From contig JASBUS010000085.1 in NCBI GenBank assembly GCA_030147745.1, positions 1 to 62,582 on the forward strand: DNA of 62,582 nt, read 5' to 3'. This document shows positions 1-62,582 of the stretch, piece after piece. The translations under genes were made by a program, and so were the position numbers. The DNA comes from Alphaproteobacteria bacterium (GTDB lineage: Bacteria; Pseudomonadota; Alphaproteobacteria; Micavibrionales; Micavibrionaceae). The first letter of the stretch is position 1; the number at the start of each line of letters is the position of its first letter. The notes below the pieces were generated by a model that did not search any database, was not told the origin of the DNA, and saw only the letters and a list, made by a program, of their open reading frames with translations.

Positions 1-87
1 GCTGCAAATGACATTAAAATGCTTGGTAACTTCCAACTTGAAGATTCAGCACCAGCACCAATTCAGGCGCTCGCGAATAAAATTTAA
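1..87 (+). CDS. 3' end of a cut-off gene (C-terminal 28 residues)
   Basis: An open frame runs in from the left edge of the window and ends with TAA at 85-87. Only 28 residues are visible, ending in QALANKI, with a short Ala/Pro-rich patch (SAPAPIQAL). That is too little to assign a family. It lies on the same strand as the small gene at 254, but a 166-base AT-rich gap with its own promoter separates them. Partial at the 5' side because of the window edge, not because of a mutation. Confidence 0.55.
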   Translation, partial: AANDIKMLGNFQLEDSAPAPIQALANKI

Positions 88-191
88 TTAGCAAATAGTA
101 ATAATTTGGGTTTTACCAAGTTTTATATACATATTTCCAAAACTTGCCTTTTGCGCAAGGAAATCCTAAAAAAACTTTGTAAAATACCCAA

Positions 192-220
192 TTAAACTAT
201 TGCCAAATTTATGGTATAAT
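192..220 (+). promoter_or_regulatory. Extended -10 promoter for the 56-residue gene
   Basis: A perfect TATAAT at 215-220 is preceded by TG one base upstream (TGG-TATAAT), the extended -10 arrangement. A weak -35-like TTAAAC lies at 192-197 with a 17-base spacer. Transcription would start near 227, leaving about 27 bases of leader with a good ribosome site (AAGGAAG, 242-248) before the ATG at 254. Prediction by pattern only. Confidence 0.55.
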
Positions 221-253
221 GTTAAATTGTGTATAACTTTTAAGGAAGTCTTG

Positions 254-424
254 ATGAAAAATAATTTTAACGGAGCAACGAAGTTGAGCGATTTAGTAGC
301 CCTTACAGCCGCACAAGATAAAGAAAATTCAATCAATGCAAGTTTTTTGCAGCGCGCTGAACAAAAATTTGGTGAGAAACTTGGTGCACCTTCTGCAGGC
401 TATACTGCACAAGTTACACTTTAA
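254..424 (+). CDS. Small orphan protein, 56 residues
   Basis: I do not recognise this protein. The reading frame is open further upstream (to 200), but the ATG at 254 is the likely start because AAGGAAG at 242-248 sits at the right distance and the promoter's -10 box (215-220) lies inside the longer version. The product begins MKNNFNGATKLSDLVALTAA and has no membrane segment, signal peptide or cysteines. It is Ala/Lys/Asn-rich with a probable helix in the middle. The gene stands alone between its own extended -10 promoter and strong hairpins at 438-482, so it looks like a monocistronic, well-expressed unit. Its function is unknown; a structural or regulatory peptide are both possible. Confidence 0.6.
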   Translation: MKNNFNGATKLSDLVALTAAQDKENSINASFLQRAEQKFGEKLGAPSAGYTAQVTL

Positions 425-437
425 GATTACTCCTGCC

Positions 438-482
438 GAGCGCGCATATCTTTGCGCGCTCTAACGCCACTATTCTTGTGGC
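438..482. terminator. Two adjacent hairpins between convergent genes
   Basis: The first is a perfect 9-bp stem (GAGCGCGCA at 438-446 with TGCGCGCTC at 453-461) with a 6-base loop. The second is a 5-bp stem (GCCAC 466-470 with GTGGC 478-482). They lie between the rightward small gene and the leftward prfC and could stop transcription from both sides. Neither is followed by a long T run, so they are not textbook intrinsic terminators. Confidence 0.45.
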
Positions 483-516
483 ATTAAAAATCATTTATAT
501 CGTTTAAGATAATTTA

Positions 517-2091
517 TTATTTGGTCGCAACAAAGCGTATGTCTTTGTTTTTGTCTTGTGCATCTTGTAAATGCCATGCGTTACGCGCCAAAAATACTGG
601 GTCTTGGTCATGGTCATAACCAATGGCACTGCCGCTTGCATCAATAAATGCTTTCAACTTACGTGGATCATCGCATTCAAGCCAACGTGCGGTATAAAGG
701 CTCGTTGTTTCAAACTTTGCAGGGACGTTGAATTCCGTACGGATACGGTCAATTAACACGTCGAACTGCAATGAACCAATCACACCCACAATATAATAAG
801 ATTCAATTGCAGATTTGAAGATACGGGCCGCGCCCTCTTCAGCGATCTGTTCCAATGCGCGTGCTAAGTGTTTTGCCTTCATTGGGTCTTCAGGCACGCA
901 GCGCTGCATAATTTCAGGCGCGAAGCTTGGAATACCTGTGAAGTGCAATTCTTCACCCTCAGTCAAGCCATCACCAATACGCAAGTTACCATGGTTAGGA
1001 ATACCAATAATATCACCTGCATATGCATACTCAGCCATTTCACGGTCTTGCGCAAAGAACATTTGCGGTGAGTGTAATGTTAGCATTTTACCTGAACGGA
1101 CATGCTTAAGCTTCATACCGCGGCGGAATGTGCCTGAACATATACGCGCGAAAGCCATACGGTCACGGTGTTTAGGATCCATATTCGCTTGGATCTTGAA
1201 AACAAAGGCATTGACCTTTTTCTCTTCAGGATCAACGGCGCGCTCTACTGTCGTTTGTGGACGTGGTGGCGGCGCAAATTTTTTAACGCCCGCTAAAATT
1301 TCACGTACACCGAAGTTATTGATGGCAGAACCACAATAAACTGGCGTCATATGGCCTTCTAAATAGCTTTGATGATCAAAGTCACTATAGACACCGCGCA
1401 CCATTTCAACTTCTTCACGCAGCTTTGCGGCTTGATCGGCTGGTAAAAGTTCGTCAATTTTAGGATCATCAAGGCCTTTACAGGTGATACCATCAGATAG
1501 GCTGTCGCCTTTACCACGTTCAAAAATCAACAACTCGTCATTGAAAATATCATAACAGCCCTTGAAATCACGGCCCATGCCGATTGGCCAGCTGGCTGGT
1601 ACAACACTTAACTGCAACTTGTCTTCAATCTCATCAAGTAGCTCAAATAGCTCGCGGCCATCACGGTCAAGCTTGTTTACAAAGGTAATGATTGGAATAT
1701 CACGCAGACGACATACTTCAAAAAGCTTTAAGGTTTGCGCCTCAATACCTTTTGCCGCATCGAGCACCATGATCGCGCTATCCACCGCGGTTAACACGCG
1801 ATAAGTATCTTCAGAGAAGTCTTCGTGGCCTGGTGTATCAAGAAGGTTATGGACAATACCGTTATATTCAAATGTCATGACGGACGACGCAACAGAAATA
1901 CCGCGCTCTTGTTCGACTTTCATCCAGTCAGACGTTGCACGGCGGCGGTCACCACGCGCTTTAACTTCACCTGCGAGCTGAATCGCACCACCGAATAACA
2001 AAAGCTTTTCGGTTAATGTTGTTTTACCGGCGTCAGGGTGCGAAATAATCGCATAGGTCCGGCGCGGACTGTGATTTTCATTTGCAGGCAT
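517..2091 (-). CDS. prfC: Peptide chain release factor 3 (RF3)
   Basis: RF3 is the translational GTPase that removes RF1 or RF2 from the ribosome after peptide release. At 524 residues it has the usual family length. The GTPase domain starts almost at once, with the P-loop SHPDAGKTT near residue 17, the G2 region (TSDWMKVEQERGISV), DTPGHEDF for G3 and NKLDRD for G4. The C-terminal part matches RF3 domains II and III (for example GSLQFDVL). SEDTYR after the G3 motif separates it from EF-G. It lies last in a leftward run (histidine kinase, fur, DUF1491, prfC). RF1 and its methylase are encoded elsewhere in the window (38265-39329 and 37385-38272). Function is close to certain from sequence. Confidence 0.96.
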   Translation of the reverse strand: MPANENHSPRRTYAIISHPDAGKTTLTEKLLLFGGAIQLAGEVKARGDRRRATSDWMKVEQERGISVASSVMTFEYNGIVHNLLDTPGHEDFSEDTYRVLTAVDSAIMVLDAAKGIEAQTLKLFEVCRLRDIPIITFVNKLDRDGRELFELLDEIEDKLQLSVVPASWPIGMGRDFKGCYDIFNDELLIFERGKGDSLSDGITCKGLDDPKIDELLPADQAAKLREEVEMVRGVYSDFDHQSYLEGHMTPVYCGSAINNFGVREILAGVKKFAPPPRPQTTVERAVDPEEKKVNAFVFKIQANMDPKHRDRMAFARICSGTFRRGMKLKHVRSGKMLTLHSPQMFFAQDREMAEYAYAGDIIGIPNHGNLRIGDGLTEGEELHFTGIPSFAPEIMQRCVPEDPMKAKHLARALEQIAEEGAARIFKSAIESYYIVGVIGSLQFDVLIDRIRTEFNVPAKFETTSLYTARWLECDDPRKLKAFIDASGSAIGYDHDQDPVFLARNAWHLQDAQDKNKDIRFVATK

Positions 2092-2154
2092 AGCTTACAT
2101 ACTCTTAAAAAACTAAATTTCTGACATGGCTTATAAACGAAGTTTAATAAAAGC

Positions 2155-2508
2155 TCAAGCCATGTTAAGAAAGTCGTCATTATCAAATGGGTTAAGAAAG
2201 CTTGTTAGTTCAAATTCAACAACCCATAAATCTGCATCAAAGCTAATTTCATTTTGGATATATTGGTCGACTTCGCTTTCCATTTTCGGCGCATCATCAA
2301 AGACTTGATACCATTTTAATTCGCCCTCCATATCGCGCATCTGCCCATAAAGACAGGCACCTTGCCCCGCGACATAGACCTTACACAATATGGCGCAGCC
2401 ATCATGCCCGCCCGTATTGACAATATAATAAGGCACGCCCGCTAAATTACAGCGATGCAATAATCCATCAATGATAAGCTTTGTTTGCTGGCGGGATGTT
2501 TCAAACAT
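2155..2508 (-). CDS. DUF1491 family protein
   Basis: A 117-residue cytoplasmic protein that fits DUF1491, a small family largely confined to alphaproteobacteria and without an assigned function. The recognisable parts are the opening helix leading to LLHRCNLAGVPYYI, a central strand pair (GCAILCKVYV), and the ending in which a D-ADLWVVEFE motif closes the domain. There is no signal peptide or membrane segment. It starts 9 bases after the fur stop codon and is followed 63 bases later by prfC, so it is likely part of the fur transcript. Four cysteines are present, but no metal motif is clear. Family assignment is from memory of the conserved pattern. Confidence 0.75.
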   Translation of the reverse strand: MFETSRQQTKLIIDGLLHRCNLAGVPYYIVNTGGHDGCAILCKVYVAGQGACLYGQMRDMEGELKWYQVFDDAPKMESEVDQYIQNEISFDADLWVVEFELTSFLNPFDNDDFLNMA

Positions 2509-2517
2509 AGGCTTGCA

Positions 2518-2925
2518 TTAAGCCTTTTTCTTATGCCCATAAATTTCAAGGCGATGATCAACCAAGTCATAGCCAAGCTCTGCAGCCACTTTACGAACAA
2601 TATCTTCAACTTCGCTATTTTCAAACTCAATCACTTCACTCGTTTCAGTGTCGATCAAGTGATAATGGTCATCAATATTAACGTCATAGCGCGAGAAGCT
2701 CTCATTAAAGTCATGACGAATGACCAGATCAAGTTCATCCAATAAGTTCATTGTGCGGTATACAGTCGCAAGAGAGATCGAAGAATCTTCGGCCTTGGCG
2801 CGTTCATACACCATTTCAACAGAAAGGTGGTTATCTGAATTTTCGAGTACATTGATAATGACTTTACGCTGACCTGTCATTTTTAGGCCGGCTGCAATAC
2901 ATCTATCGTGCAAAGTGATACTCAT
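2518..2925 (-). CDS. fur: Fur family metal-responsive repressor
   Basis: A 135-residue Fur-superfamily protein: a winged helix (TGQRKVIINVLENSDNHLS, then SLATVYRTMNLL as the recognition region) followed by the dimer and metal domain. His33 of the sensory site is present. There is no CxxC, as in alphaproteobacterial Fur/Mur. The usual HHDHLID segment reads DDHYHLID, so the first His and the Asp are replaced while two His remain. That could change which metal is sensed (iron or manganese), so fur versus mur is not settled. The gene starts 12 bases after the histidine kinase stop and leads into DUF1491. Upstream and downstream targets cannot be told from sequence alone. Confidence 0.85.
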   Translation of the reverse strand: MSITLHDRCIAAGLKMTGQRKVIINVLENSDNHLSVEMVYERAKAEDSSISLATVYRTMNLLDELDLVIRHDFNESFSRYDVNIDDHYHLIDTETSEVIEFENSEVEDIVRKVAAELGYDLVDHRLEIYGHKKKA

Positions 2926-2937
2926 CTTTTGTACTTT

Positions 2938-4482
2938 CTATACTGGCTTATCCAAAAATCTATTAATATCATCTGGTTTATGTAGAACCCGCTGTTGCGG
3001 TATATATAACGTGACGACCGTACCCATTCCTTCATCAGATTTCAAGGCCAATTCACCACCATGCAATTCCATCATCGCTTTTGCAAGCGGTAGACCAAGG
3101 CCTGTGCCCTGCTGGTTTTTAGCGGCAAGCGTTGAATCCTTCACCTGACCAAATGGTTCAAGCGCTTCTTTCACGCGGTCTTTAGGAATACCCACACCAT
3201 CATCAGATACCGTGATTTGCATAGCGCCATCCTGTAACAGTTCAACCTTCACAAAAATATGGCCGCCGCGGTTACAGAATTTGACTGAGTTACTAATCAA
3301 GTTAATCAGCACCTGACGGATCAAGCGTGAATCAACATAAAGTTTTGGAAGCCCTACTGGCACTTCGTCGTCAAGTTCAATACCGCTGCTGAAGGCACGT
3401 GATGCCATCATACGCATTACAGATTCCATTAGCGCCGCAATATCAACAGGCTCCTCATCAAGCTCAAGGCGCCCTGCTTCAATTTTAGACATATCAAGCA
3501 CTTCGTTGATAATCTCAAGCAAGTGACGCGCACTCAGCAGGACATCGCCCATATATTCTTTGTATTTTTCATTGGCTAGCGGGCCAAAAGTTTCATTGAG
3601 CATTAATTCACTAAAGCCAATAATCGCGTTTAGCGGCGTCCGTAATTCATGCGACATATTGGCAAGGAAAGATGATTTCGCGTGGTTCGCGGCATCAGCC
3701 TGCTCTTTTGCGACCTGCAAGGATACTTCCATCTGCTTACGCATGGTAATATCCATCAAATTCGTGACTTGGAAACGGCGACGCTGTGATAATTCCAATG
3801 TTGCCGTTGTGAAGATAACGTTTGCGATTGTACCATCCTTACGGATCAACTTCATTTCACCGCTAGAGCGCTCACCTGAGACAATGTAATTTTCGTGATT
3901 ATCACGCGCTAGACGGCGCTCATCTGGCGTAAGCAACATCGCGAAGTCATAACCAATGATATCATCACGTTTCCAGCCATAATTACGGACAAAACTGTCA
4001 TTCACACGAACGATACGGCCGTTATGATCTGTCACAACAATACCAATCTCACTCACGTCAAAGATTGACGTTAAAAGGCTAATCGCGTCATCACGTTCAC
4101 GCTGAAGGATCGATTCATCAGACGCATCAGGCTGCGCCATGATATCAAGGCATGTTACATTGCCTTTATCGTCCAAAAGCGGATTAATCCAGAAACCATG
4201 AACGCGAATACTGCCCGGTAAGTTTGGCAGCGCTTGAATTGTTACAGGGACTTTCTGCCCCGTGCATACTTCAAAAGATTGATTGAAATGGCGAGCATTT
4301 TCGCTATCCATGAAATCTTCGACTGATTTACCAAGGATGGTATCGCGGCGGCGGTCGAAATATTCCAAAGCACGATTATTTATTTCAACGACCTTATATT
4401 CGTCATCAACCACCGCCACCAAAAAACGTGGCACCGGCATGGTCTCAAATAATCTTTTATGGTCAATCAAACTTGTCGGCAT
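2938..4482 (-). CDS. PAS-domain sensor histidine kinase, soluble
   Basis: A 514-residue two-component kinase with no membrane segment, so it should sense a cytoplasmic signal. Two PAS domains come first (about residues 10-120 and 130-245, the second with GIVVTDHNGRIVRVND). A HisKA domain follows with the phosphoacceptor His278 in NMSHELRTPLN, then a HATPase domain with the N box (LINLISNSVKF), G1 (DDGVGIP) and G2 (GTGLGLPLAKAM). All catalytic motifs look intact. No response regulator gene is nearby, so the partner is unknown. It is flanked by upp upstream (33 bases) and fur downstream (12 bases), suggesting one transcript. It resembles the PleC/DivJ-type alphaproteobacterial kinases only in general layout. 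Confidence 0.88.
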   Translation of the reverse strand: MPTSLIDHKRLFETMPVPRFLVAVVDDEYKVVEINNRALEYFDRRRDTILGKSVEDFMDSENARHFNQSFEVCTGQKVPVTIQALPNLPGSIRVHGFWINPLLDDKGNVTCLDIMAQPDASDESILQRERDDAISLLTSIFDVSEIGIVVTDHNGRIVRVNDSFVRNYGWKRDDIIGYDFAMLLTPDERRLARDNHENYIVSGERSSGEMKLIRKDGTIANVIFTTATLELSQRRRFQVTNLMDITMRKQMEVSLQVAKEQADAANHAKSSFLANMSHELRTPLNAIIGFSELMLNETFGPLANEKYKEYMGDVLLSARHLLEIINEVLDMSKIEAGRLELDEEPVDIAALMESVMRMMASRAFSSGIELDDEVPVGLPKLYVDSRLIRQVLINLISNSVKFCNRGGHIFVKVELLQDGAMQITVSDDGVGIPKDRVKEALEPFGQVKDSTLAAKNQQGTGLGLPLAKAMMELHGGELALKSDEGMGTVVTLYIPQQRVLHKPDDINRFLDKPV

Positions 4483-4515
4483 ATAGGTGTTTCATAAATA
4501 TCAGTTATTACGCGC

Positions 4516-5166
4516 TTAATTTGTACCAAAACTGCGATCACCGGCATCACCAAGACCCGGCACAATATAGGCACGTTCATTCAAATGGCTATCAAGTGCT
4601 GCTGTATAAATTTGCATATCTGGATAATATTCTTCCAAATATTTCACACCTTCAGGTGCGGCAACCAAAACCATAAATTTAACGCGCGCCATATCCGCAC
4701 CTTTAGCCTTGATCATTTCAATAGCAAGTCCTGCAGAATGCCCTGTTGCAAGCATAGGGTCAACTAACAAAATATCGCGCCCCTTAAGGTCAGGCAGCTT
4801 ATTTAAATATTCAATTGCTTCTAACGTATCATGGTTTCGATACATTCCGACATGCGCAACAGTGGCTTCTGGCATTAAGTCTTCTAGGCCGTCAGACATA
4901 GCCAAGCCCGCACGCAAAATAGGTACAATGACTGGAAAATCGTTTTTCAGCACCGGCGCATTAAAGCTTTCAAGCGGTGTTTCAATGACTTTTGCTGTCG
5001 AAGGTAAATCAAGCGTGACATGATAAGCCATCATCTGACCAATGAATTTAACATTCTGGCGAAAAATGCGTTTAGATGTCGTATTTGCACGAATTTCACT
5101 TAAGCGGTGATCGATAAGCGGGCTATTTGCAACCCAGAGATTTTTAAAACCTGCGTGTTTATGCAT
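4516..5166 (-). CDS. upp: Uracil phosphoribosyltransferase
   Basis: UPRT salvages uracil by joining it to PRPP to give UMP. The frame is open to 5256, but the start at 5166 (MHKHAGFKNL) is chosen because it gives 216 residues, close to the family's 208-210, and AGGAG lies just upstream. The PRPP loop reads DPMLATGHSA, with His where the usual second Gly of TGGS stands. The uracil-binding C-terminus is clear (IVPGLGDAGDRSFGTN). The start overlaps the preceding gene's stop by 8 bases (ATGCATAA), so the two are probably translationally coupled. Confidence 0.93.
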   Translation of the reverse strand: MHKHAGFKNLWVANSPLIDHRLSEIRANTTSKRIFRQNVKFIGQMMAYHVTLDLPSTAKVIETPLESFNAPVLKNDFPVIVPILRAGLAMSDGLEDLMPEATVAHVGMYRNHDTLEAIEYLNKLPDLKGRDILLVDPMLATGHSAGLAIEMIKAKGADMARVKFMVLVAAPEGVKYLEEYYPDMQIYTAALDSHLNERAYIVPGLGDAGDRSFGTN

Positions 5167-6004
5167 CTTTATTCTCCTGCATAAATAATTCAAGCGGGCT
5201 AACCTCTTTATGAATGACCGAAGACGGGTCATCATTCTCAAGCTTTTGAACTTCAAGGCGCATATGCTTTAATAAATGTTCGATTTGGTCACCTGGCACA
5301 GGTTCTGACGCACAGAATAACAACTTGCTTGATGTTGTATCTAATGTCTGGTCAAGACGCTTATAGAAACGAATACCGCCATCGCTGTCGGTTTCTTTGA
5401 GCATCACAGCAAATTCATTATCGGTCAAAACATAGGCGTCATCAAAAACGCGCATGCATTTTTTAATCGCCGCTGCTGTTGAAAAGAAATCCTGCGTGCT
5501 GCGTCCTTTAACTTCGCTCTCGTCCGTAGACTTTAAGGTCACCAAGCCTAACACAAAGCTAGAGCCGTGACGCGCGCGGCGTTCCAGTTCAATTTCAAAA
5601 TCCTTAATCAACTGGGATTGCGCATTTAGGCCAGAGCGTATGATTAGATCTTCTTGATCACCATCATTATCCAGATTAGCTTGGATCAAGTGATCACAAA
5701 GCACAGCGATAGACTTATTGAGTTTTTCCAATATCGCGTTAGATTCTTCCGCATTGATTTTTGGGGTATCAATAAATTCATTGGCAAGACGTATAATGTC
5801 CTCAACACGGACGATCATATCATCATAGAAATTTTGTTGATCTGATGAGGTTGTTGAAGAGTTTTGCAGCCAATCAAGCAAGATATATGGCGGCTTAATT
5901 GCAACATTACCAGCGACATATGCATGAAATACCTGCATATACCAGTCTAGAAGCTTTTTTACGATCAATGCAACATGATCGGCGCTGGTGTTGTAATCGT
6001 TCAT
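5159..6004 (-). CDS. Degenerate GGDEF-like protein
   Basis: I read this 281-residue soluble protein as an inactive diguanylate-cyclase fold. The first 115 residues are helical with no recognised domain. From about 120 the pattern follows a GGDEF domain: RSGLNAQSQL for the LTGLxNR start, an ELERRARHG helix, a beta strand (FVLGLVTLK), then LTDNEFAVMLKETD at 193-206, where RYGGDEFAVLLPETD would stand. GG is replaced by TD or DN, so c-di-GMP synthesis is not expected; it could bind a nucleotide or a protein. It overlaps upp by 8 bases and follows gatB by 72. The assignment is by fold pattern, not by close similarity. Confidence 0.6.
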   Translation of the reverse strand: MNDYNTSADHVALIVKKLLDWYMQVFHAYVAGNVAIKPPYILLDWLQNSSTTSSDQQNFYDDMIVRVEDIIRLANEFIDTPKINAEESNAILEKLNKSIAVLCDHLIQANLDNDGDQEDLIIRSGLNAQSQLIKDFEIELERRARHGSSFVLGLVTLKSTDESEVKGRSTQDFFSTAAAIKKCMRVFDDAYVLTDNEFAVMLKETDSDGGIRFYKRLDQTLDTTSSKLLFCASEPVPGDQIEHLLKHMRLEVQKLENDDPSSVIHKEVSPLELFMQENKDA

Positions 6005-6022
6005 TACTACCTCAAATTTGAA

Positions 6023-6055
6023 TGAAGCGCAGATAAGGTTTATATCTGCGCTTCA
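6023..6055 (-). terminator. Perfect 13-bp hairpin downstream of gatB
   Basis: TGAAGCGCAGATA (6023-6035) pairs with TATCTGCGCTTCA (6043-6055) around a 7-base loop. It lies between gatB and the GGDEF-like gene, both leftward. In the leftward direction it is not followed by a solid T run, so it may act as a partial terminator or mRNA-stabilising stem rather than a full stop. A 10-base palindrome (TCAAATTTGA, 6012-6021) lies next to it. Confidence 0.5.
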
Positions 6056-6076
6056 AAAATAACACATAACGCCTTG

Positions 6077-7531
6077 TTATGATAGCTTGTTTTTAAGCAG
6101 TTCGTTGACCATTTGCGGGTTAGCCTTACCTTGGCTTTCCTTCATCACCTGACCAACGAAGAAGCCGAACAATTTATCTTTACCAGATTTATATTGCTCA
6201 ACCTTATCTGGGTTTTCGGCAATTACTTTATCAACAAGAGCTTCAATTGCGCCTGTATCTGTAACCTGCTTAAGGCCCTGTTCTTCAACAATCACTTCAG
6301 GATCTTTACCTGATGCGTACATTTCAGCGAAAACATCTTTCGCGATACGACCTGAAATTGTGTTGTCTTCAATCAAGCCAACAAGTTTACCTAAGTTTTC
6401 AGATGAAATTGGAGATTCTTCAATGGTTTTGCCATCTTTGTTAAGGATACCCAAAAGCTCGTTAATCACCCAGTTGGCAGCCAATTTCGCATCACGATCA
6501 TTCGCAACTGTTTCAAAATAATCCGCGCGTGAACGTGATGAAATCAAAACACTGGCATCATATGCGCCAAGGCCATAATTTTGCATGAAACGGTGTTTTT
6601 TCTCATCTGGTAATTCTGGCAATGTCTTTTTAATGTCATCAACATAGCCTTGCTCCAATACAAGTGGAAGCAGGTCTGGATCAGGGAAATAACGGTAATC
6701 ATGCGCGTCTTCTTTTGACCGCATAGAGCGTGTGACGTTATGCGCAGGATCCCATAGACGTGTTTCCTGATCAATAGAGCCACCATCTTCAAGGATTTCG
6801 ATTTGACGGCGTGATTCATAATCAATCGCCGCTTGCGCAGCCTTGATAGAGTTCACGTTTTTAATTTCGCAGCGTGTACCCAATTTTGAATCGCCAACTT
6901 TACGAACAGAAATGTTAACGTCTGCACGCATTGAGCCTTCATCCATGTTACCATCACATGTACCCAAATAACGCAAGATCATACGAAGTTTTGTAAGGTA
7001 AGCACCGACTTCAATGCCATCACGCAAATCAGGCTCCGATACGATTTCCATCAATGTGTTGCCTGAACGGTTTAGGTCAACATATGACTTTGTTGGGTGT
7101 TGATCGTGGATAGACTTACCAGCGTCTTGTTCCAAGTGCAGGCGTGTAATACCAATTTTCTTCACTTCACCATTTGGCAAGTCAATCTCGATTTCACCTT
7201 CACCAACGATTGGGTGTAAATATTGTGAAATTTGGTAGCCTTGTGGCAAGTCAGGATAGAAGTAGTTTTTACGCTCAAATACTGAGTATAAATTGATTTT
7301 TGAATTCAACCCCAAACCTGTACGTACAGCTTGTTCAACTGACTTCATGTTCAGTACTGGCAGCATACCTGGCATTGCCGCATCAACCAATGATACTTGT
7401 GTATTTGGTGCTGCGCCGAATGTTGTCGCTGCGCCTGAGAATAGCTTTGATTCAGTGATTGCTTGGGCATGGACTTCCAAACCGATGACCATTTCCCAAT
7501 CGCCTGTGTTGCCTCTAATAATTTCAGCCAT
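6077..7531 (-). CDS. gatB: Asp-tRNA(Asn)/Glu-tRNA(Gln) amidotransferase subunit B
   Basis: GatB is the kinase and tRNA-binding subunit of the GatCAB complex, which converts mischarged Glu-tRNA(Gln) and Asp-tRNA(Asn) to the correct forms. At 484 residues it is full length. The N-terminal cradle domain shows [20 protein letters not shown] and the Zn/Mg-site region, with [10 protein letters not shown] and [17 protein letters not shown]. The C-terminal helical and YqeY-like tail ends in [13 protein letters not shown]. In this window gatC and gatA lie upstream in the same direction, but a secreted Cys-rich gene is inserted between gatA and gatB, 39 bases ahead of this start. Confidence 0.97.
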
Positions 7532-7570
7532 TTTATAAGTCCTTATAAATACTATATCTGTCTATTTTGT

Positions 7571-8230
7571 TTACCACTGCATGAATGCAGGTTGAATACA
7601 GGCGCGAATACCTGTGTTCACATATGTCTGGAATGTTGCCGAACGCACAAAAGATTCCTCTGGCGTTGCGTCTCTGTCCATCTCCATTGTGCGGAAGTGA
7701 CGAATAAGGTCATTCTCACCACGGTCTTGCAACATACGTGAAGCAATATCACCTACACATGAACAATATGCAGGGAAGCTGCGAATGCGGTTGTCATGCG
7801 TGCGGGTTTCCAAACATTTGGAATAGCCCAAAGTGCGAATTGGTGAATCCATACAAGGAATAACAACATCGCCCACATATTTAATCAGCGCCTTATCATA
7901 TTCAGGGTCACCAAGTTTTTTCTGACCAAGAACCATGTCCAATTCACCGTTGCTCATCACTTGAGTGATTGTGACCGACGCACATGTACAAAATTCATCG
8001 CGTGTCGATGGTGAAAAACCAACAGGTAAACGCCCGCTACAGTTTTGGTAGTATTTTTTACTACGCATACCATCAACTGGCGCGCGGCTATCCACCGCAC
8101 CAACAGGGCCTTGAATGCCCAAAGTAACTGAGCCACCCGCTTTGACCTGCGCCTGTGATGCGACACTAAATGTGCTCACACAAAGCAAAACTAAAGCCAG
8201 AAAACCAAGTTTTTTCGTTATAATACGCAT
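7571..8230 (-). CDS. Secreted Cys-rich protein with two C/CxC/C repeats
   Basis: I do not recognise this 219-residue protein. Residues 1-27 form a Sec signal peptide (LGFLALVLLCVSTFSVASQA, cleavage after SQA). The mature part has eight cysteines arranged as two similar units: NC, then CTC, then PC; and KC, then CSC, then AC. In each, a lone Cys is followed about 20 residues later by a CxC pair and about 50 residues later by another Cys, which suggests a duplicated disulfide-bonded or metal-binding domain in the periplasm. It starts 4 bases after gatA and ends 39 bases before gatB, so it must be co-transcribed with the amidotransferase genes. No link in function to GatCAB is apparent. Confidence 0.65.
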   Translation of the reverse strand: MRIITKKLGFLALVLLCVSTFSVASQAQVKAGGSVTLGIQGPVGAVDSRAPVDGMRSKKYYQNCSGRLPVGFSPSTRDEFCTCASVTITQVMSNGELDMVLGQKKLGDPEYDKALIKYVGDVVIPCMDSPIRTLGYSKCLETRTHDNRIRSFPAYCSCVGDIASRMLQDRGENDLIRHFRTMEMDRDATPEESFVRSATFQTYVNTGIRACIQPAFMQW

Positions 8231-8234
8231 ATGC

Positions 8235-9719
8235 TTACGCCGCCTTATTAATCACAAATTGAGGTTTTGCGCTGAACGCTGATGCACGCTCGATAAAGCG
8301 GCACGCACGCAATACAGTTACTTCATCAAATGGACGACCAATAACTTGCAAACCGAGTGGCAAGCCGCGCTTATCTAAACCAGCTGGTACAGACATACCC
8401 GGAAGACCCGCCATGTTCACAGTTACTGTGAACACGTCATTCAAATACATTTTGATTGGATCATCTTCATTTTCACCAATTGCGAAGGCCGATGATGGTG
8501 TTGCTGGTGTAAGAATGAAATCAACTTTCTCATAAGCCTTTTTGAAGTCGTCTTGTATAAGGCGACGTACTTTTTGTGCTTGGATGTAATACGCATCGTA
8601 ATAACCCGCAGAAAGCACATATGAACCAACCATGATACGGCGCTTAACTTCGTCGCCAAAGCCTTCCGCGCGTGATTTACAGTATGTTTCTGCAAGGTCC
8701 TTACCATCAACGCGCAAGCCATAACGTACGCCATCATAACGCGCCAAGTTTGATGACGCCTCAGCTGGAGCAACGATATAATATGCAGGCAATGCATATT
8801 TCGTGTGCGGCAATGAAATATCAACGATTTCTGCGCCTGCTTCACGTAGCCACTCAATGCCCTGCTCCCAAATCGCGTTGATTTCAGCAGGTGTTTCATC
8901 CAGACGATATTCTTTAGGAATACCAACCTTAAGGCCTTTAACACCTTGTTCGATCAATGCAGGGAAATCTGGCACGTCCAATTTTGCAGATGTGCTATCT
9001 TTCGGGTCGTAACCTGACATAGATTTAAGCATGTGCGCGCAGTCTTCAACGCTACGACCGAATGCGCCCGCTTGGTCAAGTGATGATGCGAAGGCAACGA
9101 CGCCCCAACGTGAACAACGACCATATGTTGGACGAATACCCGCGATACCGCAGAATGCCGCAGGCTGACGGATTGAACCACCAGTATCTGTGCCTGTAGA
9201 CAGCATCGCAATATTAGCCGCAACAGCGGCTGCTGAACCACCTGATGAACCACCAGGTACTAAGTCTGCATCGCTGTCATTCGCCTTCCATGGGTTAACC
9301 ACGTTACCGAAATATGATGTTGTGTTTGATGACCCCATCGCGAATTCATCAAGGTTTGTTTTACCAAGCATAACTGCACCATCAGCAAAAAGCTTAGATG
9401 TTACTGTTGATTCATATGTTGGAATAAAACCTTCAAGGATTTTTGATGCCGCCGTTGTCTGCACGCCTTCTGTACAGAACAAATCTTTGATACCTGTTGG
9501 AATACCATCAAGCGGCAAAGCTGTGCCTGCGGCGTAGCGCTTATCACTTTCAGCTGCCTGTTTAAGGGCAATTTCTGGTGTTTCCAAAATATAAGCATTC
9601 AAATGGCGTGCTTTTTCCATTGCATCCAAATGCGCTTTTGTTAATTCAACGGCAGAAAAATCTTTATTTTTCATGCCCGCTAGTGCTTCTGATACACTTA
9701 AAGCTGTTAAATCCGTCAT
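8235..9719 (-). CDS. gatA: Asp-tRNA(Asn)/Glu-tRNA(Gln) amidotransferase subunit A
   Basis: GatA is the glutaminase subunit that frees ammonia from glutamine for GatB. The 494 residues carry the amidase-signature fold with its Ser-cisSer-Lys triad: Lys78 in [10 protein letters not shown], Ser158 in [12 protein letters not shown] and nucleophile Ser182 in [11 protein letters not shown]. The C-terminal part ([15 protein letters not shown]) is standard. It is 24 bases downstream of gatC. The family also contains other amidases, but the gatC and gatB neighbours settle the role. Confidence 0.97.
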
Positions 9720-9743
9720 CTTATTTCTCTCACAAACCTAATA

Positions 9744-10034
9744 TTACTCGACAATTTTGCTAACCACGAAAAAGCCTTCTTGGCTTTCTGGCGCATTTTT
9801 CAATACTTTGTCAGCGATACCGCCATCAGTGACCGCATCTTCACGCAAAACAAGTGGAATCTCGTTCACACTTGCAAGCGGCTCTACATTATCCGTATTT
9901 ACTTCGGATAGCTGCTCAACAAAGCCTAGAATACCTTCTAACTTTTTACCAACAGCTTCAATTTCACTATCTTGAACTTCGATCTGCGCCAAGCGCGCAA
10001 CTTTACGAACGGTTTTTTGATCCATCACAGACAT
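9744..10034 (-). CDS. gatC: Asp-tRNA(Asn)/Glu-tRNA(Gln) amidotransferase subunit C
   Basis: The small wrapping subunit of GatCAB (96 residues, normal size). The start MDQKTVRKVARLAQIEV, the central helix GILGFVEQLSEVNTDNVEPL and the tail (APESQEGFFVVSKIVE) are typical of the family. ATG at 10034 is preferred to an in-frame ATG at 10025 because AAGAGAAA stands at ribosome-site distance. First gene of the leftward operon gatC-gatA-orf-gatB, and divergent from ruvX with a 100-base shared promoter region. Confidence 0.94.
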   Translation of the reverse strand: MSVMDQKTVRKVARLAQIEVQDSEIEAVGKKLEGILGFVEQLSEVNTDNVEPLASVNEIPLVLREDAVTDGGIADKVLKNAPESQEGFFVVSKIVE

Positions 10035-10083
10035 ATCAATTTCTCTTAAACTTTCTCTATTTATAATTGCTTACAAAGGAAAT

Positions 10084-10112
10084 TTATAATAAGCAGAATA
10101 TAAGAAGTACAA
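10084..10112 (-). promoter_or_regulatory. Possible promoter of the gatCAB operon
   Basis: Reading leftward, TTGTAC (10112-10107) and TTATAA (10089-10084) are separated by 17 bases; TATAAA one base further gives an 18-base spacer. The start would fall near 10077, about 43 bases before the gatC ATG. It lies in the 100-base gap shared with the divergent ruvX. Pattern only. Confidence 0.4.
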
Positions 10113-10134
10113 GGAAAAGCACAATAAGGCAAGT

Positions 10135-10599
10135 ATGGATATTGAGCATTTAGCCCAAAAACTACAGAAAAATGATCGCGTGATCGGATTAGACCCCGGC
10201 AAGAAAACAATTGGCGTGGCACTAGCTTCGCTTGCCCTTGGCGTGGCAACCCCGCTAGAGACGATTATTCGCAAGAAATACAGCGTAGATATATTGCGCC
10301 TACAGGCCATTATTAAAGAGTATGAAATACGCGCAATCATCATCGGCCTCCCCTTAAATATGGATGGCAGCGAAGGACGCCGCACACAGTCCGTTCGCGA
10401 CTTCGCCACAGCGTTGACGCGCGATATTCCAAACATCGAAATCGCGTTCTGGGATGAGCGCCTATCAACCCATCACATGGAGAATTTCCTGATTGAGCAA
10501 GCGGATGTTTCACGCCGCCGCCGCGGTGAAGTCATCGACAAGCTTGCCGCACAGCATATTTTACAGGGTGCGGTTGATTATCTTCAGCAGCGCATTTAA
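10135..10599 (+). CDS. ruvX: RuvX/YqgF-type nuclease (Holliday-junction resolvase-like, pre-16S rRNA processing)
   Basis: A 154-residue RNase H-fold protein of the YqgF/RuvX family, linked to maturation of the 16S rRNA 5' end in E. coli and to resolution of Holliday junctions by homology. The catalytic Asp is in GLDPGKKTIGVAL near residue 20. The family's GLPLNMDGSEG and the DERLSTHHME acidic motif follow. A short N-terminal extension (MDIEHLAQKLQKND) is present. AAGG lies just upstream of the ATG. It is divergent from gatC. Its stop codon overlaps the stop of the convergent AhpD-like gene within TTAA at 10596-10599. Confidence 0.9.
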   Translation: MDIEHLAQKLQKNDRVIGLDPGKKTIGVALASLALGVATPLETIIRKKYSVDILRLQAIIKEYEIRAIIIGLPLNMDGSEGRRTQSVRDFATALTRDIPNIEIAFWDERLSTHHMENFLIEQADVSRRRRGEVIDKLAAQHILQGAVDYLQQRI

Positions 10600-11147
10600 G
10601 CCGCGTCAACTTCCGTATTAAAGACGAGCGGAAAATCAACTTCTGTATACGCCAAACCATTAATCGAGTTTGACAATATATTCATGCTGACATTCGCCGC
10701 AATTTCGAATAACTCATCAACAGAAATGCCAAATGCAAGTGCTTTTTGTACCAATTCGCCGCCCGGATGTCCATGACGCGCATTAAGCTCAATTGCGATT
10801 TCCAATATTGCACGTTCTCTAAAGTCCATTGATAACCCCGATTGCGCGGATCGCAATTCATCATCAGGAATACCGATTGACCGTCCAATGGCAGTATGTG
10901 CCGCTAAGCAATAATCGCAACCGTTATGGCTCGCCACAGCAATAGCGATTTTTTCCTGCGTTTCACGTGGCAGCGAACCGCCATGAAGCGTTTCATGCGC
11001 ACCAAGATAAGTTTCCATGGCTGCGGGTGAATTTGCGATGGTATTAAAAAAATTAGGCACATGGCCCATTTCATTATTCACCGCTTCAAGCATCATTTTA
11101 ACTTTACCGCTGGCGTCTTCAAAGCTAAGGGGTTTAACAAGATACAT
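10596..11147 (-). CDS. Carboxymuconolactone decarboxylase / AhpD-like protein
   Basis: A 183-residue protein of the CMD/AhpD family, whose members with a CxxC act as thiol peroxidase partners. The core HNGCDYCLAAHTAIGRS has the CxxC plus the following His of the AhpD active site. The frame is open to 11228, but ATG 11147 (MYLVKPLSFEDA) has AAAGGA upstream and gives the usual length. A second half (LEIAIELNARHGHP through SMNILSNSINGLA) matches the peroxidase-related branch. The stop codon shares bases with that of ruvX. The physiological partner is unknown; likely role is peroxide or thiol defence in the cytoplasm. Confidence 0.82.
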   Translation of the reverse strand: MYLVKPLSFEDASGKVKMMLEAVNNEMGHVPNFFNTIANSPAAMETYLGAHETLHGGSLPRETQEKIAIAVASHNGCDYCLAAHTAIGRSIGIPDDELRSAQSGLSMDFRERAILEIAIELNARHGHPGGELVQKALAFGISVDELFEIAANVSMNILSNSINGLAYTEVDFPLVFNTEVDAA

Positions 11148-11278
11148 GGCCTTGTCCTTTCTATTAAAACCCTTATAATCAAATACACCCTCTACACATA
11201 TATATTTTAACATTTTACGAAACATCACGCCAATTAGATTGGAATTGCTTTTTTATATCTGTGCGGCGCATTATTCAC

Positions 11279-11307
11279 TTGACAAAGATACGGCTAGACC
11301 TTTATAT
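11279..11307 (+). promoter_or_regulatory. Promoter of rplU-rpmA
   Basis: TTGACA at 11279-11284 and TTATAT at 11302-11307 are 17 bases apart (TATATA with an 18-base spacer is equivalent). Transcription would start near 11314, giving a leader of about 100 bases before rplU, which holds the alternative hairpins described at 11311-11354. Confidence 0.65.
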
Positions 11308-11310
11308 ACG

Positions 11311-11354
11311 CTACTTCGTATGAAATCGCTCCGAAGTGGCTGTATGCCTGCCAC
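11311..11354 (+). promoter_or_regulatory. rplU leader with two mutually exclusive hairpins
   Basis: Stem A pairs CTACTTCG (11311-11318) with CGAAGTGG (11332-11339), 8 pairs including one G-U. Stem B pairs GTGGC (11336-11340) with GCCAC (11350-11354). GTGG at 11336-11339 is needed by both, so they cannot coexist. This resembles an autoregulatory r-protein leader, but I do not match it to a named family. If transcription starts near 11314, the first bases of stem A would be trimmed, which is a weakness. Confidence 0.4.
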
Positions 11355-11417
11355 ATTGGGCGTAGAAAAGCAAATCGCTTTATTTAACATTTAAACACTA
11401 GGAAAAAGGCACAAAAC

Positions 11418-11732
11418 ATGTACGCAGTTATCAAAACTGGTGGAAAACAGTATAAAGTCCAAAAGGATGATGTTATCCGCGTTGAAAAATTGGAAGTTGA
11501 AGCAGGTAAAACTGTAACACTTGACCAAGTTCTCATGCTTAATGATGGCAAAAAATCAACAATAGGCGCGCCTGTTGTAGCTGGCGCAAAAGTTACAGCA
11601 GAAGTAATTGAACAAACACGCAGCGATAAAGTGATCGTTTTCAAGAAAAAACGTCGCCAAAACTATCGCCGTAAGAATGGCCACCGCCAAAACCTTACAG
11701 TGCTACGTATCAAAGACATTAAAGCGGCGTAA
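11418..11732 (+). CDS. rplU: 50S ribosomal protein L21
   Basis: L21 (104 residues, normal size) binds 23S rRNA in the large subunit. It opens [18 protein letters not shown] and ends with the L21 signature [19 protein letters not shown] and the usual VLRIKDI. First gene of rplU-rpmA, followed by a terminator and obgE, the widely conserved order. The leader upstream (11311-11354) may regulate it. Confidence 0.98.
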
Positions 11733-11776
11733 TTGAGCGTCATATAGTAATTTAACAGAATTTAAGGAGAAACATC

Positions 11777-12064
11777 ATGGCACATAAAAAAGCTGGTGGT
11801 AGTTCTAAAAACGGAAGAGACTCGGCAGGCCGCAGACTAGGCGTAAAACGCTACGGTGGCGAAGAAGTATTGGCAGGTAACATCATCGTGCGTCAGCGCG
11901 GTACAAAATACCTTCCGGGTAAAAATGTTGGTGTTGGTCGTGACCACACTATTTTCGCATTGATTGACGGTCAAGTATCGTTCACACGCACTAAAGGCGA
12001 CCGCCCAGTAGTGAACATTGTTCCTGCAAATGACGCGGTAGCAACAGCAAAAGCAGCTGAATAA
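11777..12064 (+). CDS. rpmA: 50S ribosomal protein L27
   Basis: L27 (95 residues) reaches the peptidyl-transferase centre with its N-terminal tail. Here it starts [16 protein letters not shown] directly, without the extra leader peptide cleaved in Firmicutes. The core [13 protein letters not shown] and [12 protein letters not shown] are standard. AAGGAGAAAC upstream is a strong ribosome site. It lies 44 bases after rplU and is followed by an intrinsic terminator at 12089. Confidence 0.98.
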
Positions 12065-12088
12065 GCTTTTTTGCGTATAAATATCAAT

Positions 12089-12118
12089 AAAGAGGCTTAT
12101 TGCTAGCCTCTTTTTTTT
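12089..12118 (+). terminator. Intrinsic terminator after rpmA
   Basis: AAAGAGGC (12089-12096) pairs perfectly with GCCTCTTT (12106-12113) around a 9-base loop, and the T run extends to 12118. This closes the rplU-rpmA transcript 22 bases before obgE, so obgE needs read-through or its own promoter. Confidence 0.88.
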
Positions 12119-12140
12119 GCGTTAACGACGAGTAGTCATA

Positions 12141-13217
12141 ATGAAGTTCTTAGATCAGGCAAAAATATATGTTTCAAGCGGTAATGGCGGCCCTGGCTGT
12201 ATGTCATTCCACCGTGAGAAATTTGTTGAATATGGCGGCCCTGACGGCGGTGACGGCGGCAAAGGCGGTGACGTCTATTTTCGCGCGCTTAGCAATTTGA
12301 ATACATTGATTGACTTCCGCTATACGCAACATTTCCGTGCGGAATGCGGCCATAACGGTTCAGGCCGCAACAAAAGCGGTCGCGGTGGTGAAGATATTAT
12401 CATCAACGTCCCTGTCGGCACACAAATCATTGATGAAGATAAAGAAACCGTCCTTCTGGATATGGTTGAAGACGGCCAAGTCGTGCTATTCCTACGCGGC
12501 GGTGATGGCGGTTTTGGTAACGCCCATTATAAAAGCTCTACCAACCAAGCGCCTCGCAAAACAACACCGGGCTGGCCGGGTGAAGAGCGTGCCATTTGGC
12601 TGCGCCTAAAATTGATTGCGGATGTTGGCTTACTTGGTATGCCAAATGCGGGCAAATCAACATTCTTAGCTGCATGCTCACGCGCCAACCCTAAAATTGC
12701 AGATTATCCATTCACGACATTGCACCCGAACTTGGGCGTTATGCGCCGTCACGGCTATGAATATGTGATCGCCGATATTCCGGGTTTGATTGAAGGTGCC
12801 TCTGAGGGGCAAGGCCTAGGCCACCGCTTCCTTGGTCATGTGGAGCGCTCAGCCATCCTCCTCCACCTTATTGATATTACACAGGACGATCCTGCAGAAG
12901 CTTATCGCGTCATTCGTGAAGAGCTTGCGAATTATGATGAAAACCTCGCCAACAAAGAAGAAATCGTTGCGCTTAACAAAGCTGATGCGCTTGGTGAAGA
13001 GCTTTCGCAATATCAAGCCGATGAATTTGAAAAAGCCACAGGCATCAAGCCCTATATCATTTCAGCTGTTGCTGGCACGGGTTTAGATCCTGTCATCAAC
13101 AAACTCGGCGACGCCGTACGCGCCCGCAAAGCGGAACAAGCCCCCGTACGCGAAGACATCGAAGCTTACGAGCCAGACATCGAAGGTTATGACGAACTTG
13201 ATAGCGAAGAAGCGTAA
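12141..13217 (+). CDS. obgE: GTPase Obg/CgtA
   Basis: Obg is an essential ribosome-associated GTPase in 50S assembly and stress control. The 358 residues hold the Gly-rich Obg fold (about 1-158, with GGDGGKGGDV and GNAHYKSSTNQAPR), then the G domain: G1 GMPNAGKST, G2 DYPFTTLHPN, G3 DIPGLIEGA, G4 NKAD and G5 near SAVAGTG. A short acidic tail follows instead of the OCT domain of some members. It follows rplU-rpmA as in most bacteria. No clear Shine-Dalgarno site stands before the ATG. Confidence 0.97.
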   Translation: MKFLDQAKIYVSSGNGGPGCMSFHREKFVEYGGPDGGDGGKGGDVYFRALSNLNTLIDFRYTQHFRAECGHNGSGRNKSGRGGEDIIINVPVGTQIIDEDKETVLLDMVEDGQVVLFLRGGDGGFGNAHYKSSTNQAPRKTTPGWPGEERAIWLRLKLIADVGLLGMPNAGKSTFLAACSRANPKIADYPFTTLHPNLGVMRRHGYEYVIADIPGLIEGASEGQGLGHRFLGHVERSAILLHLIDITQDDPAEAYRVIREELANYDENLANKEEIVALNKADALGEELSQYQADEFEKATGIKPYIISAVAGTGLDPVINKLGDAVRARKAEQAPVREDIEAYEPDIEGYDELDSEEA

Positions 13218-13276
13218 ATAAAAATTTTACTCAGATTTCTTCGCCCTCCCTTGTAAATGTTTAATGCTATATTAAT

Positions 13277-13299
13277 TAATTTCATTATAATTGAAATTA
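13277..13299. promoter_or_regulatory. Perfect inverted repeat enclosing a TATAAT box
   Basis: TAATTTCA (13277-13284) and TGAAATTA (13292-13299) are perfect 8-base arms around a 7-base spacer that contains TATAAT (13286-13291). It lies 41 bases upstream of the aminopeptidase-like gene at 13340. The placement, a -10-like box inside a dyad, suggests a repressor operator. No good -35 is visible, so this is tentative. Confidence 0.4.
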
Positions 13300-13339
13300 G
13301 ATTATTGGGTTTAGACGATTCATACATTAAGGGAACAAA

Positions 13340-16102
13340 ATGCCGAAAGATACGCTCGAAAAAGCACTCCACGAAGACCAATTCAAGAAGCCGTTGAAAT
13401 ATCAACCAGATCATATTGACGTTGATATTCGTATCCATGATACGGATAATGTGGATGTTACTTGCGTATATCATTACAAGGATAAATTCCCGACAGAAGA
13501 TAAGCCAGCGATTATCGAGCTTGATTTTGAAGATTTGAAATTAACACCAGAAGAACGCAAAAGCGGCGCTTCGCCTAAATCTCTGCTTAGCTTAGAGATT
13601 GATGGTGTCGCCCTCGTTGAGGGTAAGGATTATATTTATTTGGGTGAGAAGCATAAAATCCACCTGAATGCGCCGAAAGATAAAAACAATTTCACCTTAA
13701 CAGCAAGAACCAATGTTGATCCTCTACATAACACTACGGGCGTTGGTTTATATATGAGTGATGGTAACATCTTTTTCAAAGGTGAAACCATGAACTTCCG
13801 CAAAATTGCCCCTGTGCAAGATCGGACCGATGTTTTATCGACATTCAATGTGATTTTGTCGCAAAATACCAATTCGGCGAACACACAAAATTTTAATCAG
13901 CTCCTCAGCAATGGTGACTTGGTTGATTTCGGCATGGATGCGCAAGGTTACCGCTTTGTGCGCTATGAAGATAAAGTACAAAAGCCTTGCTACCTTATGG
14001 GCGTACAGGCCGGTGAATTTGCAACGGAAGAATATAGCCATACATTTACAAATGGCCATACTGTTAAAATTTTCACCCACGCCCCGCTTAAAGATAAAAA
14101 CAAAGACAAATATGTCATAGAAGGCATTAAGCGCGGCATGGAATATATGGATAAGGAATTTGGGCTTATCTATGACAAGCCTGAATATCACATCACGTCC
14201 TTGACCACATTCAACGCGGGCGCGACAGAAACCAAATCTATGCCGATGTTCTCAGCAGGTTACTTCACGACCGATAAAGACTACGTTCCGTCATCAGACC
14301 TTTTGGCGACAATGGCTGTGGTTATTCATGAATATATCCATGAATTTATCGGTAACGGCTTTTACATCAATAACTGGCTTGAATTGGGCTGTAAAGAAGG
14401 TCAAACCGTCTTCTTAGAACAGCTTGCCACTGCGGCGATGCTTGCTGACCCTGATGTTGTGCGCATGACGGATATGAACGACATGGTGAACCGTCAATTC
14501 CCGAAGGAAGATGACCAGAACCTGCCGCCTATTCCTAAAGCCCTCAATTCAGAGCGCGACCATTACACAGCGACAACATACAGCAAAGGCGCTGAATGCT
14601 TCCGCATGATGCATACTTTGATGGGTCATGATACTTACACCAAACTTATCAAAGAATATGTCGACAGCCATTTATATCAAAACGCATCGATTGATGAGTT
14701 TTTAGAATTGGCCGAGCAATATCACAGCTATGATTACACAGGAAAATTTGCACGCTGGTTTAAACAAGCTGGCCGCGCGACGGTGTCTTGCCACGGCCAT
14801 TACAAAGCAGACGCACAGGAATATGTGATTAGCCTTGAACAACGTTTTAAAGATCCTGACAACAAACCGCTCCCTATTCCACTGGGTGTGGCGCTTTGTA
14901 TTGACGGCAAAATGGTGGATGCACAAACATTCCTTTTTGATAAAGAGAATGATGCCATCGTCTTTAAAAATGTGCCTAAAGAGCCTGAAGCGTATAGCAT
15001 TAACCGCAGCTTCACCGCACCTGTCGAAATCCGTGATGATCAAGGCATGGATAAAGCGATCAAACTCCTCGCCGCAGAAAACGATGGCGTGACACAGTTG
15101 CAAATCATCCAGTCCCTTCACAACAAAGAGATTTTGAAGCGTTATGAAGCCCTTAAAAACGGTCAGAGCATTCCGCCGATTACCAATTCATTCGCTCATG
15201 CATTGAAAACATTGGTGACACGCAAAGACATTGCGCCTGACGTATTGGCGAATTTGTTGATGCCTGCGCCGCTTGGCAGCCTGCGCACAATGCTTAAAGA
15301 TGTAACGCCGATGCATTTGTTCAATGCGCGCGATAGCTACCTTAACGACATTGGCGCGGCGCTTTATAATGAAATGGATCAACTTTATACTGACCTTCGT
15401 AATGATCTTGCAGGGCCCTATAGTGAAGATAAAGCCTCAACACAAAAGCGCACATTGGCAGGCTGCTTGCTCAAAATCACAGCGCGCGCCAAAACCGCCA
15501 AGGAACGTCAAAAGATTATCGACCTATATGATAACGCCAATAACGGTGAAGACCGCATCACAGCGTGTAATTTGCTCGAAAAACTCAAAGATGATGAGCC
15601 TGCACATTATCAGCGCATAATGGATGACTTGCTGCAATATATGTCGGCTGATACCAACGGCACGCTCGCCGCTATTGATATTATGGCGGCGCATACCGCG
15701 AAAGACCCGCGCGCGCATCTAAACGCGATGATTACCGACCCGAAATATAAATTTAGCTGGGCTATTCCGCATCATGGCAAACATGTAGGACCGCGTTTTG
15801 CTGGTAACTATAAAAACTTCCATGCCGCAAATGGCGAAGGCTATGAAGCAATTGCTGATATGGCGATTGCCGCAGGACGCATTAATCCAGAAGTCGCAGG
15901 CGCAATTGGTAACGTACTTGCGTCGCTAAACAGCTTTGACGCCCCAACAGGCGCAAAAATGTACAAAGCTTTGGAACGTATTGATAATACGCCAGGCATG
16001 CCACAGCAGCTACGCGGCATTGTGAAAGACGCGATGAAGGCCTATGACGAAAAAAATAGTGGTCAGAATGGCGGCTCTACGAAACCGGGCTGTAACCCGT
16101 AA
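13340..16102 (+). CDS. Divergent M1 family aminopeptidase, paralogue of PepN
   Basis: A 920-residue M1 zinc peptidase, clearly related in sequence order to the PepN encoded just downstream. The zinc ligands are kept: HEYIH at 330-334 and Glu353 in KEGQ, in HEXXH-X18-E spacing. The catalytic Tyr is present at 414 (YSKGAECF). The exopeptidase motif GAMEN is changed to GATET at 294-298; its Glu is conserved but Met and Asn are not. The surrounding NIFNT reads PMFSAG. It is therefore likely a metallopeptidase with changed substrate or N-terminus handling, or a weakly active copy. There is no signal peptide, so it is cytoplasmic. It is 65 bases upstream of pepN and probably arose by tandem duplication. 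Confidence 0.82.
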   Translation: MPKDTLEKALHEDQFKKPLKYQPDHIDVDIRIHDTDNVDVTCVYHYKDKFPTEDKPAIIELDFEDLKLTPEERKSGASPKSLLSLEIDGVALVEGKDYIYLGEKHKIHLNAPKDKNNFTLTARTNVDPLHNTTGVGLYMSDGNIFFKGETMNFRKIAPVQDRTDVLSTFNVILSQNTNSANTQNFNQLLSNGDLVDFGMDAQGYRFVRYEDKVQKPCYLMGVQAGEFATEEYSHTFTNGHTVKIFTHAPLKDKNKDKYVIEGIKRGMEYMDKEFGLIYDKPEYHITSLTTFNAGATETKSMPMFSAGYFTTDKDYVPSSDLLATMAVVIHEYIHEFIGNGFYINNWLELGCKEGQTVFLEQLATAAMLADPDVVRMTDMNDMVNRQFPKEDDQNLPPIPKALNSERDHYTATTYSKGAECFRMMHTLMGHDTYTKLIKEYVDSHLYQNASIDEFLELAEQYHSYDYTGKFARWFKQAGRATVSCHGHYKADAQEYVISLEQRFKDPDNKPLPIPLGVALCIDGKMVDAQTFLFDKENDAIVFKNVPKEPEAYSINRSFTAPVEIRDDQGMDKAIKLLAAENDGVTQLQIIQSLHNKEILKRYEALKNGQSIPPITNSFAHALKTLVTRKDIAPDVLANLLMPAPLGSLRTMLKDVTPMHLFNARDSYLNDIGAALYNEMDQLYTDLRNDLAGPYSEDKASTQKRTLAGCLLKITARAKTAKERQKIIDLYDNANNGEDRITACNLLEKLKDDEPAHYQRIMDDLLQYMSADTNGTLAAIDIMAAHTAKDPRAHLNAMITDPKYKFSWAIPHHGKHVGPRFAGNYKNFHAANGEGYEAIADMAIAAGRINPEVAGAIGNVLASLNSFDAPTGAKMYKALERIDNTPGMPQQLRGIVKDAMKAYDEKNSGQNGGSTKPGCNP

Positions 16103-16167
16103 GGCGTATCTGGCATAAATAACCTAGAAATCATCCGAGATTCGGAAGCAATTAACGTGAGGACATC

Positions 16168-18804
16168 ATGCGCACGGATTCACCTAAAACGATATTTTTA
16201 AAAGATTACGAAGCTCCAGCCTTTTTTGCTGAGCATTGTGATTTAACATTTAAAATTCATGACGGTTATACATTAGTGACATCCGCCACGAAGTATAAGA
16301 AGAACCCTGATGTACCTGCCCTAATCCTTCACCTTAACGGTGAACACCAAGAGCTTGTTTCTGTTCATTTAAACGGCCGCTACATAGACGATCAAGGCTA
16401 CATCCTGAGCGATAGCGGTATGCGTATTTCCGTTTCAGAACAAGAGTTTACACTTGTTATTACAAGTAAAATATCACCAGAAACAAATACCGCGTTGGAA
16501 GGCTTATATAAATCAGGCGACACGTACTGTACGCAGTGTGAGGCTGAAGGCTTCCGCCGCATCACATATTATCAAGATCGCCCTGATAATATGGCGACAT
16601 TCACCACACGTATCGAAGCCGACAAAACTAAATACCCAGTCCTTCTTTCAAACGGTAATTTGATTGATAGCGGGGATGTTGACGGTGAAGATGGCCGTCA
16701 TTTTACCGTGTGGGAAGACCCGTGGAAAAAGCCATGTTATTTATTTGCCCTAGTTGCAGGCAATCTTGTCCATATCGAAGACAAATTCACCACAGCGTCA
16801 GGCCGCGACGTTACATTGCGCATTTACGTACGCGAAGGCGATGAAGGCCAATGCCATCACGCGATGGAAAGCCTAAAGCACTCCATGCGTTGGGATGAAG
16901 AGAAATATGGCCGTGAATATGACCTAGACCTCTTTAATATTGTTGCCGTTAGCGACTTTAATATGGGCGCGATGGAAAATAAATCGCTTAACATTTTCAA
17001 CACAGCCCTCGTCCTTGCTCACAAAGATACAGCAACTGACGGTGATTTTATGCGCGTTGAAAGCGTTGTTGCGCATGAATATTTCCACAACTGGACTGGC
17101 AACCGCATCACATGCCGCGATTGGTTCCAATTATCTTTAAAAGAAGGCTTAACAGTCTTCCGCGATCAAGAATTCAGCGCGGATATGAATTCAGCGCCTG
17201 TACAGCGTATTGATGATGTTATGCATCTGCGTGAATTCCAATTCTCAGAAGACGCAAGCCCGCTTGCCCACCCTATTCGTCCAGACAATTATATTGAAAT
17301 CAATAACTTCTACACAATGACCGTCTATGAAAAGGGCGCTGAAGTTATTCGTATGTTCTATAATCTGCTCGGCCCTGAAACATACCGCAAAGCGACCGAT
17401 TTATATTTTGAACGCCATGACGAACAAGCCGTGACCTGTGAAGACTGGGCAAAATGTATGGAAGACGCATCTGGCATGGATTTAAGCCAGTTCAAGCTTT
17501 GGTACACTCAAGCCGGCACACCTGAAGTCAAAATGACATCAAAATATGATGCCGATACCAAGCGCTTCACACTCAGCTTTGAACAAAAAGTCCCGAAAAC
17601 ACCAGGGCAAGACCAGAAAAAGCCGATGCATATTCCTATACGTACAGCGCTTATTTCAGGTAATGGTGATGAATTCGCATTGAATGAGCAAGGTGATAAA
17701 GAGATCATCCTGCATTTGAAAGACTCAAAGCAGAATTTCGTCTTTGAAAACATCACATCAAAGCCAACGCCATCTGTACTACGTGGTTTTTCAGCGCCAA
17801 TTAAGCTCACCACCGACCTAACAGATGATGAATTACGTTTCTTAATGGTCCATGACCAAGATGGGTTCAATAAATGGGAAGCAGGTCAAAAGCTTGCGAC
17901 ACGCCAAATTATTGCGCATTACAAAGACAAAAAACACAATACTGACAAAGCCTTCATTGATAGCTTTAAAGCGCTTTGTGAGAAAGCTTTGGAAGATGGT
18001 GCAGACCACGCCCTAATGGCGCGTGCGCTAAGTCTGCCGTCTCTCGGTGATCTTGCACAGCAATTGACGGATCTTGACCCTGTGAAGCTTTATGAGGCGC
18101 AAAAGCGTGTCATGAATGACCTCGCTGAAGCGACACATGATGATATGCAGCGCATTTATAATACGCTACAAGTCCCTGCTGCGGACGATAAATTCCACAT
18201 TGCCGCAGGCCGCAGATCATTGAAAAATGTGGCCTTAAGCTATATTTGCGGTTTCGCTGATGACACTAAAAACGCATATGGCCTCGCCGCCGCACAATAT
18301 AACTATGCGGAAAATATGACCGACCGCATGGGGGCGCTTGCTTGCCTCGTTGATAGTGATGCGCCACAGCGCCAAGAATGTCTGGATGATTTCTATGACC
18401 GCTTTAAGGCACATGAATTGGTGGTCAATAAATGGTTTAGCCTTCAGGCTTGCGCCGTACGTCCATCGATCATTGATGATGTGAAAAAATTAGCCCAGCA
18501 TGCTGATTTTAATTGGAAAAACCCGAACCGTGTACGTGCCCTATTCGCGGCTTTTGCCATGCGCAATATGCCAGCCTTCCACAGCGCCGATGGTTCAGGT
18601 TATGAATTCTTGACCGATGCAATTATCAAGCTTAATGGCCTTAACCCACAAATTGCCGCGCGTATGCTTACACCTATGCGTGAATGGCGCCGATTTGATA
18701 AATCACGTCAAACGATGATTAAAGCGTCACTGGAACGTATTCTCGCGGTTAAAGATCTATCCAAAGACGTTTATGAAATCGCAAGTAAGAGCTTGAAAGG
18801 ATAA
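16168..18804 (+). CDS. pepN: Aminopeptidase N (M1 family)
   Basis: PepN removes N-terminal residues from peptides in the cytoplasm, completing protein turnover. The 878 residues match the E. coli-type enzyme (870). All motifs are canonical: GAMENKSLNIFNT from Gly267, HEYFHNWTGNR from His303, the zinc Glu326 in SLKEGLTVFRDQEF, and the catalytic Tyr387 in YEKGAEVIRM. The C-terminal helical domain is complete. TGAGGA upstream is a fair ribosome site. It follows the divergent M1 paralogue and is followed 5 bases later by the SGNH hydrolase, so the three are likely one operon. Confidence 0.96.
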   Translation: MRTDSPKTIFLKDYEAPAFFAEHCDLTFKIHDGYTLVTSATKYKKNPDVPALILHLNGEHQELVSVHLNGRYIDDQGYILSDSGMRISVSEQEFTLVITSKISPETNTALEGLYKSGDTYCTQCEAEGFRRITYYQDRPDNMATFTTRIEADKTKYPVLLSNGNLIDSGDVDGEDGRHFTVWEDPWKKPCYLFALVAGNLVHIEDKFTTASGRDVTLRIYVREGDEGQCHHAMESLKHSMRWDEEKYGREYDLDLFNIVAVSDFNMGAMENKSLNIFNTALVLAHKDTATDGDFMRVESVVAHEYFHNWTGNRITCRDWFQLSLKEGLTVFRDQEFSADMNSAPVQRIDDVMHLREFQFSEDASPLAHPIRPDNYIEINNFYTMTVYEKGAEVIRMFYNLLGPETYRKATDLYFERHDEQAVTCEDWAKCMEDASGMDLSQFKLWYTQAGTPEVKMTSKYDADTKRFTLSFEQKVPKTPGQDQKKPMHIPIRTALISGNGDEFALNEQGDKEIILHLKDSKQNFVFENITSKPTPSVLRGFSAPIKLTTDLTDDELRFLMVHDQDGFNKWEAGQKLATRQIIAHYKDKKHNTDKAFIDSFKALCEKALEDGADHALMARALSLPSLGDLAQQLTDLDPVKLYEAQKRVMNDLAEATHDDMQRIYNTLQVPAADDKFHIAAGRRSLKNVALSYICGFADDTKNAYGLAAAQYNYAENMTDRMGALACLVDSDAPQRQECLDDFYDRFKAHELVVNKWFSLQACAVRPSIIDDVKKLAQHADFNWKNPNRVRALFAAFAMRNMPAFHSADGSGYEFLTDAIIKLNGLNPQIAARMLTPMREWRRFDKSRQTMIKASLERILAVKDLSKDVYEIASKSLKG

Positions 18805-18809
18805 GCAAT

Positions 18810-19466
18810 ATGGCTGGACGTATCGTCTGTTTAGGGGATTCCATCACTGAAGGCGTATGCGATACGCAGGCCATGGGTTGGGTTGGACGTGTGTCCAAAG
18901 CACTTGCCGAAGCCAATAAAGACGCAGAGCCTTGGCGCTTAATTAATTTAGGCGTTGCGGGCGATACAAGCATCGATATTAAGCACCGCCTATGCAGTGA
19001 AGTCTTTTACCGCTGCCCACAAATATTGATTATTGCCGCGGGCATTAATGATACCGCCTATAAAATATGGCCAGATCAACGCGGGCAAAAAGTCGACATT
19101 CATATGGCGCGCTTCACATGGAAAGAGATATTTGCTTTGCTTGACGGCAGGTCGTTTCCTGTCATATCCATTGGCCCAACGCCCGTAGATGAAAACAAAT
19201 TACCAAATATTTGGCGTCCTTTTGATGATAAAGACAAAGGTACAGACCTGAAAAATCAGGCGATTGCCGAATATAACGCGATGCTAAAGGCTGAAGTTGA
19301 GCTTGCAGGCCATTATTTCATCAATATGTATGATGAATTAGACCACAGCCAGTTTATTCCTACACTTGGCGATGGCCTACATCCTGACGCTCATGGCTTT
19401 GACATGATGACCGATGTGATCTTGCGTCACCTTAAAAAGATCGATATTGATCAATATAGTATGTAA
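18810..19466 (+). CDS. SGNH/GDSL-type hydrolase
   Basis: A 218-residue esterase or lipase-like enzyme of the SGNH superfamily. The four blocks can be read in order: GDSITEG (catalytic Ser) near residue 10, GVAGDTS (oxyanion Gly), AAGINDT (Asn) and DGLHPDAHG (catalytic Asp and His) near the end. It has no signal peptide, so the substrate is probably cytoplasmic. It begins 5 bases after pepN and looks co-transcribed. Thioesterase, esterase or acetylhydrolase activity cannot be separated by sequence. Confidence 0.88.
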   Translation: MAGRIVCLGDSITEGVCDTQAMGWVGRVSKALAEANKDAEPWRLINLGVAGDTSIDIKHRLCSEVFYRCPQILIIAAGINDTAYKIWPDQRGQKVDIHMARFTWKEIFALLDGRSFPVISIGPTPVDENKLPNIWRPFDDKDKGTDLKNQAIAEYNAMLKAEVELAGHYFINMYDELDHSQFIPTLGDGLHPDAHGFDMMTDVILRHLKKIDIDQYSM

Positions 19467-19474
19467 TCCGCCCC

Positions 19475-20638
19475 TTATGGCTTAGGCGGATTATCATTTA
19501 TTGAGATAAGCTGTTTTACCATCTCAATAGAGCCTTTAAAACTTGAACGCTCGTACTGCATTCTAATATCTTGAAACTGCGCCACTTCAGTCTGGTATTG
19601 AGATGATGCCACAGCCGTATCCTGCTGATTAAAGCTAATGTCACCGTTAATCGCATCCTGCATAGCGTTTTTAAGCACAGCTGAGAGCGGTGAAGATGAA
19701 AAAGTCATAAACGCACCTTTACCATCGTTAACCACGCGCTGACGGTTTAAATAGAGACGTAAATCATGCGCTTCTGGGTCATAATTGACATTCAAACGCG
19801 CCACTTCACGCCCTTCTGCAAAACGCGTTAGGCCAATGCGCTTAATATCAGCATCATTCGCTTGGTCGATATAGTATTTAACGCGTTCATCACCGTAACT
19901 AAACAAAGCACCGCTGCGCTCTACGATTGGCAGTAAACGGCGACCGATAACAGAATCCATAATTTTATCAATGGCTTTGACCGCAAAGACTTGGCGGAAA
20001 CCGCTTCGTTTACCTTGGGTATTATTGGCGACATAATTGAAGTCGGCTCTAAAACCACGGTCACAATGCGGCATATCAACCGCCCCGATGTTAAAGGCCT
20101 TAACTTGTAATAATGGTGTGATTGGTAATTTGCGGCTGCGTAAACGGTGCACCATATCCGCTTCCATTTGCTGAATAAGGCTGGTGCCGTATGAGTAGCC
20201 CGTCAGTATAATCTGCGCAAAATGCTTATTCATTGCATTATGCGCTTTGGTTTTATCCATTCTATCCCATTTATCTAAAAGCGCATCGCTTGCGATAATC
20301 AGCCTTGATGCTTCACGCCCTTGCGAAGTCACTGGTACGTTTTTAAGGTTGTGCATCTGATCTGCTGTATGGCCAATGGCTTCTTCCATACCATTTGTTT
20401 CAACATTGATTGTAACAACATATGTTGAAATGTCATTCCGCTTAGAATCAATAAGGTCCCTCAGCATAGAACCGAGAGACCCGTCAATTTCAAAGCCATT
20501 AATGTGAAGAAGGCCACCTAAAAAATAATGCCTAAGCTTATTCTCTTTTGCTTCTTGAGCATGGTGCGCAGCGATTTGATCAGGGAAATCTATATTTTGC
20601 CCGTCAGAACAGAGTAGTTTTTTAAAGACCGTAGTCAT
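19475..20638 (-). CDS. Unrecognised protein with an alpha/beta-hydrolase-like GYSYG
   Basis: I do not recognise this 387-residue protein. It has no signal peptide or membrane segment. The sequence QIILTGYSYGTSLIQQM, near residue 150, has the strand-GxSxG-helix look of a hydrolase nucleophile elbow; a later D or H to complete a triad is not obvious, although DERVKYYIDQAND and HDLRLY are candidates. A second half is rich in charged residues and ends in a helical segment. It is convergent with the SGNH gene (8 bases apart) and stands alone with its own 5' region. It could be an unusual lipase-like enzyme or simply a coincidence of motif. Confidence 0.55.
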   Translation of the reverse strand: MTTVFKKLLCSDGQNIDFPDQIAAHHAQEAKENKLRHYFLGGLLHINGFEIDGSLGSMLRDLIDSKRNDISTYVVTINVETNGMEEAIGHTADQMHNLKNVPVTSQGREASRLIIASDALLDKWDRMDKTKAHNAMNKHFAQIILTGYSYGTSLIQQMEADMVHRLRSRKLPITPLLQVKAFNIGAVDMPHCDRGFRADFNYVANNTQGKRSGFRQVFAVKAIDKIMDSVIGRRLLPIVERSGALFSYGDERVKYYIDQANDADIKRIGLTRFAEGREVARLNVNYDPEAHDLRLYLNRQRVVNDGKGAFMTFSSSPLSAVLKNAMQDAINGDISFNQQDTAVASSQYQTEVAQFQDIRMQYERSSFKGSIEMVKQLISINDNPPKP

Positions 20639-20734
20639 GTGTCCATCACCCTTAAGTTGTGATCACCGTTTATGACAACATCCATTTAACATAGAGTTTT
20701 ACTACATGCAAGAAAAATATAAGTTATGGCTAAT

Positions 20735-20764
20735 AAAAAAAATAAGCCCCGGAATTGGGGCTTA
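20735..20764 (-). terminator. Intrinsic terminator for the gene at 20791-21201
   Basis: TAAGCCCC (20743-20750) pairs with GGGGCTTA (20757-20764) around a 6-base loop. Leftward, the stem is followed by eight T's (complement of 20735-20742). It fits the leftward gene ending at 20791. Confidence 0.87.
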
Positions 20765-20790
20765 CTTAATAAACTTATAAATAGTTTAAT

Positions 20791-21201
20791 TTATTCGTTC
20801 GTAGAGCCATCAGGCTTACGAATAACACGGCGGCGCTTTTTCACTTCCATCTTCGGACGCATGCCGCCTTCATTTGATGAATCATTAGCTTGTTTTGCCG
20901 CTGGCGCATCTGTATTCATGTTACCTTTTGAATCATCTGCATCATCTTGATCATCTGATTGTGATGGGCCTCTACGGCGCGCTGAACGGTGCGGCGGCAC
21001 TGGAATTGGCTTTTGTGTCATTTGATCGCGCTCGCTTGTTGCGATTTCGATCTCAAGACGTGCTGAAACCTTACGTAGCTCATGTACGGCTTCTTGTAAT
21101 GCGCCTCTTAATTCAACATCAGATTTTTTATCTTTCCACGCTGTATAAGCTTGAATACATTTTTCTGATGATTCTTTTAGGCGTGTTTGTATTTCGTCCA
21201 T
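20791..21201 (-). CDS. Small protein with helical head and basic disordered tail
   Basis: A 136-residue protein that I do not recognise. The first 65 residues are a helical, charged stretch (MDEIQTRLKESSEKCIQAY ... VHELRKVSARLEIEIATSE) that may form a coiled coil or hairpin. The rest is low complexity: proline and arginine (PVPPHRSARRRGP), an acidic run (DDQDDADDS) and a strongly basic end (KKRRRVIRKPDG). This layout suits a nucleic-acid-associated or scaffold protein; that is inference. It is a monocistronic unit with a terminator on the left and guaC transcribed toward it from the right. Confidence 0.6.
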   Translation of the reverse strand: MDEIQTRLKESSEKCIQAYTAWKDKKSDVELRGALQEAVHELRKVSARLEIEIATSERDQMTQKPIPVPPHRSARRRGPSQSDDQDDADDSKGNMNTDAPAAKQANDSSNEGGMRPKMEVKKRRRVIRKPDGSTNE

Positions 21202-21282
21202 TTTCCGATACCTTTTTATAATTATTAGACCGCGTAATTTTCCACTCTACCAAGTTATCCTTAACAGAATGGAAATTTATAC

Positions 21283-22332
21283 TCAGCCATTGCCAAAAAT
21301 TGTGTTTAATTGTTGTGACACACGAATAAAAGTCGTGCGCTTTGACAATTCTTTTAACTGGCGTGCACCAACATATGTACATGCAGAGCGTACACCACCT
21401 AGAATATTTTGCAATGTTTCGCCTGTAACGTCACCACGATACGGCACGCGCACAGTTTTACCTTCACTTGCACGATATTCCGCAACGCCGCCCGCGTGCT
21501 TGTTCATTGCTGTGTCAGAGCTCATACCATAGAACTGCACGAATTTCTGGCCATTATCTTCAACGACTTCAAGCTCAGACTGGTCGTGACCAGCAAGCAT
21601 GCCGCCAAGCATAATGAAGTCAGCGCCCGCGCCAAATGCTTTCGCCAAGTCACCAGGGACTGTACAGCCGCCATCACCACAAACAAGGCCAGACAAGCCG
21701 TGTGCAGCATCCGCACACTCGATAATTGCTGACAATTGTGGGTAGCCAACACCGGTCATTTTACGGGTTGTGCATACTGAACCTGGGCCAATACCAACTT
21801 TAACGATATCCGCGCCGCTCAAAATAAGCTCTTCCGTCATTTCACCTGTAACAACGTTACCCGCCATAATTGTTAGGTCAGGATAAGCATCACGCGCTTT
21901 ACGCAAGAAGTTTGTGAAGTTTTCACTGTAACCATTCGCAACATCGATACAGATTTTTTCAATCTTGCCTGGTGCGCCTTTCATCACAGCATCCAACTTC
22001 TCTTGGTCTTTTTCTGCAACACCAATGCTGTACCATACGTTCGCAGCCGCAGGGTCATTGTTCAAAAAGTCGATGAGTTGTTTTTCTGAATAATGCTTTG
22101 TCAATGCAACAGACAAACCATTGCCATCAGCATGAAACGCACGTGCCATTTCAAATGTGCCAACACCATCCATGTTTGCGGCAACGATTGGCACGCCATC
22201 AAAAGCGCGGCCTGACCATTTAAATGTGAAGTTACGTCGGATATCAACTTCCTTACGGGAGCCTAAAGTCGAACGCTTTGGGCGAATTAAAACGTCTTTG
22301 AAATCAAGTTTTAAATCTTCTTCGATACGCAT
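21283..22332 (-). CDS. guaC: GMP reductase
   Basis: GuaC reduces GMP to IMP with NADPH, returning guanine nucleotides to the adenine branch. Its 349 residues match the E. coli enzyme (347). The catalytic loop [20 protein letters not shown] holds the active Cys; the GDGGC and [14 protein letters not shown] phosphate-binding segments follow. It lacks the CBS domains of IMP dehydrogenase, and the long IMPDH active-site flap is absent, which supports GuaC. It lies 28 bases downstream of the hydroxybutyrate dehydrogenase gene. Confidence 0.94.
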
Positions 22333-22360
22333 AGTTTGTTCCTCTTATACCGATAGTTTG

Positions 22361-23149
22361 TTATTGGGCAGTCCAGCCGCCATCAATTGTTAATTCCGAT
22401 CCCGTGATTTGTGCCGCGTCATCAGAACATAAAAATGAAACAAGAGCACCGATTTGTTCAGGTTTTGCAAATTCGACTGAAGGCTGTTTTTCTGACAAGA
22501 GCGACATTTTTGCGTCATCCCATGACAGATTTTGCTGTTCGGCGCGGAGATCCACTTGCTTTTCGACGAGCGGTGTTAACACCCAACCCGGACAAATCGA
22601 ATTACAGGTAATATTCTCTTTAGCCGTTTCTAAGGCAACAACCTTACCTAAGCCAATCAAACCATGTTTCGCTGCAACATAAGCAGATTTATTCACAGAT
22701 GCAACCTTTCCATGCACGGAAGCAATATTTATTATGCGACCCCAGTCCTTTTTACGCATATAAGGCAGAGCCCGTTTAATAATATAGAACGGCGCAGACA
22801 ACATTAAATCCTGTATCAACTGCCATTTTTCTGATGGGAAATCTTCAATTGGTGACACATGCTGAATACCAGCATTATTAACGATGATATCAGCGCCCGC
22901 AACGCCTTGCGCGGCCATATCGTCAAACAAGGCCGCAACGCCCTGCTCGCTTGCCAAATCGGCGGCGACATATTTGCAGGCTACACCATAATCCTTTTCT
23001 AGGCCACTGCGTAATGCTTCAATCTCACCCGCATCACCAAAGCCGTTTAAAACAATATTTGCGCCCTTCTCAGCCAAACGCTGCGCGACACCGTAACCGA
23101 TACCACTTGTTGAGCCTGTGATTAATGCATATTTACCATTTAGGGACAT
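22361..23149 (-). CDS. bdhA: D-3-hydroxybutyrate dehydrogenase (short-chain dehydrogenase)
   Basis: An SDR enzyme of 262 residues that interconverts 3-hydroxybutyrate and acetoacetate with NAD, a step in polyhydroxybutyrate use. It shows the TGSTSGIGYGVA cofactor loop, NNAGIQH, and the YVAAKHG catalytic Tyr-Lys pair, with Ser in NIASVHG. The family-specific segments AGIQHVSPIEDFP, ICPGWVLTPLVEKQ and GSELTIDGGWTAQ favour this enzyme over other SDRs. The ATG at 23149 is chosen over a GTG six codons upstream because GAAGG precedes it at 11 bases. It follows the DUF1192 gene. Confidence 0.88.
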   Translation of the reverse strand: MSLNGKYALITGSTSGIGYGVAQRLAEKGANIVLNGFGDAGEIEALRSGLEKDYGVACKYVAADLASEQGVAALFDDMAAQGVAGADIIVNNAGIQHVSPIEDFPSEKWQLIQDLMLSAPFYIIKRALPYMRKKDWGRIINIASVHGKVASVNKSAYVAAKHGLIGLGKVVALETAKENITCNSICPGWVLTPLVEKQVDLRAEQQNLSWDDAKMSLLSEKQPSVEFAKPEQIGALVSFLCSDDAAQITGSELTIDGGWTAQ

Positions 23150-23180
23150 ATTCGTTCTAACCTTCACCCATAAAAATCAT

Positions 23181-23363
23181 TTATTTAAAAAAGGCATCCG
23201 CCGCGTTTGCCGCAGCTTTCTTTTTTGCCATTTCAGTTTCTACGCGTGTGATTTCTGTTTTGAGGTCATCTATATATTCAGCAAGTTCAGACACAGACAT
23301 TGAATCCAACTTAGCTGGAAACTCGCGCGCGATCACTTTGCGGTCTTGTTCATCATCAAACAT
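23181..23363 (-). CDS. DUF1192 family protein
   Basis: A 60-residue helical protein of the alphaproteobacterial DUF1192 family. It starts MFDDEQDRKV, has the diagnostic SMSVSELAEYIDDLKTEI helix followed by RVETEMAKKKAAANAADAFF. It forms a short coiled coil and has no known activity. It is 31 bases upstream of bdhA on the same strand, with an AT-rich 232-base gap behind it. Confidence 0.85.
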   Translation of the reverse strand: MFDDEQDRKVIAREFPAKLDSMSVSELAEYIDDLKTEITRVETEMAKKKAAANAADAFFK

Positions 23364-23595
23364 TTAACGATCCCTTTTCAAAAACAGCCATTAATTTACT
23401 GCTTTTTTGACCTGAATTCAATCATCCAGATTGTAATTCTTTACTTGACCAGCCTACAGCAAACAGTGTAGATTTCTGTATCTTCCCAATCTGGCCATAT
23501 AATAAGGCCTGCCGGGTCCGCCTGATAAGCGACTTTGGCAAAGGGAATTGCGTATGCCGAATATAGAAAAACATTAGACTATAGGAAAAAATGTT

Positions 23596-24279
23596 ATGAG
23601 CAACCAAGTTGATTTAGACAAGCCACTAATGCCAAAAGCCAAAGCAATCTGGCTTATTGAGAACACAGCATTGTCTTTCGAACAAATCGCAGAATTCTGT
23701 TTCATGCACGCCGTTGAAATTCAGGCGCTTGCTGATGAAGATATTGGCCGCGGCATGGTTGGCCGTAGCCCAATTGACGACGGTGAATTAACACAAGAAG
23801 AAATTGACCGCTGCCAAGCAGACACAACATTGTCACTTCGTATTAACCGCAAAGCGAATGCAAGCCTTCGTTCACGCTCGAAAGGCCCTCGTTATACTCC
23901 AGTTTCTAAACGTGGTGACAAGCCAAATGCGATCGCATGGTTGCTTAAAAACCATGACGAACTTAGCGAAGCACAGATTTGTAAGCTTGTTGGTACAACT
24001 AAGCCAACTGTTAAATCTATCCGCGAGAAAACACACGCAAACATGCAAAACCTTAAGCCACACAGTCCTGCTGACCTTGGTCTATGTACATATGTAGAGC
24101 TTGATGAAGCCGTGAAAAAAGCGCTGAAAGCAAAAGGCATTGACCCAGAGCAAAAGAAACGCGAAATGGAAGAAAAGCGCGCAATGGACGAAGCAGAAAA
24201 CAGCGTTGATACACAAACAACAGCTGGCGGCTTTGACTTCTCTGCCTTCATGAGCACAAGCTCTTCAAGCCAAGAATAA
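23596..24279 (+). CDS. trcR: DUF1013 / TrcR-type cell-cycle transcription regulator
   Basis: A 227-residue regulator of the DUF1013 family, named TrcR in alphaproteobacterial annotation and tied to cell-cycle gene control. The conserved start is LMPKAKAIWLIENTALSFEQ, with an HTH-like stretch (FEQIAEFCFMHAVEIQALAD) and a second one (NHDELSEAQICKLVGTTKPTVKSI). The end from about 180 is charged and disordered (FDFSAFMSTSSSSQE). It has no signal peptide. It is rightward and monocistronic, with a bidirectional terminator at 24311. The upstream gap (23364-23595) contains a TATAAT at 23498-23503 without a good -35. Confidence 0.82.
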   Translation: MSNQVDLDKPLMPKAKAIWLIENTALSFEQIAEFCFMHAVEIQALADEDIGRGMVGRSPIDDGELTQEEIDRCQADTTLSLRINRKANASLRSRSKGPRYTPVSKRGDKPNAIAWLLKNHDELSEAQICKLVGTTKPTVKSIREKTHANMQNLKPHSPADLGLCTYVELDEAVKKALKAKGIDPEQKKREMEEKRAMDEAENSVDTQTTAGGFDFSAFMSTSSSSQE

Positions 24280-24310
24280 TTTATATTGGTGAATATCTAG
24301 TTTAATAAGA

Positions 24311-24338
24311 AAGAGGGTCGCAAGACCCTCTTCTTTTA
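24311..24338. terminator. Bidirectional intrinsic terminator
   Basis: AAGAGGGTC (24311-24319) and GACCCTCTT (24324-24332) form a perfect 9-bp stem with a GCAA tetraloop. Rightward it is followed by CTTTTATTT; leftward by TTTCTTATT. It ends trcR and the convergent small gene, whose last codon is at 24336. Confidence 0.85.
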
Positions 24339-24527
24339 TTTGTGCGCCGTTTTATCAGTCGGCTTATGTAGACGATGTTCCAGTAATGCTTTACAAGTTT
24401 TCGCTAACTCTAAGTCACCATGGAATTTCTCTCGTCTCTCTAACATGCACAAAAAATCAAATCCGTCATCTTTGTCATGATGCTCACAACATGATTTCAG
24501 CTCGTCTGTTTTGTCTTCTTTAGACAT
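24336..24527 (-). CDS. Small Cys/His-containing protein, 63 residues
   Basis: I do not recognise this protein. It is charged, with DELKSCCEHHDKDD near the front, FLCMLERRE in the middle and KTCKALLEHRLHK toward the end; four cysteines and five histidines in 63 residues might bind a metal. AAGGA lies 7 bases upstream of the ATG, and an AT-rich promoter region with TATAAT (complement of 24555-24560) stands behind it. It ends at the terminator shared with trcR. The good ribosome site and compact unit make it a likely real gene. Confidence 0.6.
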   Translation of the reverse strand: MSKEDKTDELKSCCEHHDKDDGFDFLCMLERREKFHGDLELAKTCKALLEHRLHKPTDKTAHK

Positions 24528-24602
24528 GCTAAATTCCTTTTGTTATATATCTTTATTATAACATTTTTTATGTTTACATAAAAGAAAAAGCCGCATATTA
24601 AA

Positions 24603-24628
24603 AAAAGGCACCACATTGCGGTGCCTTT
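24603..24628 (-). terminator. Intrinsic terminator for the DUF465 gene
   Basis: AAAGGCACC (24604-24612) and GGTGCCTTT (24620-24628) form a perfect 9-bp stem with a 7-base loop. Leftward it is followed by a T run (complement of the A run at 24598-24606). It lies 26 bases beyond the stop at 24654. Confidence 0.8.
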
Positions 24629-24653
24629 ATAAAATCATCAGTACCTATTACGG

Positions 24654-24824
24654 TCAATGCGCATCAGCCATTGCCGCGATTTCATCATTTATCAATAATT
24701 TTTGTGCTTTCAGTTTATGAAGAATAAGTTCATCTGGATGTGGTCTTTTTTCTTCATCGGTGATTTTTAGGTCAAGATATTGTTTACGCTGTTTTAAAGA
24801 ATTAATACGATTATTTTCGGACAT
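24654..24824 (-). CDS. DUF465 / YdcH family protein
   Basis: A 56-residue protein from ATG at 24824 to TGA at 24654, shorter than most ORF cut-offs. It reads MSENNRINSLKQRKQYLDLK, then EEKRPHPDE, then LHKLKAQKLLINDEIAAMAD. The (E)xRPHPDE core followed by a LKxxKLxxKDEI helix is the YdcH/DUF465 signature: a two-helix coiled-coil protein common in proteobacteria, of unknown function. AGGAGCG lies 6-12 bases upstream of the ATG. A terminator follows at 24603. It stands between the Cys/His mini-protein and the Na/Pi gene, all leftward. Confidence 0.82.
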   Translation of the reverse strand: MSENNRINSLKQRKQYLDLKITDEEKRPHPDELILHKLKAQKLLINDEIAAMADAH

Positions 24825-25005
24825 ATTCGCTCCTGTTCATATCTTGTAACTATTTGAAATATAACACGTAGACGTGCACCAATTGATATGGTGTGTCGTT
24901 CTTATGATTTCAAGATGAAATAGAACTAAAATCTACGCTTATGAATACAGTATTTCATGGCTTGATTAACAGTAGGTTAACAAAACCCAAGAAAGAGCAG
25001 TTATT

Positions 25006-26646
25006 CTATGGCTCAATCATTAAGCGTGTTTTACGAAGCTGCCCAGAACGCTCTAAAATCGGGTAAGACACCGATGTAATCAAGCTTTGGATGCGGACAA
25101 GGTCGCGGATGATGTCCATATGCATCGAGCTTGTAGACAGCGTTTCAGGTACACCATCCGCAATACGCTGCAAGTGTTTTTCAGATGAAACTTGCTCATC
25201 ACGTTTAAAATCACCCTTAACTAAGAACAAACGACGCGCAAGCTCAGCATCTTCGGTAATAAAAACATTACGAGACAATTTAAGGCTCTCAATTGTCATT
25301 TCGAAAAAGTTACGAATATCTTTAAATCCCTCTTCGGAGAACGTCTTATTTTGCTCCATTTTCTTACGCGCCATATAAAGTAAGCTACGGTCGACAATAT
25401 CACCAGCATGTTCAATCGTTGTGGCATAAGACATAACAAGCATATGACGCTCAGCATCCGCCCCATCAAGGCCACTTGCTCCTATTTTCGCCAAATAGGT
25501 TTTAATGGCTTTATACAGATCATCAATATAATCATCCATGCCCTGTACGCGTGCAACAGCATCCTGATTACTGTTACGGAAGATTTGATAGACAGAATAT
25601 AAAAGCTCTTCAAGTTTATCCGTCATGCGCATAACTTCGCGTGAGGCATTAGAAAGCGCCACGGTCGGGATTTCAATGTCGTTATAATCAAGATAAAGTG
25701 GTGTATTCTTTTTAACCTCAGGCGCGCTTTCCTTGCCAAAACGCTCAACAACACCTGCCAAAGATTTGCAAAATGGTAAGAACAAGATGCCTAGACATAC
25801 GTTGAATGCCATATGGAATGTTACAATCAACTGCGGGCGCGTCCAGTGTAGATTATCAAAGAATTCCAATATCCACGGGAAAGCAATCAAGACAACAACA
25901 ACCCCAGCAATACGAACGAATAAGTTTGCTAAAGGCAGTCTAAAGCTATTTTCTTTATCTTTAAGAGTCGCCAATATTGCGGGGATAACGCCGCCAATAT
26001 TCGCACCAAGTACAAGCTTTAAAGCCAAACCAAGCGGCAATGGTAAGGTCGCAATCAAGACCACCATAGCGAGCGAAGAATGGAACAACCAAGTTAATAT
26101 CGCAGCGATTAATATTGGGAAGATTAAATCCGCCTCTAAAGGCTTTAATATCAATGGGAATAATTCAGATTCCGCAAGTGGCGCTGATGAAAACTTCACA
26201 AGCTTCAACGCCATAAGCATCAAACCAATGCCGATCAAAACCTGGCCGATATATTTTAAATTCGGCTTACGTTCCTTGAACTGATAGACCAAATATCCGA
26301 ACACAAGCAAGAAAGATGCAAGCCATGACAGGTCAAATGTCAAAATCTGTGCAACAATGGTTGTGCCTGTATCCGCGCCCAAAATAACGGCAATAGCTGC
26401 TGGCAGCGTGATTAATCCACTCGAGAGAAAAGAGCTCACAATCAGTGTGGTCGCCGTAGAGCTTTGCAGGACAAGCGTAAAAACAATCCCAGATATAAAA
26501 GACTTCAAACGGTTAGATGTCGAATAAGCCAAGAAATCACGCAATTTGGCACCGAAAGCACGCATCATGCCTTTTCGGACCATTTGCAGCCCCCATAAAA
26601 GCATTACGACTGCACCAAATATATTAATTAATATAAGCGTTGGCAA
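25006..26646 (-). CDS. Na/Pi cotransporter family protein with PhoU-like tail
   Basis: A 546-residue inner-membrane protein. The first 310 residues hold about eight membrane segments in two repeats of the Na_Pi_cotrans domain; the paired signature is QSSTATTLIVSSFLSSG (about 60) and SSLAMVVLIATL (about 190), with GADTGTT and GANIGG after them. The rest is a soluble helical PhoU-like domain (from about 330, with HAGDIVDRSLLYMARKK). Sodium-driven phosphate uptake is the family role, but some members do other work. No pst or phoU genes are near. It is monocistronic, with 114 bases of AT-rich DNA in front. Confidence 0.88.
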   Translation of the reverse strand: MPTLILINIFGAVVMLLWGLQMVRKGMMRAFGAKLRDFLAYSTSNRLKSFISGIVFTLVLQSSTATTLIVSSFLSSGLITLPAAIAVILGADTGTTIVAQILTFDLSWLASFLLVFGYLVYQFKERKPNLKYIGQVLIGIGLMLMALKLVKFSSAPLAESELFPLILKPLEADLIFPILIAAILTWLFHSSLAMVVLIATLPLPLGLALKLVLGANIGGVIPAILATLKDKENSFRLPLANLFVRIAGVVVVLIAFPWILEFFDNLHWTRPQLIVTFHMAFNVCLGILFLPFCKSLAGVVERFGKESAPEVKKNTPLYLDYNDIEIPTVALSNASREVMRMTDKLEELLYSVYQIFRNSNQDAVARVQGMDDYIDDLYKAIKTYLAKIGASGLDGADAERHMLVMSYATTIEHAGDIVDRSLLYMARKKMEQNKTFSEEGFKDIRNFFEMTIESLKLSRNVFITEDAELARRLFLVKGDFKRDEQVSSEKHLQRIADGVPETLSTSSMHMDIIRDLVRIQSLITSVSYPILERSGQLRKTRLMIEP

Positions 26647-26760
26647 AATAAACCTTGGTTTCTAATTTCTGGATTGTACATCAAGAACATAAACTCTATA
26701 TAAAATAGTGCTTTTGGTCAAGATCACTCTATAAAATTTGTGATTTAACAAAGTAAGAAA

Positions 26761-27288
26761 TTAGATTTTGGCAACAGCTTCCAAGACACGTTGATTATTT
26801 CGTGCTTTAGGCTCAACATATTCTGCGAATTCTGCCATCTGTATGCGAGCACGAAATGCTTGCTGATAAGCCACAGGCTCTTGATTTTTAATTGTCGCTA
26901 TACGGCGCTCTGCAACCATTATATCTTCAACTTGATTACTTTGTGCGAGCGCTAGGTAAAAATATTTTTTCTTAGCGGCGTTAAAGACTTGGTCATATCC
27001 TTTATCAATCGCCTCAAGAGAAGCTGCGATCGCCTGCTCATAAAGTGCATAGGCTTTGTGCGTATCCCTGTAAAGGAAATGCGGAATGACGCTTGTTAGC
27101 ATGACGTAAGCTAAGGCACCTTCTGGTGTTTCTGTCCATGAATTACACAGACCTTCTTCAGCCATTTTATGAAGCAATGTGAAGCGCTCTTTTACTTCCA
27201 AATCAAAAGCGATGTTAACCTGCGCCCATTGGCGTGGCTGGGTTTCATTGAAGCAGAAATTTAAAATGGTCTGAACACTATCTTGCAT
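26761..27288 (-). CDS. DUF924 family protein
   Basis: A 175-residue protein of the DUF924 family, which has a TPR-like all-helical fold and no defined function. It opens with ILNFCFNETQPRQWAQVN, where the family has ILDFWFGE...W; the core TPEGALAYVMLTSVIPHFLYRDTHKA corresponds to the DQFPRNMFRG region, with that motif altered (IPHFLYRDT). Apart from that the helix pattern is normal. There is no signal peptide. It is upstream on the same strand of the Na/Pi gene but 114 bases away. Confidence 0.75.
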   Translation of the reverse strand: MQDSVQTILNFCFNETQPRQWAQVNIAFDLEVKERFTLLHKMAEEGLCNSWTETPEGALAYVMLTSVIPHFLYRDTHKAYALYEQAIAASLEAIDKGYDQVFNAAKKKYFYLALAQSNQVEDIMVAERRIATIKNQEPVAYQQAFRARIQMAEFAEYVEPKARNNQRVLEAVAKI

Positions 27289-27382
27289 AATAACTTTCTC
27301 TGTATAAAAAACGAATCACTATTGACTAGTATGAATCATCCCGAATCATTTGCATAGTATTATTTTACAGAGTCATACCTCC

Positions 27383-27847
27383 CTATCCGCTTCGTTCTAC
27401 AGATTGGTCATCCCCCACACCATCAAAATTCTCTAAAGCTGCATCAAGTTTTTGCTCACGCTCAGCTGCTGCAGGGTCCAAAATAGCCTCCGCATTTTCC
27501 TGTTGTGCCTGTGCTGCTTTCAAAATATTTTCATTTGCGGCTCTAATTTTTTCAGCTTTTCGCTTCGCTTCCTCTTCATAATATAATTTTAAAGCTGCCT
27601 TATTTTTAATAGAAGTTTTATGTGCAACGAGCGACAAGGACATTGCTGGTAAAAAAGGTAGAAGAATAATACCCAACAAAGTAAACGAAAAAAATTCTTG
27701 TATAGTTTTTCCATCTATAAAATTATGATACATCACCAAAAAAACAAAGAAACCTGCGGCGAAAAATATATAAGAAAAAATACGATAAACTTTGACCTTT
27801 AAAATATCTTCACGCAGCTGAGGATCTTTAATATAGCCAGACTCCAA
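27383..27847 (-). CDS. Two-TM protein with TTG start, 154 residues
   Basis: I do not recognise this protein. Although the frame is open to 27922, the start is very likely TTG at 27847, because AAGGAG (27860-27855) stands 7 bases upstream and the longer form would run through the petC terminator. The product begins MESGYIKDPQLRED, has two membrane helices (about residues 24-44 and 54-78: IFSYIFFAAGFFVFLVMY and FFSFTLLGIILLPFLPAM), then a long charged coiled-coil tail (YYEEEAKRKAEKIRAANENI) ending acidic. It probably sits in the inner membrane with a cytoplasmic tail. It is downstream of petABC but behind the terminator. Confidence 0.65.
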   Translation of the reverse strand: MESGYIKDPQLREDILKVKVYRIFSYIFFAAGFFVFLVMYHNFIDGKTIQEFFSFTLLGIILLPFLPAMSLSLVAHKTSIKNKAALKLYYEEEAKRKAEKIRAANENILKAAQAQQENAEAILDPAAAEREQKLDAALENFDGVGDDQSVERSG

Positions 27848-27904
27848 TTTAAAACTCCTTCCGATCAAAATGAATATATTTAAATATGTATAGGAATGAT
27901 TATA

Positions 27905-27938
27905 ACAAAAAAGTCCTAACAATTTCTTGCCAGGACTT
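27905..27938 (-). terminator. Intrinsic terminator after petC
   Basis: AAGTCCT (27911-27917) pairs with AGGACTT (27932-27938) around a 14-base loop. Leftward it is followed by TTTTTTGTT. It ends the petABC transcript and overlaps the region that a longer start of the gene at 27383 would require. Confidence 0.8.
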
Positions 27939-27990
27939 CTTAAATTCGTTTATTTACAATGACTTAACACCAAAGTATGGACATTACACC

Positions 27991-28758
27991 TTAGTGTACA
28001 TCATGCCAAATCTTACGCTTAACACCATACATCACAAGTGCAAAGATTGATAAGAATATCAACACCTTAACACCCATACGCTTACGCGCTTCTAACTCAG
28101 GCTCAGCTGCCCAATTTAGGAAATGCACAACGTCTTTGGCATATTGGTCAACGGTTGTTGCTGTACCATCTTCATAGCCGACTTGACCATCTGACAATGG
28201 CGCAGGCATCGCAATAACACCGCCAGCCATATATGGATTATAGTACTGACCATTCATCAAATGCACATGCTCTGGCGCATCCTTATAGCCGGTTAAGAGA
28301 CTATAAACATAGTTGGCACCATCCTTACGCGCCTTTGTCATCAAAGACAAGTCTGGTGGATACGCGCCATTATTGGCATATTTAGCCGCGGCCTTATTAG
28401 GATAAGGATTTGGAAAATAGTCAGATGGACGTGCTGGACGGTCAAACATCTCGCCCTCATCATTCGGGCCATCTGTTACCGTATACTCCGCTGCAAGAGT
28501 TTTAATCTGTGCTTCTTCATAGCCAAGTGCTTCTAAATTACGAAAGGCAATTTTGTCTAATGAGTGGCAAGATGCACAAACTGATTTAAAGACAAGAAAA
28601 CCACGCTGAAGCGCCGCCTTATCATATGTCCCAAACGGGCCAGAGAAGCTCCAGTCCATTTGCTTTGGCTTTGCAACATCACCTGCCGCAGAAACAGTTT
28701 GTACAGACCCTAACATTGCACAGGCAATTGCAAGAATAGAGAGAATAGAATTTTTCAT
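27991..28758 (-). CDS. petC: Cytochrome c1 of the bc1 complex
   Basis: The c-type haem subunit of ubiquinol-cytochrome c reductase, in the periplasm with a C-terminal anchor. A signal peptide (MKNSILSILAIACAMLGSVQ) is followed by the haem motif CASCH and the family's PNPYPN and PPDLSLM segments; Met in GVIAMPAPL is the likely sixth haem ligand. One membrane helix lies near the end (VLIFLSIFALVMYGV). The frame is open to 28830, but ATG 28758 has AAGGAAAA upstream and gives 255 residues. It is 28 bases after petB and ends at a terminator. A fused petBC, as in some alphas, is not present. Confidence 0.95.
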   Translation of the reverse strand: MKNSILSILAIACAMLGSVQTVSAAGDVAKPKQMDWSFSGPFGTYDKAALQRGFLVFKSVCASCHSLDKIAFRNLEALGYEEAQIKTLAAEYTVTDGPNDEGEMFDRPARPSDYFPNPYPNKAAAKYANNGAYPPDLSLMTKARKDGANYVYSLLTGYKDAPEHVHLMNGQYYNPYMAGGVIAMPAPLSDGQVGYEDGTATTVDQYAKDVVHFLNWAAEPELEARKRMGVKVLIFLSIFALVMYGVKRKIWHDVH

Positions 28759-28786
28759 TTTACTTTTCCTTATATTCAATCGGATC

Positions 28787-30193
28787 TTATTTAGTTTCTT
28801 TAGCTTTAGACTTCGCCAAAACCGCTTCATGGATAGACTTTGGAATTGGCAAAGCTTGCTCTTTACGGCTTAACAACGGCAAAATCACAAGGAAGAAGGC
28901 GTAGTAATAAATCGTAAATAGCTGCGCAAGCATTGTGTTGTCGAATTTAAGCACTGTAGGCGCCTTCTCCGCAACGTCATGATGACCTGTCGCATCAGCT
29001 GCACCATGGTGAGCATCTGTTGCTTCGCACGCAGCTTCAGAGCCGATACATGTCTGCCAATAGACTTTGTCAGCAGGCTGTGAGCCAGCATAACCAAGCA
29101 CAACGACGCCAAATACAAAGACCAATAAAGTCTTTTTATACCATGGACGGTAACGTGCTGAACGTACTGGGTGTGTATCAAGCCAAGGCATGATCAACAA
29201 CAAGACAATCGCACCGAACATCGCAATAACGCCGCCAAGTTTTGCTTCGATAAGCACAACTTCAGTAAACGGGATACCGAGATCAAATGTTATCGCACGC
29301 AAAATCGCATAGAAAGGCAAGAAATACCATTCAGGCACAATATGTGCAGGTGTGACTAACGGATCAGCCGGAATATAGTTATCTGGGTGACCAAGTGCGT
29401 TTGGCATAAAGAATACGAACGCAGCATAAATAATCACAAACACGATCAGACCGAATGTGTCTTTCATTGTGTAATATGGGTGGAATGGCAATGTATCTTG
29501 CTTGCCCTTTGGCTCAACACCTGTCGGGTTATTTGAACCAGTGACGTGCAATGCCCAAACGTGCAAGAACACAACGGCAAAGATCACAAATGGCAACAAA
29601 TAGTGTAGCGCAAAGAAACGCTTCAATGTTGCATCATCAACCGAGAAACCGCCCCAAAGCAATGTCACGATGTCGTCACCGACAACAGGCACCGCAGAGA
29701 ACAAGTTTGTAATAACCGTCGCACCCCAGTAAGACATTTGGCCCCATGGAAGTACATAGCCCATGAATGCCGTCGCCATCATAAGTAGGAAGATGACCAC
29801 GCCGAGAATCCAGAGCAATTCGCGCGGCTGTTTATATGAGCCATAATACATACCGCGGAAAATATGGATATAGACTGCAATAAAGAAGAATGACGCGCCA
29901 TTCATATGAATATAGCGGATCAACCAACCATAATTCACATCACGCATGATACGCTCAACGCTATCAAACGCCATCGAAGTACTAGATGTATATTGCATAG
30001 CCAAAGTGATACCAGTCACAATCATTGTGACGAGCATGAACATCGCAATTGCACCGAAGTTCCAGAAATAGTTGAAGTTACGCGGTGTTGGGAATACACC
30101 ATATTCTTTCTGCATCAAAGTAAATACAGGAAGGCGGCTATCTACCCACTCCACTACAGGGTTATCAAATTTTTGACGCTGTCCACCAGCCAT
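28787..30193 (-). CDS. petB: Cytochrome b of the bc1 complex
   Basis: The diheme membrane subunit that oxidises ubiquinol and carries the Qo and Qi sites. The 468 residues show the classic segments: GAIAMF and [12 protein letters not shown] in helix [22 protein letters not shown] in helix C with the Qo loop, PEWY in the PEWYFLPFY ef loop, and the four helix His. It has an added stretch between the last two helices (residues about 375-405) with two Cys and six His (CIGSEAAC ... DAHHG ... TGHHD) not found in standard cytochrome b. Preceded by petA at 55 bases and followed by petC at 28. Confidence 0.96.
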
Positions 30194-30247
30194 TGTTATT
30201 CTCCTGATTATATAAACGCTTACATATTGTTGTTATAACGCTTTGAA

Positions 30248-30796
30248 TTAACCGATACGTATTGTTGTGTCTGTAAGGAACGCATATTCCGGAACAGCCA
30301 AGTTTTTAGGCGCAGGGCCCTTACGAATACGACCTGATGTATCATAGTGTGAACCGTGACATGGGCAGAACCAACCACCATAATCACCTTTAGATTCTGT
30401 TTCTTTCTGACCTAGTGGCACACAACCCAAATGCGTACAAACGCCAACCATGACCAACCACTCAGGTTTTTGTACACGGTCTTTATCTTCTTCTTTATCA
30501 CGCAATGCGTTAACAGGCACTTCTTCGGCCGACTTAATCTCCGCCGCTGTACGGTGACGAATGAACACCGGCTTACCGCGCCACATAACTGTGATTGATT
30601 GGCCTTCTTGGATTGGGCTTAAGTCAACTTCAGTTGACGCCATCGCCAAAGTATCCGCCGCTGGGTTTAATGAGTCGATAAACGGCCAAACAACAGCCGC
30701 AGTCCCCAACGCGCCGAAAGCACCGGCAGCAAGGTTAAGAAACTCACGGCGCGTGCCTTCTTCATGATCTTTTTTAATTGCTGTATCTGCACACAT
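30248..30796 (-). CDS. petA: Rieske iron-sulfur subunit of the bc1 complex
   Basis: The [2Fe-2S] subunit that passes electrons from ubiquinol to cytochrome c1. It has a Tat-like start ([17 protein letters not shown]) that also serves as membrane anchor, and the two cluster-binding boxes [10 protein letters not shown] and [13 protein letters not shown]. At 182 residues it is the usual length. First of the petABC operon, divergent from trmL across a 198-base gap that holds a possible promoter (TTGTCG 30914-30909, TAGACT 30891-30886). Confidence 0.96.
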
Positions 30797-30885
30797 ATTT
30801 TAAGTACCTGCTCGTATTAATTACGTATGAATTTTAATTCTTAAATTATTCGAATAGAATCTAGACGAACGAACCATCGCGCGTT

Positions 30886-30914
30886 AGTCTATGCCATTCA
30901 CCGGCTGACGACAA
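30886..30914 (-). promoter_or_regulatory. Possible petABC promoter
   Basis: Reading leftward, TTGTCG (30914-30909) and TAGACT (30891-30886) stand 17 bases apart. The match is imperfect. It lies about 90 bases ahead of the petA ATG, and an 8-base palindrome (ATTCGAAT) lies between them near 30848. Confidence 0.3.
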
Positions 30915-30994
30915 GACTATAAAAAACATTATCAATATAATCTAATAGACAGTGACGGATTTTAGGAATAAAACAGAAACAAAATCAAAAAACA

Positions 30995-31453
30995 ATGAAA
31001 AAACAAATGCGTATTGCTTTTTATCAACCGGACATACCACAAAACCTAGGCGCCATGATGCGTTTAGCCGCCTGCCTTGACGTCGGCATTGATGTCATCA
31101 TGCCGTGCAGCTTCCCATGGGATGACAAAAAAATTCGTCGCGCAGGAATGGATTATATTGACCATTGTCAATTACAGCGCCATGAAAGTTGGGAAAAATT
31201 CAAAGCGCACTATGTTGGTAGACGCATAGTGTTGATGACAACGAAGGCCGAACAAAGCTTTTATGAATTTGAATTCCAACCTGGTGATATTTTGCTTGCT
31301 GGTAAGGAAAGTTCAGGTGTTCCTGATTTTGTTCATGAAAGCTGCACTGACCGGGTCACCATCAAAATGGCCAACAACCAGCGCTCCCTTAACGTCGTCA
31401 ATGCCACAGCAATGATCGTCGGCGAAGCGCTAAGACAAGTGAAAGTAAAGTAA
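30995..31453 (+). CDS. trmL: tRNA (cytidine/uridine-34 2'-O)-methyltransferase
   Basis: A 152-residue SPOUT methylase that modifies the wobble base of tRNA-Leu. The family pattern is complete: FYQPDIPQNLGAMMRLAACL at the front, FPWDDKKIRRAGMDYID, LAGKESSGVPDFV for the knot, and RSLNVVNATAMIVGEALRQ at the end, where AdoMet binds. It is divergent from petA. Its stop codon touches the start of hemF (TAAATG), so the two are translated from one mRNA. Confidence 0.92.
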   Translation: MKKQMRIAFYQPDIPQNLGAMMRLAACLDVGIDVIMPCSFPWDDKKIRRAGMDYIDHCQLQRHESWEKFKAHYVGRRIVLMTTKAEQSFYEFEFQPGDILLAGKESSGVPDFVHESCTDRVTIKMANNQRSLNVVNATAMIVGEALRQVKVK

Positions 31454-32380
31454 ATGAGCAATATTGATGAGAAAAAACAACGTGCAGCAGAATGGTTCAG
31501 AACCCTTCGCGATGAAATTTGCGCTGAATTTGAAAAAATCGAATCTGAAGATGTAAATAACGCCGCGCCACAAGGTTATTTTGAACGTAAAGCATGGCAG
31601 CGTAGTGATGACCATAACCCGACAGGTGATACAAATGGCGGTGGCGGCGAAATTTCGCTGATGTATGGCCGCGTTTTTGAAAAAGTTGGCGTGAATATAT
31701 CAACAGTCCATGGGTATTTCTCACCTGAATTTCGCAAACAAATTCCAGGTGGCGAAGAAAGCGATGGCCAATTTTGGGCTTCGGGTATTTCACTTGTTGC
31801 CCATATGAAGAACCCCAATGTGCCTGCAGTGCATATGAATACACGCATGATCGTCACATCACAGCAATGGTTCGGCGGAGGTATGGACTTAACCCCTGCT
31901 CTGCCAAAAGCGAAAGATACAGCCGATTGGCATGCGGCGAATAAAGCCAGCTGTGATCGTCATCCTGATGTTGTTAAATATGAAGAGTTAAAAGATTGGT
32001 GTGCGCGCTATTTCTTCCTTCCACATCGTGGGGAAGAACGCGGTATTGGTGGCACATTCTATGATCAACTAAATAGCGGTGATTGGGAAAAAGACTTTGC
32101 CTTCACACAAGATATTGGCCGTACATTTAATACAATCTTCCCTGAAATTGTCCGCCGCAACATGTTTGAAGCCTACACAGAAGCCGATCACGCCAAATTA
32201 CTTGAAAAACGTGGCCGCTATGTAGAGTTTAACCTCCTTCATGACCGCGGCACAAAATTCGGCCTTATGACAGGCGGCAATACAGAAGGCATTTTAATGT
32301 CCATGCCACCAGAAGCCACATGGCTTAAAAAACCTGATGGCATGATTGCCGCACGCGACTTTGAAAAGAAAGCCGCTTAA
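31454..32380 (+). CDS. hemF: Oxygen-dependent coproporphyrinogen III oxidase
   Basis: HemF oxidises coproporphyrinogen III to protoporphyrinogen IX using O2, in haem synthesis. The 308-residue length and the motifs [35 protein letters not shown] and the terminal [18 protein letters not shown] with [10 protein letters not shown] are all standard. It directly follows trmL with no gap. Its transcription terminator (32410-32441) lies inside the coding end of the convergent Mur ligase. Presence suggests aerobic haem synthesis, in line with the bc1 operon next to it. Confidence 0.97.
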
Positions 32381-32397
32381 GAAGAAAATTTATATAA

Positions 32398-33834
32398 TTA
32401 AGACGATTGAGCGACCATTTTATTTTGGTCGCTTAATTTTTGCAGAATATCAGGGCCGATGAAACGGATGGAATCATCGCGTGCGCCCATGATGAGGATA
32501 TAATCACCTGCATCAGCCTCTGCCACCATGGCATCAATGAGTTTTTGACGGTTTTCGAAAACGTTGACGCTGCCGAGTGCGCCTGCGCTGCGAATGCCTT
32601 CAGCAATATCTTCTGATGAAATATCTTTAGCGACGGTACCGCCAGCATAATAAATTTCCTGTAAGAAAAGCTTATCTTGTGCGCGCAGATTTTTGGTAAA
32701 GCTTTCGATATAACCGTCTTTCATCAAACGCGTTGGAGCGAAGCCATGTGGCTGATAATAGGCAAGGACGCGCCCTGCATGATTTGCGACGCATGACATC
32801 GCGGCATCAATCTTGTCAGGGTTATGGGCGTAATCATCTAAAATCGTAATGCCGTCAATTTGGCCAATAAGTTCTAAACGCGATTTAACACCAGAGAATT
32901 TCTGCAGCGCCTGAATACACATATAAATATCCGCGCCTAAAGCAGACATGATGGCCAAAGCCGCAAGTATATTCTGCACATTATGACGCCCAAGCATTGG
33001 TGCGCGCACTTCATAAGCTTCGCTATCGTCGATAATCAGGTCAAATTGTAAACCCTCAGCGCTTAGCGTGATATTTTTGGCTTTAAAGGCCGCATGAATA
33101 TCATCATTTAAACTGTAGCCGATGGCTTTGTCTTTAGGGATATTTAGTTTAGATACATATTGGTCATCACAGTTATAGACGATTTTCTGCACAGTTTGAT
33201 CAGCCAATTGCTGAAAAAGCGGGATAAGTTCATCAATCGGCTTATGATCCAATGTGATGTTATGGATCAAACTGATTGCAGGTTTATACAAAACGACAGA
33301 GCCATCACTCTCACAGGCTTCCGCGATAAACACATCGCTATTCGCCGCGCGCGCATTGCCAAAGACAGAACATTTTTCATCTTTTGCTGCATCAAAGTCA
33401 GGCATAACCGCGCCATTAATGACGGTTGGGTCTAAACCAGTCTCGCGCGCAAGGAAGGCCGTTAACGTTGTTACTGTTGATTTCCCGCTCGTCCCTGCAA
33501 TAGCCACACTCTGCGCTTTACCATTTAAAAGCTCAGCAAGTAATTCGGCGCGGCGAATGACTGGGACGTTATGTTCCAATGCGGCGGCGATATCTGGGAT
33601 TTCGACCTCGACAGCGGCTGAGGCCACGACACAATCAATCTGACCATTGGCAATCGCCTGACCATCCTGCGGCGCCATTTCTACGCCCATTTTTATGATG
33701 GAGTCGAATTTAGCGCTGAATAAGCCTTGATCATAGGATCGATCCGTACCGATCACTTCATGTCCAGCTGTTTTCAGTGCCCAAGCTAATGCGCTTAGGC
33801 CTATGCCGCCAACGCCGGAAAGTAGATAACGCAT
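32398..33834 (-). CDS. Mur ligase family protein (MurC/Mpl-like)
   Basis: A 478-residue ATP-dependent ligase of the Mur family, acting on UDP-MurNAc or a muropeptide. The N-terminal Rossmann part (SGVGGIGLSALAWAL), the ATP loop GTSGKSTVTTL, the DHKP region and the DDYAHNPDKI motif are clear. The P-loop has GTSGKST where typical MurC and Mpl have GTHGKTT. Substrate class (Ala addition versus tripeptide recycling) is not decided; the absence of other mur genes argues for a Mpl or recycling role. It overlaps clpB by one base (TAATG), and its last codons contain the hemF terminator. Confidence 0.8.
   Translation of the reverse strand: MRYLLSGVGGIGLSALAWALKTAGHEVIGTDRSYDQGLFSAKFDSIIKMGVEMAPQDGQAIANGQIDCVVASAAVEVEIPDIAAALEHNVPVIRRAELLAELLNGKAQSVAIAGTSGKSTVTTLTAFLARETGLDPTVINGAVMPDFDAAKDEKCSVFGNARAANSDVFIAEACESDGSVVLYKPAISLIHNITLDHKPIDELIPLFQQLADQTVQKIVYNCDDQYVSKLNIPKDKAIGYSLNDDIHAAFKAKNITLSAEGLQFDLIIDDSEAYEVRAPMLGRHNVQNILAALAIMSALGADIYMCIQALQKFSGVKSRLELIGQIDGITILDDYAHNPDKIDAAMSCVANHAGRVLAYYQPHGFAPTRLMKDGYIESFTKNLRAQDKLFLQEIYYAGGTVAKDISSEDIAEGIRSAGALGSVNVFENRQKLIDAMVAEADAGDYILIMGARDDSIRFIGPDILQKLSDQNKMVAQSS
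32410..32441 (+). terminator. hemF terminator inside the 3' coding end of the Mur ligase
   Basis: AGCGACCA (32410-32417) pairs perfectly with TGGTCGCT (32426-32433); rightward it is followed by TAATTTTT. The stem lies within the last codons of the leftward Mur ligase gene (stop at 32398), so it is both coding sequence and terminator. Confidence 0.7.
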
Positions 33835-36452
33835 TATTCAGCCGCCTCTTCGTCTGTGTCGGTTTCTTTGGCTTCGCTTACATCAAAGTTTAGGACATCA
33901 CCATCTTTTTGAGAGACATGAATGGTCGCACCATCGGCGACTTTGCCTTCCAAGATAAGCTCAGCCAATTTATTTTGCAGCATGGTTTGAATAACACGCT
34001 TTAATGGACGTGCACCGTAAACAGGGTCATAACCACGTTCCGCCAAATATTCCTTAGTTTCATCATTAATATCGAGCGTGATACGGCGATCAGCCAGTAA
34101 TTTACGCAAATATTTAAGTTGAATATCGATAATGCCCGAAATTTGCGCACGACCTAAACGGCGGAAGAGCAAGATTTCATCAAGACGGTTGAGGAATTCA
34201 GGGCGGAAAGCGGCGCGCACGGCATCCATAACCTGTGGACGTGCGACTTCGACATCATCATCTTCACCTAATATGGTTAGATGTTCAGCCCCGAGGTTTG
34301 ATGTCATGATCAAAACGGTATTGCTAAAATCTACCGTACGGCCTTGACCATCGGTCAAACGCCCATCATCAAGGACTTGAAGCAAGACATTAAAGACATC
34401 TGGATGCGCTTTTTCAACCTCATCAAACAAGACGACTTGATAAGGACGGCGGCGGACGGCTTCAGTCAATGCGCCACCTTCTTCATATCCAACATAGCCT
34501 GGAGGCGCACCGATCATACGGGAAACGGAGTGTTTCTCCATATATTCAGACATATCCAAGCGAACAAGTGCGGTGTCATCATCAAAAAGAAATTCCGCAA
34601 GCGCTTTGGTCAATTCAGTTTTACCGACACCCGTTGGCCCCAAGAATAAGAACGAACCAATTGGGCGGCGTGGATCTTGTAGGCCGGCACGTGAACGGCG
34701 CACAGCGTTAGATACAGCCACAACGGCTTCATCCTGCCCAACGACACGTTTTTTCAAGCTATCTTCCATTGAAAGTAGCTTTTCACGCTCACCTTCAAGC
34801 ATTTTATCGATTGGGATACCTGTCCATTTGCTAACGACATAAGCGATATGCTCGCTATCAACCTCTTCCTCAATCATTTTGTTTTCTTCGTCATCGCCTG
34901 CTTCCTGCAATTTTTCTTGCAGCTGTGGGATGGCTGAGTATTTAAGTTCACCTGCGCGTGACCAGTCACCTGCACGCTCAGCTTGCTCTAACTCAATACG
35001 TAGACGGTCAAGTTCTTCGGCAAGGCGTTGCGATTCATTCAAATCCGCCTTCTCGCTCGACCATTTTTCATTCATAGCGTTTGATTTGGCTTCTAATTCG
35101 ACCAATTCAGTTTCTAATGTCTTTAAACGGTCACGCGAGGCTTGATCTTTTTCTTTCTTGAGTGCTTCACGTTCAATCTTCATTTGCACGATACGGCGAT
35201 CAAGTTCATCAAGTTCTTCAGGTTTTGAATCGACGACCATACGCAGACGCGAGGAGGCCTCATCAATCAAATCAATCGCTTTATCTGGCAAGAAACGATC
35301 AGTGATATAACGGTTAGACAGCGTCGCCGCCGCCACAATCGCGTTATCAAGGATACGTACACCATGGTGGGCCTCGTATTTTTCTTTCAAACCACGCAGG
35401 ATAGAGATTGTATCCTCAACTGTTGGTTCTTCAACAAATACGGGTTGAAAACGACGGGCAAGCGCCGCATCTTTTTCAATATGTTTACGATATTCATCAA
35501 GCGTGGTCGCGCCGACCATATGCAGTTCACCACGCGCTAGAGCTGGCTTCAACATATTCGACGCATCCATTGCGCCATCAGTTTTACCCGCGCCAATCAA
35601 TGTGTGTAACTCATCAAGAAAGACGATAATATCGCCGCCCGCTTGTGAGATTTCTTCCAAGACGGCTTTTAAGCGCTCTTCAAATTCGCCGCGATATTTA
35701 GCGCCCGCAACCATTGAGCCCAAATCTAGAGACATAAGGGTTTTATGTTTCAAGCTTTCAGGCACATCACCTTTAACAATACGCTGCGCCAAGCCTTCGA
35801 CAATAGCCGTTTTACCAACACCAGGTTCACCAATTAGCACTGGGTTATTTTTTGTGCGGCGGGAAAGCACTTGGATCGTGCGGCGGATTTCTTCATCACG
35901 GCCAATTACAGGATCAAGCTTACCGCTGCGTGCGACTTCAGTTAAATCACGTGCGTATTTAGACAAGGCATCAAAATTGTCTTCGGCATTGGCGTTATCC
36001 GCTGTTTTACCCTTACGCATATCGTTAATCGCGGCATTTAAACCTGCATCAGTCAGGCCACAGTCCGCCATAATATCCGCGACATTGGTTGCCTTAGCGA
36101 TCAGCATCGCCTGCAGGATGCGCTCGGATGTTACGAATTTATCACCCGATTTTTCGCTTAATTGCAGTGCCTTATCAAGGATCTTTATTAAATCAGTTGA
36201 AAGGCGAAGGCCGCCTGCACCACTGCCTGTAACGGTGACAAGTTTAGATAGCGCATTATTCACCTTAGACTGAAGCTTATGCAGATCAGCGCCGCTTGCG
36301 GATAAAAGCTTCGCAACCGCGCCTGTGTCATCTTCAAGCATAACCCTTAACATATGTTCAGGTTCAAGTGATTGATGATCAGATCGCATAGCAAGCGTTT
36401 GCGCTGCTTGCATGAAAGAACGACATTTTTCAGTAAACTTTTGGAAATCCAT
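33834..36452 (-). CDS. clpB: ClpB disaggregase chaperone
   Basis: ClpB is a hexameric AAA+ unfoldase that rescues proteins from aggregates with DnaK. The 872 residues show the N domain, the first ATPase ([15 protein letters not shown] and [12 protein letters not shown]), the long middle coiled coil (about 400-530), and the second ATPase ([18 protein letters not shown], with [13 protein letters not shown]). Both Walker motifs are intact. A short Glu/Asp tail ends it. A heat-shock-like promoter stands upstream (36502-36529). The gene overlaps the next one by one base. Confidence 0.97.
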
Positions 36453-36501
36453 GGTGATACCTGCCTTGGTTAAAACTGAAAATTAAAACAGTGTTTTTAT
36501 T

Positions 36502-36529
36502 AATATACTTATCGCATATAAAATTTCAA
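36502..36529 (-). promoter_or_regulatory. Heat-shock-like promoter of clpB
   Basis: Leftward, TTGAAA (36529-36524) and TATATT (36507-36502) stand 16 bases apart. TTGAA with a TATAT-like -10 resembles the alphaproteobacterial RpoH consensus (CTTGAA, CTATAT) as well as the housekeeping type. clpB is a classical RpoH target, which supports the reading. Confidence 0.45.
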
Positions 36530-36561
36530 ATGACATTGACCAAAGTCATGTAGCTATCAAG

Positions 36562-36590
36562 AAAAAAGAGAGCCGATTATGGCTCTCTTT
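36562..36590 (-). terminator. Intrinsic terminator after the DUF4167 gene
   Basis: AAAGAGAGCC (36565-36574) and GGCTCTCTTT (36581-36590) form a perfect 10-bp stem with a 6-base loop; leftward it is followed by a T run then CTTG. It separates the DUF4167 transcript from clpB. Confidence 0.85.
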
Positions 36591-36691
36591 TCGTCAGACG
36601 GTAACTAAAAAAACTAGATAACTTAATTTATAAATGTACGCGTACACAGTGAGAAACGCATAAAGCTACGCAGTAAATACGCAGAAACTCT

Positions 36692-37126
36692 TTACGCAGG
36701 CTCTACTTCCATTTGCTTTGGTGCAGAAACAACAGCTTCTTTACCAATGATGCTTGATGGCAAGCCTAGATCTTCACCTTCACCGTTATAATCAGCGGCG
36801 CGGTTACCGATATTGTCATCAACATCATCAAAATCATTTTCATTGCGGTTTACAAAGCGCTTAGGAGAACCTGACAATTCATCATCCCAGTCATTCACGA
36901 TGCGCTGGTAATGTTCAGCATGCTGAAGGAAATTTTGTGCGGCGACGATGTCACCTGCTGCATTCGCGTCTTTCGCCAAAGCGACGTATTTCTCAACGAT
37001 CTGGATCGCTGTACCTCTAATACGTACGTCTGGTCCATTGCTATCGAAAACGCGTGTTTTGTTATTTGTGTTGTTATTACGACGTCCACCACGGGAGCGT
37101 GTGCGTCGTTGAGCACCATTTTTCAT
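36692..37126 (-). CDS. DUF4167 domain protein
   Basis: A 144-residue protein with the alphaproteobacterial DUF4167 layout: a basic, glycine- and asparagine-rich start (QRRTRSRGGRRNNNTNNK), then the conserved RGTAIQIVEKYVALAKDANA and the helix AQNFLQHAEHYQRIVND, followed by a disordered acidic tail. The basic head suggests an RNA or DNA binding protein; function unknown. It lies alone between prmC and clpB, with a terminator at 36562. The 258 bases upstream hold a DnaA-box match and part of a GANTC cluster (37194-37752), so its expression may follow the cell cycle; that is inference. Confidence 0.85.
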   Translation of the reverse strand: MKNGAQRRTRSRGGRRNNNTNNKTRVFDSNGPDVRIRGTAIQIVEKYVALAKDANAAGDIVAAQNFLQHAEHYQRIVNDWDDELSGSPKRFVNRNENDFDDVDDNIGNRAADYNGEGEDLGLPSSIIGKEAVVSAPKQMEVEPA

Positions 37127-37193
37127 TTTTTAGTCACCTAGTTTTTATAATTAAACACCAAATATGTACACGTACATCATACATAATGTATTG

Positions 37194-37752
37194 GATTCGT
37201 GTAAAAAACTGTTTTTAAGTTATTCACAGAATCACTGTAAAATTAACATAAGCTATCGCAATCAGAATATGCACCGGAAAGCAGAAGCTCTCTGATTCTG
37301 AAAACAAATCACTGCGAATGTTTTGAACAAATGTAATGTATCGCGGCGAAGGATTCCGGATCAACCAACTAAATAGTTTTTTATTTATTTATCCCCACAG
37401 CTAAACTCGCCGCCACGCGCGTGTCCGCCTAGGTCATAGATGATTCTTTCTAGATTCGTCCCAAGGTTTATACCGATTCTGTTAATAGCCTCAATCTGGT
37501 CAAAACCGCATTCGAGAAAAAGCCGTCCATTAGGCCGCAAATTATTTTTTATAGATATAAAGATTTTTTTATAAGGGTCTAAACCGTCAATTCCGCCATC
37601 AAGCGCCAGAATCGGATCGTAATTTTTGACTGATTCTGAAAGATTCGTGATATCCGCATGTGGAATGTAGGGTGGATTCGTCACAATCAAGTCAAAAGAA
37701 TCGTGACCAAAGGCCGAAATATAGTCACCCTGCACAAATGACAGGCGATTCA
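37194..37752. promoter_or_regulatory. Dense cluster of GANTC (CcrM-type) sites with a DnaA box
   Basis: Thirteen GANTC sites start at 37194, 37229, 37294, 37352, 37442, 37453, 37475, 37610, 37633, 37643, 37676, 37699 and 37748, where about two would be expected from base composition. None is seen in the preceding 1.2 kb by eye. The cluster covers the DUF4167 upstream gap and the last 370 bases of prmC. TTATTCACA (37220-37228) fits the TTWTNCACA DnaA box. CTGATTCTGAAA occurs twice. Confidence 0.6.
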
Positions 37753-38272
37753 CAACATCATGTCTAGCCGCATTCTGACGAGCAACCATCAAAGCGGGCC
37801 ATGAATAATCTACGGCGACAGCCTCTGCCTCAGCAATTTCCTTTAATAGAGTAATCACAATGCAGCCACTGCCCGTACCTATATCCAATAAACGTAATGG
37901 ACGCGATGCATAATGCGCGGCATTGGCTTTATACCATTTGAGTACGGCCTCAATAATTGATTCTGTATCTGGGCGCGGATCAAGCACATCTTCGCTGACC
38001 GCAAACGCCCTACCCCAAAATTCTTTCTCGCCATAAATTTTAGCGATAGGCATACCTTTTAAACGCAAAGCTAAGTCACTTTGAATATGTTCAAGCTGCG
38101 CGTCTGATAATGTGGCAGATGATTGCGTCAAAAGATCTATGTAAGTCACGCCTGCGCGTTTCTCTAAAATCAGACGTGCATCAAGATCAGCGCAATCAGG
38201 GTCATGGCTTTGACTTAGGGCCTGACGCAGATAATCATATAAAGCCTTCGCATTTTGCGGCAGATTAACCAT
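37385..38272 (-). CDS. prmC: Release factor glutamine methyltransferase
   Basis: PrmC methylates the glutamine of the GGQ motif in RF1 and RF2. The 295 residues carry the AdoMet loop [17 protein letters not shown], the NPPYIP catalytic motif and the family's N-terminal helical domain ([14 protein letters not shown]). Its ATG at 38272 overlaps the prfA stop by 8 bases (ATGGTTAA), so a TTG four codons upstream is disfavoured. Its substrate gene, prfA, lies directly upstream. Its 3' part contains most of the GANTC cluster. Confidence 0.95.
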
Positions 38273-39329
38273 CAAGCTCGGCAAGCTTACTTGCTTGATC
38301 CTCTGAAATTAATGGGTCAATGATGTCTGAAAGCGATTCACCCGCGAGAACTTCATCCAATTTATATAAGGTCAAATTGATGCGGTGATCCGTTACACGG
38401 CCTTGCGGGAAGTTATAGGTGCGAATACGCTCTGAACGATCGCCTGAGCCGACTTGAGACTTACGATCCTGCGAACGCTCGGCATCTAAACGTTGGCGTT
38501 CCAAATCATAAAGACGCGTTTGCAGGATTTTCATCGCTTTGGCTTTGTTCTTATGCTGCGATTTTTCATCCTGAATGGCGACAACTAAACCAGTTGGTAA
38601 ATGCGTGATGCGCACGGCACTATCTGTCGTGTTCACGCTTTGACCGCCACAACCTTGTGAACGATAAACATCAATACGCAGGTCATTATCATGAATTTGG
38701 ATATCAACATCTTCAGCCTCTGGCAATACAGCGACGGTTGCCGCTGATGTATGAATACGGCCACCAGATTCGGTCTTAGGCACGCGCTGCACACGATGTA
38801 CACCAGATTCAAACTTCAAATTCGCGAAAACGTTATGACCGTTGATTTCGGCGATAACCTCTTTAAAGCCACCAATATCATTTTCAGACGCTTCCATTAT
38901 CTCCATACGCCAGCCTTGTGATGTAGCATATCCTTTATACATCGCGAGCAAATCACCCGCAAAAAGCGCCGCTTCATCGCCGCCTGTACCCGCACGAATT
39001 TCTAATATCGCGTTACGTGAATCTGCTTCGTCTTTAGGAATAAGCGCAAGCTGGATTTTTTTCTCTAAATCAGGAATACGTTTTTCAAGCGCGTATTTTT
39101 CTTCCTGCGCAATATCCTTCATTTCAGGATCAGCCATCATTTCTTCAGCGTCTTCAATCCCCTGTAACGCCGCTTCATATTCATTAATAGTTTCAATAAT
39201 CGGCGAAAGCTCCGCATATTCACGAGACATACGTGAAAATTCTTCACCAGAAAGCTTGCCTTCAGACATAAGCGCTGAAAGTTCGTCATATTTTGATTTT
39301 AATGGGGCTAATTTATTGTGAAGAGCCAT
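38265..39329 (-). CDS. prfA: Peptide chain release factor 1
   Basis: RF1 ends translation at UAA and UAG. The 354 residues include the helical N domain, the acidic [15 protein letters not shown] region, the peptidyl-hydrolysis motif GGQ in [15 protein letters not shown] (about residue 230), and the end [15 protein letters not shown]. The stretch [17 protein letters not shown] is normal. Its partner methylase prmC overlaps its stop. It follows the RodZ-like gene by 81 bases on the same strand. Confidence 0.97.
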
Positions 39330-39410
39330 TTCATCCTCATATTAAACATATATGGCGTTTATAACGCCAGATCTTGTGATTTTCTATAAAAAAATTAGGA
39401 GTGTGCTTCG

Positions 39411-40373
39411 CTAATTCAAGCGGTCACGTAGAGCTTGTGCGAAAAGTGGAACACGGCGCACAACGATGCCATTTTCACCCAGAGGTGGGAGTTTTTCATC
39501 ACCAATGTAGATTTCTATACCGCCCGCATTGCCTGTATCCATACGCCAACCAATAGCGTTTTCGGGTACAACAATGTCTTTGTCACGTTTTAGAATGCCC
39601 GTAAAGACCGTTTCACCTTCCGCATTCTTGATTTGCATCCATGTCGGGTCTTTCGCGTAAATACGGATAGATTTACCTGTGTCATTATGTGCTTTTTCTG
39701 CGCTTGCTGCTTGTGCGGGTGCTAACTGTGTAGATTCTTCAGTAGCATTCGTTGGCGCGGCGGCAACAACTTCAGCTACCGCTTCTTCTGTCTCCGTTTC
39801 AGCAGCTTGCGTGAGGTCTGTTGCGCCTTCGGTTAAGTCAGGCATGACATCTTCAACCTTTGGCGGCCAAATATCTGTATCTGATGACGCTTCAACAATA
39901 ACTTCATCCGCAGTATCTACTGGCGCGGCTGCAACAACCACTTTTTCTGCTTTTGTCGATTTGTCTGGCTTAAATAATGTGTAGCAACCAAAAACGATGA
40001 CCAAACCAATCAACGAAATAACAAAAATGGTTAAATCTGGGCGTTTGCTTTCATCGACGGCAACGGGAAAGTTATATTCTGGACGTAAGGCATTCTTACC
40101 AAGCTGCTGTTTGAACAGGTTGACGATTTGATCGCCATCTAAGCCCAAATATTCAGCATAAGAACGAATGAAGCCAATCGCATAAACGCGGCCTGGCAAT
40201 TTAGAGATATCATCTTTCTCAAGCGCATCCAGTAATTGCGCGCGGATACGCAGCACCTGTTCAACCTGATCAAGGCTGTGGCCGTAATGCGTACGCGTAC
40301 GTAAGAGAATCTCACCAACGGAGAGGCCCTTTAAATCTTGATTTGAGTATGGTTGTGATGCGGTGTCGCTCAT
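39411..40373 (-). CDS. RodZ-like membrane protein with HTH domain
   Basis: A 320-residue bitopic protein. The N-terminal cytoplasmic HTH_25 domain (VGEILLRTRTHYGHSLDQVE ... YAEYLGLDGDQIVNLF) precedes one membrane helix (about residues 114-134, LTIFVISLIGLVIVFGCY). An Ala/Glu/Thr-rich linker and a C-terminal DUF4115 beta domain (about 250-315) follow in the periplasm. This is the RodZ architecture, where the cytoplasmic end contacts MreB in rod-shape control. It lies between lysC and prfA, a common alphaproteobacterial neighbourhood. No mre genes are in view. The role is by architecture, hence rodZ only as a likely name. Confidence 0.84.
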   Translation of the reverse strand: MSDTASQPYSNQDLKGLSVGEILLRTRTHYGHSLDQVEQVLRIRAQLLDALEKDDISKLPGRVYAIGFIRSYAEYLGLDGDQIVNLFKQQLGKNALRPEYNFPVAVDESKRPDLTIFVISLIGLVIVFGCYTLFKPDKSTKAEKVVVAAAPVDTADEVIVEASSDTDIWPPKVEDVMPDLTEGATDLTQAAETETEEAVAEVVAAAPTNATEESTQLAPAQAASAEKAHNDTGKSIRIYAKDPTWMQIKNAEGETVFTGILKRDKDIVVPENAIGWRMDTGNAGGIEIYIGDEKLPPLGENGIVVRRVPLFAQALRDRLN

Positions 40374-40434
40374 AAAGACATTCTAAAACGAGTTACGTGT
40401 AAACACAAGTGCGATTATAAGCGTACGTTATACC

Positions 40435-41670
40435 TTAAGATAAATGCTCAAGACCGTAAGCATTATGCAGGGTGCGGACGGCAAGCTCTGTATATTCTTC
40501 AGCAATCAAAACGGAGATTTTAATCTCTGATGTTGAAATAACCTGAATATTAATACCCTTTTCTGCGAGTGCCGAAAACATCTTTTGCGCCACACCTGCA
40601 TGGGAACGCATACCAATACCAACGACAGAAATTTTCGCAACGTCAGTGGATTCGATAATTTTTGCGCCTTTAAGGACTTCTGACTTTAATAAGACTTCCT
40701 TCGCGCGCTTTGCATCGCCGCGTGGAACAGTAAACGTCATATCCGTTAACTTGCCATCTGTTGAAATATCCTGAACGATCATATCAACATTCACATTTGC
40801 CGCCGCCAATGGGCCGAAGACATTTGCCGCAACGCCGGGAACGTCATCCAAATTAAGAATCGTGATTTTCGCATCATCGCGTGAATATGTGATGCCATTT
40901 ACGACGTGATCTTCCATTATTTCTTCCTCTTTCACTACCATAGTGCCCGGCAATTCACTGCCGATCTCCGCACCGAAACTTGATAACACCTGTACAGGCA
41001 CATTATGTTTGAACGCCATTTCAACTGAGCGTGTCTGCAAGACTTTTGCGCCGAGCGAAGCCATTTCTAGCATTTCTTCATAAGAAACAGCTTTAAGCTT
41101 ACTCGCATTTGGTACAATACGTGGGTCTGTCGTATATACGCCGTCAACATCTGTATAAATGTCACAGCGGTCGGCCTTGAGCGCTGCTGCTAATGCAACA
41201 GCGGTGGTATCTGAACCACCACGGCCGAGCGTCGCAATGCGCCCTGAATGCGTAATCCCTTGGAAGCCTGCCAATACAGCGACTTCACCTTTACTCATAC
41301 GTTTATTTAATTCTTCAGGATTAATTTCTAAAATGCGCGCCTTGCCGTGCACATCACTGCAGACGATCGGGACTTGCCAGCCAAGCCATGAGCGCGCCGA
41401 TATGCCCCGCTTTTGCAATGCCAAAGCCATAAGTCCTGCCGTCACCTGCTCACCGCTTGATACAACGCTATCATATTCACGCGCGTCATATAATGAATGC
41501 ACATCCGAACAATATTCGATCAATTTATTGGTTACGCCAGACATAGCAGAAACAACGACCGCGACTTCGTGGCCTAACGCTACTTCTTTAACGATTTTAT
41601 CTGCTGCACGTTCAATACGTTCAACATCCGCAACAGACGTGCCGCCAAATTTGGCTACAATTTTCGCCAT
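40435..41670 (-). CDS. lysC: Aspartate kinase
   Basis: Aspartokinase makes aspartyl phosphate, the entry to Lys, Thr and Met synthesis. The 411-residue form starting MAKIVAKFGGTSVADVE is chosen over a GTG six codons earlier. The kinase motifs KFGGTSV, GRGGSDTTAVALAAAL and TDVDGVYTTDPR are followed by two ACT domains (about 265-400) for feedback by Lys or Thr. It is divergent from ubiG. Its pathway links to lysA at 46781 and metA at 58347 in this window, though not in one operon. Confidence 0.96.
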   Translation of the reverse strand: MAKIVAKFGGTSVADVERIERAADKIVKEVALGHEVAVVVSAMSGVTNKLIEYCSDVHSLYDAREYDSVVSSGEQVTAGLMALALQKRGISARSWLGWQVPIVCSDVHGKARILEINPEELNKRMSKGEVAVLAGFQGITHSGRIATLGRGGSDTTAVALAAALKADRCDIYTDVDGVYTTDPRIVPNASKLKAVSYEEMLEMASLGAKVLQTRSVEMAFKHNVPVQVLSSFGAEIGSELPGTMVVKEEEIMEDHVVNGITYSRDDAKITILNLDDVPGVAANVFGPLAAANVNVDMIVQDISTDGKLTDMTFTVPRGDAKRAKEVLLKSEVLKGAKIIESTDVAKISVVGIGMRSHAGVAQKMFSALAEKGINIQVISTSEIKISVLIAEEYTELAVRTLHNAYGLEHLS

Positions 41671-41800
41671 TTTAAGAACCCTATTCACACTCTATGTATT
41701 TACCCGCGTCTTTAGCCCTCTACGGATAACATTTTATTTGCAATGCGCTGCAAACGCTCTAAATATAGACAATATAAATTTTAAGAACAGCACGATAATC

Positions 41801-42550
41801 ATGAAAACAAGTTTAAACCAACAAGAAATTGAAAATTTTAGCAAAGACTCTGCCCATTGGTGGGATCTTAATGGCCCTTTCGCGCCGCTACACCGTTTAA
41901 ATCCAACACGCATGAGTTATATTCGTGACCAAATCATCAAACATTACAATTTAGAGGCGCAAAAGAACTTCACAGCCCTACAAGCTTTAAAAGGCCTGAA
42001 AGTTGCGGATATAGGCTGCGGCGGCGGTTTGGTGAGCGAGTCCCTTGCAAGAATAGGGGCAGATACATTTGGCCTTGACGCCGATGCCAACGCCATTGAG
42101 GTTGCCCGGGCACATGCAGATGCGCATGATTTAAAAATAGCGTACCACAACACAACAGCCGAAGACTTCCTCGACCAAGACAAAACCCGTTTTGATGTTG
42201 TTTGCGCATTAGAAATTATTGAGCATGTTGATCACCCTGCATTCTTTATTGAGACCATCTCAAAGCTTCTCAAGCCAGGCGGATTACTTATCCTATCGAC
42301 ATTAAATCGCACAGTGAAATCAGCTCTTTTTGGTATTTTTGCGGCAGAATATGTATTGAACCTTGTTCCCAAAGGCACGCATACCCATAGCAAATTCATG
42401 AAGCCATCTGAAATTGGCGCATTACTGCGTCAAAATGATATGAAGACGACCGATGTCACAGGCATACGTTACAGCCTTAAATCACAAGACTTCATCCTTG
42501 ATAAAGATGATTTAAGCGTCAATTATTTTGTTGCTGCGCACAAAGCATAA
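41801..42550 (+). CDS. ubiG: Ubiquinone biosynthesis O-methyltransferase
   Basis: UbiG catalyses both O-methylations in ubiquinone synthesis. The 249-residue protein starts at ATG 41801 (MKTSLNQQEIENFSKDSAHW), while the frame open to 41159 simply runs antisense to lysC. The AdoMet loop is DIGCGGG, the family DVVCALEIIEHVDHPAFF follows, then KPGGLLILSTLNRT and HKFM-like THSKFMKPSEI. No clear ribosome site is seen. It heads a rightward group with a HIG1-like gene and etfBA, all tied to the quinone pool. Confidence 0.94.
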   Translation: MKTSLNQQEIENFSKDSAHWWDLNGPFAPLHRLNPTRMSYIRDQIIKHYNLEAQKNFTALQALKGLKVADIGCGGGLVSESLARIGADTFGLDADANAIEVARAHADAHDLKIAYHNTTAEDFLDQDKTRFDVVCALEIIEHVDHPAFFIETISKLLKPGGLLILSTLNRTVKSALFGIFAAEYVLNLVPKGTHTHSKFMKPSEIGALLRQNDMKTTDVTGIRYSLKSQDFILDKDDLSVNYFVAAHKA

Positions 42551-42585
42551 AGCGCGGGATAACGCCTATTTTTTGATTTGCCAAC

Positions 42586-42614
42586 TTGGATTTATATTAA
42601 AAAGAGATTATAGT
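42586..42614 (+). promoter_or_regulatory. Promoter placed just before the HIG1-like gene
   Basis: TTGGAT (42586-42591) and TATAGT (42609-42614) are 17 bases apart. The expected start, about 42621, is one base before the ATG at 42622, and no ribosome site is visible, so a leaderless transcript is predicted. Confidence 0.5.
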
Positions 42615-42621
42615 CCTCGCC

Positions 42622-42822
42622 ATGGAAGTTAGTTTTATATTCATATTGCTAGCACTTGTTTTTGTGGCCTTAACTGTCCTGTCGATGATGGGTGGATTTT
42701 CAGTTATGATGAAAGGCGACGAAAAAAGCGCAACGAAAAGCAATAAATTCATGCAAAAGCGCGTGTTATTTCAAGCGCTGGCATTGGTCTGTTTAGCGCT
42801 CGCCTATTTCACGAGCAAATAA
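42622..42822 (+). CDS. HIG1-like twin transmembrane protein
   Basis: A 66-residue protein with two membrane helices: VSFIFILLALVFVALTVLSM and VLFQALALVCLALAYF, linked by a charged loop with NKFMQKRVLFQ. The loop resembles the HIG1 motif (Q/I)X3(R/H)XRX3Q, with Gln in place of the R/H. Alphaproteobacteria often carry such a protein ahead of etfB; HIG1 proteins in other systems associate with respiratory complexes. No ribosome site; see the promoter entry for leaderless translation. 48 bases separate it from etfB. Confidence 0.72.
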   Translation: MEVSFIFILLALVFVALTVLSMMGGFSVMMKGDEKSATKSNKFMQKRVLFQALALVCLALAYFTSK

Positions 42823-42870
42823 CAAATTTATCAATAGTGAACATTTATATTTAAAAGGGGTTTCTTACTC

Positions 42871-43641
42871 ATGAAAATTTTAGTTCCTGTTAAACGTGCG
42901 ATTGATTACAACGTGAAAGTCCGTGTGAAAGCGGATGAAAGCGGCGTTGATCTTGCTAACGTTAAAATGTCTATCAACCCATTTGACGAGATCGCCGTTG
43001 AAGAAGCTGTGCGCCTTGTTGAAAAGGGTGTAGCAAGTGAAGTGGTCGTCGTATCAATTGGCCCTGCGCAAGTACAGGAAACACTCCGTACAGCCCTCGC
43101 CATGGGTGCTGACCGCGCTATTCGTGTACAAACAGATGTCCCAACAGACCTTGGCGGCGTTGAGCCTTTAGCGGTCGCAAAATGCCTAAAAGCCCTTTGT
43201 GATAAAGAGCAGCCTTCATTGGTCATTATGGGCAAGCAGTCAATTGATGACGATTCAAACCAAACAGGTCAGATGCTTGCCGCCCTACTCGGCTGGCCAC
43301 AAGCGACATTCGCATCAGAGCTAAGCATTTCAGCTACGAAAGATAGCGCTGAAGTGACACGTGAGATTGATGGCGGCCTTGAAACGCTTGCTGTTAAACT
43401 TCCTGCGGTTGTGACCACAGACCTGCGTTTGAATGAACCACGTTATGCGTCTTTGCCGAATATCATGAAAGCGAAGAAGAAGCCTTTGGATGATGTGAGC
43501 GCGGAAGAATTAGGCGTTGAATTCAAACCACGCTTGAAAGTGTTGAAAGTGACAACACCGCCAACACGTCAGTCTGGTATTAAAGTCGATAGCGTTGATG
43601 CTCTCATCGACAAATTACGCAACGAAGCAAAAGTTATTTAA
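42871..43641 (+). CDS. etfB: Electron transfer flavoprotein beta subunit
   Basis: ETF carries electrons from acyl-CoA and other dehydrogenases to the quinone pool. The beta subunit binds AMP. The 256 residues open [20 protein letters not shown], with the GADRAIRV and [21 protein letters not shown] signature near residue 125 and a C-terminal extension for alpha binding. AAGGGG upstream is a good ribosome site. Followed by etfA 15 bases on. Confidence 0.97.
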
Positions 43642-43656
43642 TATATAGAGGTTCCC

Positions 43657-44589
43657 ATGACCGTATTAGTTATTGCCGAACATACACATGATGAAATTAA
43701 ACCATCAACATTAAACACTATCTCAGCCGCTGCAAAAATATCGTCTGATATTGATGTTTTGGTGATTGGTCAAGATTGCGCCGCTGCATGTAGCGCCGCG
43801 CAGAAGATCGCCGGCGTCAGCAAAGTGATTAAATGTGATCACGCGGCCTATGCACATAATATTGCTGAAAACATAACGCCAGCTGTACTGCAGATTGCGA
43901 AGAATTATTCGCATATCCTTGCACCTGCATCAACATTTGGTAAAAACGTGATGCCACGTGTTGCAGCGTTGCTGGATACGCAGCAGATTTCAGACATTAT
44001 CAGCATTGAAAATGACAGCACATTTAAGCGCCCCGTCTATGCCGGCAACGCGATTGCGACGGTTGAATCATTAGACAGCATTAAAGTGATTACTGTACGT
44101 ACAACCGCATTTGATAAAGTTGCTGCTGAAGGTGGCAATGCGGCGCTTGAAGACTTAGCGGCAGCTGAAACAACGGATATTTCTAACTTCGTGAAGCAAG
44201 AAGTTACAGTATCAGATCGCCCTGAACTTACCGCAGCGAATATCGTGATTAGTGGTGGTCGTGGCCTAGGTTCAGCCGAAAACTTCCACATCATCGAAAA
44301 GCTCGCCGATAAAATTGGCGCGGCTGTTGGCGCATCGCGCGCAGCCGTTGATGCAGGCTATGTACCGAATGATTATCAAGTTGGCCAAACGGGCAAAGTC
44401 GTTGCGCCAGACCTTTATATCGCGGTTGGTATTTCAGGCGCTATTCAGCATTTGGCTGGCATGAAAGACTCTAAAGTCATTGTTGCAATTAATAAAGACG
44501 CCGAAGCGCCGATATTCTCAGTTGCAGATTATGGCTTAGTTGCAGATTTATTTGAAGTCGTGCCTGAGCTAACTGATAAAATTGCCTAA
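43657..44589 (+). CDS. etfA: Electron transfer flavoprotein alpha subunit
   Basis: The alpha subunit holds the FAD. Its 310 residues have an N-terminal domain like EtfB and a C-terminal FAD domain with SGGRGLGSAENF, then GASRAAVDAGYVPNDYQVGQ, GKVVAPDLYIAVGISGAIQH and NKDAEAPIFSVADYGLV, all canonical. It lies 15 bases after etfB. The following promoter at 44595 starts a new unit, so etfBA is probably its own transcript with ubiG and the HIG1-like gene. Confidence 0.97.
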   Translation: MTVLVIAEHTHDEIKPSTLNTISAAAKISSDIDVLVIGQDCAAACSAAQKIAGVSKVIKCDHAAYAHNIAENITPAVLQIAKNYSHILAPASTFGKNVMPRVAALLDTQQISDIISIENDSTFKRPVYAGNAIATVESLDSIKVITVRTTAFDKVAAEGGNAALEDLAAAETTDISNFVKQEVTVSDRPELTAANIVISGGRGLGSAENFHIIEKLADKIGAAVGASRAAVDAGYVPNDYQVGQTGKVVAPDLYIAVGISGAIQHLAGMKDSKVIVAINKDAEAPIFSVADYGLVADLFEVVPELTDKIA

Positions 44590-44594
44590 TAAAT

Positions 44595-44640
44595 TTGACA
44601 TAATTTGCGCAATATTATATAACTATATGCAAGTTATATA
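44595..44640 (+). promoter_or_regulatory. Strong promoter overlapped by an inverted repeat
   Basis: TTGACA (44595-44600) and TATAAC (44618-44623) stand 17 bases apart. Perfect 9-base arms TATATAACT (44616-44624) and AGTTATATA (44632-44640) lie across the -10 box and the start site with a 7-base gap. This could be an operator or a 5' leader stem. AGGAG near 44642 then precedes the ATG at 44653. Confidence 0.65.
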
Positions 44641-44652
44641 CAGGAGTAAGTT

Positions 44653-45081
44653 ATGTCGAATTATTTTATCGCCACAACAACACATGACAGTGGTGCAACT
44701 GAAGTTGCCATTCCCTTTAATAATATTGCTAGCGTAGCACAGATTAAAGGTAAGCCCATCACAACTATTCAATTAAAAGAATCTGCGCGTCCTGACGCGC
44801 ACTATCTTATAGATGGTACTTTAAATGATGTGGTCAAACAGCTTCATGAGAAAGGCGTATTAACCGCCATTTTTGATAAATCGCAGAACACCATTAACGA
44901 TTACGATCGTTTTGCTATTCCGCTTACAAATATTGCGTCGTTTAACCGTGATAATATGGATATGTGTACGCTCATAAACCTTCGTCAAGCAGCTGGTCAA
45001 GCAACCTGTTTTGCAACAGATGAGAGCGTTCGTGCGGTTGACCAATCAATCACACGTGTGAAAAATTTATATATTGAATAA
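44653..45081 (+). CDS. Internally duplicated small protein
   Basis: I do not recognise this 142-residue protein. It shows two similar halves: EVAIPFNNIASVAQIKGK ... TTIQLKESA from about residue 17 and RFAIPLTNIASFNRDNMD ... TLINLRQAA from about residue 87. Each has IPxxNIASxxR/K followed by a strand ending in L(K/R)xSA or AA, then a turn and helix. This looks like a duplicated beta-rich unit. It is cytoplasmic, without signal or membrane parts. It has its own promoter and terminator (45092), the stem of which overlaps the tail of the convergent pentapeptide gene. Confidence 0.65.
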   Translation: MSNYFIATTTHDSGATEVAIPFNNIASVAQIKGKPITTIQLKESARPDAHYLIDGTLNDVVKQLHEKGVLTAIFDKSQNTINDYDRFAIPLTNIASFNRDNMDMCTLINLRQAAGQATCFATDESVRAVDQSITRVKNLYIE

Positions 45082-45091
45082 AGACAATGCT

Positions 45092-45123
45092 AAGAGGCCC
45101 AACGTTTAGGCCTCTTCTTTTTT
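45092..45123 (+). terminator. Intrinsic terminator overlapping the pentapeptide gene's 3' end
   Basis: AAGAGGCC (45092-45099) pairs with GGCCTCTT (45109-45116) around a 9-base loop, followed by CTTTTTTT (45117-45123). The right arm lies in the last codons of the leftward gene (stop at 45106-45108). Confidence 0.82.
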
Positions 45124-46422
45124 GAGTGCTCTGAGCGAGAATGCTGGGCCGTGATCTGCAGTCTCTTCGCCGACGACATCATCCATTTTGGCATCATCTA
45201 AAATCGCGCCTTCGAAAATACAGTTTGTGATATCGGCATTACGTAGATCCGCACCTTCTAAATCGGCATTTGTGAAATCAGCGCCTTTAAGGTTAACGCC
45301 CTTAAAAATTGCACCGCGCAGATCCGCATAACGGAATTTTGCGCCTTCCATGTTACATGGGGCAAATCGTTTTGCATTATCGTCATCGGTCTTACCCGTT
45401 AAAACGAGTGGCGAGAAGTTGGCGCCGCACATATTCGCATGGTTAAAGATAGCAAATTTCAAGCTCGAGCCACGCATATCGGCATTTTCTAGATTGGTAT
45501 TTCTGAAATCAGCACGATCCAATATCGAACTTTGGATTTCGATATTACGTAGTTCCATACCAATAAAGCGTGTGCGTGGTGCCTTAATCGCCGTTAGTTT
45601 GCGGTCATTGAGGCTACGCAATGCACGTAAGTCCATATTACCCACATCAAGCTGCTTGCCCTGACGGCCAGCGGAATTAAGCCATGATGTATGCTCCTCG
45701 AGCATATCGTCCAATGTTTTACCAGACTGCATAATCGACATACCTGCCGTTTCATCCGTTAGTGCGCCTTCAAGGTCAATTGAGCTATCGCGAATATCGC
45801 TCATTTGCACGCCAGATAAAATGGCATATTTCAAACTTGCGCCGCCAAGCTGAATACCTGCGACTTCAACATCGGTCAAATCCGCACCATCAAGGATCGC
45901 GCCGCGCATATCGGCATCTTTAATATCTGCGCCCGTAAGTAATGCATCAGTGAAATCAGCCTTACCCGCCAAAACACCAGATAAGCGCACGCCAACCATT
46001 TTCGCGCCACGGAAATTCACGGGACGCGGCGGTAAATAGCTGCCATCCGTTGATAAATTCCCTTCACGCATATCCGCATTCGCCATATCTGCACCTTCCA
46101 GATTGGCGTTTTCAATACGCGAACCGCGCAAATCTGCGCGGACGAAATTGGTATCTAACAAATTAGAATTACTGAGGTCGCAGGCATATAGCGTTGCCTC
46201 TTGAAAATCAGTGCCCATCAAATCCATGTTACGCATTAGGCAACCACTGAATTCAGCCGTACGCAAACAGGCACGCCTAATCGATAATCCTGACAAGTCC
46301 ACACGTTTTAAAATCGCGCGACGTCCGCCAAGACGCCCTTCAAGGAAACGGTTGTGTAACTGGACTAATGCATCCAACTGCGATTGTGAAATCGTTGAAT
46401 ATTCGTTATTTTGTTCTGTCAT
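45106..46422 (-). CDS. Pentapeptide repeat protein
   Basis: A 438-residue protein made mostly of A(D/N)LxX pentapeptide repeats forming a right-handed quadrilateral beta helix. Repeats run from about residue 40 to 210 (LRGSRIENANLEGADMANAD, ADFTDALLTGADIKDADMRG) and again from about 275 to 425 (FRNTNLENADMRGSS, GVNLKGADFTNADLEGADLR). A non-repeat spacer sits between (about 215-275, with EHTSWLNSAGRQGKQL), and an N-terminal region with YSTISQSQLDALVQLHNRFL is conserved-looking. Roles of such proteins include DNA-gyrase protection, but nothing here shows that. No signal peptide, so cytoplasmic. The stop overlaps the terminator of the neighbouring gene. Confidence 0.88.
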   Translation of the reverse strand: MTEQNNEYSTISQSQLDALVQLHNRFLEGRLGGRRAILKRVDLSGLSIRRACLRTAEFSGCLMRNMDLMGTDFQEATLYACDLSNSNLLDTNFVRADLRGSRIENANLEGADMANADMREGNLSTDGSYLPPRPVNFRGAKMVGVRLSGVLAGKADFTDALLTGADIKDADMRGAILDGADLTDVEVAGIQLGGASLKYAILSGVQMSDIRDSSIDLEGALTDETAGMSIMQSGKTLDDMLEEHTSWLNSAGRQGKQLDVGNMDLRALRSLNDRKLTAIKAPRTRFIGMELRNIEIQSSILDRADFRNTNLENADMRGSSLKFAIFNHANMCGANFSPLVLTGKTDDDNAKRFAPCNMEGAKFRYADLRGAIFKGVNLKGADFTNADLEGADLRNADITNCIFEGAILDDAKMDDVVGEETADHGPAFSLRALKKEEA

Positions 46423-46574
46423 TCATCCCACATTATCGTTATTCTTAGGTGAAATATAAGAACAAAGCTCAAATATCCACTCTTAATATGCTATCATGCA
46501 ATATATTAACAAAATCTAATTAAAAATAAAATAGTTACGCCTTTTAAATAGTATAAACACCCAAGTATAGATAT

Positions 46575-46589
46575 ATTGTATCATACAAT
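46575..46589. promoter_or_regulatory. 15-base perfect palindrome upstream of lptM-lysA
   Basis: ATTGTAT (46575-46581) and ATACAAT (46583-46589) are perfect arms around a single C. It lies 41 bases before the lptM start in a 208-base AT-rich gap. TACAAT at its end resembles a -10 box, but no -35 is convincing. It is a candidate operator. Confidence 0.4.
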
Positions 46590-46630
46590 AATGTGTTTTT
46601 GAAAATGAATAGACAGACAAAGATAAGCCT

Positions 46631-46771
46631 ATGAATACGTTAAGAAAAGCTAGTTTCATCTTATGTGCCACACTTATTTTAGCGGGCTGCGGCATAAAAC
46701 CAGGCAGCTTGAAACCAGCGGATGATTCTTCATCTAATACATTCCCACGCACATATCCATCATCTAAATAA
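46631..46771 (+). CDS. lptM: LptM-like lipoprotein upstream of lysA
   Basis: A 46-residue lipoprotein: ATG at 46631, TAA at 46769-46771. The signal peptide (MNTLRKASFILCATLILAGC) ends in the lipobox LAGC with Cys20. After it comes GIKPGSLKPADDSSS, matching the LxGCGxKGPLxxP pattern of LptM/YifL, a small lipoprotein that helps maturation of the LptD-LptE LPS transporter. Its position 9 bases before lysA is the conserved arrangement. It is too short for the usual ORF cut-off and is thus easily missed. The tail after residue 30 is Ser/Thr/Pro-rich and disordered. Confidence 0.82.
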   Translation: MNTLRKASFILCATLILAGCGIKPGSLKPADDSSSNTFPRTYPSSK

Positions 46772-46780
46772 GGACAGAAT

Positions 46781-48070
46781 ATGACCTATCTTGCCCCATG
46801 CTATCGCTATAACGACGGCACACTTTTTGTTAATGATGTGAATATTAAAGATGTAGCGAAAAGCCATGAAACGCCATTCTATATTTATTCAGCGACACAA
46901 ATTCGTCAGAATATCCGCGCATTCAAAACCGCGTTGAATAGCGCGTTAGACCCACAAAATTATACAATTTGCTATGCCTGTAAAGCGTTGAACAACATTT
47001 CTGTGATGTCGTTAATTGCCGAACAAGGCTGCGGAGCGGACATTGTTTCAGGCGGCGAATTAACACGTGCCTTACATGCGAATGTGCCCCCAGGTAACAT
47101 TGTGTTTTCAGGCGTTGGTAAAAATGATCAAGAAATTGAACATGCGCTTAACAGTAAAATCCGCCAGATTAATGTGGAATCTGCCGCTGAACTTTATCGT
47201 ATCGAAGCGATTGCTCAGCGTCTAAATATTACTGCACCTGTCGTCTTCCGCCTTAACCCAGATGTAAAAGCTGGCGCACATGAAAAAATCAGCACAGGGC
47301 AAAAGGAAAATAAATTCGGCTTAAATGCTGAGCAAGTTATGGATCTGTATCGCTACGCTGAAAACAGCGCACATATAATGCCGCGCGGTATTAGCCTGCA
47401 TATCGGTTCACAGCTTATTGATATGCACCCATATGATACAGCCTATAAAATTGCGGCTGATTTTATCTTGTCCTTGCGTAGTGAAGGCTTTACGCCAGAT
47501 ACCATCGACCTTGGCGGCGGTATTGGCATTATCTATGACCGTGAAGATGCCCCTGACTTAGCAGGTTATGCCGCGATTGTAGCCAAGCATATCGCGCCAC
47601 TTGGCCTACATATGATGTTTGAGCCGGGGCGTATGATCGTCGGCAATGCTGGGCTTTTGGTTAGCCGTGTTATTTATATTAAGGAAACCGACAGCAAGGC
47701 GTTTTTGATTACGGATGCAGGTATGAATGACCTGATGCGCCCTGCACTATACGACAGTGTGCATCCAATTTTTGAAGTTGAAAAATCAGACAGCCAAGAC
47801 ACCAAGTCATTTGATGTGGTCGGCCCTGTATGTGAAAGCTCTGACGTATTTAGCTTAGACACGGCATTATCTGCTGATATCGCCAAAGACGATCTTGTTG
47901 CCTTTACTGGCGCAGGCGCATATGGCGCGACGATGTCGTCATCTTATAATGCCCGTAAAATTGCGGCAGAATTCTTAGTTGATGGTGATGTTTGGAAATG
48001 TATCAAACGCCCGATCACCAATGAAGATTTACTGCAATTTGAAAATTATACGTTAAAGTCTGATGATTAA
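46781..48070 (+). CDS. lysA: Diaminopimelate decarboxylase
   Basis: LysA makes lysine from meso-diaminopimelate, PLP-dependent. The 429 residues contain the PLP-lysine in YACKALNN, the barrel segments GGELTRAL and HIGSQL, the GGGIGI glycine loop and the C-terminal CESSDVF with the catalytic Cys, plus GAYGATMSSSYN. AAGGACAG upstream serves as ribosome site. It follows lptM by 9 bases. A terminator (48076) ends the pair. Confidence 0.97.
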   Translation: MTYLAPCYRYNDGTLFVNDVNIKDVAKSHETPFYIYSATQIRQNIRAFKTALNSALDPQNYTICYACKALNNISVMSLIAEQGCGADIVSGGELTRALHANVPPGNIVFSGVGKNDQEIEHALNSKIRQINVESAAELYRIEAIAQRLNITAPVVFRLNPDVKAGAHEKISTGQKENKFGLNAEQVMDLYRYAENSAHIMPRGISLHIGSQLIDMHPYDTAYKIAADFILSLRSEGFTPDTIDLGGGIGIIYDREDAPDLAGYAAIVAKHIAPLGLHMMFEPGRMIVGNAGLLVSRVIYIKETDSKAFLITDAGMNDLMRPALYDSVHPIFEVEKSDSQDTKSFDVVGPVCESSDVFSLDTALSADIAKDDLVAFTGAGAYGATMSSSYNARKIAAEFLVDGDVWKCIKRPITNEDLLQFENYTLKSDD

Positions 48071-48075
48071 ACGGT

Positions 48076-48102
48076 AAAACACCTCACTGCGGCGTGTTTT
48101 TT
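48076..48102 (+). terminator. Intrinsic terminator after lysA
   Basis: AAAACAC (48076-48082) pairs with GTGTTTT (48094-48100) around an 11-base loop, followed by two more T's then AAAG. It is short but placed right after the lysA stop. Confidence 0.65.
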
Positions 48103-48166
48103 AAAGAATTTATGCTATATTAATAGCGTTCTGAATAAACAGGGCGATATATATCAAATAATCACA

Positions 48167-50785
48167 ATGGCGCGCATTTATTTAAACATCATACGTTTTT
48201 TGAATTTTGGGATATTCAGCTTATCCCATCTTTTCGCGCGTCTATCTAATGCGTTTTTTGCTGCCTGCTTATTGCTCACCGTCGCGTTATTCCCAGTTAT
48301 CTACAGCCATATTCCGCCGCTACTCTATAGCGTACTCGCCTATGTCACTATCTTGTCGATTATATATCGATCTTTCCGCGGGACAAAATGGCCGAAGCTG
48401 CGAGAAACTGACCGTCAAATAGAACTTGCCAATGATTACCACGACCAACCACTGGCGCTATTACAAGACAATTTGGTTAATCCCGATGCGGCACGCAATG
48501 CGCTCTTTGAAAGCTTCAAAGACAAATTAGTGCGTAGGCTAACCAAGATGCGGTTGTCCTTCCCTTTTTTTATGTCGGCGCATAAAGACCCTTACGGCCT
48601 GCGCGCGGTTATCATTATATGTTTCATCATCACTGCGTCATTTTATGGTGTGAATGAAACAACCGCGCGTTTAAAACATATTTTTATCCCGTCTTTTGCT
48701 TATGTCGCCGATCAAGATGGTCAAGTAACGAGCTTAGCCCGCGTTGAAATTCAGCCCCCACGTTATACAGGGCGCAATATACGTTTAATTCAAGGGCGTG
48801 GCATATTGCCTGAAAAACTTCAAATCGCTGAAGAAAGTACGATAAAGATTACAATCAAAAAAGGTTGGTTTGCGCCAAAGCTCTATATTGATGGTCAAGA
48901 AACACCATTATCCATCGCACAGGATGACGATTTAGATAACGCCAAGTCATTTTACACCTATAGCTATAATGTTGGTCAGGCGGACAAGGATGATACAGCA
49001 CATAGCCTAGCGATCAAAACCTTCTTTATTCCACGGTTTAATCTTGAATATGTTTTGATTGATGATTTACGTCCACGTTTGACCATCGCGCCTGATTTTA
49101 CCGTTCAAAATAACGGCACATTAAAATTCATGGCGAGCTTTGATGATGATTATGGGACATCGGCGCTAGATATCTTCATGGACCTACCCGTAGATTTTCA
49201 AGACGAACCACCATTAGGACAGCCTTATAGCGAAGAACGCTCTTTTTTATATGAAGCAGGCAGCCATAAAGATATTCCAGTCTTTGTAAATTTAACGCGC
49301 CATACATATGCGGGTTATGATGCGCAAATCACTTTTAATTTACGTGATGCGGCAGGGCAACTTTCGGATACCGTCAGTATTCCATTAAATTTACCCGAAC
49401 GTAATTTCACCGAAGATATCGCCAAGCGTATTTATGCATTAAGAAAATTTATTATTCATGAAAAGCTAGCCTATCCAACACATATCTATAGCAGCCTATC
49501 GACCTTCGCGACTGATCCCGCTGTTATGGGGCAGGATATCCTCGCGAAACTTGCTTTAACTGTTGCACGTGAACGTATCTTGCGAGAGCAAAGCACGGCT
49601 ACACTTTATTTCCTTGTCGACATTCTATGGCGTACGGCTCTGCGTTTAGATAAAGGTGAATTCATGCAAAGTCAGCAAGATTTGCAAGATGCCATTAATG
49701 CGCTCAATAAAGTTCTGAACGATCCAAATGCGTCACAAGATGAACGTTTAAAGGCTATGCAGAATTTACAAAATGCATTGGCGAATTATTTCTATGAAGC
49801 ACAAAAAGAAGCCTTACGCCGTATGCAGGATGAAGACATGACCTTCATGCCGCAAATGAGTGTGCCTTCACCGAATAATAGCGCCTTGATGGATTTCCTC
49901 AATCAACTGGAAGATTCTGCATTAAATGATCCAGATAAAGCTAAGGAAATGTTGAATGCATTAGAGAAAGCGCTCAATAACCTTAACAACAATATGCAAG
50001 CTGAATTACCGCAAGATGTGCAGCAAATGATGCAGGTCATGCAGGATATGGATAAGATCATTCAGCAGCAAAGTGACCTGCTTGATAAAAGCCGTCTGCA
50101 GCAAGATTACGAATCTCATATGCGCATGATTGAGCAAAGACAAAGCCGCGGTAACGACGCTGGCGAAGGCACAGCAGAAGATGATGAAGAGAGTTTTTCT
50201 AACCTCGAACAACTCTTTCAGTCTTTAGATATGCCTAACCCTGAAATTCATGACAATAAAGGTCAACCAAACCCGCATAATGGTGAAACACCGCCACCAA
50301 CAAATATGAAACCCGCAATGGACGTCATTATGGAGTCCGGCACGCAGCGTAATATCCAAGATCAGCTACAAAAAATGACGGATAATATGCCAATGGTGCC
50401 TGATGAGCTGAAAGAAGCGGATAAGCATATGGGCAATTCTGCAACCTATTTGCAGCATGAGCGCCTAGAGAAAAGTATTGTCGAACAGGAAAAGATATTA
50501 GATAGCCTGAACCAAAAACGCGACCAAATGCAGCAAGCCTTTGAAGAGCGCCTAAAGCAATTCGCCAAGGATAATAACATTCGTTTCTCTTTCGACCCAC
50601 TTGGCCGTGCGAATGGTGATAATGGGCTTGGCCGCAGTTTACGCAGTGAAGAATATGACCTGCCTGAAAAAGGCCGCGCGCGTTATATCGATGAAATCCT
50701 CAACGAACTGCGCAGCAAAGCAGGCGACTTAGAGCGCCCGAAATTAGAGCGCGAATATTATAAACGTCTATTAAATCAGTGGTGA
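48167..50785 (+). CDS. TIGR02302/DUF4175 family membrane protein
   Basis: An 872-residue protein of the alphaproteobacterial TIGR02302/DUF4175 family, of unknown function. Two membrane helices lie near the start (about 25-50 and 48-68) and one near 140-160. A large periplasmic beta-rich domain follows ([20 protein letters not shown]). From about 490 on it is a long helical region full of Gln, Met and Asp with coiled-coil character, ending in the conserved DPLGR and [18 protein letters not shown] and [16 protein letters not shown]. It is rightward after lysA, with no clear ribosome site, and overlaps the convergent zinc-ribbon gene by 10 bases. Confidence 0.88.
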
Positions 50786-51708
50786 GGCGCTTCTTGATGC
50801 GTTTCCGTTTCATGTGCATCACCATGGCCTGTGTCATGGGTGTCATGTGATGGCGCGTCATGGCTTTCTTCTTTATGCACTGTGTCATGAGTATCTTCAT
50901 GATGTGCATCTTCCGCGTGTTCACTCACAGCGCTGTGATGTTCAGCAGCCTCTGCTTTAGTATCAACATCCACTAAATGCAAGCTAACGGAACGCACGTC
51001 TTTTTTAACATCCATATCAACTGGGTATAGCGCAGAGAAATCAATCACCGCTTCACCTGCGATAATCTTATCGGCGGTCAAACGTGTGTGATGTGTTGCA
51101 ATATTTTCATGCATTTTATTTTTAAGGGCGATTTCAGCTTTTGGTAAAATCACAGGATGACGTTCCAAGTTAATCAATTGCCCCGTAATGCGGTAGGATT
51201 CAAACTCTTCATCATATTCAACCGTGATTTGGTCAAACGCAAGATCAGAGACTTGCCCAAATGGGTCTTGATTAAGCAAGCCAAAAACAGGACGCAAATT
51301 TGGATGCGCTATAATAATCGATTGAGAGAAGTTTAAGGTGACCATTAATGTCAAAAATAAAACAATAACAGCCAATATCACGCTTAACGGCTTATTCTTT
51401 GTAACGCCATCACCGCCAACACTTAAGCGGATCGGTTTATCATTCTCTTCGGGCAGAACCGAACGCGGAATATCAAAGTCTTCAGATTGGGCAGGTAATT
51501 CTTGCGCTGGTTCAACTGATTCTGATTCTACTTCATCAAAATCGACATCCATCAATTCTTCAAAGCCTGCATCAACTTCTTCGTTCGTGCTGCGCTCGTG
51601 AAGCCAAGTTTCGCCGCATTGATTGCAACGCACTTTACGCCCGTCTGGCCCGATAGAGCTATCCGGTATCATATAGCGTGTGGAACAATTGGGGCAGACA
51701 ATAATCAT
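50776..51708 (-). CDS. MJ0042-type zinc-ribbon membrane protein with His-rich tail
   Basis: A 310-residue protein. The N-terminal zinc ribbon has two Cys pairs ([20 protein letters not shown] then [10 protein letters not shown]). After an acidic linker comes a membrane helix ([19 protein letters not shown], about residues 105-125) and a periplasmic DUF3426-like domain (about 135-240). The last 60 residues are a His/Asp/Glu repeat ([17 protein letters not shown] and similar), with about 19 histidines, a likely metal-binding tail not seen in the standard family. The neighbour ftsEX runs the other way. The overlap with the DUF4175 gene places it with cell-envelope genes. The ribbon is cytoplasmic if the helix has a normal topology. 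Confidence 0.82.
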
Positions 51709-51842
51709 GTCTTTAACTTGCTTTCCTGCGTTGTTATATTTTTATGAATTATAAGCGTTTCAGGCTGCTTCGCAAGCAAACAGCGCAGAAAAAGTAAAAT
51801 AATCAATATCTAACTTAACCACTCAGGCAAAGACCTTCGTCC

Positions 51843-52610
51843 ATGGTAAAATATCTATTTTTAATCTGCGGGTTTATTGGCTGCCTATTTACAGCCCCTC
51901 AGCATGCCCACGCGCAAGACGAAAGCGCCGCGCAGAAGCTTATATGTTCAAAATATACAGCAGAGACACAAGCGGACTGTATGGTTGAGGTTATTCTTGA
52001 ACAACTACCATTAATTAACAATGCTCGCTGGCGTGATCAATCTTATCGTGACTTGGTCGGCGTATTATTAACGCAGAATAAGATTGATGAAAGCATCGCT
52101 CTATTCGATAAAGTGCAAAGTGAAGATGTTCTATCGATGGTTATTCGTGCCGTTGGCATGCATCTGAAAAGCCTTCAGCCCGACCATGAAAAAGTTATAT
52201 CCTATCTTGATCAGCTAACAACACGCGCAAGCGCAATTGAGCATAATGGGTCAAAGGAAGTTGCACTTACTTATGTAGCCATCTCCGCCGCGAATGCCCT
52301 TGAAAGTGACTATGCACTTAAAACTGTGCGCAGCATTGAAACGCCATCCACACAATATAAAGCTTATCAAGAAATTGCGGAGAACCTTTCCGCAGCTGGC
52401 CACGCCGATAAGGCACTCATGACCGTCCAGAACATTGATAACAAAGCCCTGCGTAACAAAGCCTACGCCAATATTGCGAAAATATTTAGTAAGAACGGCC
52501 TGCAAGATAAGGCGCTCAACGCCATAGAAGAAATTGATGACCCTTATGTGACGGCAAATACATTGCTGAGCATTTTGATGCATCCACCGCTGCAGGAGCA
52601 CGCCGAGTAA
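51843..52610 (+). CDS. Secreted helical-repeat protein upstream of ftsE
   Basis: A 255-residue protein that I do not recognise by name. A signal peptide (YLFLICGFIGCLFTAPQHAHA, cut before QDESA) directs it to the periplasm. The mature part is helical repeats in the TPR/Sel1 style: ALTYVAISAANALESDYALKT, YKAYQEIAENLSAAGHADKALM, NKAYANIAKIFSKNGLQDKAL, each about 35 residues. It stops one base before ftsE, so it is in the ftsEX operon. A cell-division or wall-hydrolase scaffold role, like EnvC partners of FtsEX, is a tempting inference; the sequence itself shows only the repeats. Confidence 0.75.
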   Translation: MVKYLFLICGFIGCLFTAPQHAHAQDESAAQKLICSKYTAETQADCMVEVILEQLPLINNARWRDQSYRDLVGVLLTQNKIDESIALFDKVQSEDVLSMVIRAVGMHLKSLQPDHEKVISYLDQLTTRASAIEHNGSKEVALTYVAISAANALESDYALKTVRSIETPSTQYKAYQEIAENLSAAGHADKALMTVQNIDNKALRNKAYANIAKIFSKNGLQDKALNAIEEIDDPYVTANTLLSILMHPPLQEHAE

Positions 52611-52611
52611 T

Positions 52612-53304
52612 ATGATTAAGTTTTCTCACATTGGTCTGCGTTACGGTATTGGCCCTGAAGTTTTAAGCGATGTGAACTTCACGCTTGAACCTGGTTCATT
52701 CCACTTTCTATCTGGCCCAAGCGGTAGCGGTAAAACAAGCTTGATGTCCCTGCTCTATTTGGGTTTAAAACCAACACGCGGCGAAATAAGCATGTTTGGT
52801 CATGATATAAAAAGCCTTTCACGTGAACAGCTTGCCTATATGCGCCAAAAAGTCGGCGTGGTGTTTCAGGACTTCCGCCTGCTAAATAACCTCACCGCAT
52901 TTGAAAATGTGGCTTTACCGCTGCGCCTGAGTAATAAAAGTGAAAAGCAAATCCGTTCAGACGTCAGTGAGTTATTAGAATGGGTCGAGCTTGGTGATTA
53001 TATGCATCGCAACCCCATGACCCTTTCAGGCGGTCAGCAGCAGCGTATAGCCATTGCACGCGCCGTTATATCCAAGCCACGCTTACTTCTTGCAGACGAA
53101 CCGACAGGTAACCTTGATGATACGATTGGTTATAAATTGATGGGTTTGTTTGAACAGTTAAACCGTATGGGTACTACCATGGTCATTGCGACACATAACC
53201 AACAAATTATGGATCAGTTCTATCATAAAAAGCTTGTCCTTAATGATGGCATTCTCACGGTTGAAGAGCCGCGTAATATGGTGCATGCGCAAGGTGAGGT
53301 ATAA
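52612..53304 (+). CDS. ftsE: Cell division ATP-binding protein FtsE
   Basis: FtsE is the ATPase of the FtsEX complex, which controls wall hydrolases at the septum. The 230 residues have Walker [12 protein letters not shown], the signature [14 protein letters not shown] and Walker [14 protein letters not shown]. The Q-loop [19 protein letters not shown] is the FtsE version. It follows the repeat protein by one base and precedes ftsX by 4 bases. Confidence 0.95.
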
Positions 53305-53308
53305 GATC

Positions 53309-54226
53309 ATGTCACTTTTTCAGCGCATCACACCTAAAAGCTATATCTTGCCGTTGCATAAACGCTCTGGTAGTGTGCAGTTCTTTACGATCATCATGCT
53401 GATGACTGCAATGCTCGTCATCATTGGCGCGGTTCAGATCTCCTTGATGAATACAGTTCAGAAGTGGAAGAGCTTGATTGAACATCAGGCCAGCATTGAA
53501 ATTCCTTCGCTCGACGAAAATGGCCGCGCTTATAGCAGCGATGAATTAAACATGATGACGCAGCGTGTCGTTGCTTTGCTTGAAAATATTGACTATACGC
53601 GTGATGTCCAAATCGAAAGCACTGAGCAAATCGCAAAACTAATTGGCCCATGGCTTGGTAATGACAATAAAGTCCTTGATATGAATTTACCTGTTCTGAT
53701 TAACTTTAATATTCAGACCGATGATAAAAGCTTTATTGATCAGCTTACAAGTCGCATCAAGAAACTTGCCCCGCGTGCACGTCTGCAAACGCATCAAAAA
53801 TGGCTCGATAAATTCTTGCAGCTTGTGCGTGGTATTCATGGTATTGGCCTGCTTATCGTTAGCGTGACCCTTGTTGCGACATTATTCGTGATTAGCAGCA
53901 CCGTTCGCGCCCGTATGGCGATATATAAGAAGGAATTATCCCTTATTCACATTATGGGGGCGCATGATCGCTTCATTTTGCGTCAATTTTTGATTTATTT
54001 ATCGTATTTAACTGTTCCAGCAGCATTTTTGGGCTTAATTCTCGCATTTGTGATGATGAGTATTATATCCGCCCTATTTTTGAACGCAGACACCGCATTT
54101 ATTCCCCATTTTGGCGTGAATGGCGGTTATTTGATCAAATTACTCTTTATCCCGCTTGTAATATGCTTTATGAGTATAGCTATCGGCAGCTATACCGTTA
54201 TTAATGAAATGAAAAAAATGCCGTAG
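53309..54226 (+). CDS. ftsX: Cell division protein FtsX
   Basis: FtsX is the membrane partner of FtsE. The frame is open to 53186 in ftsE, but the start ATG 53309 (MSLFQRITPKSYILPLHKRS) is the correct one, giving 305 residues. Four membrane helices appear: near 25-45 (FFTIIMLMTAMLVIIGAVQ), then about 180-205, 225-250 and 275-298, with a periplasmic loop between the first and second (VALLENIDYTRDVQIESTEQ). This is the FtsX/MacB-type topology. It is followed 9 bases later by the YdcF gene. Confidence 0.93.
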   Translation: MSLFQRITPKSYILPLHKRSGSVQFFTIIMLMTAMLVIIGAVQISLMNTVQKWKSLIEHQASIEIPSLDENGRAYSSDELNMMTQRVVALLENIDYTRDVQIESTEQIAKLIGPWLGNDNKVLDMNLPVLINFNIQTDDKSFIDQLTSRIKKLAPRARLQTHQKWLDKFLQLVRGIHGIGLLIVSVTLVATLFVISSTVRARMAIYKKELSLIHIMGAHDRFILRQFLIYLSYLTVPAAFLGLILAFVMMSIISALFLNADTAFIPHFGVNGGYLIKLLFIPLVICFMSIAIGSYTVINEMKKMP

Positions 54227-54235
54227 TAAATATTC

Positions 54236-54838
54236 ATGAAATTGAAAAAAGACAGATTCACCAGCTATATATTTATGGGCTTGCAGAGTTTATTCATTCT
54301 GTGGCTATGCGCCTATGGCTTCTTTATTGCCTATAGCCACCTAAGCACGCGCCCTGAAGTTACCAAAATCAGCCAAGAGCCTGTCATTATCCTAACAGGT
54401 GATAGCGGCCGCATTACACAAGGCTTAGAACTTGCCAAAACAATCGATAGCCCTGCGATATTTATTACTGGCGTGAATGAACAGCTTGATAAAAAAGATA
54501 TTCTCAACAATTGGAATGCCGATAACCTAGACCCGTTGATCTCAATTGATCATAAAGCCCTTAATACGATTGGGAATATCGAACAGTCTGTAAAATGGCT
54601 ACAGGAAAACAACTATAACGAAGCGGTGATTGTAACATCAAATTATCATATGCCACGCGCTGAAATGCTGTTTAAAGCCAAAGCGCCTGAATTGCATTTT
54701 CTTTCTTATCCTGTGCAGAGTTCACATCTAAGTCCACAAAAATTAAAATTCTGGAAGACGATGTTTATCGAATTCCACAAAACGGCTTTGGTGAAATTCT
54801 GCATTATTCAAAATTTAGTAGACTGTCTGGACGAATAA
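54236..54838 (+). CDS. YdcF/SanA family membrane protein (DUF218)
   Basis: A 200-residue single-pass protein: a membrane helix at about 12-35 (SYIFMGLQSLFILWLCAYGF) and a DUF218 domain with VIILTGDSGRITQGLELAK at the front and IVTSNYHMPRAEMLF at the end, the conserved NYH region. YdcF/ElyC/SanA proteins affect envelope barrier and undecaprenyl phosphate metabolism; the exact reaction is unknown. Its place between ftsX and plsC on one strand fits an envelope-related operon. One base separates it from plsC. Confidence 0.82.
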   Translation: MKLKKDRFTSYIFMGLQSLFILWLCAYGFFIAYSHLSTRPEVTKISQEPVIILTGDSGRITQGLELAKTIDSPAIFITGVNEQLDKKDILNNWNADNLDPLISIDHKALNTIGNIEQSVKWLQENNYNEAVIVTSNYHMPRAEMLFKAKAPELHFLSYPVQSSHLSPQKLKFWKTMFIEFHKTALVKFCIIQNLVDCLDE

Positions 54839-54839
54839 C

Positions 54840-55568
54840 ATGATCCGATCCCTTATTTTCAACATACTCTATTACCCTCTTACGGCGTTTTTATGCTTTG
54901 CGTATTTGCCGTTTTTGTTACTACCACGTGAATGGCTATTGGTGATGGTTGAATTCTATGTCAAGCTGATCCACCTGCTTGAAAAATATGTATTGAAACT
55001 CGACTTTGAAGTCCGCGGCATAGAGCATTTGCCTAAAGATGAAGCTTATATTGTCGCCGCAAAACATTTTTCATCTTATGAGACCTTGAAACTGCATATC
55101 TTGTTTAAAGACCCTGCGATTGTGATGAAGAAGGAATTATTCAGCATTCCAATTTGGGGGTGGTATGCCAAGAAGATGCGTTTAATTGGTATTGATCGTT
55201 CAAACCGTGACACCGCGGTTAAATCTGTCACAGCCGGCGCACAAATGGCTGCAGACATGAAACGTCCAATTGTCATCTTCCCACAAGGTACACGCGTTGC
55301 CATTGACCACACGACTAAAGACAAACCTTATAAATCAGGCATTATGCGTATGCAACAAGCCGCGGGTTTAAAGATCGTACCGATGGCATTAAATACAGGT
55401 TTATTTTGGCCGCGTAACGCCTTAACCAAGAAAAGCGGCAAAGTTATATTTGAATTCATGCCGCCGCTAGAAAGTGGCTTGTCGACACATGAAGGCTTAG
55501 CTATAATCCAGAATGCTATTGAAAGCAAAACAGCGGAACTCATCGCAGAAACGTCACCTAGGGGGTAA
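54840..55568 (+). CDS. plsC: 1-acylglycerol-3-phosphate acyltransferase
   Basis: PlsC adds the second acyl chain to make phosphatidic acid. The 242 residues have an N-terminal membrane helix (ILYYPLTAFLCFAYLPFLLL), the catalytic motif KHFSSYE (HX4E, where many bacteria have HX4D), and the FPQGTRVA motif for FPEGTR. Both replacements are common in alphaproteobacteria. The tail IPMALNTGLFWPRN and EFMPPL are usual. It follows YdcF by one base and precedes the DUF2125 gene by 7. Confidence 0.9.
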   Translation: MIRSLIFNILYYPLTAFLCFAYLPFLLLPREWLLVMVEFYVKLIHLLEKYVLKLDFEVRGIEHLPKDEAYIVAAKHFSSYETLKLHILFKDPAIVMKKELFSIPIWGWYAKKMRLIGIDRSNRDTAVKSVTAGAQMAADMKRPIVIFPQGTRVAIDHTTKDKPYKSGIMRMQQAAGLKIVPMALNTGLFWPRNALTKKSGKVIFEFMPPLESGLSTHEGLAIIQNAIESKTAELIAETSPRG

Positions 55569-55575
55569 TTAGACC

Positions 55576-56433
55576 ATGGCAATTCTCAAGAAAATATCAC
55601 TCGTTATTATCGCGTTAATTGCCTTAGCTGGTATTGGTTATACAGCAACATGGTTTTATATAGGCAGCAAAATCAAATCTACAGTTTCTCTAGAAAAATC
55701 AGATGTATTGCAAAATAACCCTGATTTAAAAGTTGAAAATGTTAATGTAAATCTAACAGGGTTCCCCGATAAATTTATAGTTACATGGTCGGGAAATGTT
55801 TCTACAAACGAAGGTCGATTGGACATTCCTGAGTTAAACATCAAAAGAACTTGGTTTGGAATTGATAAAACAATCAACCTTAATGCTCCACACGGCTTTC
55901 AAATAAATGTTGAAAATCAAGAGCCAATCAAGATTGACCACTTCAACCTTAATTTAACAATGCCACCAAATTGGCCAGGTTATCACGCAGGCAAAGCCGG
56001 TCTTGCCATCTGGCAAAGCTTGAATGAGCAGCTGATGATTTCTAACTTTAACCTTGCTTCTAGCAGTATTGGTTTTGATGTATCGGCAGATGGTTATATG
56101 ACTTTAGACCGCAACCTTCAGCCTGCAGGTGTTATTCAGCTTAAATTCAATGACATCAGCTATATTGAAAAGAAGAAGCTTGAGATTAAAGAAAAGATCG
56201 AACAAGGCGCCGCCAATTTAACCGATGAAGAAAAGAAAACGATCCTTCGTCAAATGGCGACACTTGCGGCCTTTACATCTGCACAAGACATGAATTACAC
56301 AATCAAGATTTTAAAGAACTCAGTCTTCATAAGCTTTTTGAAATTGATGCAGTTCCCACATGTCAACTGGCCAGAGCCTAATGCAACTATGCCTGCCGCT
56401 AATGTGCAGGCCGCGCCACAGGCCAGTGAATAA
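55576..56433 (+). CDS. DUF2125 family protein
   Basis: A 285-residue protein of DUF2125, an alphaproteobacterial family of unknown function. A membrane anchor or signal (ISLVIIALIALAGIGYTATW, about 8-28) precedes an LPS/OMP-like beta region with VNVNLTGFPDKFIVTW, the hallmark GFPDKF near residue 60, then GFQINVENQEPIKIDHF. The body is probably periplasmic. It is the last gene of the ftsEX-YdcF-plsC run and is convergent with the tyrA-like gene (31 bases apart). Confidence 0.82.
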   Translation: MAILKKISLVIIALIALAGIGYTATWFYIGSKIKSTVSLEKSDVLQNNPDLKVENVNVNLTGFPDKFIVTWSGNVSTNEGRLDIPELNIKRTWFGIDKTINLNAPHGFQINVENQEPIKIDHFNLNLTMPPNWPGYHAGKAGLAIWQSLNEQLMISNFNLASSSIGFDVSADGYMTLDRNLQPAGVIQLKFNDISYIEKKKLEIKEKIEQGAANLTDEEKKTILRQMATLAAFTSAQDMNYTIKILKNSVFISFLKLMQFPHVNWPEPNATMPAANVQAAPQASE

Positions 56434-56464
56434 TTTCAGATAAATTTTTTAAGTTAACGCGCGT

Positions 56465-57367
56465 TTATTTTTCTTCATATGGCGCGCGTCCAGCTTGACC
56501 AGAATCTACAACGGCATTTCTGATCTCACGTGTTTTTGTGAACTGGCTTTGTAGGAATTCGCCTTTATCTTGGCGGATTGCCTTTTGAAGCTCTGATAAA
56601 TCTTCATTAAAGCGCTGCAAGACGTCGAGGACGCTTTCCTTATTCTCAATAAAGATATCGCGCCACATAACGGGGTCAGACCCTGCAATACGCGTAAAAT
56701 CACGGAAACCACCTGCCGAATATTTGATCACTTCGCGCTGTAGATCTTCCGCCATATTGGTGGCAGTGCCCACAATTGAATATGCGATTAAGTGCGGCAA
56801 ATGCGATGTAATCGCCAATACCAAGTCATGATGACGTGGCTCCATGAAATCAATATTCGCACCACATAATTCCCAAAGCGCAGTGACGCGTTCAACGGCC
56901 TGTAAATCTGTTTCATCAATTGGTGTGATGATTAGCCAGCGATTAACAAATAAACTATCGAACCCCGCAGATGGGCCTGATTTTTCCGCGCCTGCAATGG
57001 GGTGCGCAGGTACAAACATTTCAGAATAAGGCAAAACTTTTTCAACGGCATCAATAACCGATTGTTTCACTGAGCCCACATCCGTAATAATTGTTTTACT
57101 TGTGACGAATGGCGCGATGGCCTCTGCTGTTGCGCCCATTTGGCCTACGGGCGTACAAATGACGATAATGTCAGCAGCTGCCAAATAGCTATCAAAATAA
57201 TCATAAGCTGCGTCAGCCAGATTATTATCCATCGCATAGTTCAAATAATCGTGATTTTTATCAACGGCTGTAATCTCAATTTCAGGGTCAGCCTTTTTTA
57301 GGGCGCGCGCCAAGGATGAGCCAATAAGACCAAAACCGACAATCACAACATCATTAAACTTCGCCAT
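56465..57367 (-). CDS. tyrA: Prephenate/arogenate dehydrogenase
   Basis: A 300-residue NAD-dependent enzyme of tyrosine synthesis. The Rossmann loop IVGFGLIGSSLARALKKA opens it; TDVGSVKQSVIDAV and PAHPIAGAEKSGP (His in the prephenate dehydrogenase motif) follow, then the helical domain with SHLPHLIAYSIV and YSAGGFRDFTRIAGSDP. Prephenate versus arogenate use is not decided. It is 30 bases downstream of chorismate mutase, whose product is its substrate, so the two form a tyrosine branch operon. The usual hisC between them is absent. Confidence 0.9.
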   Translation of the reverse strand: MAKFNDVVIVGFGLIGSSLARALKKADPEIEITAVDKNHDYLNYAMDNNLADAAYDYFDSYLAAADIIVICTPVGQMGATAEAIAPFVTSKTIITDVGSVKQSVIDAVEKVLPYSEMFVPAHPIAGAEKSGPSAGFDSLFVNRWLIITPIDETDLQAVERVTALWELCGANIDFMEPRHHDLVLAITSHLPHLIAYSIVGTATNMAEDLQREVIKYSAGGFRDFTRIAGSDPVMWRDIFIENKESVLDVLQRFNEDLSELQKAIRQDKGEFLQSQFTKTREIRNAVVDSGQAGRAPYEEK

Positions 57368-57397
57368 TACTTAAGCTTTCTCATTCAGACTACACTA

Positions 57398-58270
57398 TTA
57401 AACTTTTAAGGCTTTCGGATGACCACCTAAATGCAGCCATGTTCCACCATATTCATTTTTATCTTTATGCACCAATTCAATAAAACTTGGCTGCTCGGGA
57501 TCAATATATTGATCAATGATACATAGACCGAAATATTGCCCATCTTGCTGCGCTTCATAGAGTTTATATTGTTCGGCATTTAAAGCAGCCATAGCTTTGG
57601 TACAAATATCATTAAGTGCTGTTGCATCGCTCGTTTTATAGACGAGATAACTCATATCATCATCTGATGTTTCAAAATGTGCCCGCGTAATGACATGGAA
57701 ACCATTCTTGTTAAAGTCGTCCGCAAAGCCGACAAATGGTAAGGCCTGAACAATTGACGGACGCTCACTGCCATTTTGGTTTTGTGCAACTAAACCCGCA
57801 TAGGTCGCGAGCCATGACGCCGTCATTTCATTTTGCGCATAAAGCGCATCCACAATCACAAAGTCGCTATGGCCACTCATGAGATCCGCCATAGCGGCAT
57901 CAAAACTTGCAACCTGTTTAAGTGGCAGCAGACTACCAAAATAATCCGTAATAATTTTTACATTTTCAGGCTTGTTATTTTCAATGTAGTAAACCGCCTT
58001 AAGGCCGGATTGCAGCATGGATACCGCACTTACTAATTCACGCCAAATACGGGTAATCGCCTGTTTCGGTAATGGGCCATCGTGACGTGCCAGTAAACGG
58101 CGGATCATACGTGCTTCACGCGCAGGATGCACAACAGGCATACCGCGTTTTTTCTTCTCCGCCGCAATGCTTGAGGCAAGCTCCGCCCGCTCCATCAATA
58201 AATCATGAACGGTATTGTCGATACGATCGATATTTTGTCTAATTGAATCAAGTGTTTGTGACTTATACAT
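57398..58270 (-). CDS. Chorismate mutase with C-terminal domain
   Basis: A 290-residue protein. The first 95 residues are an AroQ-type chorismate mutase (DSIRQNIDRIDNTVHDLLME, ELASSIAAEKK, HPAREARMIRRLLARHDGPL), converting chorismate to prephenate. The remaining 195 residues resemble a periplasmic-binding or prephenate-dehydratase-like fold but without the dehydratase TRF motif; the end reads YGGTWLHLGGHPKAL. This two-part form is usual for alphaproteobacteria. It leads into tyrA and is divergent from metA with 76 bases between. Confidence 0.87.
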   Translation of the reverse strand: MYKSQTLDSIRQNIDRIDNTVHDLLMERAELASSIAAEKKKRGMPVVHPAREARMIRRLLARHDGPLPKQAITRIWRELVSAVSMLQSGLKAVYYIENNKPENVKIITDYFGSLLPLKQVASFDAAMADLMSGHSDFVIVDALYAQNEMTASWLATYAGLVAQNQNGSERPSIVQALPFVGFADDFNKNGFHVITRAHFETSDDDMSYLVYKTSDATALNDICTKAMAALNAEQYKLYEAQQDGQYFGLCIIDQYIDPEQPSFIELVHKDKNEYGGTWLHLGGHPKALKV

Positions 58271-58297
58271 TGAGATTATCTTTAATTGGCGTTAATC

Positions 58298-58316
58298 TTC
58301 GCAAAGTTTATGCGAA
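58298..58316. promoter_or_regulatory. Inverted repeat between chorismate mutase and metA
   Basis: TTCGCA (58298-58303) and TGCGAA (58311-58316) form 6-base arms around a 7-base spacer in the short divergent gap. It could be an operator or a weak leader hairpin for metA. No clear promoter is recognised. No SAM-II riboswitch pattern is found. Confidence 0.3.
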
Positions 58317-58346
58317 AAACCCTTTAATGACAACAGCGTAAAAGAC

Positions 58347-59408
58347 ATGCCTTTAGTTGCTTATAAAAACATCCCCAGTTTTGCGCGCCTCGCAAAAGAT
58401 GGGCATTTAATTCTAAGTGAAGACCGCGCCCTTCGGCAGGATTACCGCGGCCTGCATATTGGGCTGTTAAACATGATGCCTGATGCCGCACTTGAAATTA
58501 CCGAACGTCAATTTTTTCGCTTAATTGGGCGATCAGACCGTATTGTGCAATTTTATATGCACCCCTTTTCTATTCCAGGGATTAAACGCAGTGATGATGC
58601 CAAAAACTATATTGAGCAATATTACGAAAGCTTTGAAGACATCAAAAAGATCGGCCTAGATGCACTGATCATCACTGGCGCAAATGTCCCCTCGCCTGAC
58701 TTACGTGAAGCTGACTTTTTTGAACCTTTCCAAGAAGTTCTAGATTGGGCGTTTAAAAATGTAACATCGGTGCTGTGTTCATGTATTTCGACGCATGCAG
58801 CGATGCTTGCGCTTTACAATGAAACGCGCACGAGATTGCCTGAAAAGTTATTTGGTGTTTATGAACATCAAGTCAATATGCCGCTTCAACCCTTAACGCG
58901 CGGCATAAATACAAAATTTGATGCGCCACATTCCCGTCATAACATGATTACGCGTGAACAATTCATTCGTAACGATATGATCGTCCTTGCCGAAAGCCAA
59001 GATGCAGGCGTGCATTTAGCGAGTTCAAATGATGGGCTGCGCTTAGTCTGCTTCCAAGGCCATCCTGAATATGATCGTGTCAGTTTGCTTAAGGAATATA
59101 AGCGCGATATTAGTTTATATATAAACGGGAAGCTTGAATGTTTGCCGCCAATGCCATCAAATTACATTAATGCCGATTATCGTGATGCATTTATGAAGCT
59201 GATTGATGAGATCGTTCAAAAGAAAGATATCTCCCTTTTTGACGATGATATTGTTATGCCGAATATTGAAAACACATGGCAATGCACCGCGCGCTCAATC
59301 ATTCAAAACTGGGTGGGTGCAGTCTATCAAGTAACAGGTTATGACCGCCACCAACCATTTATGGACAAGATAGATCCATCTGATCCACTAAAATCTGTAC
59401 TAATTTAA
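58347..59408 (+). CDS. metA: Homoserine O-succinyltransferase (MetA family)
   Basis: A 353-residue enzyme of methionine synthesis that acylates homoserine. The order of MetA motifs is present: LNMMPDAALEITERQFFRLI at the front, DALIITGANVP, the nucleophile Cys in SVLCSCISTHAAML, LPEKLFGVYEHQ, and GHPEYDR with the catalytic His. The Cys region is that of the alphaproteobacterial branch (SCxxxHAAxL) rather than the E. coli CWGAQA. Acyl-CoA preference (succinyl or acetyl) is undetermined. A C-terminal extension of about 40 residues is seen. It is divergent from chorismate mutase and convergent with the methyltransferase. Confidence 0.9.
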   Translation: MPLVAYKNIPSFARLAKDGHLILSEDRALRQDYRGLHIGLLNMMPDAALEITERQFFRLIGRSDRIVQFYMHPFSIPGIKRSDDAKNYIEQYYESFEDIKKIGLDALIITGANVPSPDLREADFFEPFQEVLDWAFKNVTSVLCSCISTHAAMLALYNETRTRLPEKLFGVYEHQVNMPLQPLTRGINTKFDAPHSRHNMITREQFIRNDMIVLAESQDAGVHLASSNDGLRLVCFQGHPEYDRVSLLKEYKRDISLYINGKLECLPPMPSNYINADYRDAFMKLIDEIVQKKDISLFDDDIVMPNIENTWQCTARSIIQNWVGAVYQVTGYDRHQPFMDKIDPSDPLKSVLI

Positions 59409-59414
59409 GAAACG

Positions 59415-60152
59415 TTATCCAGTTGGCTTGGCGGGCTTTGGCACATAAATCCAGCGCCCACTCACTGGCACTTTCGTGCCTGTATCTGGCGTGATGCGCG
59501 CATAAATCTTCTTAGTACATTCAATGATATATACCCCCGCCAGTGCTGGCATGATATATGGACCTATGCGCTCTAAGCTCGGCGCCATTTTATTAGCAAC
59601 GTTACTGGTGGATGGTAAAGCGAATAAGGCAGGCTGAACCGATTCAATATCAAATTGCTCTTCACGCAGGAAGTCCTCAATTTGCAAACGAGAATATGGC
59701 GTCCCCAAGCCAAACGGGCTCCATGATGCCATGCTCCAAAGACCTGTACGGTTCGGAATAACAAGCAGCATACGCCCGTTACTTCTTAAGACACGCCATG
59801 TTTCCTGCAGCAATGCACGCACAGACCCTGCATGTTCAAGGGCATGGATGAGCATAACATTGTCGAAATAGTTATTTTCAAATGGTAGTGCCTGTGATGC
59901 CGCAAATAAGGCGCTATTTTGTTCTTTATCGGGCCAGTGCAAAACGCCCATTTCAAGACGCCCTGCTGAGAATGCAATTTCTGCTTCCGCGCGATAGATA
60001 TCTAGATACGGATAAGCAAAGCCATAACCTAAAACACGTGCACCTTTAGCATGCGGCCAGCTTTTACGGATTTTCTGGCGCAGCGCATCCCGCACCAAAC
60101 GACCTGTGCGAGAAAGATAGAAATCTTCATAATCTTTTGCTGTGACCAACAT
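59415..60152 (-). CDS. Class I SAM-dependent methyltransferase
   Basis: A 245-residue methyltransferase of the alphaproteobacterial type that often sits by gloB or the metX/metW region. The front LVTAKDYEDFYLSRTGRLVRDALR is conserved, then ARVLGYGFAYPYLDIYR (an atypical AdoMet loop, GYGFAYP rather than GxGxG), then the acid region with NYFDNVMLIHALEHAGSV and LLVIPNRTGLWSM. The substrate is unknown. It is convergent with metA (6 bases apart) and upstream of it on its own strand comes the GNAT gene. Confidence 0.82.
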   Translation of the reverse strand: MLVTAKDYEDFYLSRTGRLVRDALRQKIRKSWPHAKGARVLGYGFAYPYLDIYRAEAEIAFSAGRLEMGVLHWPDKEQNSALFAASQALPFENNYFDNVMLIHALEHAGSVRALLQETWRVLRSNGRMLLVIPNRTGLWSMASWSPFGLGTPYSRLQIEDFLREEQFDIESVQPALFALPSTSNVANKMAPSLERIGPYIMPALAGVYIIECTKKIYARITPDTGTKVPVSGRWIYVPKPAKPTG

Positions 60153-60194
60153 GACGTAAGCTACTTATATGGCTGTAATTGTTATTTTTATTTA

Positions 60195-60659
60195 TTATAG
60201 CGCCTTAACCATCTGAACGCATGGATTATTTGCATCCCATAATGTCGGGAAGACTTCTAACGGCACAAAACCCTGCTTTGCGTAAAACGCACGTGTCTGT
60301 GCATAGGCTGCATTCTCACGACTTCCATCAAGGGTTTTGACCTGTAAAAATGTAACGCCAACGCCACGCAAACGTCCTTCGGCAAATTCAATCATCGCGC
60401 GGCCAATACCTTGGCGGTGATAATCTGAAAGTACGCCCATAACATAAATTTCAGCGGCTGTTTCACCATGTTTTTTAATAGATGCAAAACCGAGGACCTT
60501 ACCGTCTTTTACGGCTTTGACCATCGGGTAATTTTCCATGGTTTGGGTGTAATTGACGATGGCGTCTTCAATGCCGAACCAGTCAGGCAAAGCGCGCAAA
60601 ATAGCTTCGCAGCTTTCAACGCCGCCAAATTCCTGCCAAACATATTTGATGTCTGTCAT
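60195..60659 (-). CDS. GNAT family N-acetyltransferase
   Basis: A 154-residue GNAT enzyme. ATG at 60659 is preferred over a GTG three codons earlier because AAGGG is well placed for it. The acetyl-CoA motif YHRQGIGRAMIEFAEGRL is preceded by a strand (AAEIYVMGVL) and followed by a C-terminal part ending in FYAKQGFVPLE, typical of GNATs. Substrate unknown. It lies 15 bases after mutT and before the methyltransferase. Confidence 0.88.
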   Translation of the reverse strand: MTDIKYVWQEFGGVESCEAILRALPDWFGIEDAIVNYTQTMENYPMVKAVKDGKVLGFASIKKHGETAAEIYVMGVLSDYHRQGIGRAMIEFAEGRLRGVGVTFLQVKTLDGSRENAAYAQTRAFYAKQGFVPLEVFPTLWDANNPCVQMVKAL

Positions 60660-60674
60660 GGCACGCACCCTTTT

Positions 60675-61127
60675 TTATAAATATTCTAAGATTGGTGCAA
60701 TGAGCGGGATATCCGCAGGCGGCATATCCAAATTATAAAGCTCATCTGGCTTAATCCATTTTAGGTTCTGGCCTTCTTGCCCTTGCGGGATGCCACGCCA
60801 CACACGGCAAGCATATAAAGGCATAAAGAGATGGAATTTTTCGTAGCTATGCGATGCAAAGCTAATGGGATGGAAACCGCATGGACGGGTTTCAATATCT
60901 AATTCTTCGCGCAATTCACGCATTAACGCATATTCAGGCGACTCGCCTGGGTCAATTTTACCGCCGGGGAATTCCCATTTACCAGCCAGAGACTTACCTT
61001 CGGGGCGCTGCGTCACAAGGATGCGTTTATCCTTATCAATAAGCAACGCCGCCACCACGAGAATTATAGGTAATTCTGAACGTGGTGGCGGCGGATAATC
61101 TAATGCTTCTTCACAGGACATCATCAT
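60675..61127 (-). CDS. mutT: Nudix hydrolase MutT (8-oxo-dGTP diphosphatase)
   Basis: A 150-residue Nudix enzyme. The box GKIDPGESPEYALMRELREE fits GX5EX7REUXEEXGU except that Asp stands in for the last Gly. LVTQRPEGKSLAGKWEFPGG and HLFMPLYACRVWRG are as in MutT, which cleans oxidised dGTP from the nucleotide pool. ATG at 61127 is used (AAGAG upstream) rather than the GTG at 61136. It follows the PPIase gene by 29 bases, in an alphaproteobacterial group whose usual argJ member is missing here. Confidence 0.88.
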   Translation of the reverse strand: MMMSCEEALDYPPPPRSELPIILVVAALLIDKDKRILVTQRPEGKSLAGKWEFPGGKIDPGESPEYALMRELREELDIETRPCGFHPISFASHSYEKFHLFMPLYACRVWRGIPQGQEGQNLKWIKPDELYNLDMPPADIPLIAPILEYL

Positions 61128-61156
61128 GTAGTTCACTCTTATATCCTGTCAGGCAA

Positions 61157-62101
61157 TTATTTTTGTGCTTCACCGTTGATGTTGTAAAGCTCAACTTTTG
61201 CTTCTGAACGCCAGTTGCCAAGTAGTTCTTGCAATACTTTTGTACGCAATGCTGCTTCAAGGCTTGGCTTCATGTCTTCAAAAGACTCAGCTTCAACGCT
61301 ACGGCGGTCTTCAATCTTGATGATGTGATAACCGAATTGTGTTTGCACAGGCTCTTTTGAATATGCACCTTTTTCAATTGCGAAAGCTGCTTCTTCAAAT
61401 TCAGGAACCATTTCGCCTTTTTTGAAATAACCAAGGTCGCCACCGTTTTCACCTGATGGGCCAGTTGATTTTTCTTTGGCAAGTTCAGCAAAGTCTTTAC
61501 CGCCATCAAGTTCAGCGATAACAGCTTTAGCTTCTTCTTCTGTGTTCACCAAAATGTGACGTGCGCTAAGTTCTTCGATTTTTGCTTGTTCAGCTGCATA
61601 TTCATCATAAGCTGCTTTCAACGCTTCGTCAGTTAGGCGGTCGTTAATTTGCTGTTCGATGAAAACTGCACGTGCGATTTGCTTTTTCGCATCTTCAAGA
61701 CGTGTTTTATATTCGTCTGAATTCATAACATCTGACTTGTCCGCTTTGAATTCAACGATTTTACCGTTTACAAATTGATCCAATACAACTGGGAAGACAA
61801 TTTGTTTCGGAACAGTTTGCTGTGGACCAGCAAGCTCATCAATCATGTCGAAAATTTCTGAACGCTTGATTTCCATTTTGTCGATAACCGCAACGACTGG
61901 GTCACCTGGTTTAATTTCAACATCTGCATCAGCGATCGTTGCTGTTTTCGCATCACCTGCTGCTGGTTCAATTGCGCTAACGCCGTTAGCATCAAGCATT
62001 TCTTTACCATATGAATTTGCGAAGACAAAACCGCCTACACAAATTGTAAACATGGACAATACCAATACACCATATCGTCCTACAAAACTTTTTAACTGCA
62101 T
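61157..62101 (-). CDS. Periplasmic parvulin-type peptidyl-prolyl isomerase
   Basis: A 314-residue foldase. Starting at ATG 62101 (GAGG 7 bases upstream), it has a signal or anchor (YGVLVLSMFTICVGGFVFA), a SurA/PrsA-like helical N domain (GDPVVAVIDKMEIKRSEIF), then a parvulin PPIase domain at about 180-290 (ARHILVNTEEEAKAV, GGDLGYFKKGEMVPEFEEAA, TQFGYHIIKIEDRR). It helps fold exported proteins in the periplasm, with secA divergent from it on the right, 213 bases apart. mutT follows on the left. Confidence 0.91.
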   Translation of the reverse strand: MQLKSFVGRYGVLVLSMFTICVGGFVFANSYGKEMLDANGVSAIEPAAGDAKTATIADADVEIKPGDPVVAVIDKMEIKRSEIFDMIDELAGPQQTVPKQIVFPVVLDQFVNGKIVEFKADKSDVMNSDEYKTRLEDAKKQIARAVFIEQQINDRLTDEALKAAYDEYAAEQAKIEELSARHILVNTEEEAKAVIAELDGGKDFAELAKEKSTGPSGENGGDLGYFKKGEMVPEFEEAAFAIEKGAYSKEPVQTQFGYHIIKIEDRRSVEAESFEDMKPSLEAALRTKVLQELLGNWRSEAKVELYNINGEAQK

Positions 62102-62234
62102 AATATGCCTCATATAAAATTGTTATTATTAACAAACGTACTCTGTAATCCTTTATACGTTGTTCTTTTCTGCACGGCTCACTTTTAAAATGCAATAAAA
62201 AAACGTATAAACCGTAAGTTTTTATGGGCATTGA

Positions 62235-62263
62235 TTGACGTTGTGACCAAAACTTCCTATATA
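62235..62263 (+). promoter_or_regulatory. secA promoter
   Basis: TTGACG (62235-62240) and TATATA (62258-62263) lie 17 bases apart, with a start near 62270 and a leader of about 45 bases before the secA ATG at 62315. AGAGG is the ribosome site. Confidence 0.65.
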
Positions 62264-62314
62264 TGCTTGCAGATAGAAAACATAAGACAATAAGACCAGT
62301 CTAACAGAGGTACT

Positions 62315-62582
62315 ATGCTGTTAAATTTAGCGACAAAAATATTCGGTTCCAGCAATGAACGCCAACTTAAGAAATTGCGTGTTTATGTTGATAAGATCAA
62401 TGCCCTAGAGCCTGAGTTTGAAAAACTCGATGAAGCGGCTTTGAAAGGCAAAACAGCCGAATTCAGGACGCGTTTAGAAAATGGCGAAACAGAAGACGAT
62501 ATTCTGATCGAAGCCTTCGCAACAGTTCGCGAAGCCGCAAAGCGCAGCTTAGGTCTACGCCCATTTGATGTGCAGCTTATTG
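62315..62582 (+). CDS. secA: Preprotein translocase subunit SecA, N-terminal part
   Basis: SecA is the ATPase motor of the Sec pathway. Only the first 89 codons are in the window: [20 protein letters not shown], then the [20 protein letters not shown] and [20 protein letters not shown] segments, all diagnostic for SecA. It is truncated by the window edge, not by mutation. AGAGG is 7-11 bases upstream. Divergent from the PPIase, as in many alphas. Confidence 0.95.

Follow-up and report, generated by a model that had tools for sequence, protein, structure and literature searches.

A conserved gene for a putatively exported protein with two four-cysteine units between gatA and gatB in Micavibrionaceae

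Comparison with described systems

The closest described arrangement is the gatCAB operon, in which gatC, gatA and gatB follow one another in the same order on one strand as they do here; the present locus differs in that a gene for a putatively exported protein stands between gatA and gatB. To our knowledge, exported proteins are seldom encoded in operons devoted to translation. The locus lies in a 62.6-kb stretch of DNA (hereafter the window), contig 9 of a 2.39-Mb genome of the family Micavibrionaceae, and is read on the minus strand in the order gatC, gatA, the gene of interest (Cys gene) and gatB. The gat genes were assigned by NCBIfam and Pfam models: gatC at 9744..10034 (TIGR00135, 93.2 bits against a cut-off of 47.1; PF02686), gatA at 8235..9719 (TIGR00132, 585.7 bits against 481.1; PF01425) and gatB at 6077..7531 (NF004015, 846.7 bits against 628; PF02934 and PF02637). 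The Cys gene (7571..8230, minus strand) is an open reading frame with relatives in other genomes and encodes 219 residues; its ATG follows the gatA stop codon after 4 bases (8231..8234), and 39 bases (7532..7570) separate it from gatB, spacings that the initial annotation had given and that agree with the coordinates. On the 3′ side of gatB, a reading frame at 5159–6004 (minus strand) has weak similarity to diguanylate cyclases (PRK09894, E 1.8e-5, far below the cut-off) and perhaps encodes a degenerate GGDEF protein.

Of the nine cysteines in the Cys protein, one (C17) belongs to the signal peptide and the other eight to the mature part. The signal peptide (residues 1–27; 8150..8230, minus strand) was judged by eye, with S-Q-A preceding a putative cleavage site after residue 27 and a helix over residues 4–20 in the structural model, and a hydrophobic stretch of 11 residues near the start is present in 119 of the 123 family proteins; both features support the export that had been proposed at the outset. 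The four proteins without the stretch are G128 (masked by N), G023 (no start found), and G030 (near a contig end) and G047, which lack it after the start chosen by a script. The mature cysteines form two C / CxC / C units, as first described: unit 1 (residues 54–131; 7838..8071, minus strand) with C64, C81-x-C83 and C126, supported by invariant alignment columns and a model of the unit, and unit 2 (residues 132–217; 7580..7837, minus strand) with C139, C156-x-C158 and C211, supported by invariant alignment columns and model helices. Among window reading frames of at least 60 residues with both ends inside the window, the pattern C-x(8-28)-CxC-x(20-60)-C occurs in the Cys protein only, where it is found twice.

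Several described protein families resemble this architecture. The Rap1a/Tai immunity domain, presumably PF18602, is a small periplasmic helical protein with two disulfides and offers a works-like lead for the Cys protein; unlike Rap1a/Tai, the Cys protein has no effector partner that we could see. The Rap1a/Tai fold, which the two may still share, was not recognised among the matches listed by Foldseek and VIA-align. LprI/DUF1311, which we take to be PF07007, has a cysteine spacing different from that of the Cys protein. It is a second works-like lead, in that its features (exported, helical, four cysteines; see also PMC7933661) are shared. The sequence of the window protein nevertheless matches neither model, nor any other Pfam family, at E 1, a search in which matches weaker than about E 0.1 are mostly removed by the filters of HMMER. 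CHCH proteins carry CX9C twice. According to an excerpt of PMC12114033, these twin CX9C proteins consist of helical units held by two disulfides, a build that is also predicted for the Cys protein. The two differ, however, in the absence of a Pfam match and in spacing: the C1–C2 distance is at least 16 in 120 of 120 Cys proteins, and where C5–C6 equals 9 (12 of 120) the second cysteine belongs to a CxC and C7–C8 is 49–54. Thioredoxin-like proteins differ from the Cys protein in that the latter has no Pfam match, an all-helical model, and CxC instead of CxxC. Beyond Pfam, the window protein had no match at E 0.1 in PHROGs or PADLOC, and its sole NCBIfam row, FlgH (E 0.24), was taken as chance. 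No report of the Cys protein was found in the literature on Micavibrio, Micavibrionales and intervening genes in gatA-gatB operons, which included excerpts of PMC3189940 and PMC9933672, or among the matches listed for four-cysteine periplasmic proteins.

Conservation of the gene and of its place

A profile built from 38 aligned sequences (A1; 41 minus three near-duplicates) matched 94 of the 142 genomes of the order at E 0.01. Two of these, G117 and G142, gave weak matches only (E 0.001–0.003), to proteins of a second, non-gat group, and the gat-linked Cys gene is accordingly present in 92 of the 104 genomes of the window's family (Micavibrionaceae, f1); the profile found nothing in the order's remaining 38 genomes, which belong to six further families. 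In 82 of the 92 carriers the gene is flanked by gatA and gatB on a shared contig and strand; each of the remaining 10 has it next to a single gat gene and no more than about 860 bases from a contig end. Seen from the operon, 82 of the 83 f1 genomes in which gatA and gatB are on one contig and strand and at least 100 bases apart hold the Cys gene between them, the sole exception being G003, with a gap of 247 bases. Sixty-one genomes carry one copy and 31 carry two in tandem, giving 123 proteins. At 20 loci taken from named records, some of which are the same records as those of the genome set and so are not independent counts, a gat gene is present on each side that the contig permits in all 20 (both sides in 18, gatB only in L057 and gatA only in L066). 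The gatA match of L003 (G002, C29) is broken near its 3′ end, residues 438–456 being matched twice about 260 bases apart, which may be an assembly error or a small duplication.

The initial annotation had called a secreted protein inside this operon odd and had asked whether homologues keep the location; the location is real and retained across the family. Homologues elsewhere with no gat link, which would have spoken against it, are confined, among matches at E 1e-10 or better, to one further copy in G011 (L046:940-1464, minus strand; 174 residues, eight cysteines), whose match to the gat-linked profile (E 1.1e-10) is better than its match to the second group (E 3.1). The gat link thus holds for the orthologous group and does not extend to the more distant paralogous group, which is sited elsewhere. 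Because relatives occur in 92 of 104 genomes, eight cysteines are invariant and dN/dS is 0.06–0.13, the Cys gene is a real, conserved and so far unnamed feature, and not a chance reading frame.

The gene is nonetheless dispensable in places. The order-wide searches found gatB in 130 and gatA in 135 of 142 genomes. Among the 12 f1 genomes without the Cys gene, a single contig holds both gatA and gatB in six (gaps of 2, 11, 27, 37, 46 and 247 bases), G029 has the two genes apart, and five miss one or both gat matches. In G020, G034, G035, G039 and G117 the gap is 2–46 bases; the Cys gene is absent from these five genomes and is therefore not required there. A search for remnants in these five and in G003 gave only matches at E 0.006 or worse over 6–45 residues, taken as chance. 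These observations bear on the idea that the protein works with GatCAB, for instance as a cytosolic form made without the signal peptide. The conserved operon place is what would favour such a partnership, but three observations argue against it: 119 of 123 relatives have a hydrophobic stretch near the N-terminus, six f1 genomes retain gatA and gatB on one contig without the Cys gene, and the single-unit relatives sit in other surroundings. We consider such a partnership extremely improbable. The 219-residue protein matches neither Pfam nor the Gat models of NCBIfam, and no test made here gives a sign that it is part of the amidotransferase.

Spacing within the junction is tight. The median gap after the gatA stop codon is 16 bases in one-copy and 32 in two-copy genomes (19 and 35 counting the stop codon), and that from the last Cys gene to gatB is 38 and 36 bases, respectively. 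No more than 150 bases separate gatA from the first copy in 75 of 82 genomes and the last copy from gatB in 74 of 82; between tandem copies the distance is at most 60 bases in 29 of 30 pairs. It is possible, although we think it doubtful, that the arrangement is an inherited accident, in which a junction that tolerates insertions received the gene once in the family's ancestor and kept it with no gain from linkage. The junction does carry other genes elsewhere in the order: outside f1, gatA and gatB share a contig and strand in 28 genomes, and they are within 100 bases of each other in 16 of these and at least 320 bases apart in 12. One junction reading frame from each of eight of these 12 was compared with Pfam, and four matched (a GNAT acetyltransferase, DUF805, an alpha/beta hydrolase and an EamA transporter) and four did not; a further junction frame, in L037, is also EamA. 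An EamA gene likewise separates the Cys gene from gatB in six f1 genomes. Against an accident stand the retention of the Cys gene in 92 of 104 genomes, its tight spacing and its two copies in 31, which together suggest more than inertia. EamA genes, one or two per junction, were recorded in L116, L151, L153, L112, L144 and L108 (f1, between the Cys gene and gatB) and in L036 and L037 (f7, between gatA and gatB); EamA may be an older junction gene.

A tree was built from 120 of the 123 proteins, G023 (no start), G041 (cut by a contig end) and G128 (masked) having been dropped. Many genera form clades in it within a copy type (e.g., g1, g3, g4, g11, g18, g23, g29 and g30) and g8, g14 and g35 do not; such genus clades would fit inheritance, and descent of the Cys gene from the family's ancestor is consistent with the data without being proved by them. 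The window's genus groups with the first copies of g3, g4, g18 and g32 (support 99/93) and may therefore have lost a second copy. The tree does not sort first, last and single copies into three clean clades (12 label changes against a minimum of 2), and it thus does not demonstrate a single old duplication followed by simple losses. Possible mobile carriers added nothing: one scan of viral contigs with profile A2 gave 26 pattern matches and a first scan of genome contigs with a single protein gave 41, none of them confirmed, and plasmids gave no tblastn match.

Purifying selection on the Cys protein is evident in related pairs of genomes, with dN/dS of 0.06–0.13 in 11 protein comparisons from seven of the nine pairs tried; the other two, including the window's own pair (G000/G001), gave no value. 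Between the window and G001, identity is 62.7% for the Cys protein, 93.5% for GatA and 95.5% for GatB, against a median of 86.3% over 49 mechanically chosen window proteins. This combination of a fixed cysteine frame with a variable remainder would suit a periplasmic inhibitor or immunity-like protein, comparable to LprI or Rap1a/Tai, that protects the cell from cell-wall hydrolases, whether the cell's own or foreign. The general build of those families is shared (small, exported, helical, four cysteines per unit), and a predator that digests its prey could need such protection. However, no Pfam family was matched by the window protein at E 1, the 25 listed of the 27 families matched by the other 37 members of A1 do not include LprI or Rap1a, and no hydrolase or toxin gene was recognised beside the Cys gene. 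Nor was rapid evolution taken as evidence of an arms race, since five of the 49 proteins are less conserved than the Cys protein, two of them with a hydrophobic N-terminal stretch, and the rate is thus not unique. We regard an inhibitory or immunity role as unlikely.

Cysteine frame and predicted fold

In the 38 aligned sequences, the eight mature cysteines and P190 alone are invariant. The two-unit C / CxC / C pattern is present in 120 of the 123 proteins; the remaining three are G041, cut by a contig end, G128, masked, and G023, which has eight cysteines with one spacing off the pattern. The interval C4-x12-C5 is constant in all 120, and the commonest other spacings among these proteins are 16 for C1–C2 (98), 38 for C3–C4 (75), 16 for C5–C6 (61) and 50 for C7–C8 (85), so that unit 1 is mostly C-x16-CxC-x38-C.

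The two units were originally described as similar, and this similarity stands in part. The half-profiles align with an hhalign probability of 85% (E 5.9e-6, a single comparison), and when cysteine columns are kept and the rest is shuffled, none of 100 shuffles reaches the real half-against-half score. With cysteines masked, 13 of 100 shuffles equal the score of the real pair; for this reason the similarity of the halves is, at the level of these profiles, carried mainly by the cysteine frame, and the objection that they share nothing beyond cysteines is only half excluded. The expectation of two equal domains from structure prediction was likewise borne out only as far as similarity goes: helix B is much longer in unit 2 than in unit 1 of the model, and the units are not equal.

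The AlphaFold2 model of the whole protein is all-helical (mean pLDDT 84.6), with helices at residues 54–65, 74–91, 94–101, 109–143, 152–184, 190–196 and 198–210, of which the long helix 109–143 closes unit 1 and opens unit 2. Unit 1 modelled alone from 109 sequences has four helices and a pLDDT of 90.5. In both units the CxC is predicted to lie inside a helix, in the middle of the helix in unit 1 and close to the beginning of the long helix B of unit 2, and in ideal helix geometry the two sulfur atoms of such a CxC are about 9.7 Å and about 200 degrees apart. At this distance and angle, two disulfides to two neighbours would probably suit the cysteines better than one metal.

The initial annotation had read the CxC pairs with flanking cysteines as a hint of metal binding or disulfide exchange, and the position of the CxC within a predicted helix makes both less likely. 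For a periplasmic metal-binding protein, in which the C / CxC / C cysteines would coordinate copper or zinc, one may cite the four cysteines per unit with their CxC and a weak resemblance of unit 1 to a periplasmic Cu(I)-bound protein (7vw1_A; VIA-align Z 4.1, rmsd 7.6, 71 residues aligned). The side chains of an in-helix CxC, some 200 degrees apart, nevertheless provide poor geometry for one shared metal, and, besides the cysteines, only P190 is invariant, leaving the mature part with no invariant His, Met or acidic residue; a metal site is thus quite unlikely, slightly more so than an inhibitor. Exchange of thiols and disulfides with the CxC as the redox pair appears very unlikely. Although the CxC occurs twice, behind a signal peptide and in a genome that encodes DsbB, it lies within a helix of an all-helical model that matches no thioredoxin family, and C1 and C4 are as invariant as the CxC itself. 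DsbB was found in 69 of the 70 genomes searched, the window's included.

Comparison with known structures recognised no fold for the Cys protein, which does not make the predicted fold a new one. Searches of PDB sequences gave a designed repeat protein as the best match of profile A1 (E 0.11) and interferon gamma as that of the unit 1 profile (E 0.091), both taken as chance, and Foldseek found nothing in the PDB at E 0.001 or better for either the whole model or unit 1. The best VIA-align match of the whole model, 8dy9_F from an RNA polymerase complex (rmsd 2.3 over 70 residues), covers unit 2 only, and its Z of 7.0 falls among the values that the tool describes as common with helical models; for the unit 1 model the best was 7oci_B (Z 4.8, rmsd 7.8, 72 aligned).

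Proposed role and wider family

With moderate confidence we favour the reading that the Cys protein is an exported helical scaffold or binding protein pinned by disulfides, whose production follows translation through the gat operon, and that it has no role as an enzyme, as a metal site or in tRNA amidation. The product would be exported by Sec and oxidised in the periplasm, and would then fold into two helical units in a row. Two structural disulfides would pin each unit, the first joining helix A to helix B and the second helix B to helix D, with the two cysteines of the CxC facing opposite sides of helix B. The resulting rigid double unit would have a binding or scaffolding function, either in the periplasm or on the cell surface. 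The order gatC-gatA-X-gatB, if co-transcribed, would tie its production to the translation machinery and hence to growth, with no part for the protein in tRNA amidation itself. Place alone is no proof of coupling, because the gatA-gatB junction also carries unrelated genes. Scans for promoters and terminators returned about as many sites as shuffled sequences (4 against a mean of 6.0, and 4 against 3.1), and two of the terminator-like sites fall within the Cys gene, on its coding strand.

According to an excerpt of PMC3189940, all genes of the translation process increased when M. aeruginosavorus ARL-13 was in its attachment phase, and a protein of the gat operon would therefore be predicted to appear while the predator feeds. 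NCBI taxonomy files Micavibrio aeruginosavorus under Pseudobdellovibrionaceae. The locus matters in that most members of a family with an obligate predator among them have kept, within gatCAB, a gene for a putatively exported protein with an unnamed domain and a strict cysteine frame; the gene, its place, its paralogues and its single-unit relatives offer a handle on the unexplained exported proteins of these bacteria.

The paralogues form a second group of putatively exported double or triple units that are not gat-linked and occur in 64 of 67 f1 genomes and none of 38 others; the profiles of the two groups align with a probability of 96.8% (E 2.7e-10). The window's own genome holds two second-group copies, on contigs other than the window (G000:C40, L197:3851-4495, minus strand; G000:C76, L198:3782-4306, plus strand). 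Among 16 second-group neighbourhoods, one helix-turn-helix gene (HTH_17, E 1e-5, slightly below the cut-off) is represented by a relative in 13, and 12 contain an acyl-CoA dehydrogenase gene. Since both a triple-unit relative (G012, L211:4234-5139, minus strand; 301 residues, 12 cysteines) and a single-unit relative (in L075 of G187; E 4.8e-14 against the family profile, search space set to 3500) exist, the C / CxC / C unit behaves as a module. It is tempting to speculate that this unit is an undescribed exported helical domain, which the Micavibrio family has expanded into a small multigene set (gat-linked copies, frequently tandem, plus a second group with two or three units, next to a helix-turn-helix gene) acting at the predator envelope during growth on prey, for example in docking or protection, with the gat-operon copy made in step with translation, which rises during feeding. 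We hold this broader proposal to be a tentative one, less probable than an inherited accident and a little more so than an inhibitor.

Across 385 genomes of the class, profile A1 matches 11, four of them f1, and the unit 1 profile matches 17, again with four of f1. In the 13 unit 1 matches outside f1, the C / CxC / C pattern is present once in 12 reading frames and absent in L225. The single-unit gene of G187 (L075:1432-1827, minus strand), whose product has four cysteines and is putatively exported, directly follows adk (Pfam), beyond which lie a gene on the opposite strand and then ribosomal-protein genes (assigned by eye). A comparable single-unit gene for a putatively exported four-cysteine protein in G284 (L076:1327-1860, plus strand) stands directly after two ribosomal-protein genes, also recognised by eye. 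By analogy, these single-unit genes beside adk and ribosomal-protein genes may parallel the gat case.
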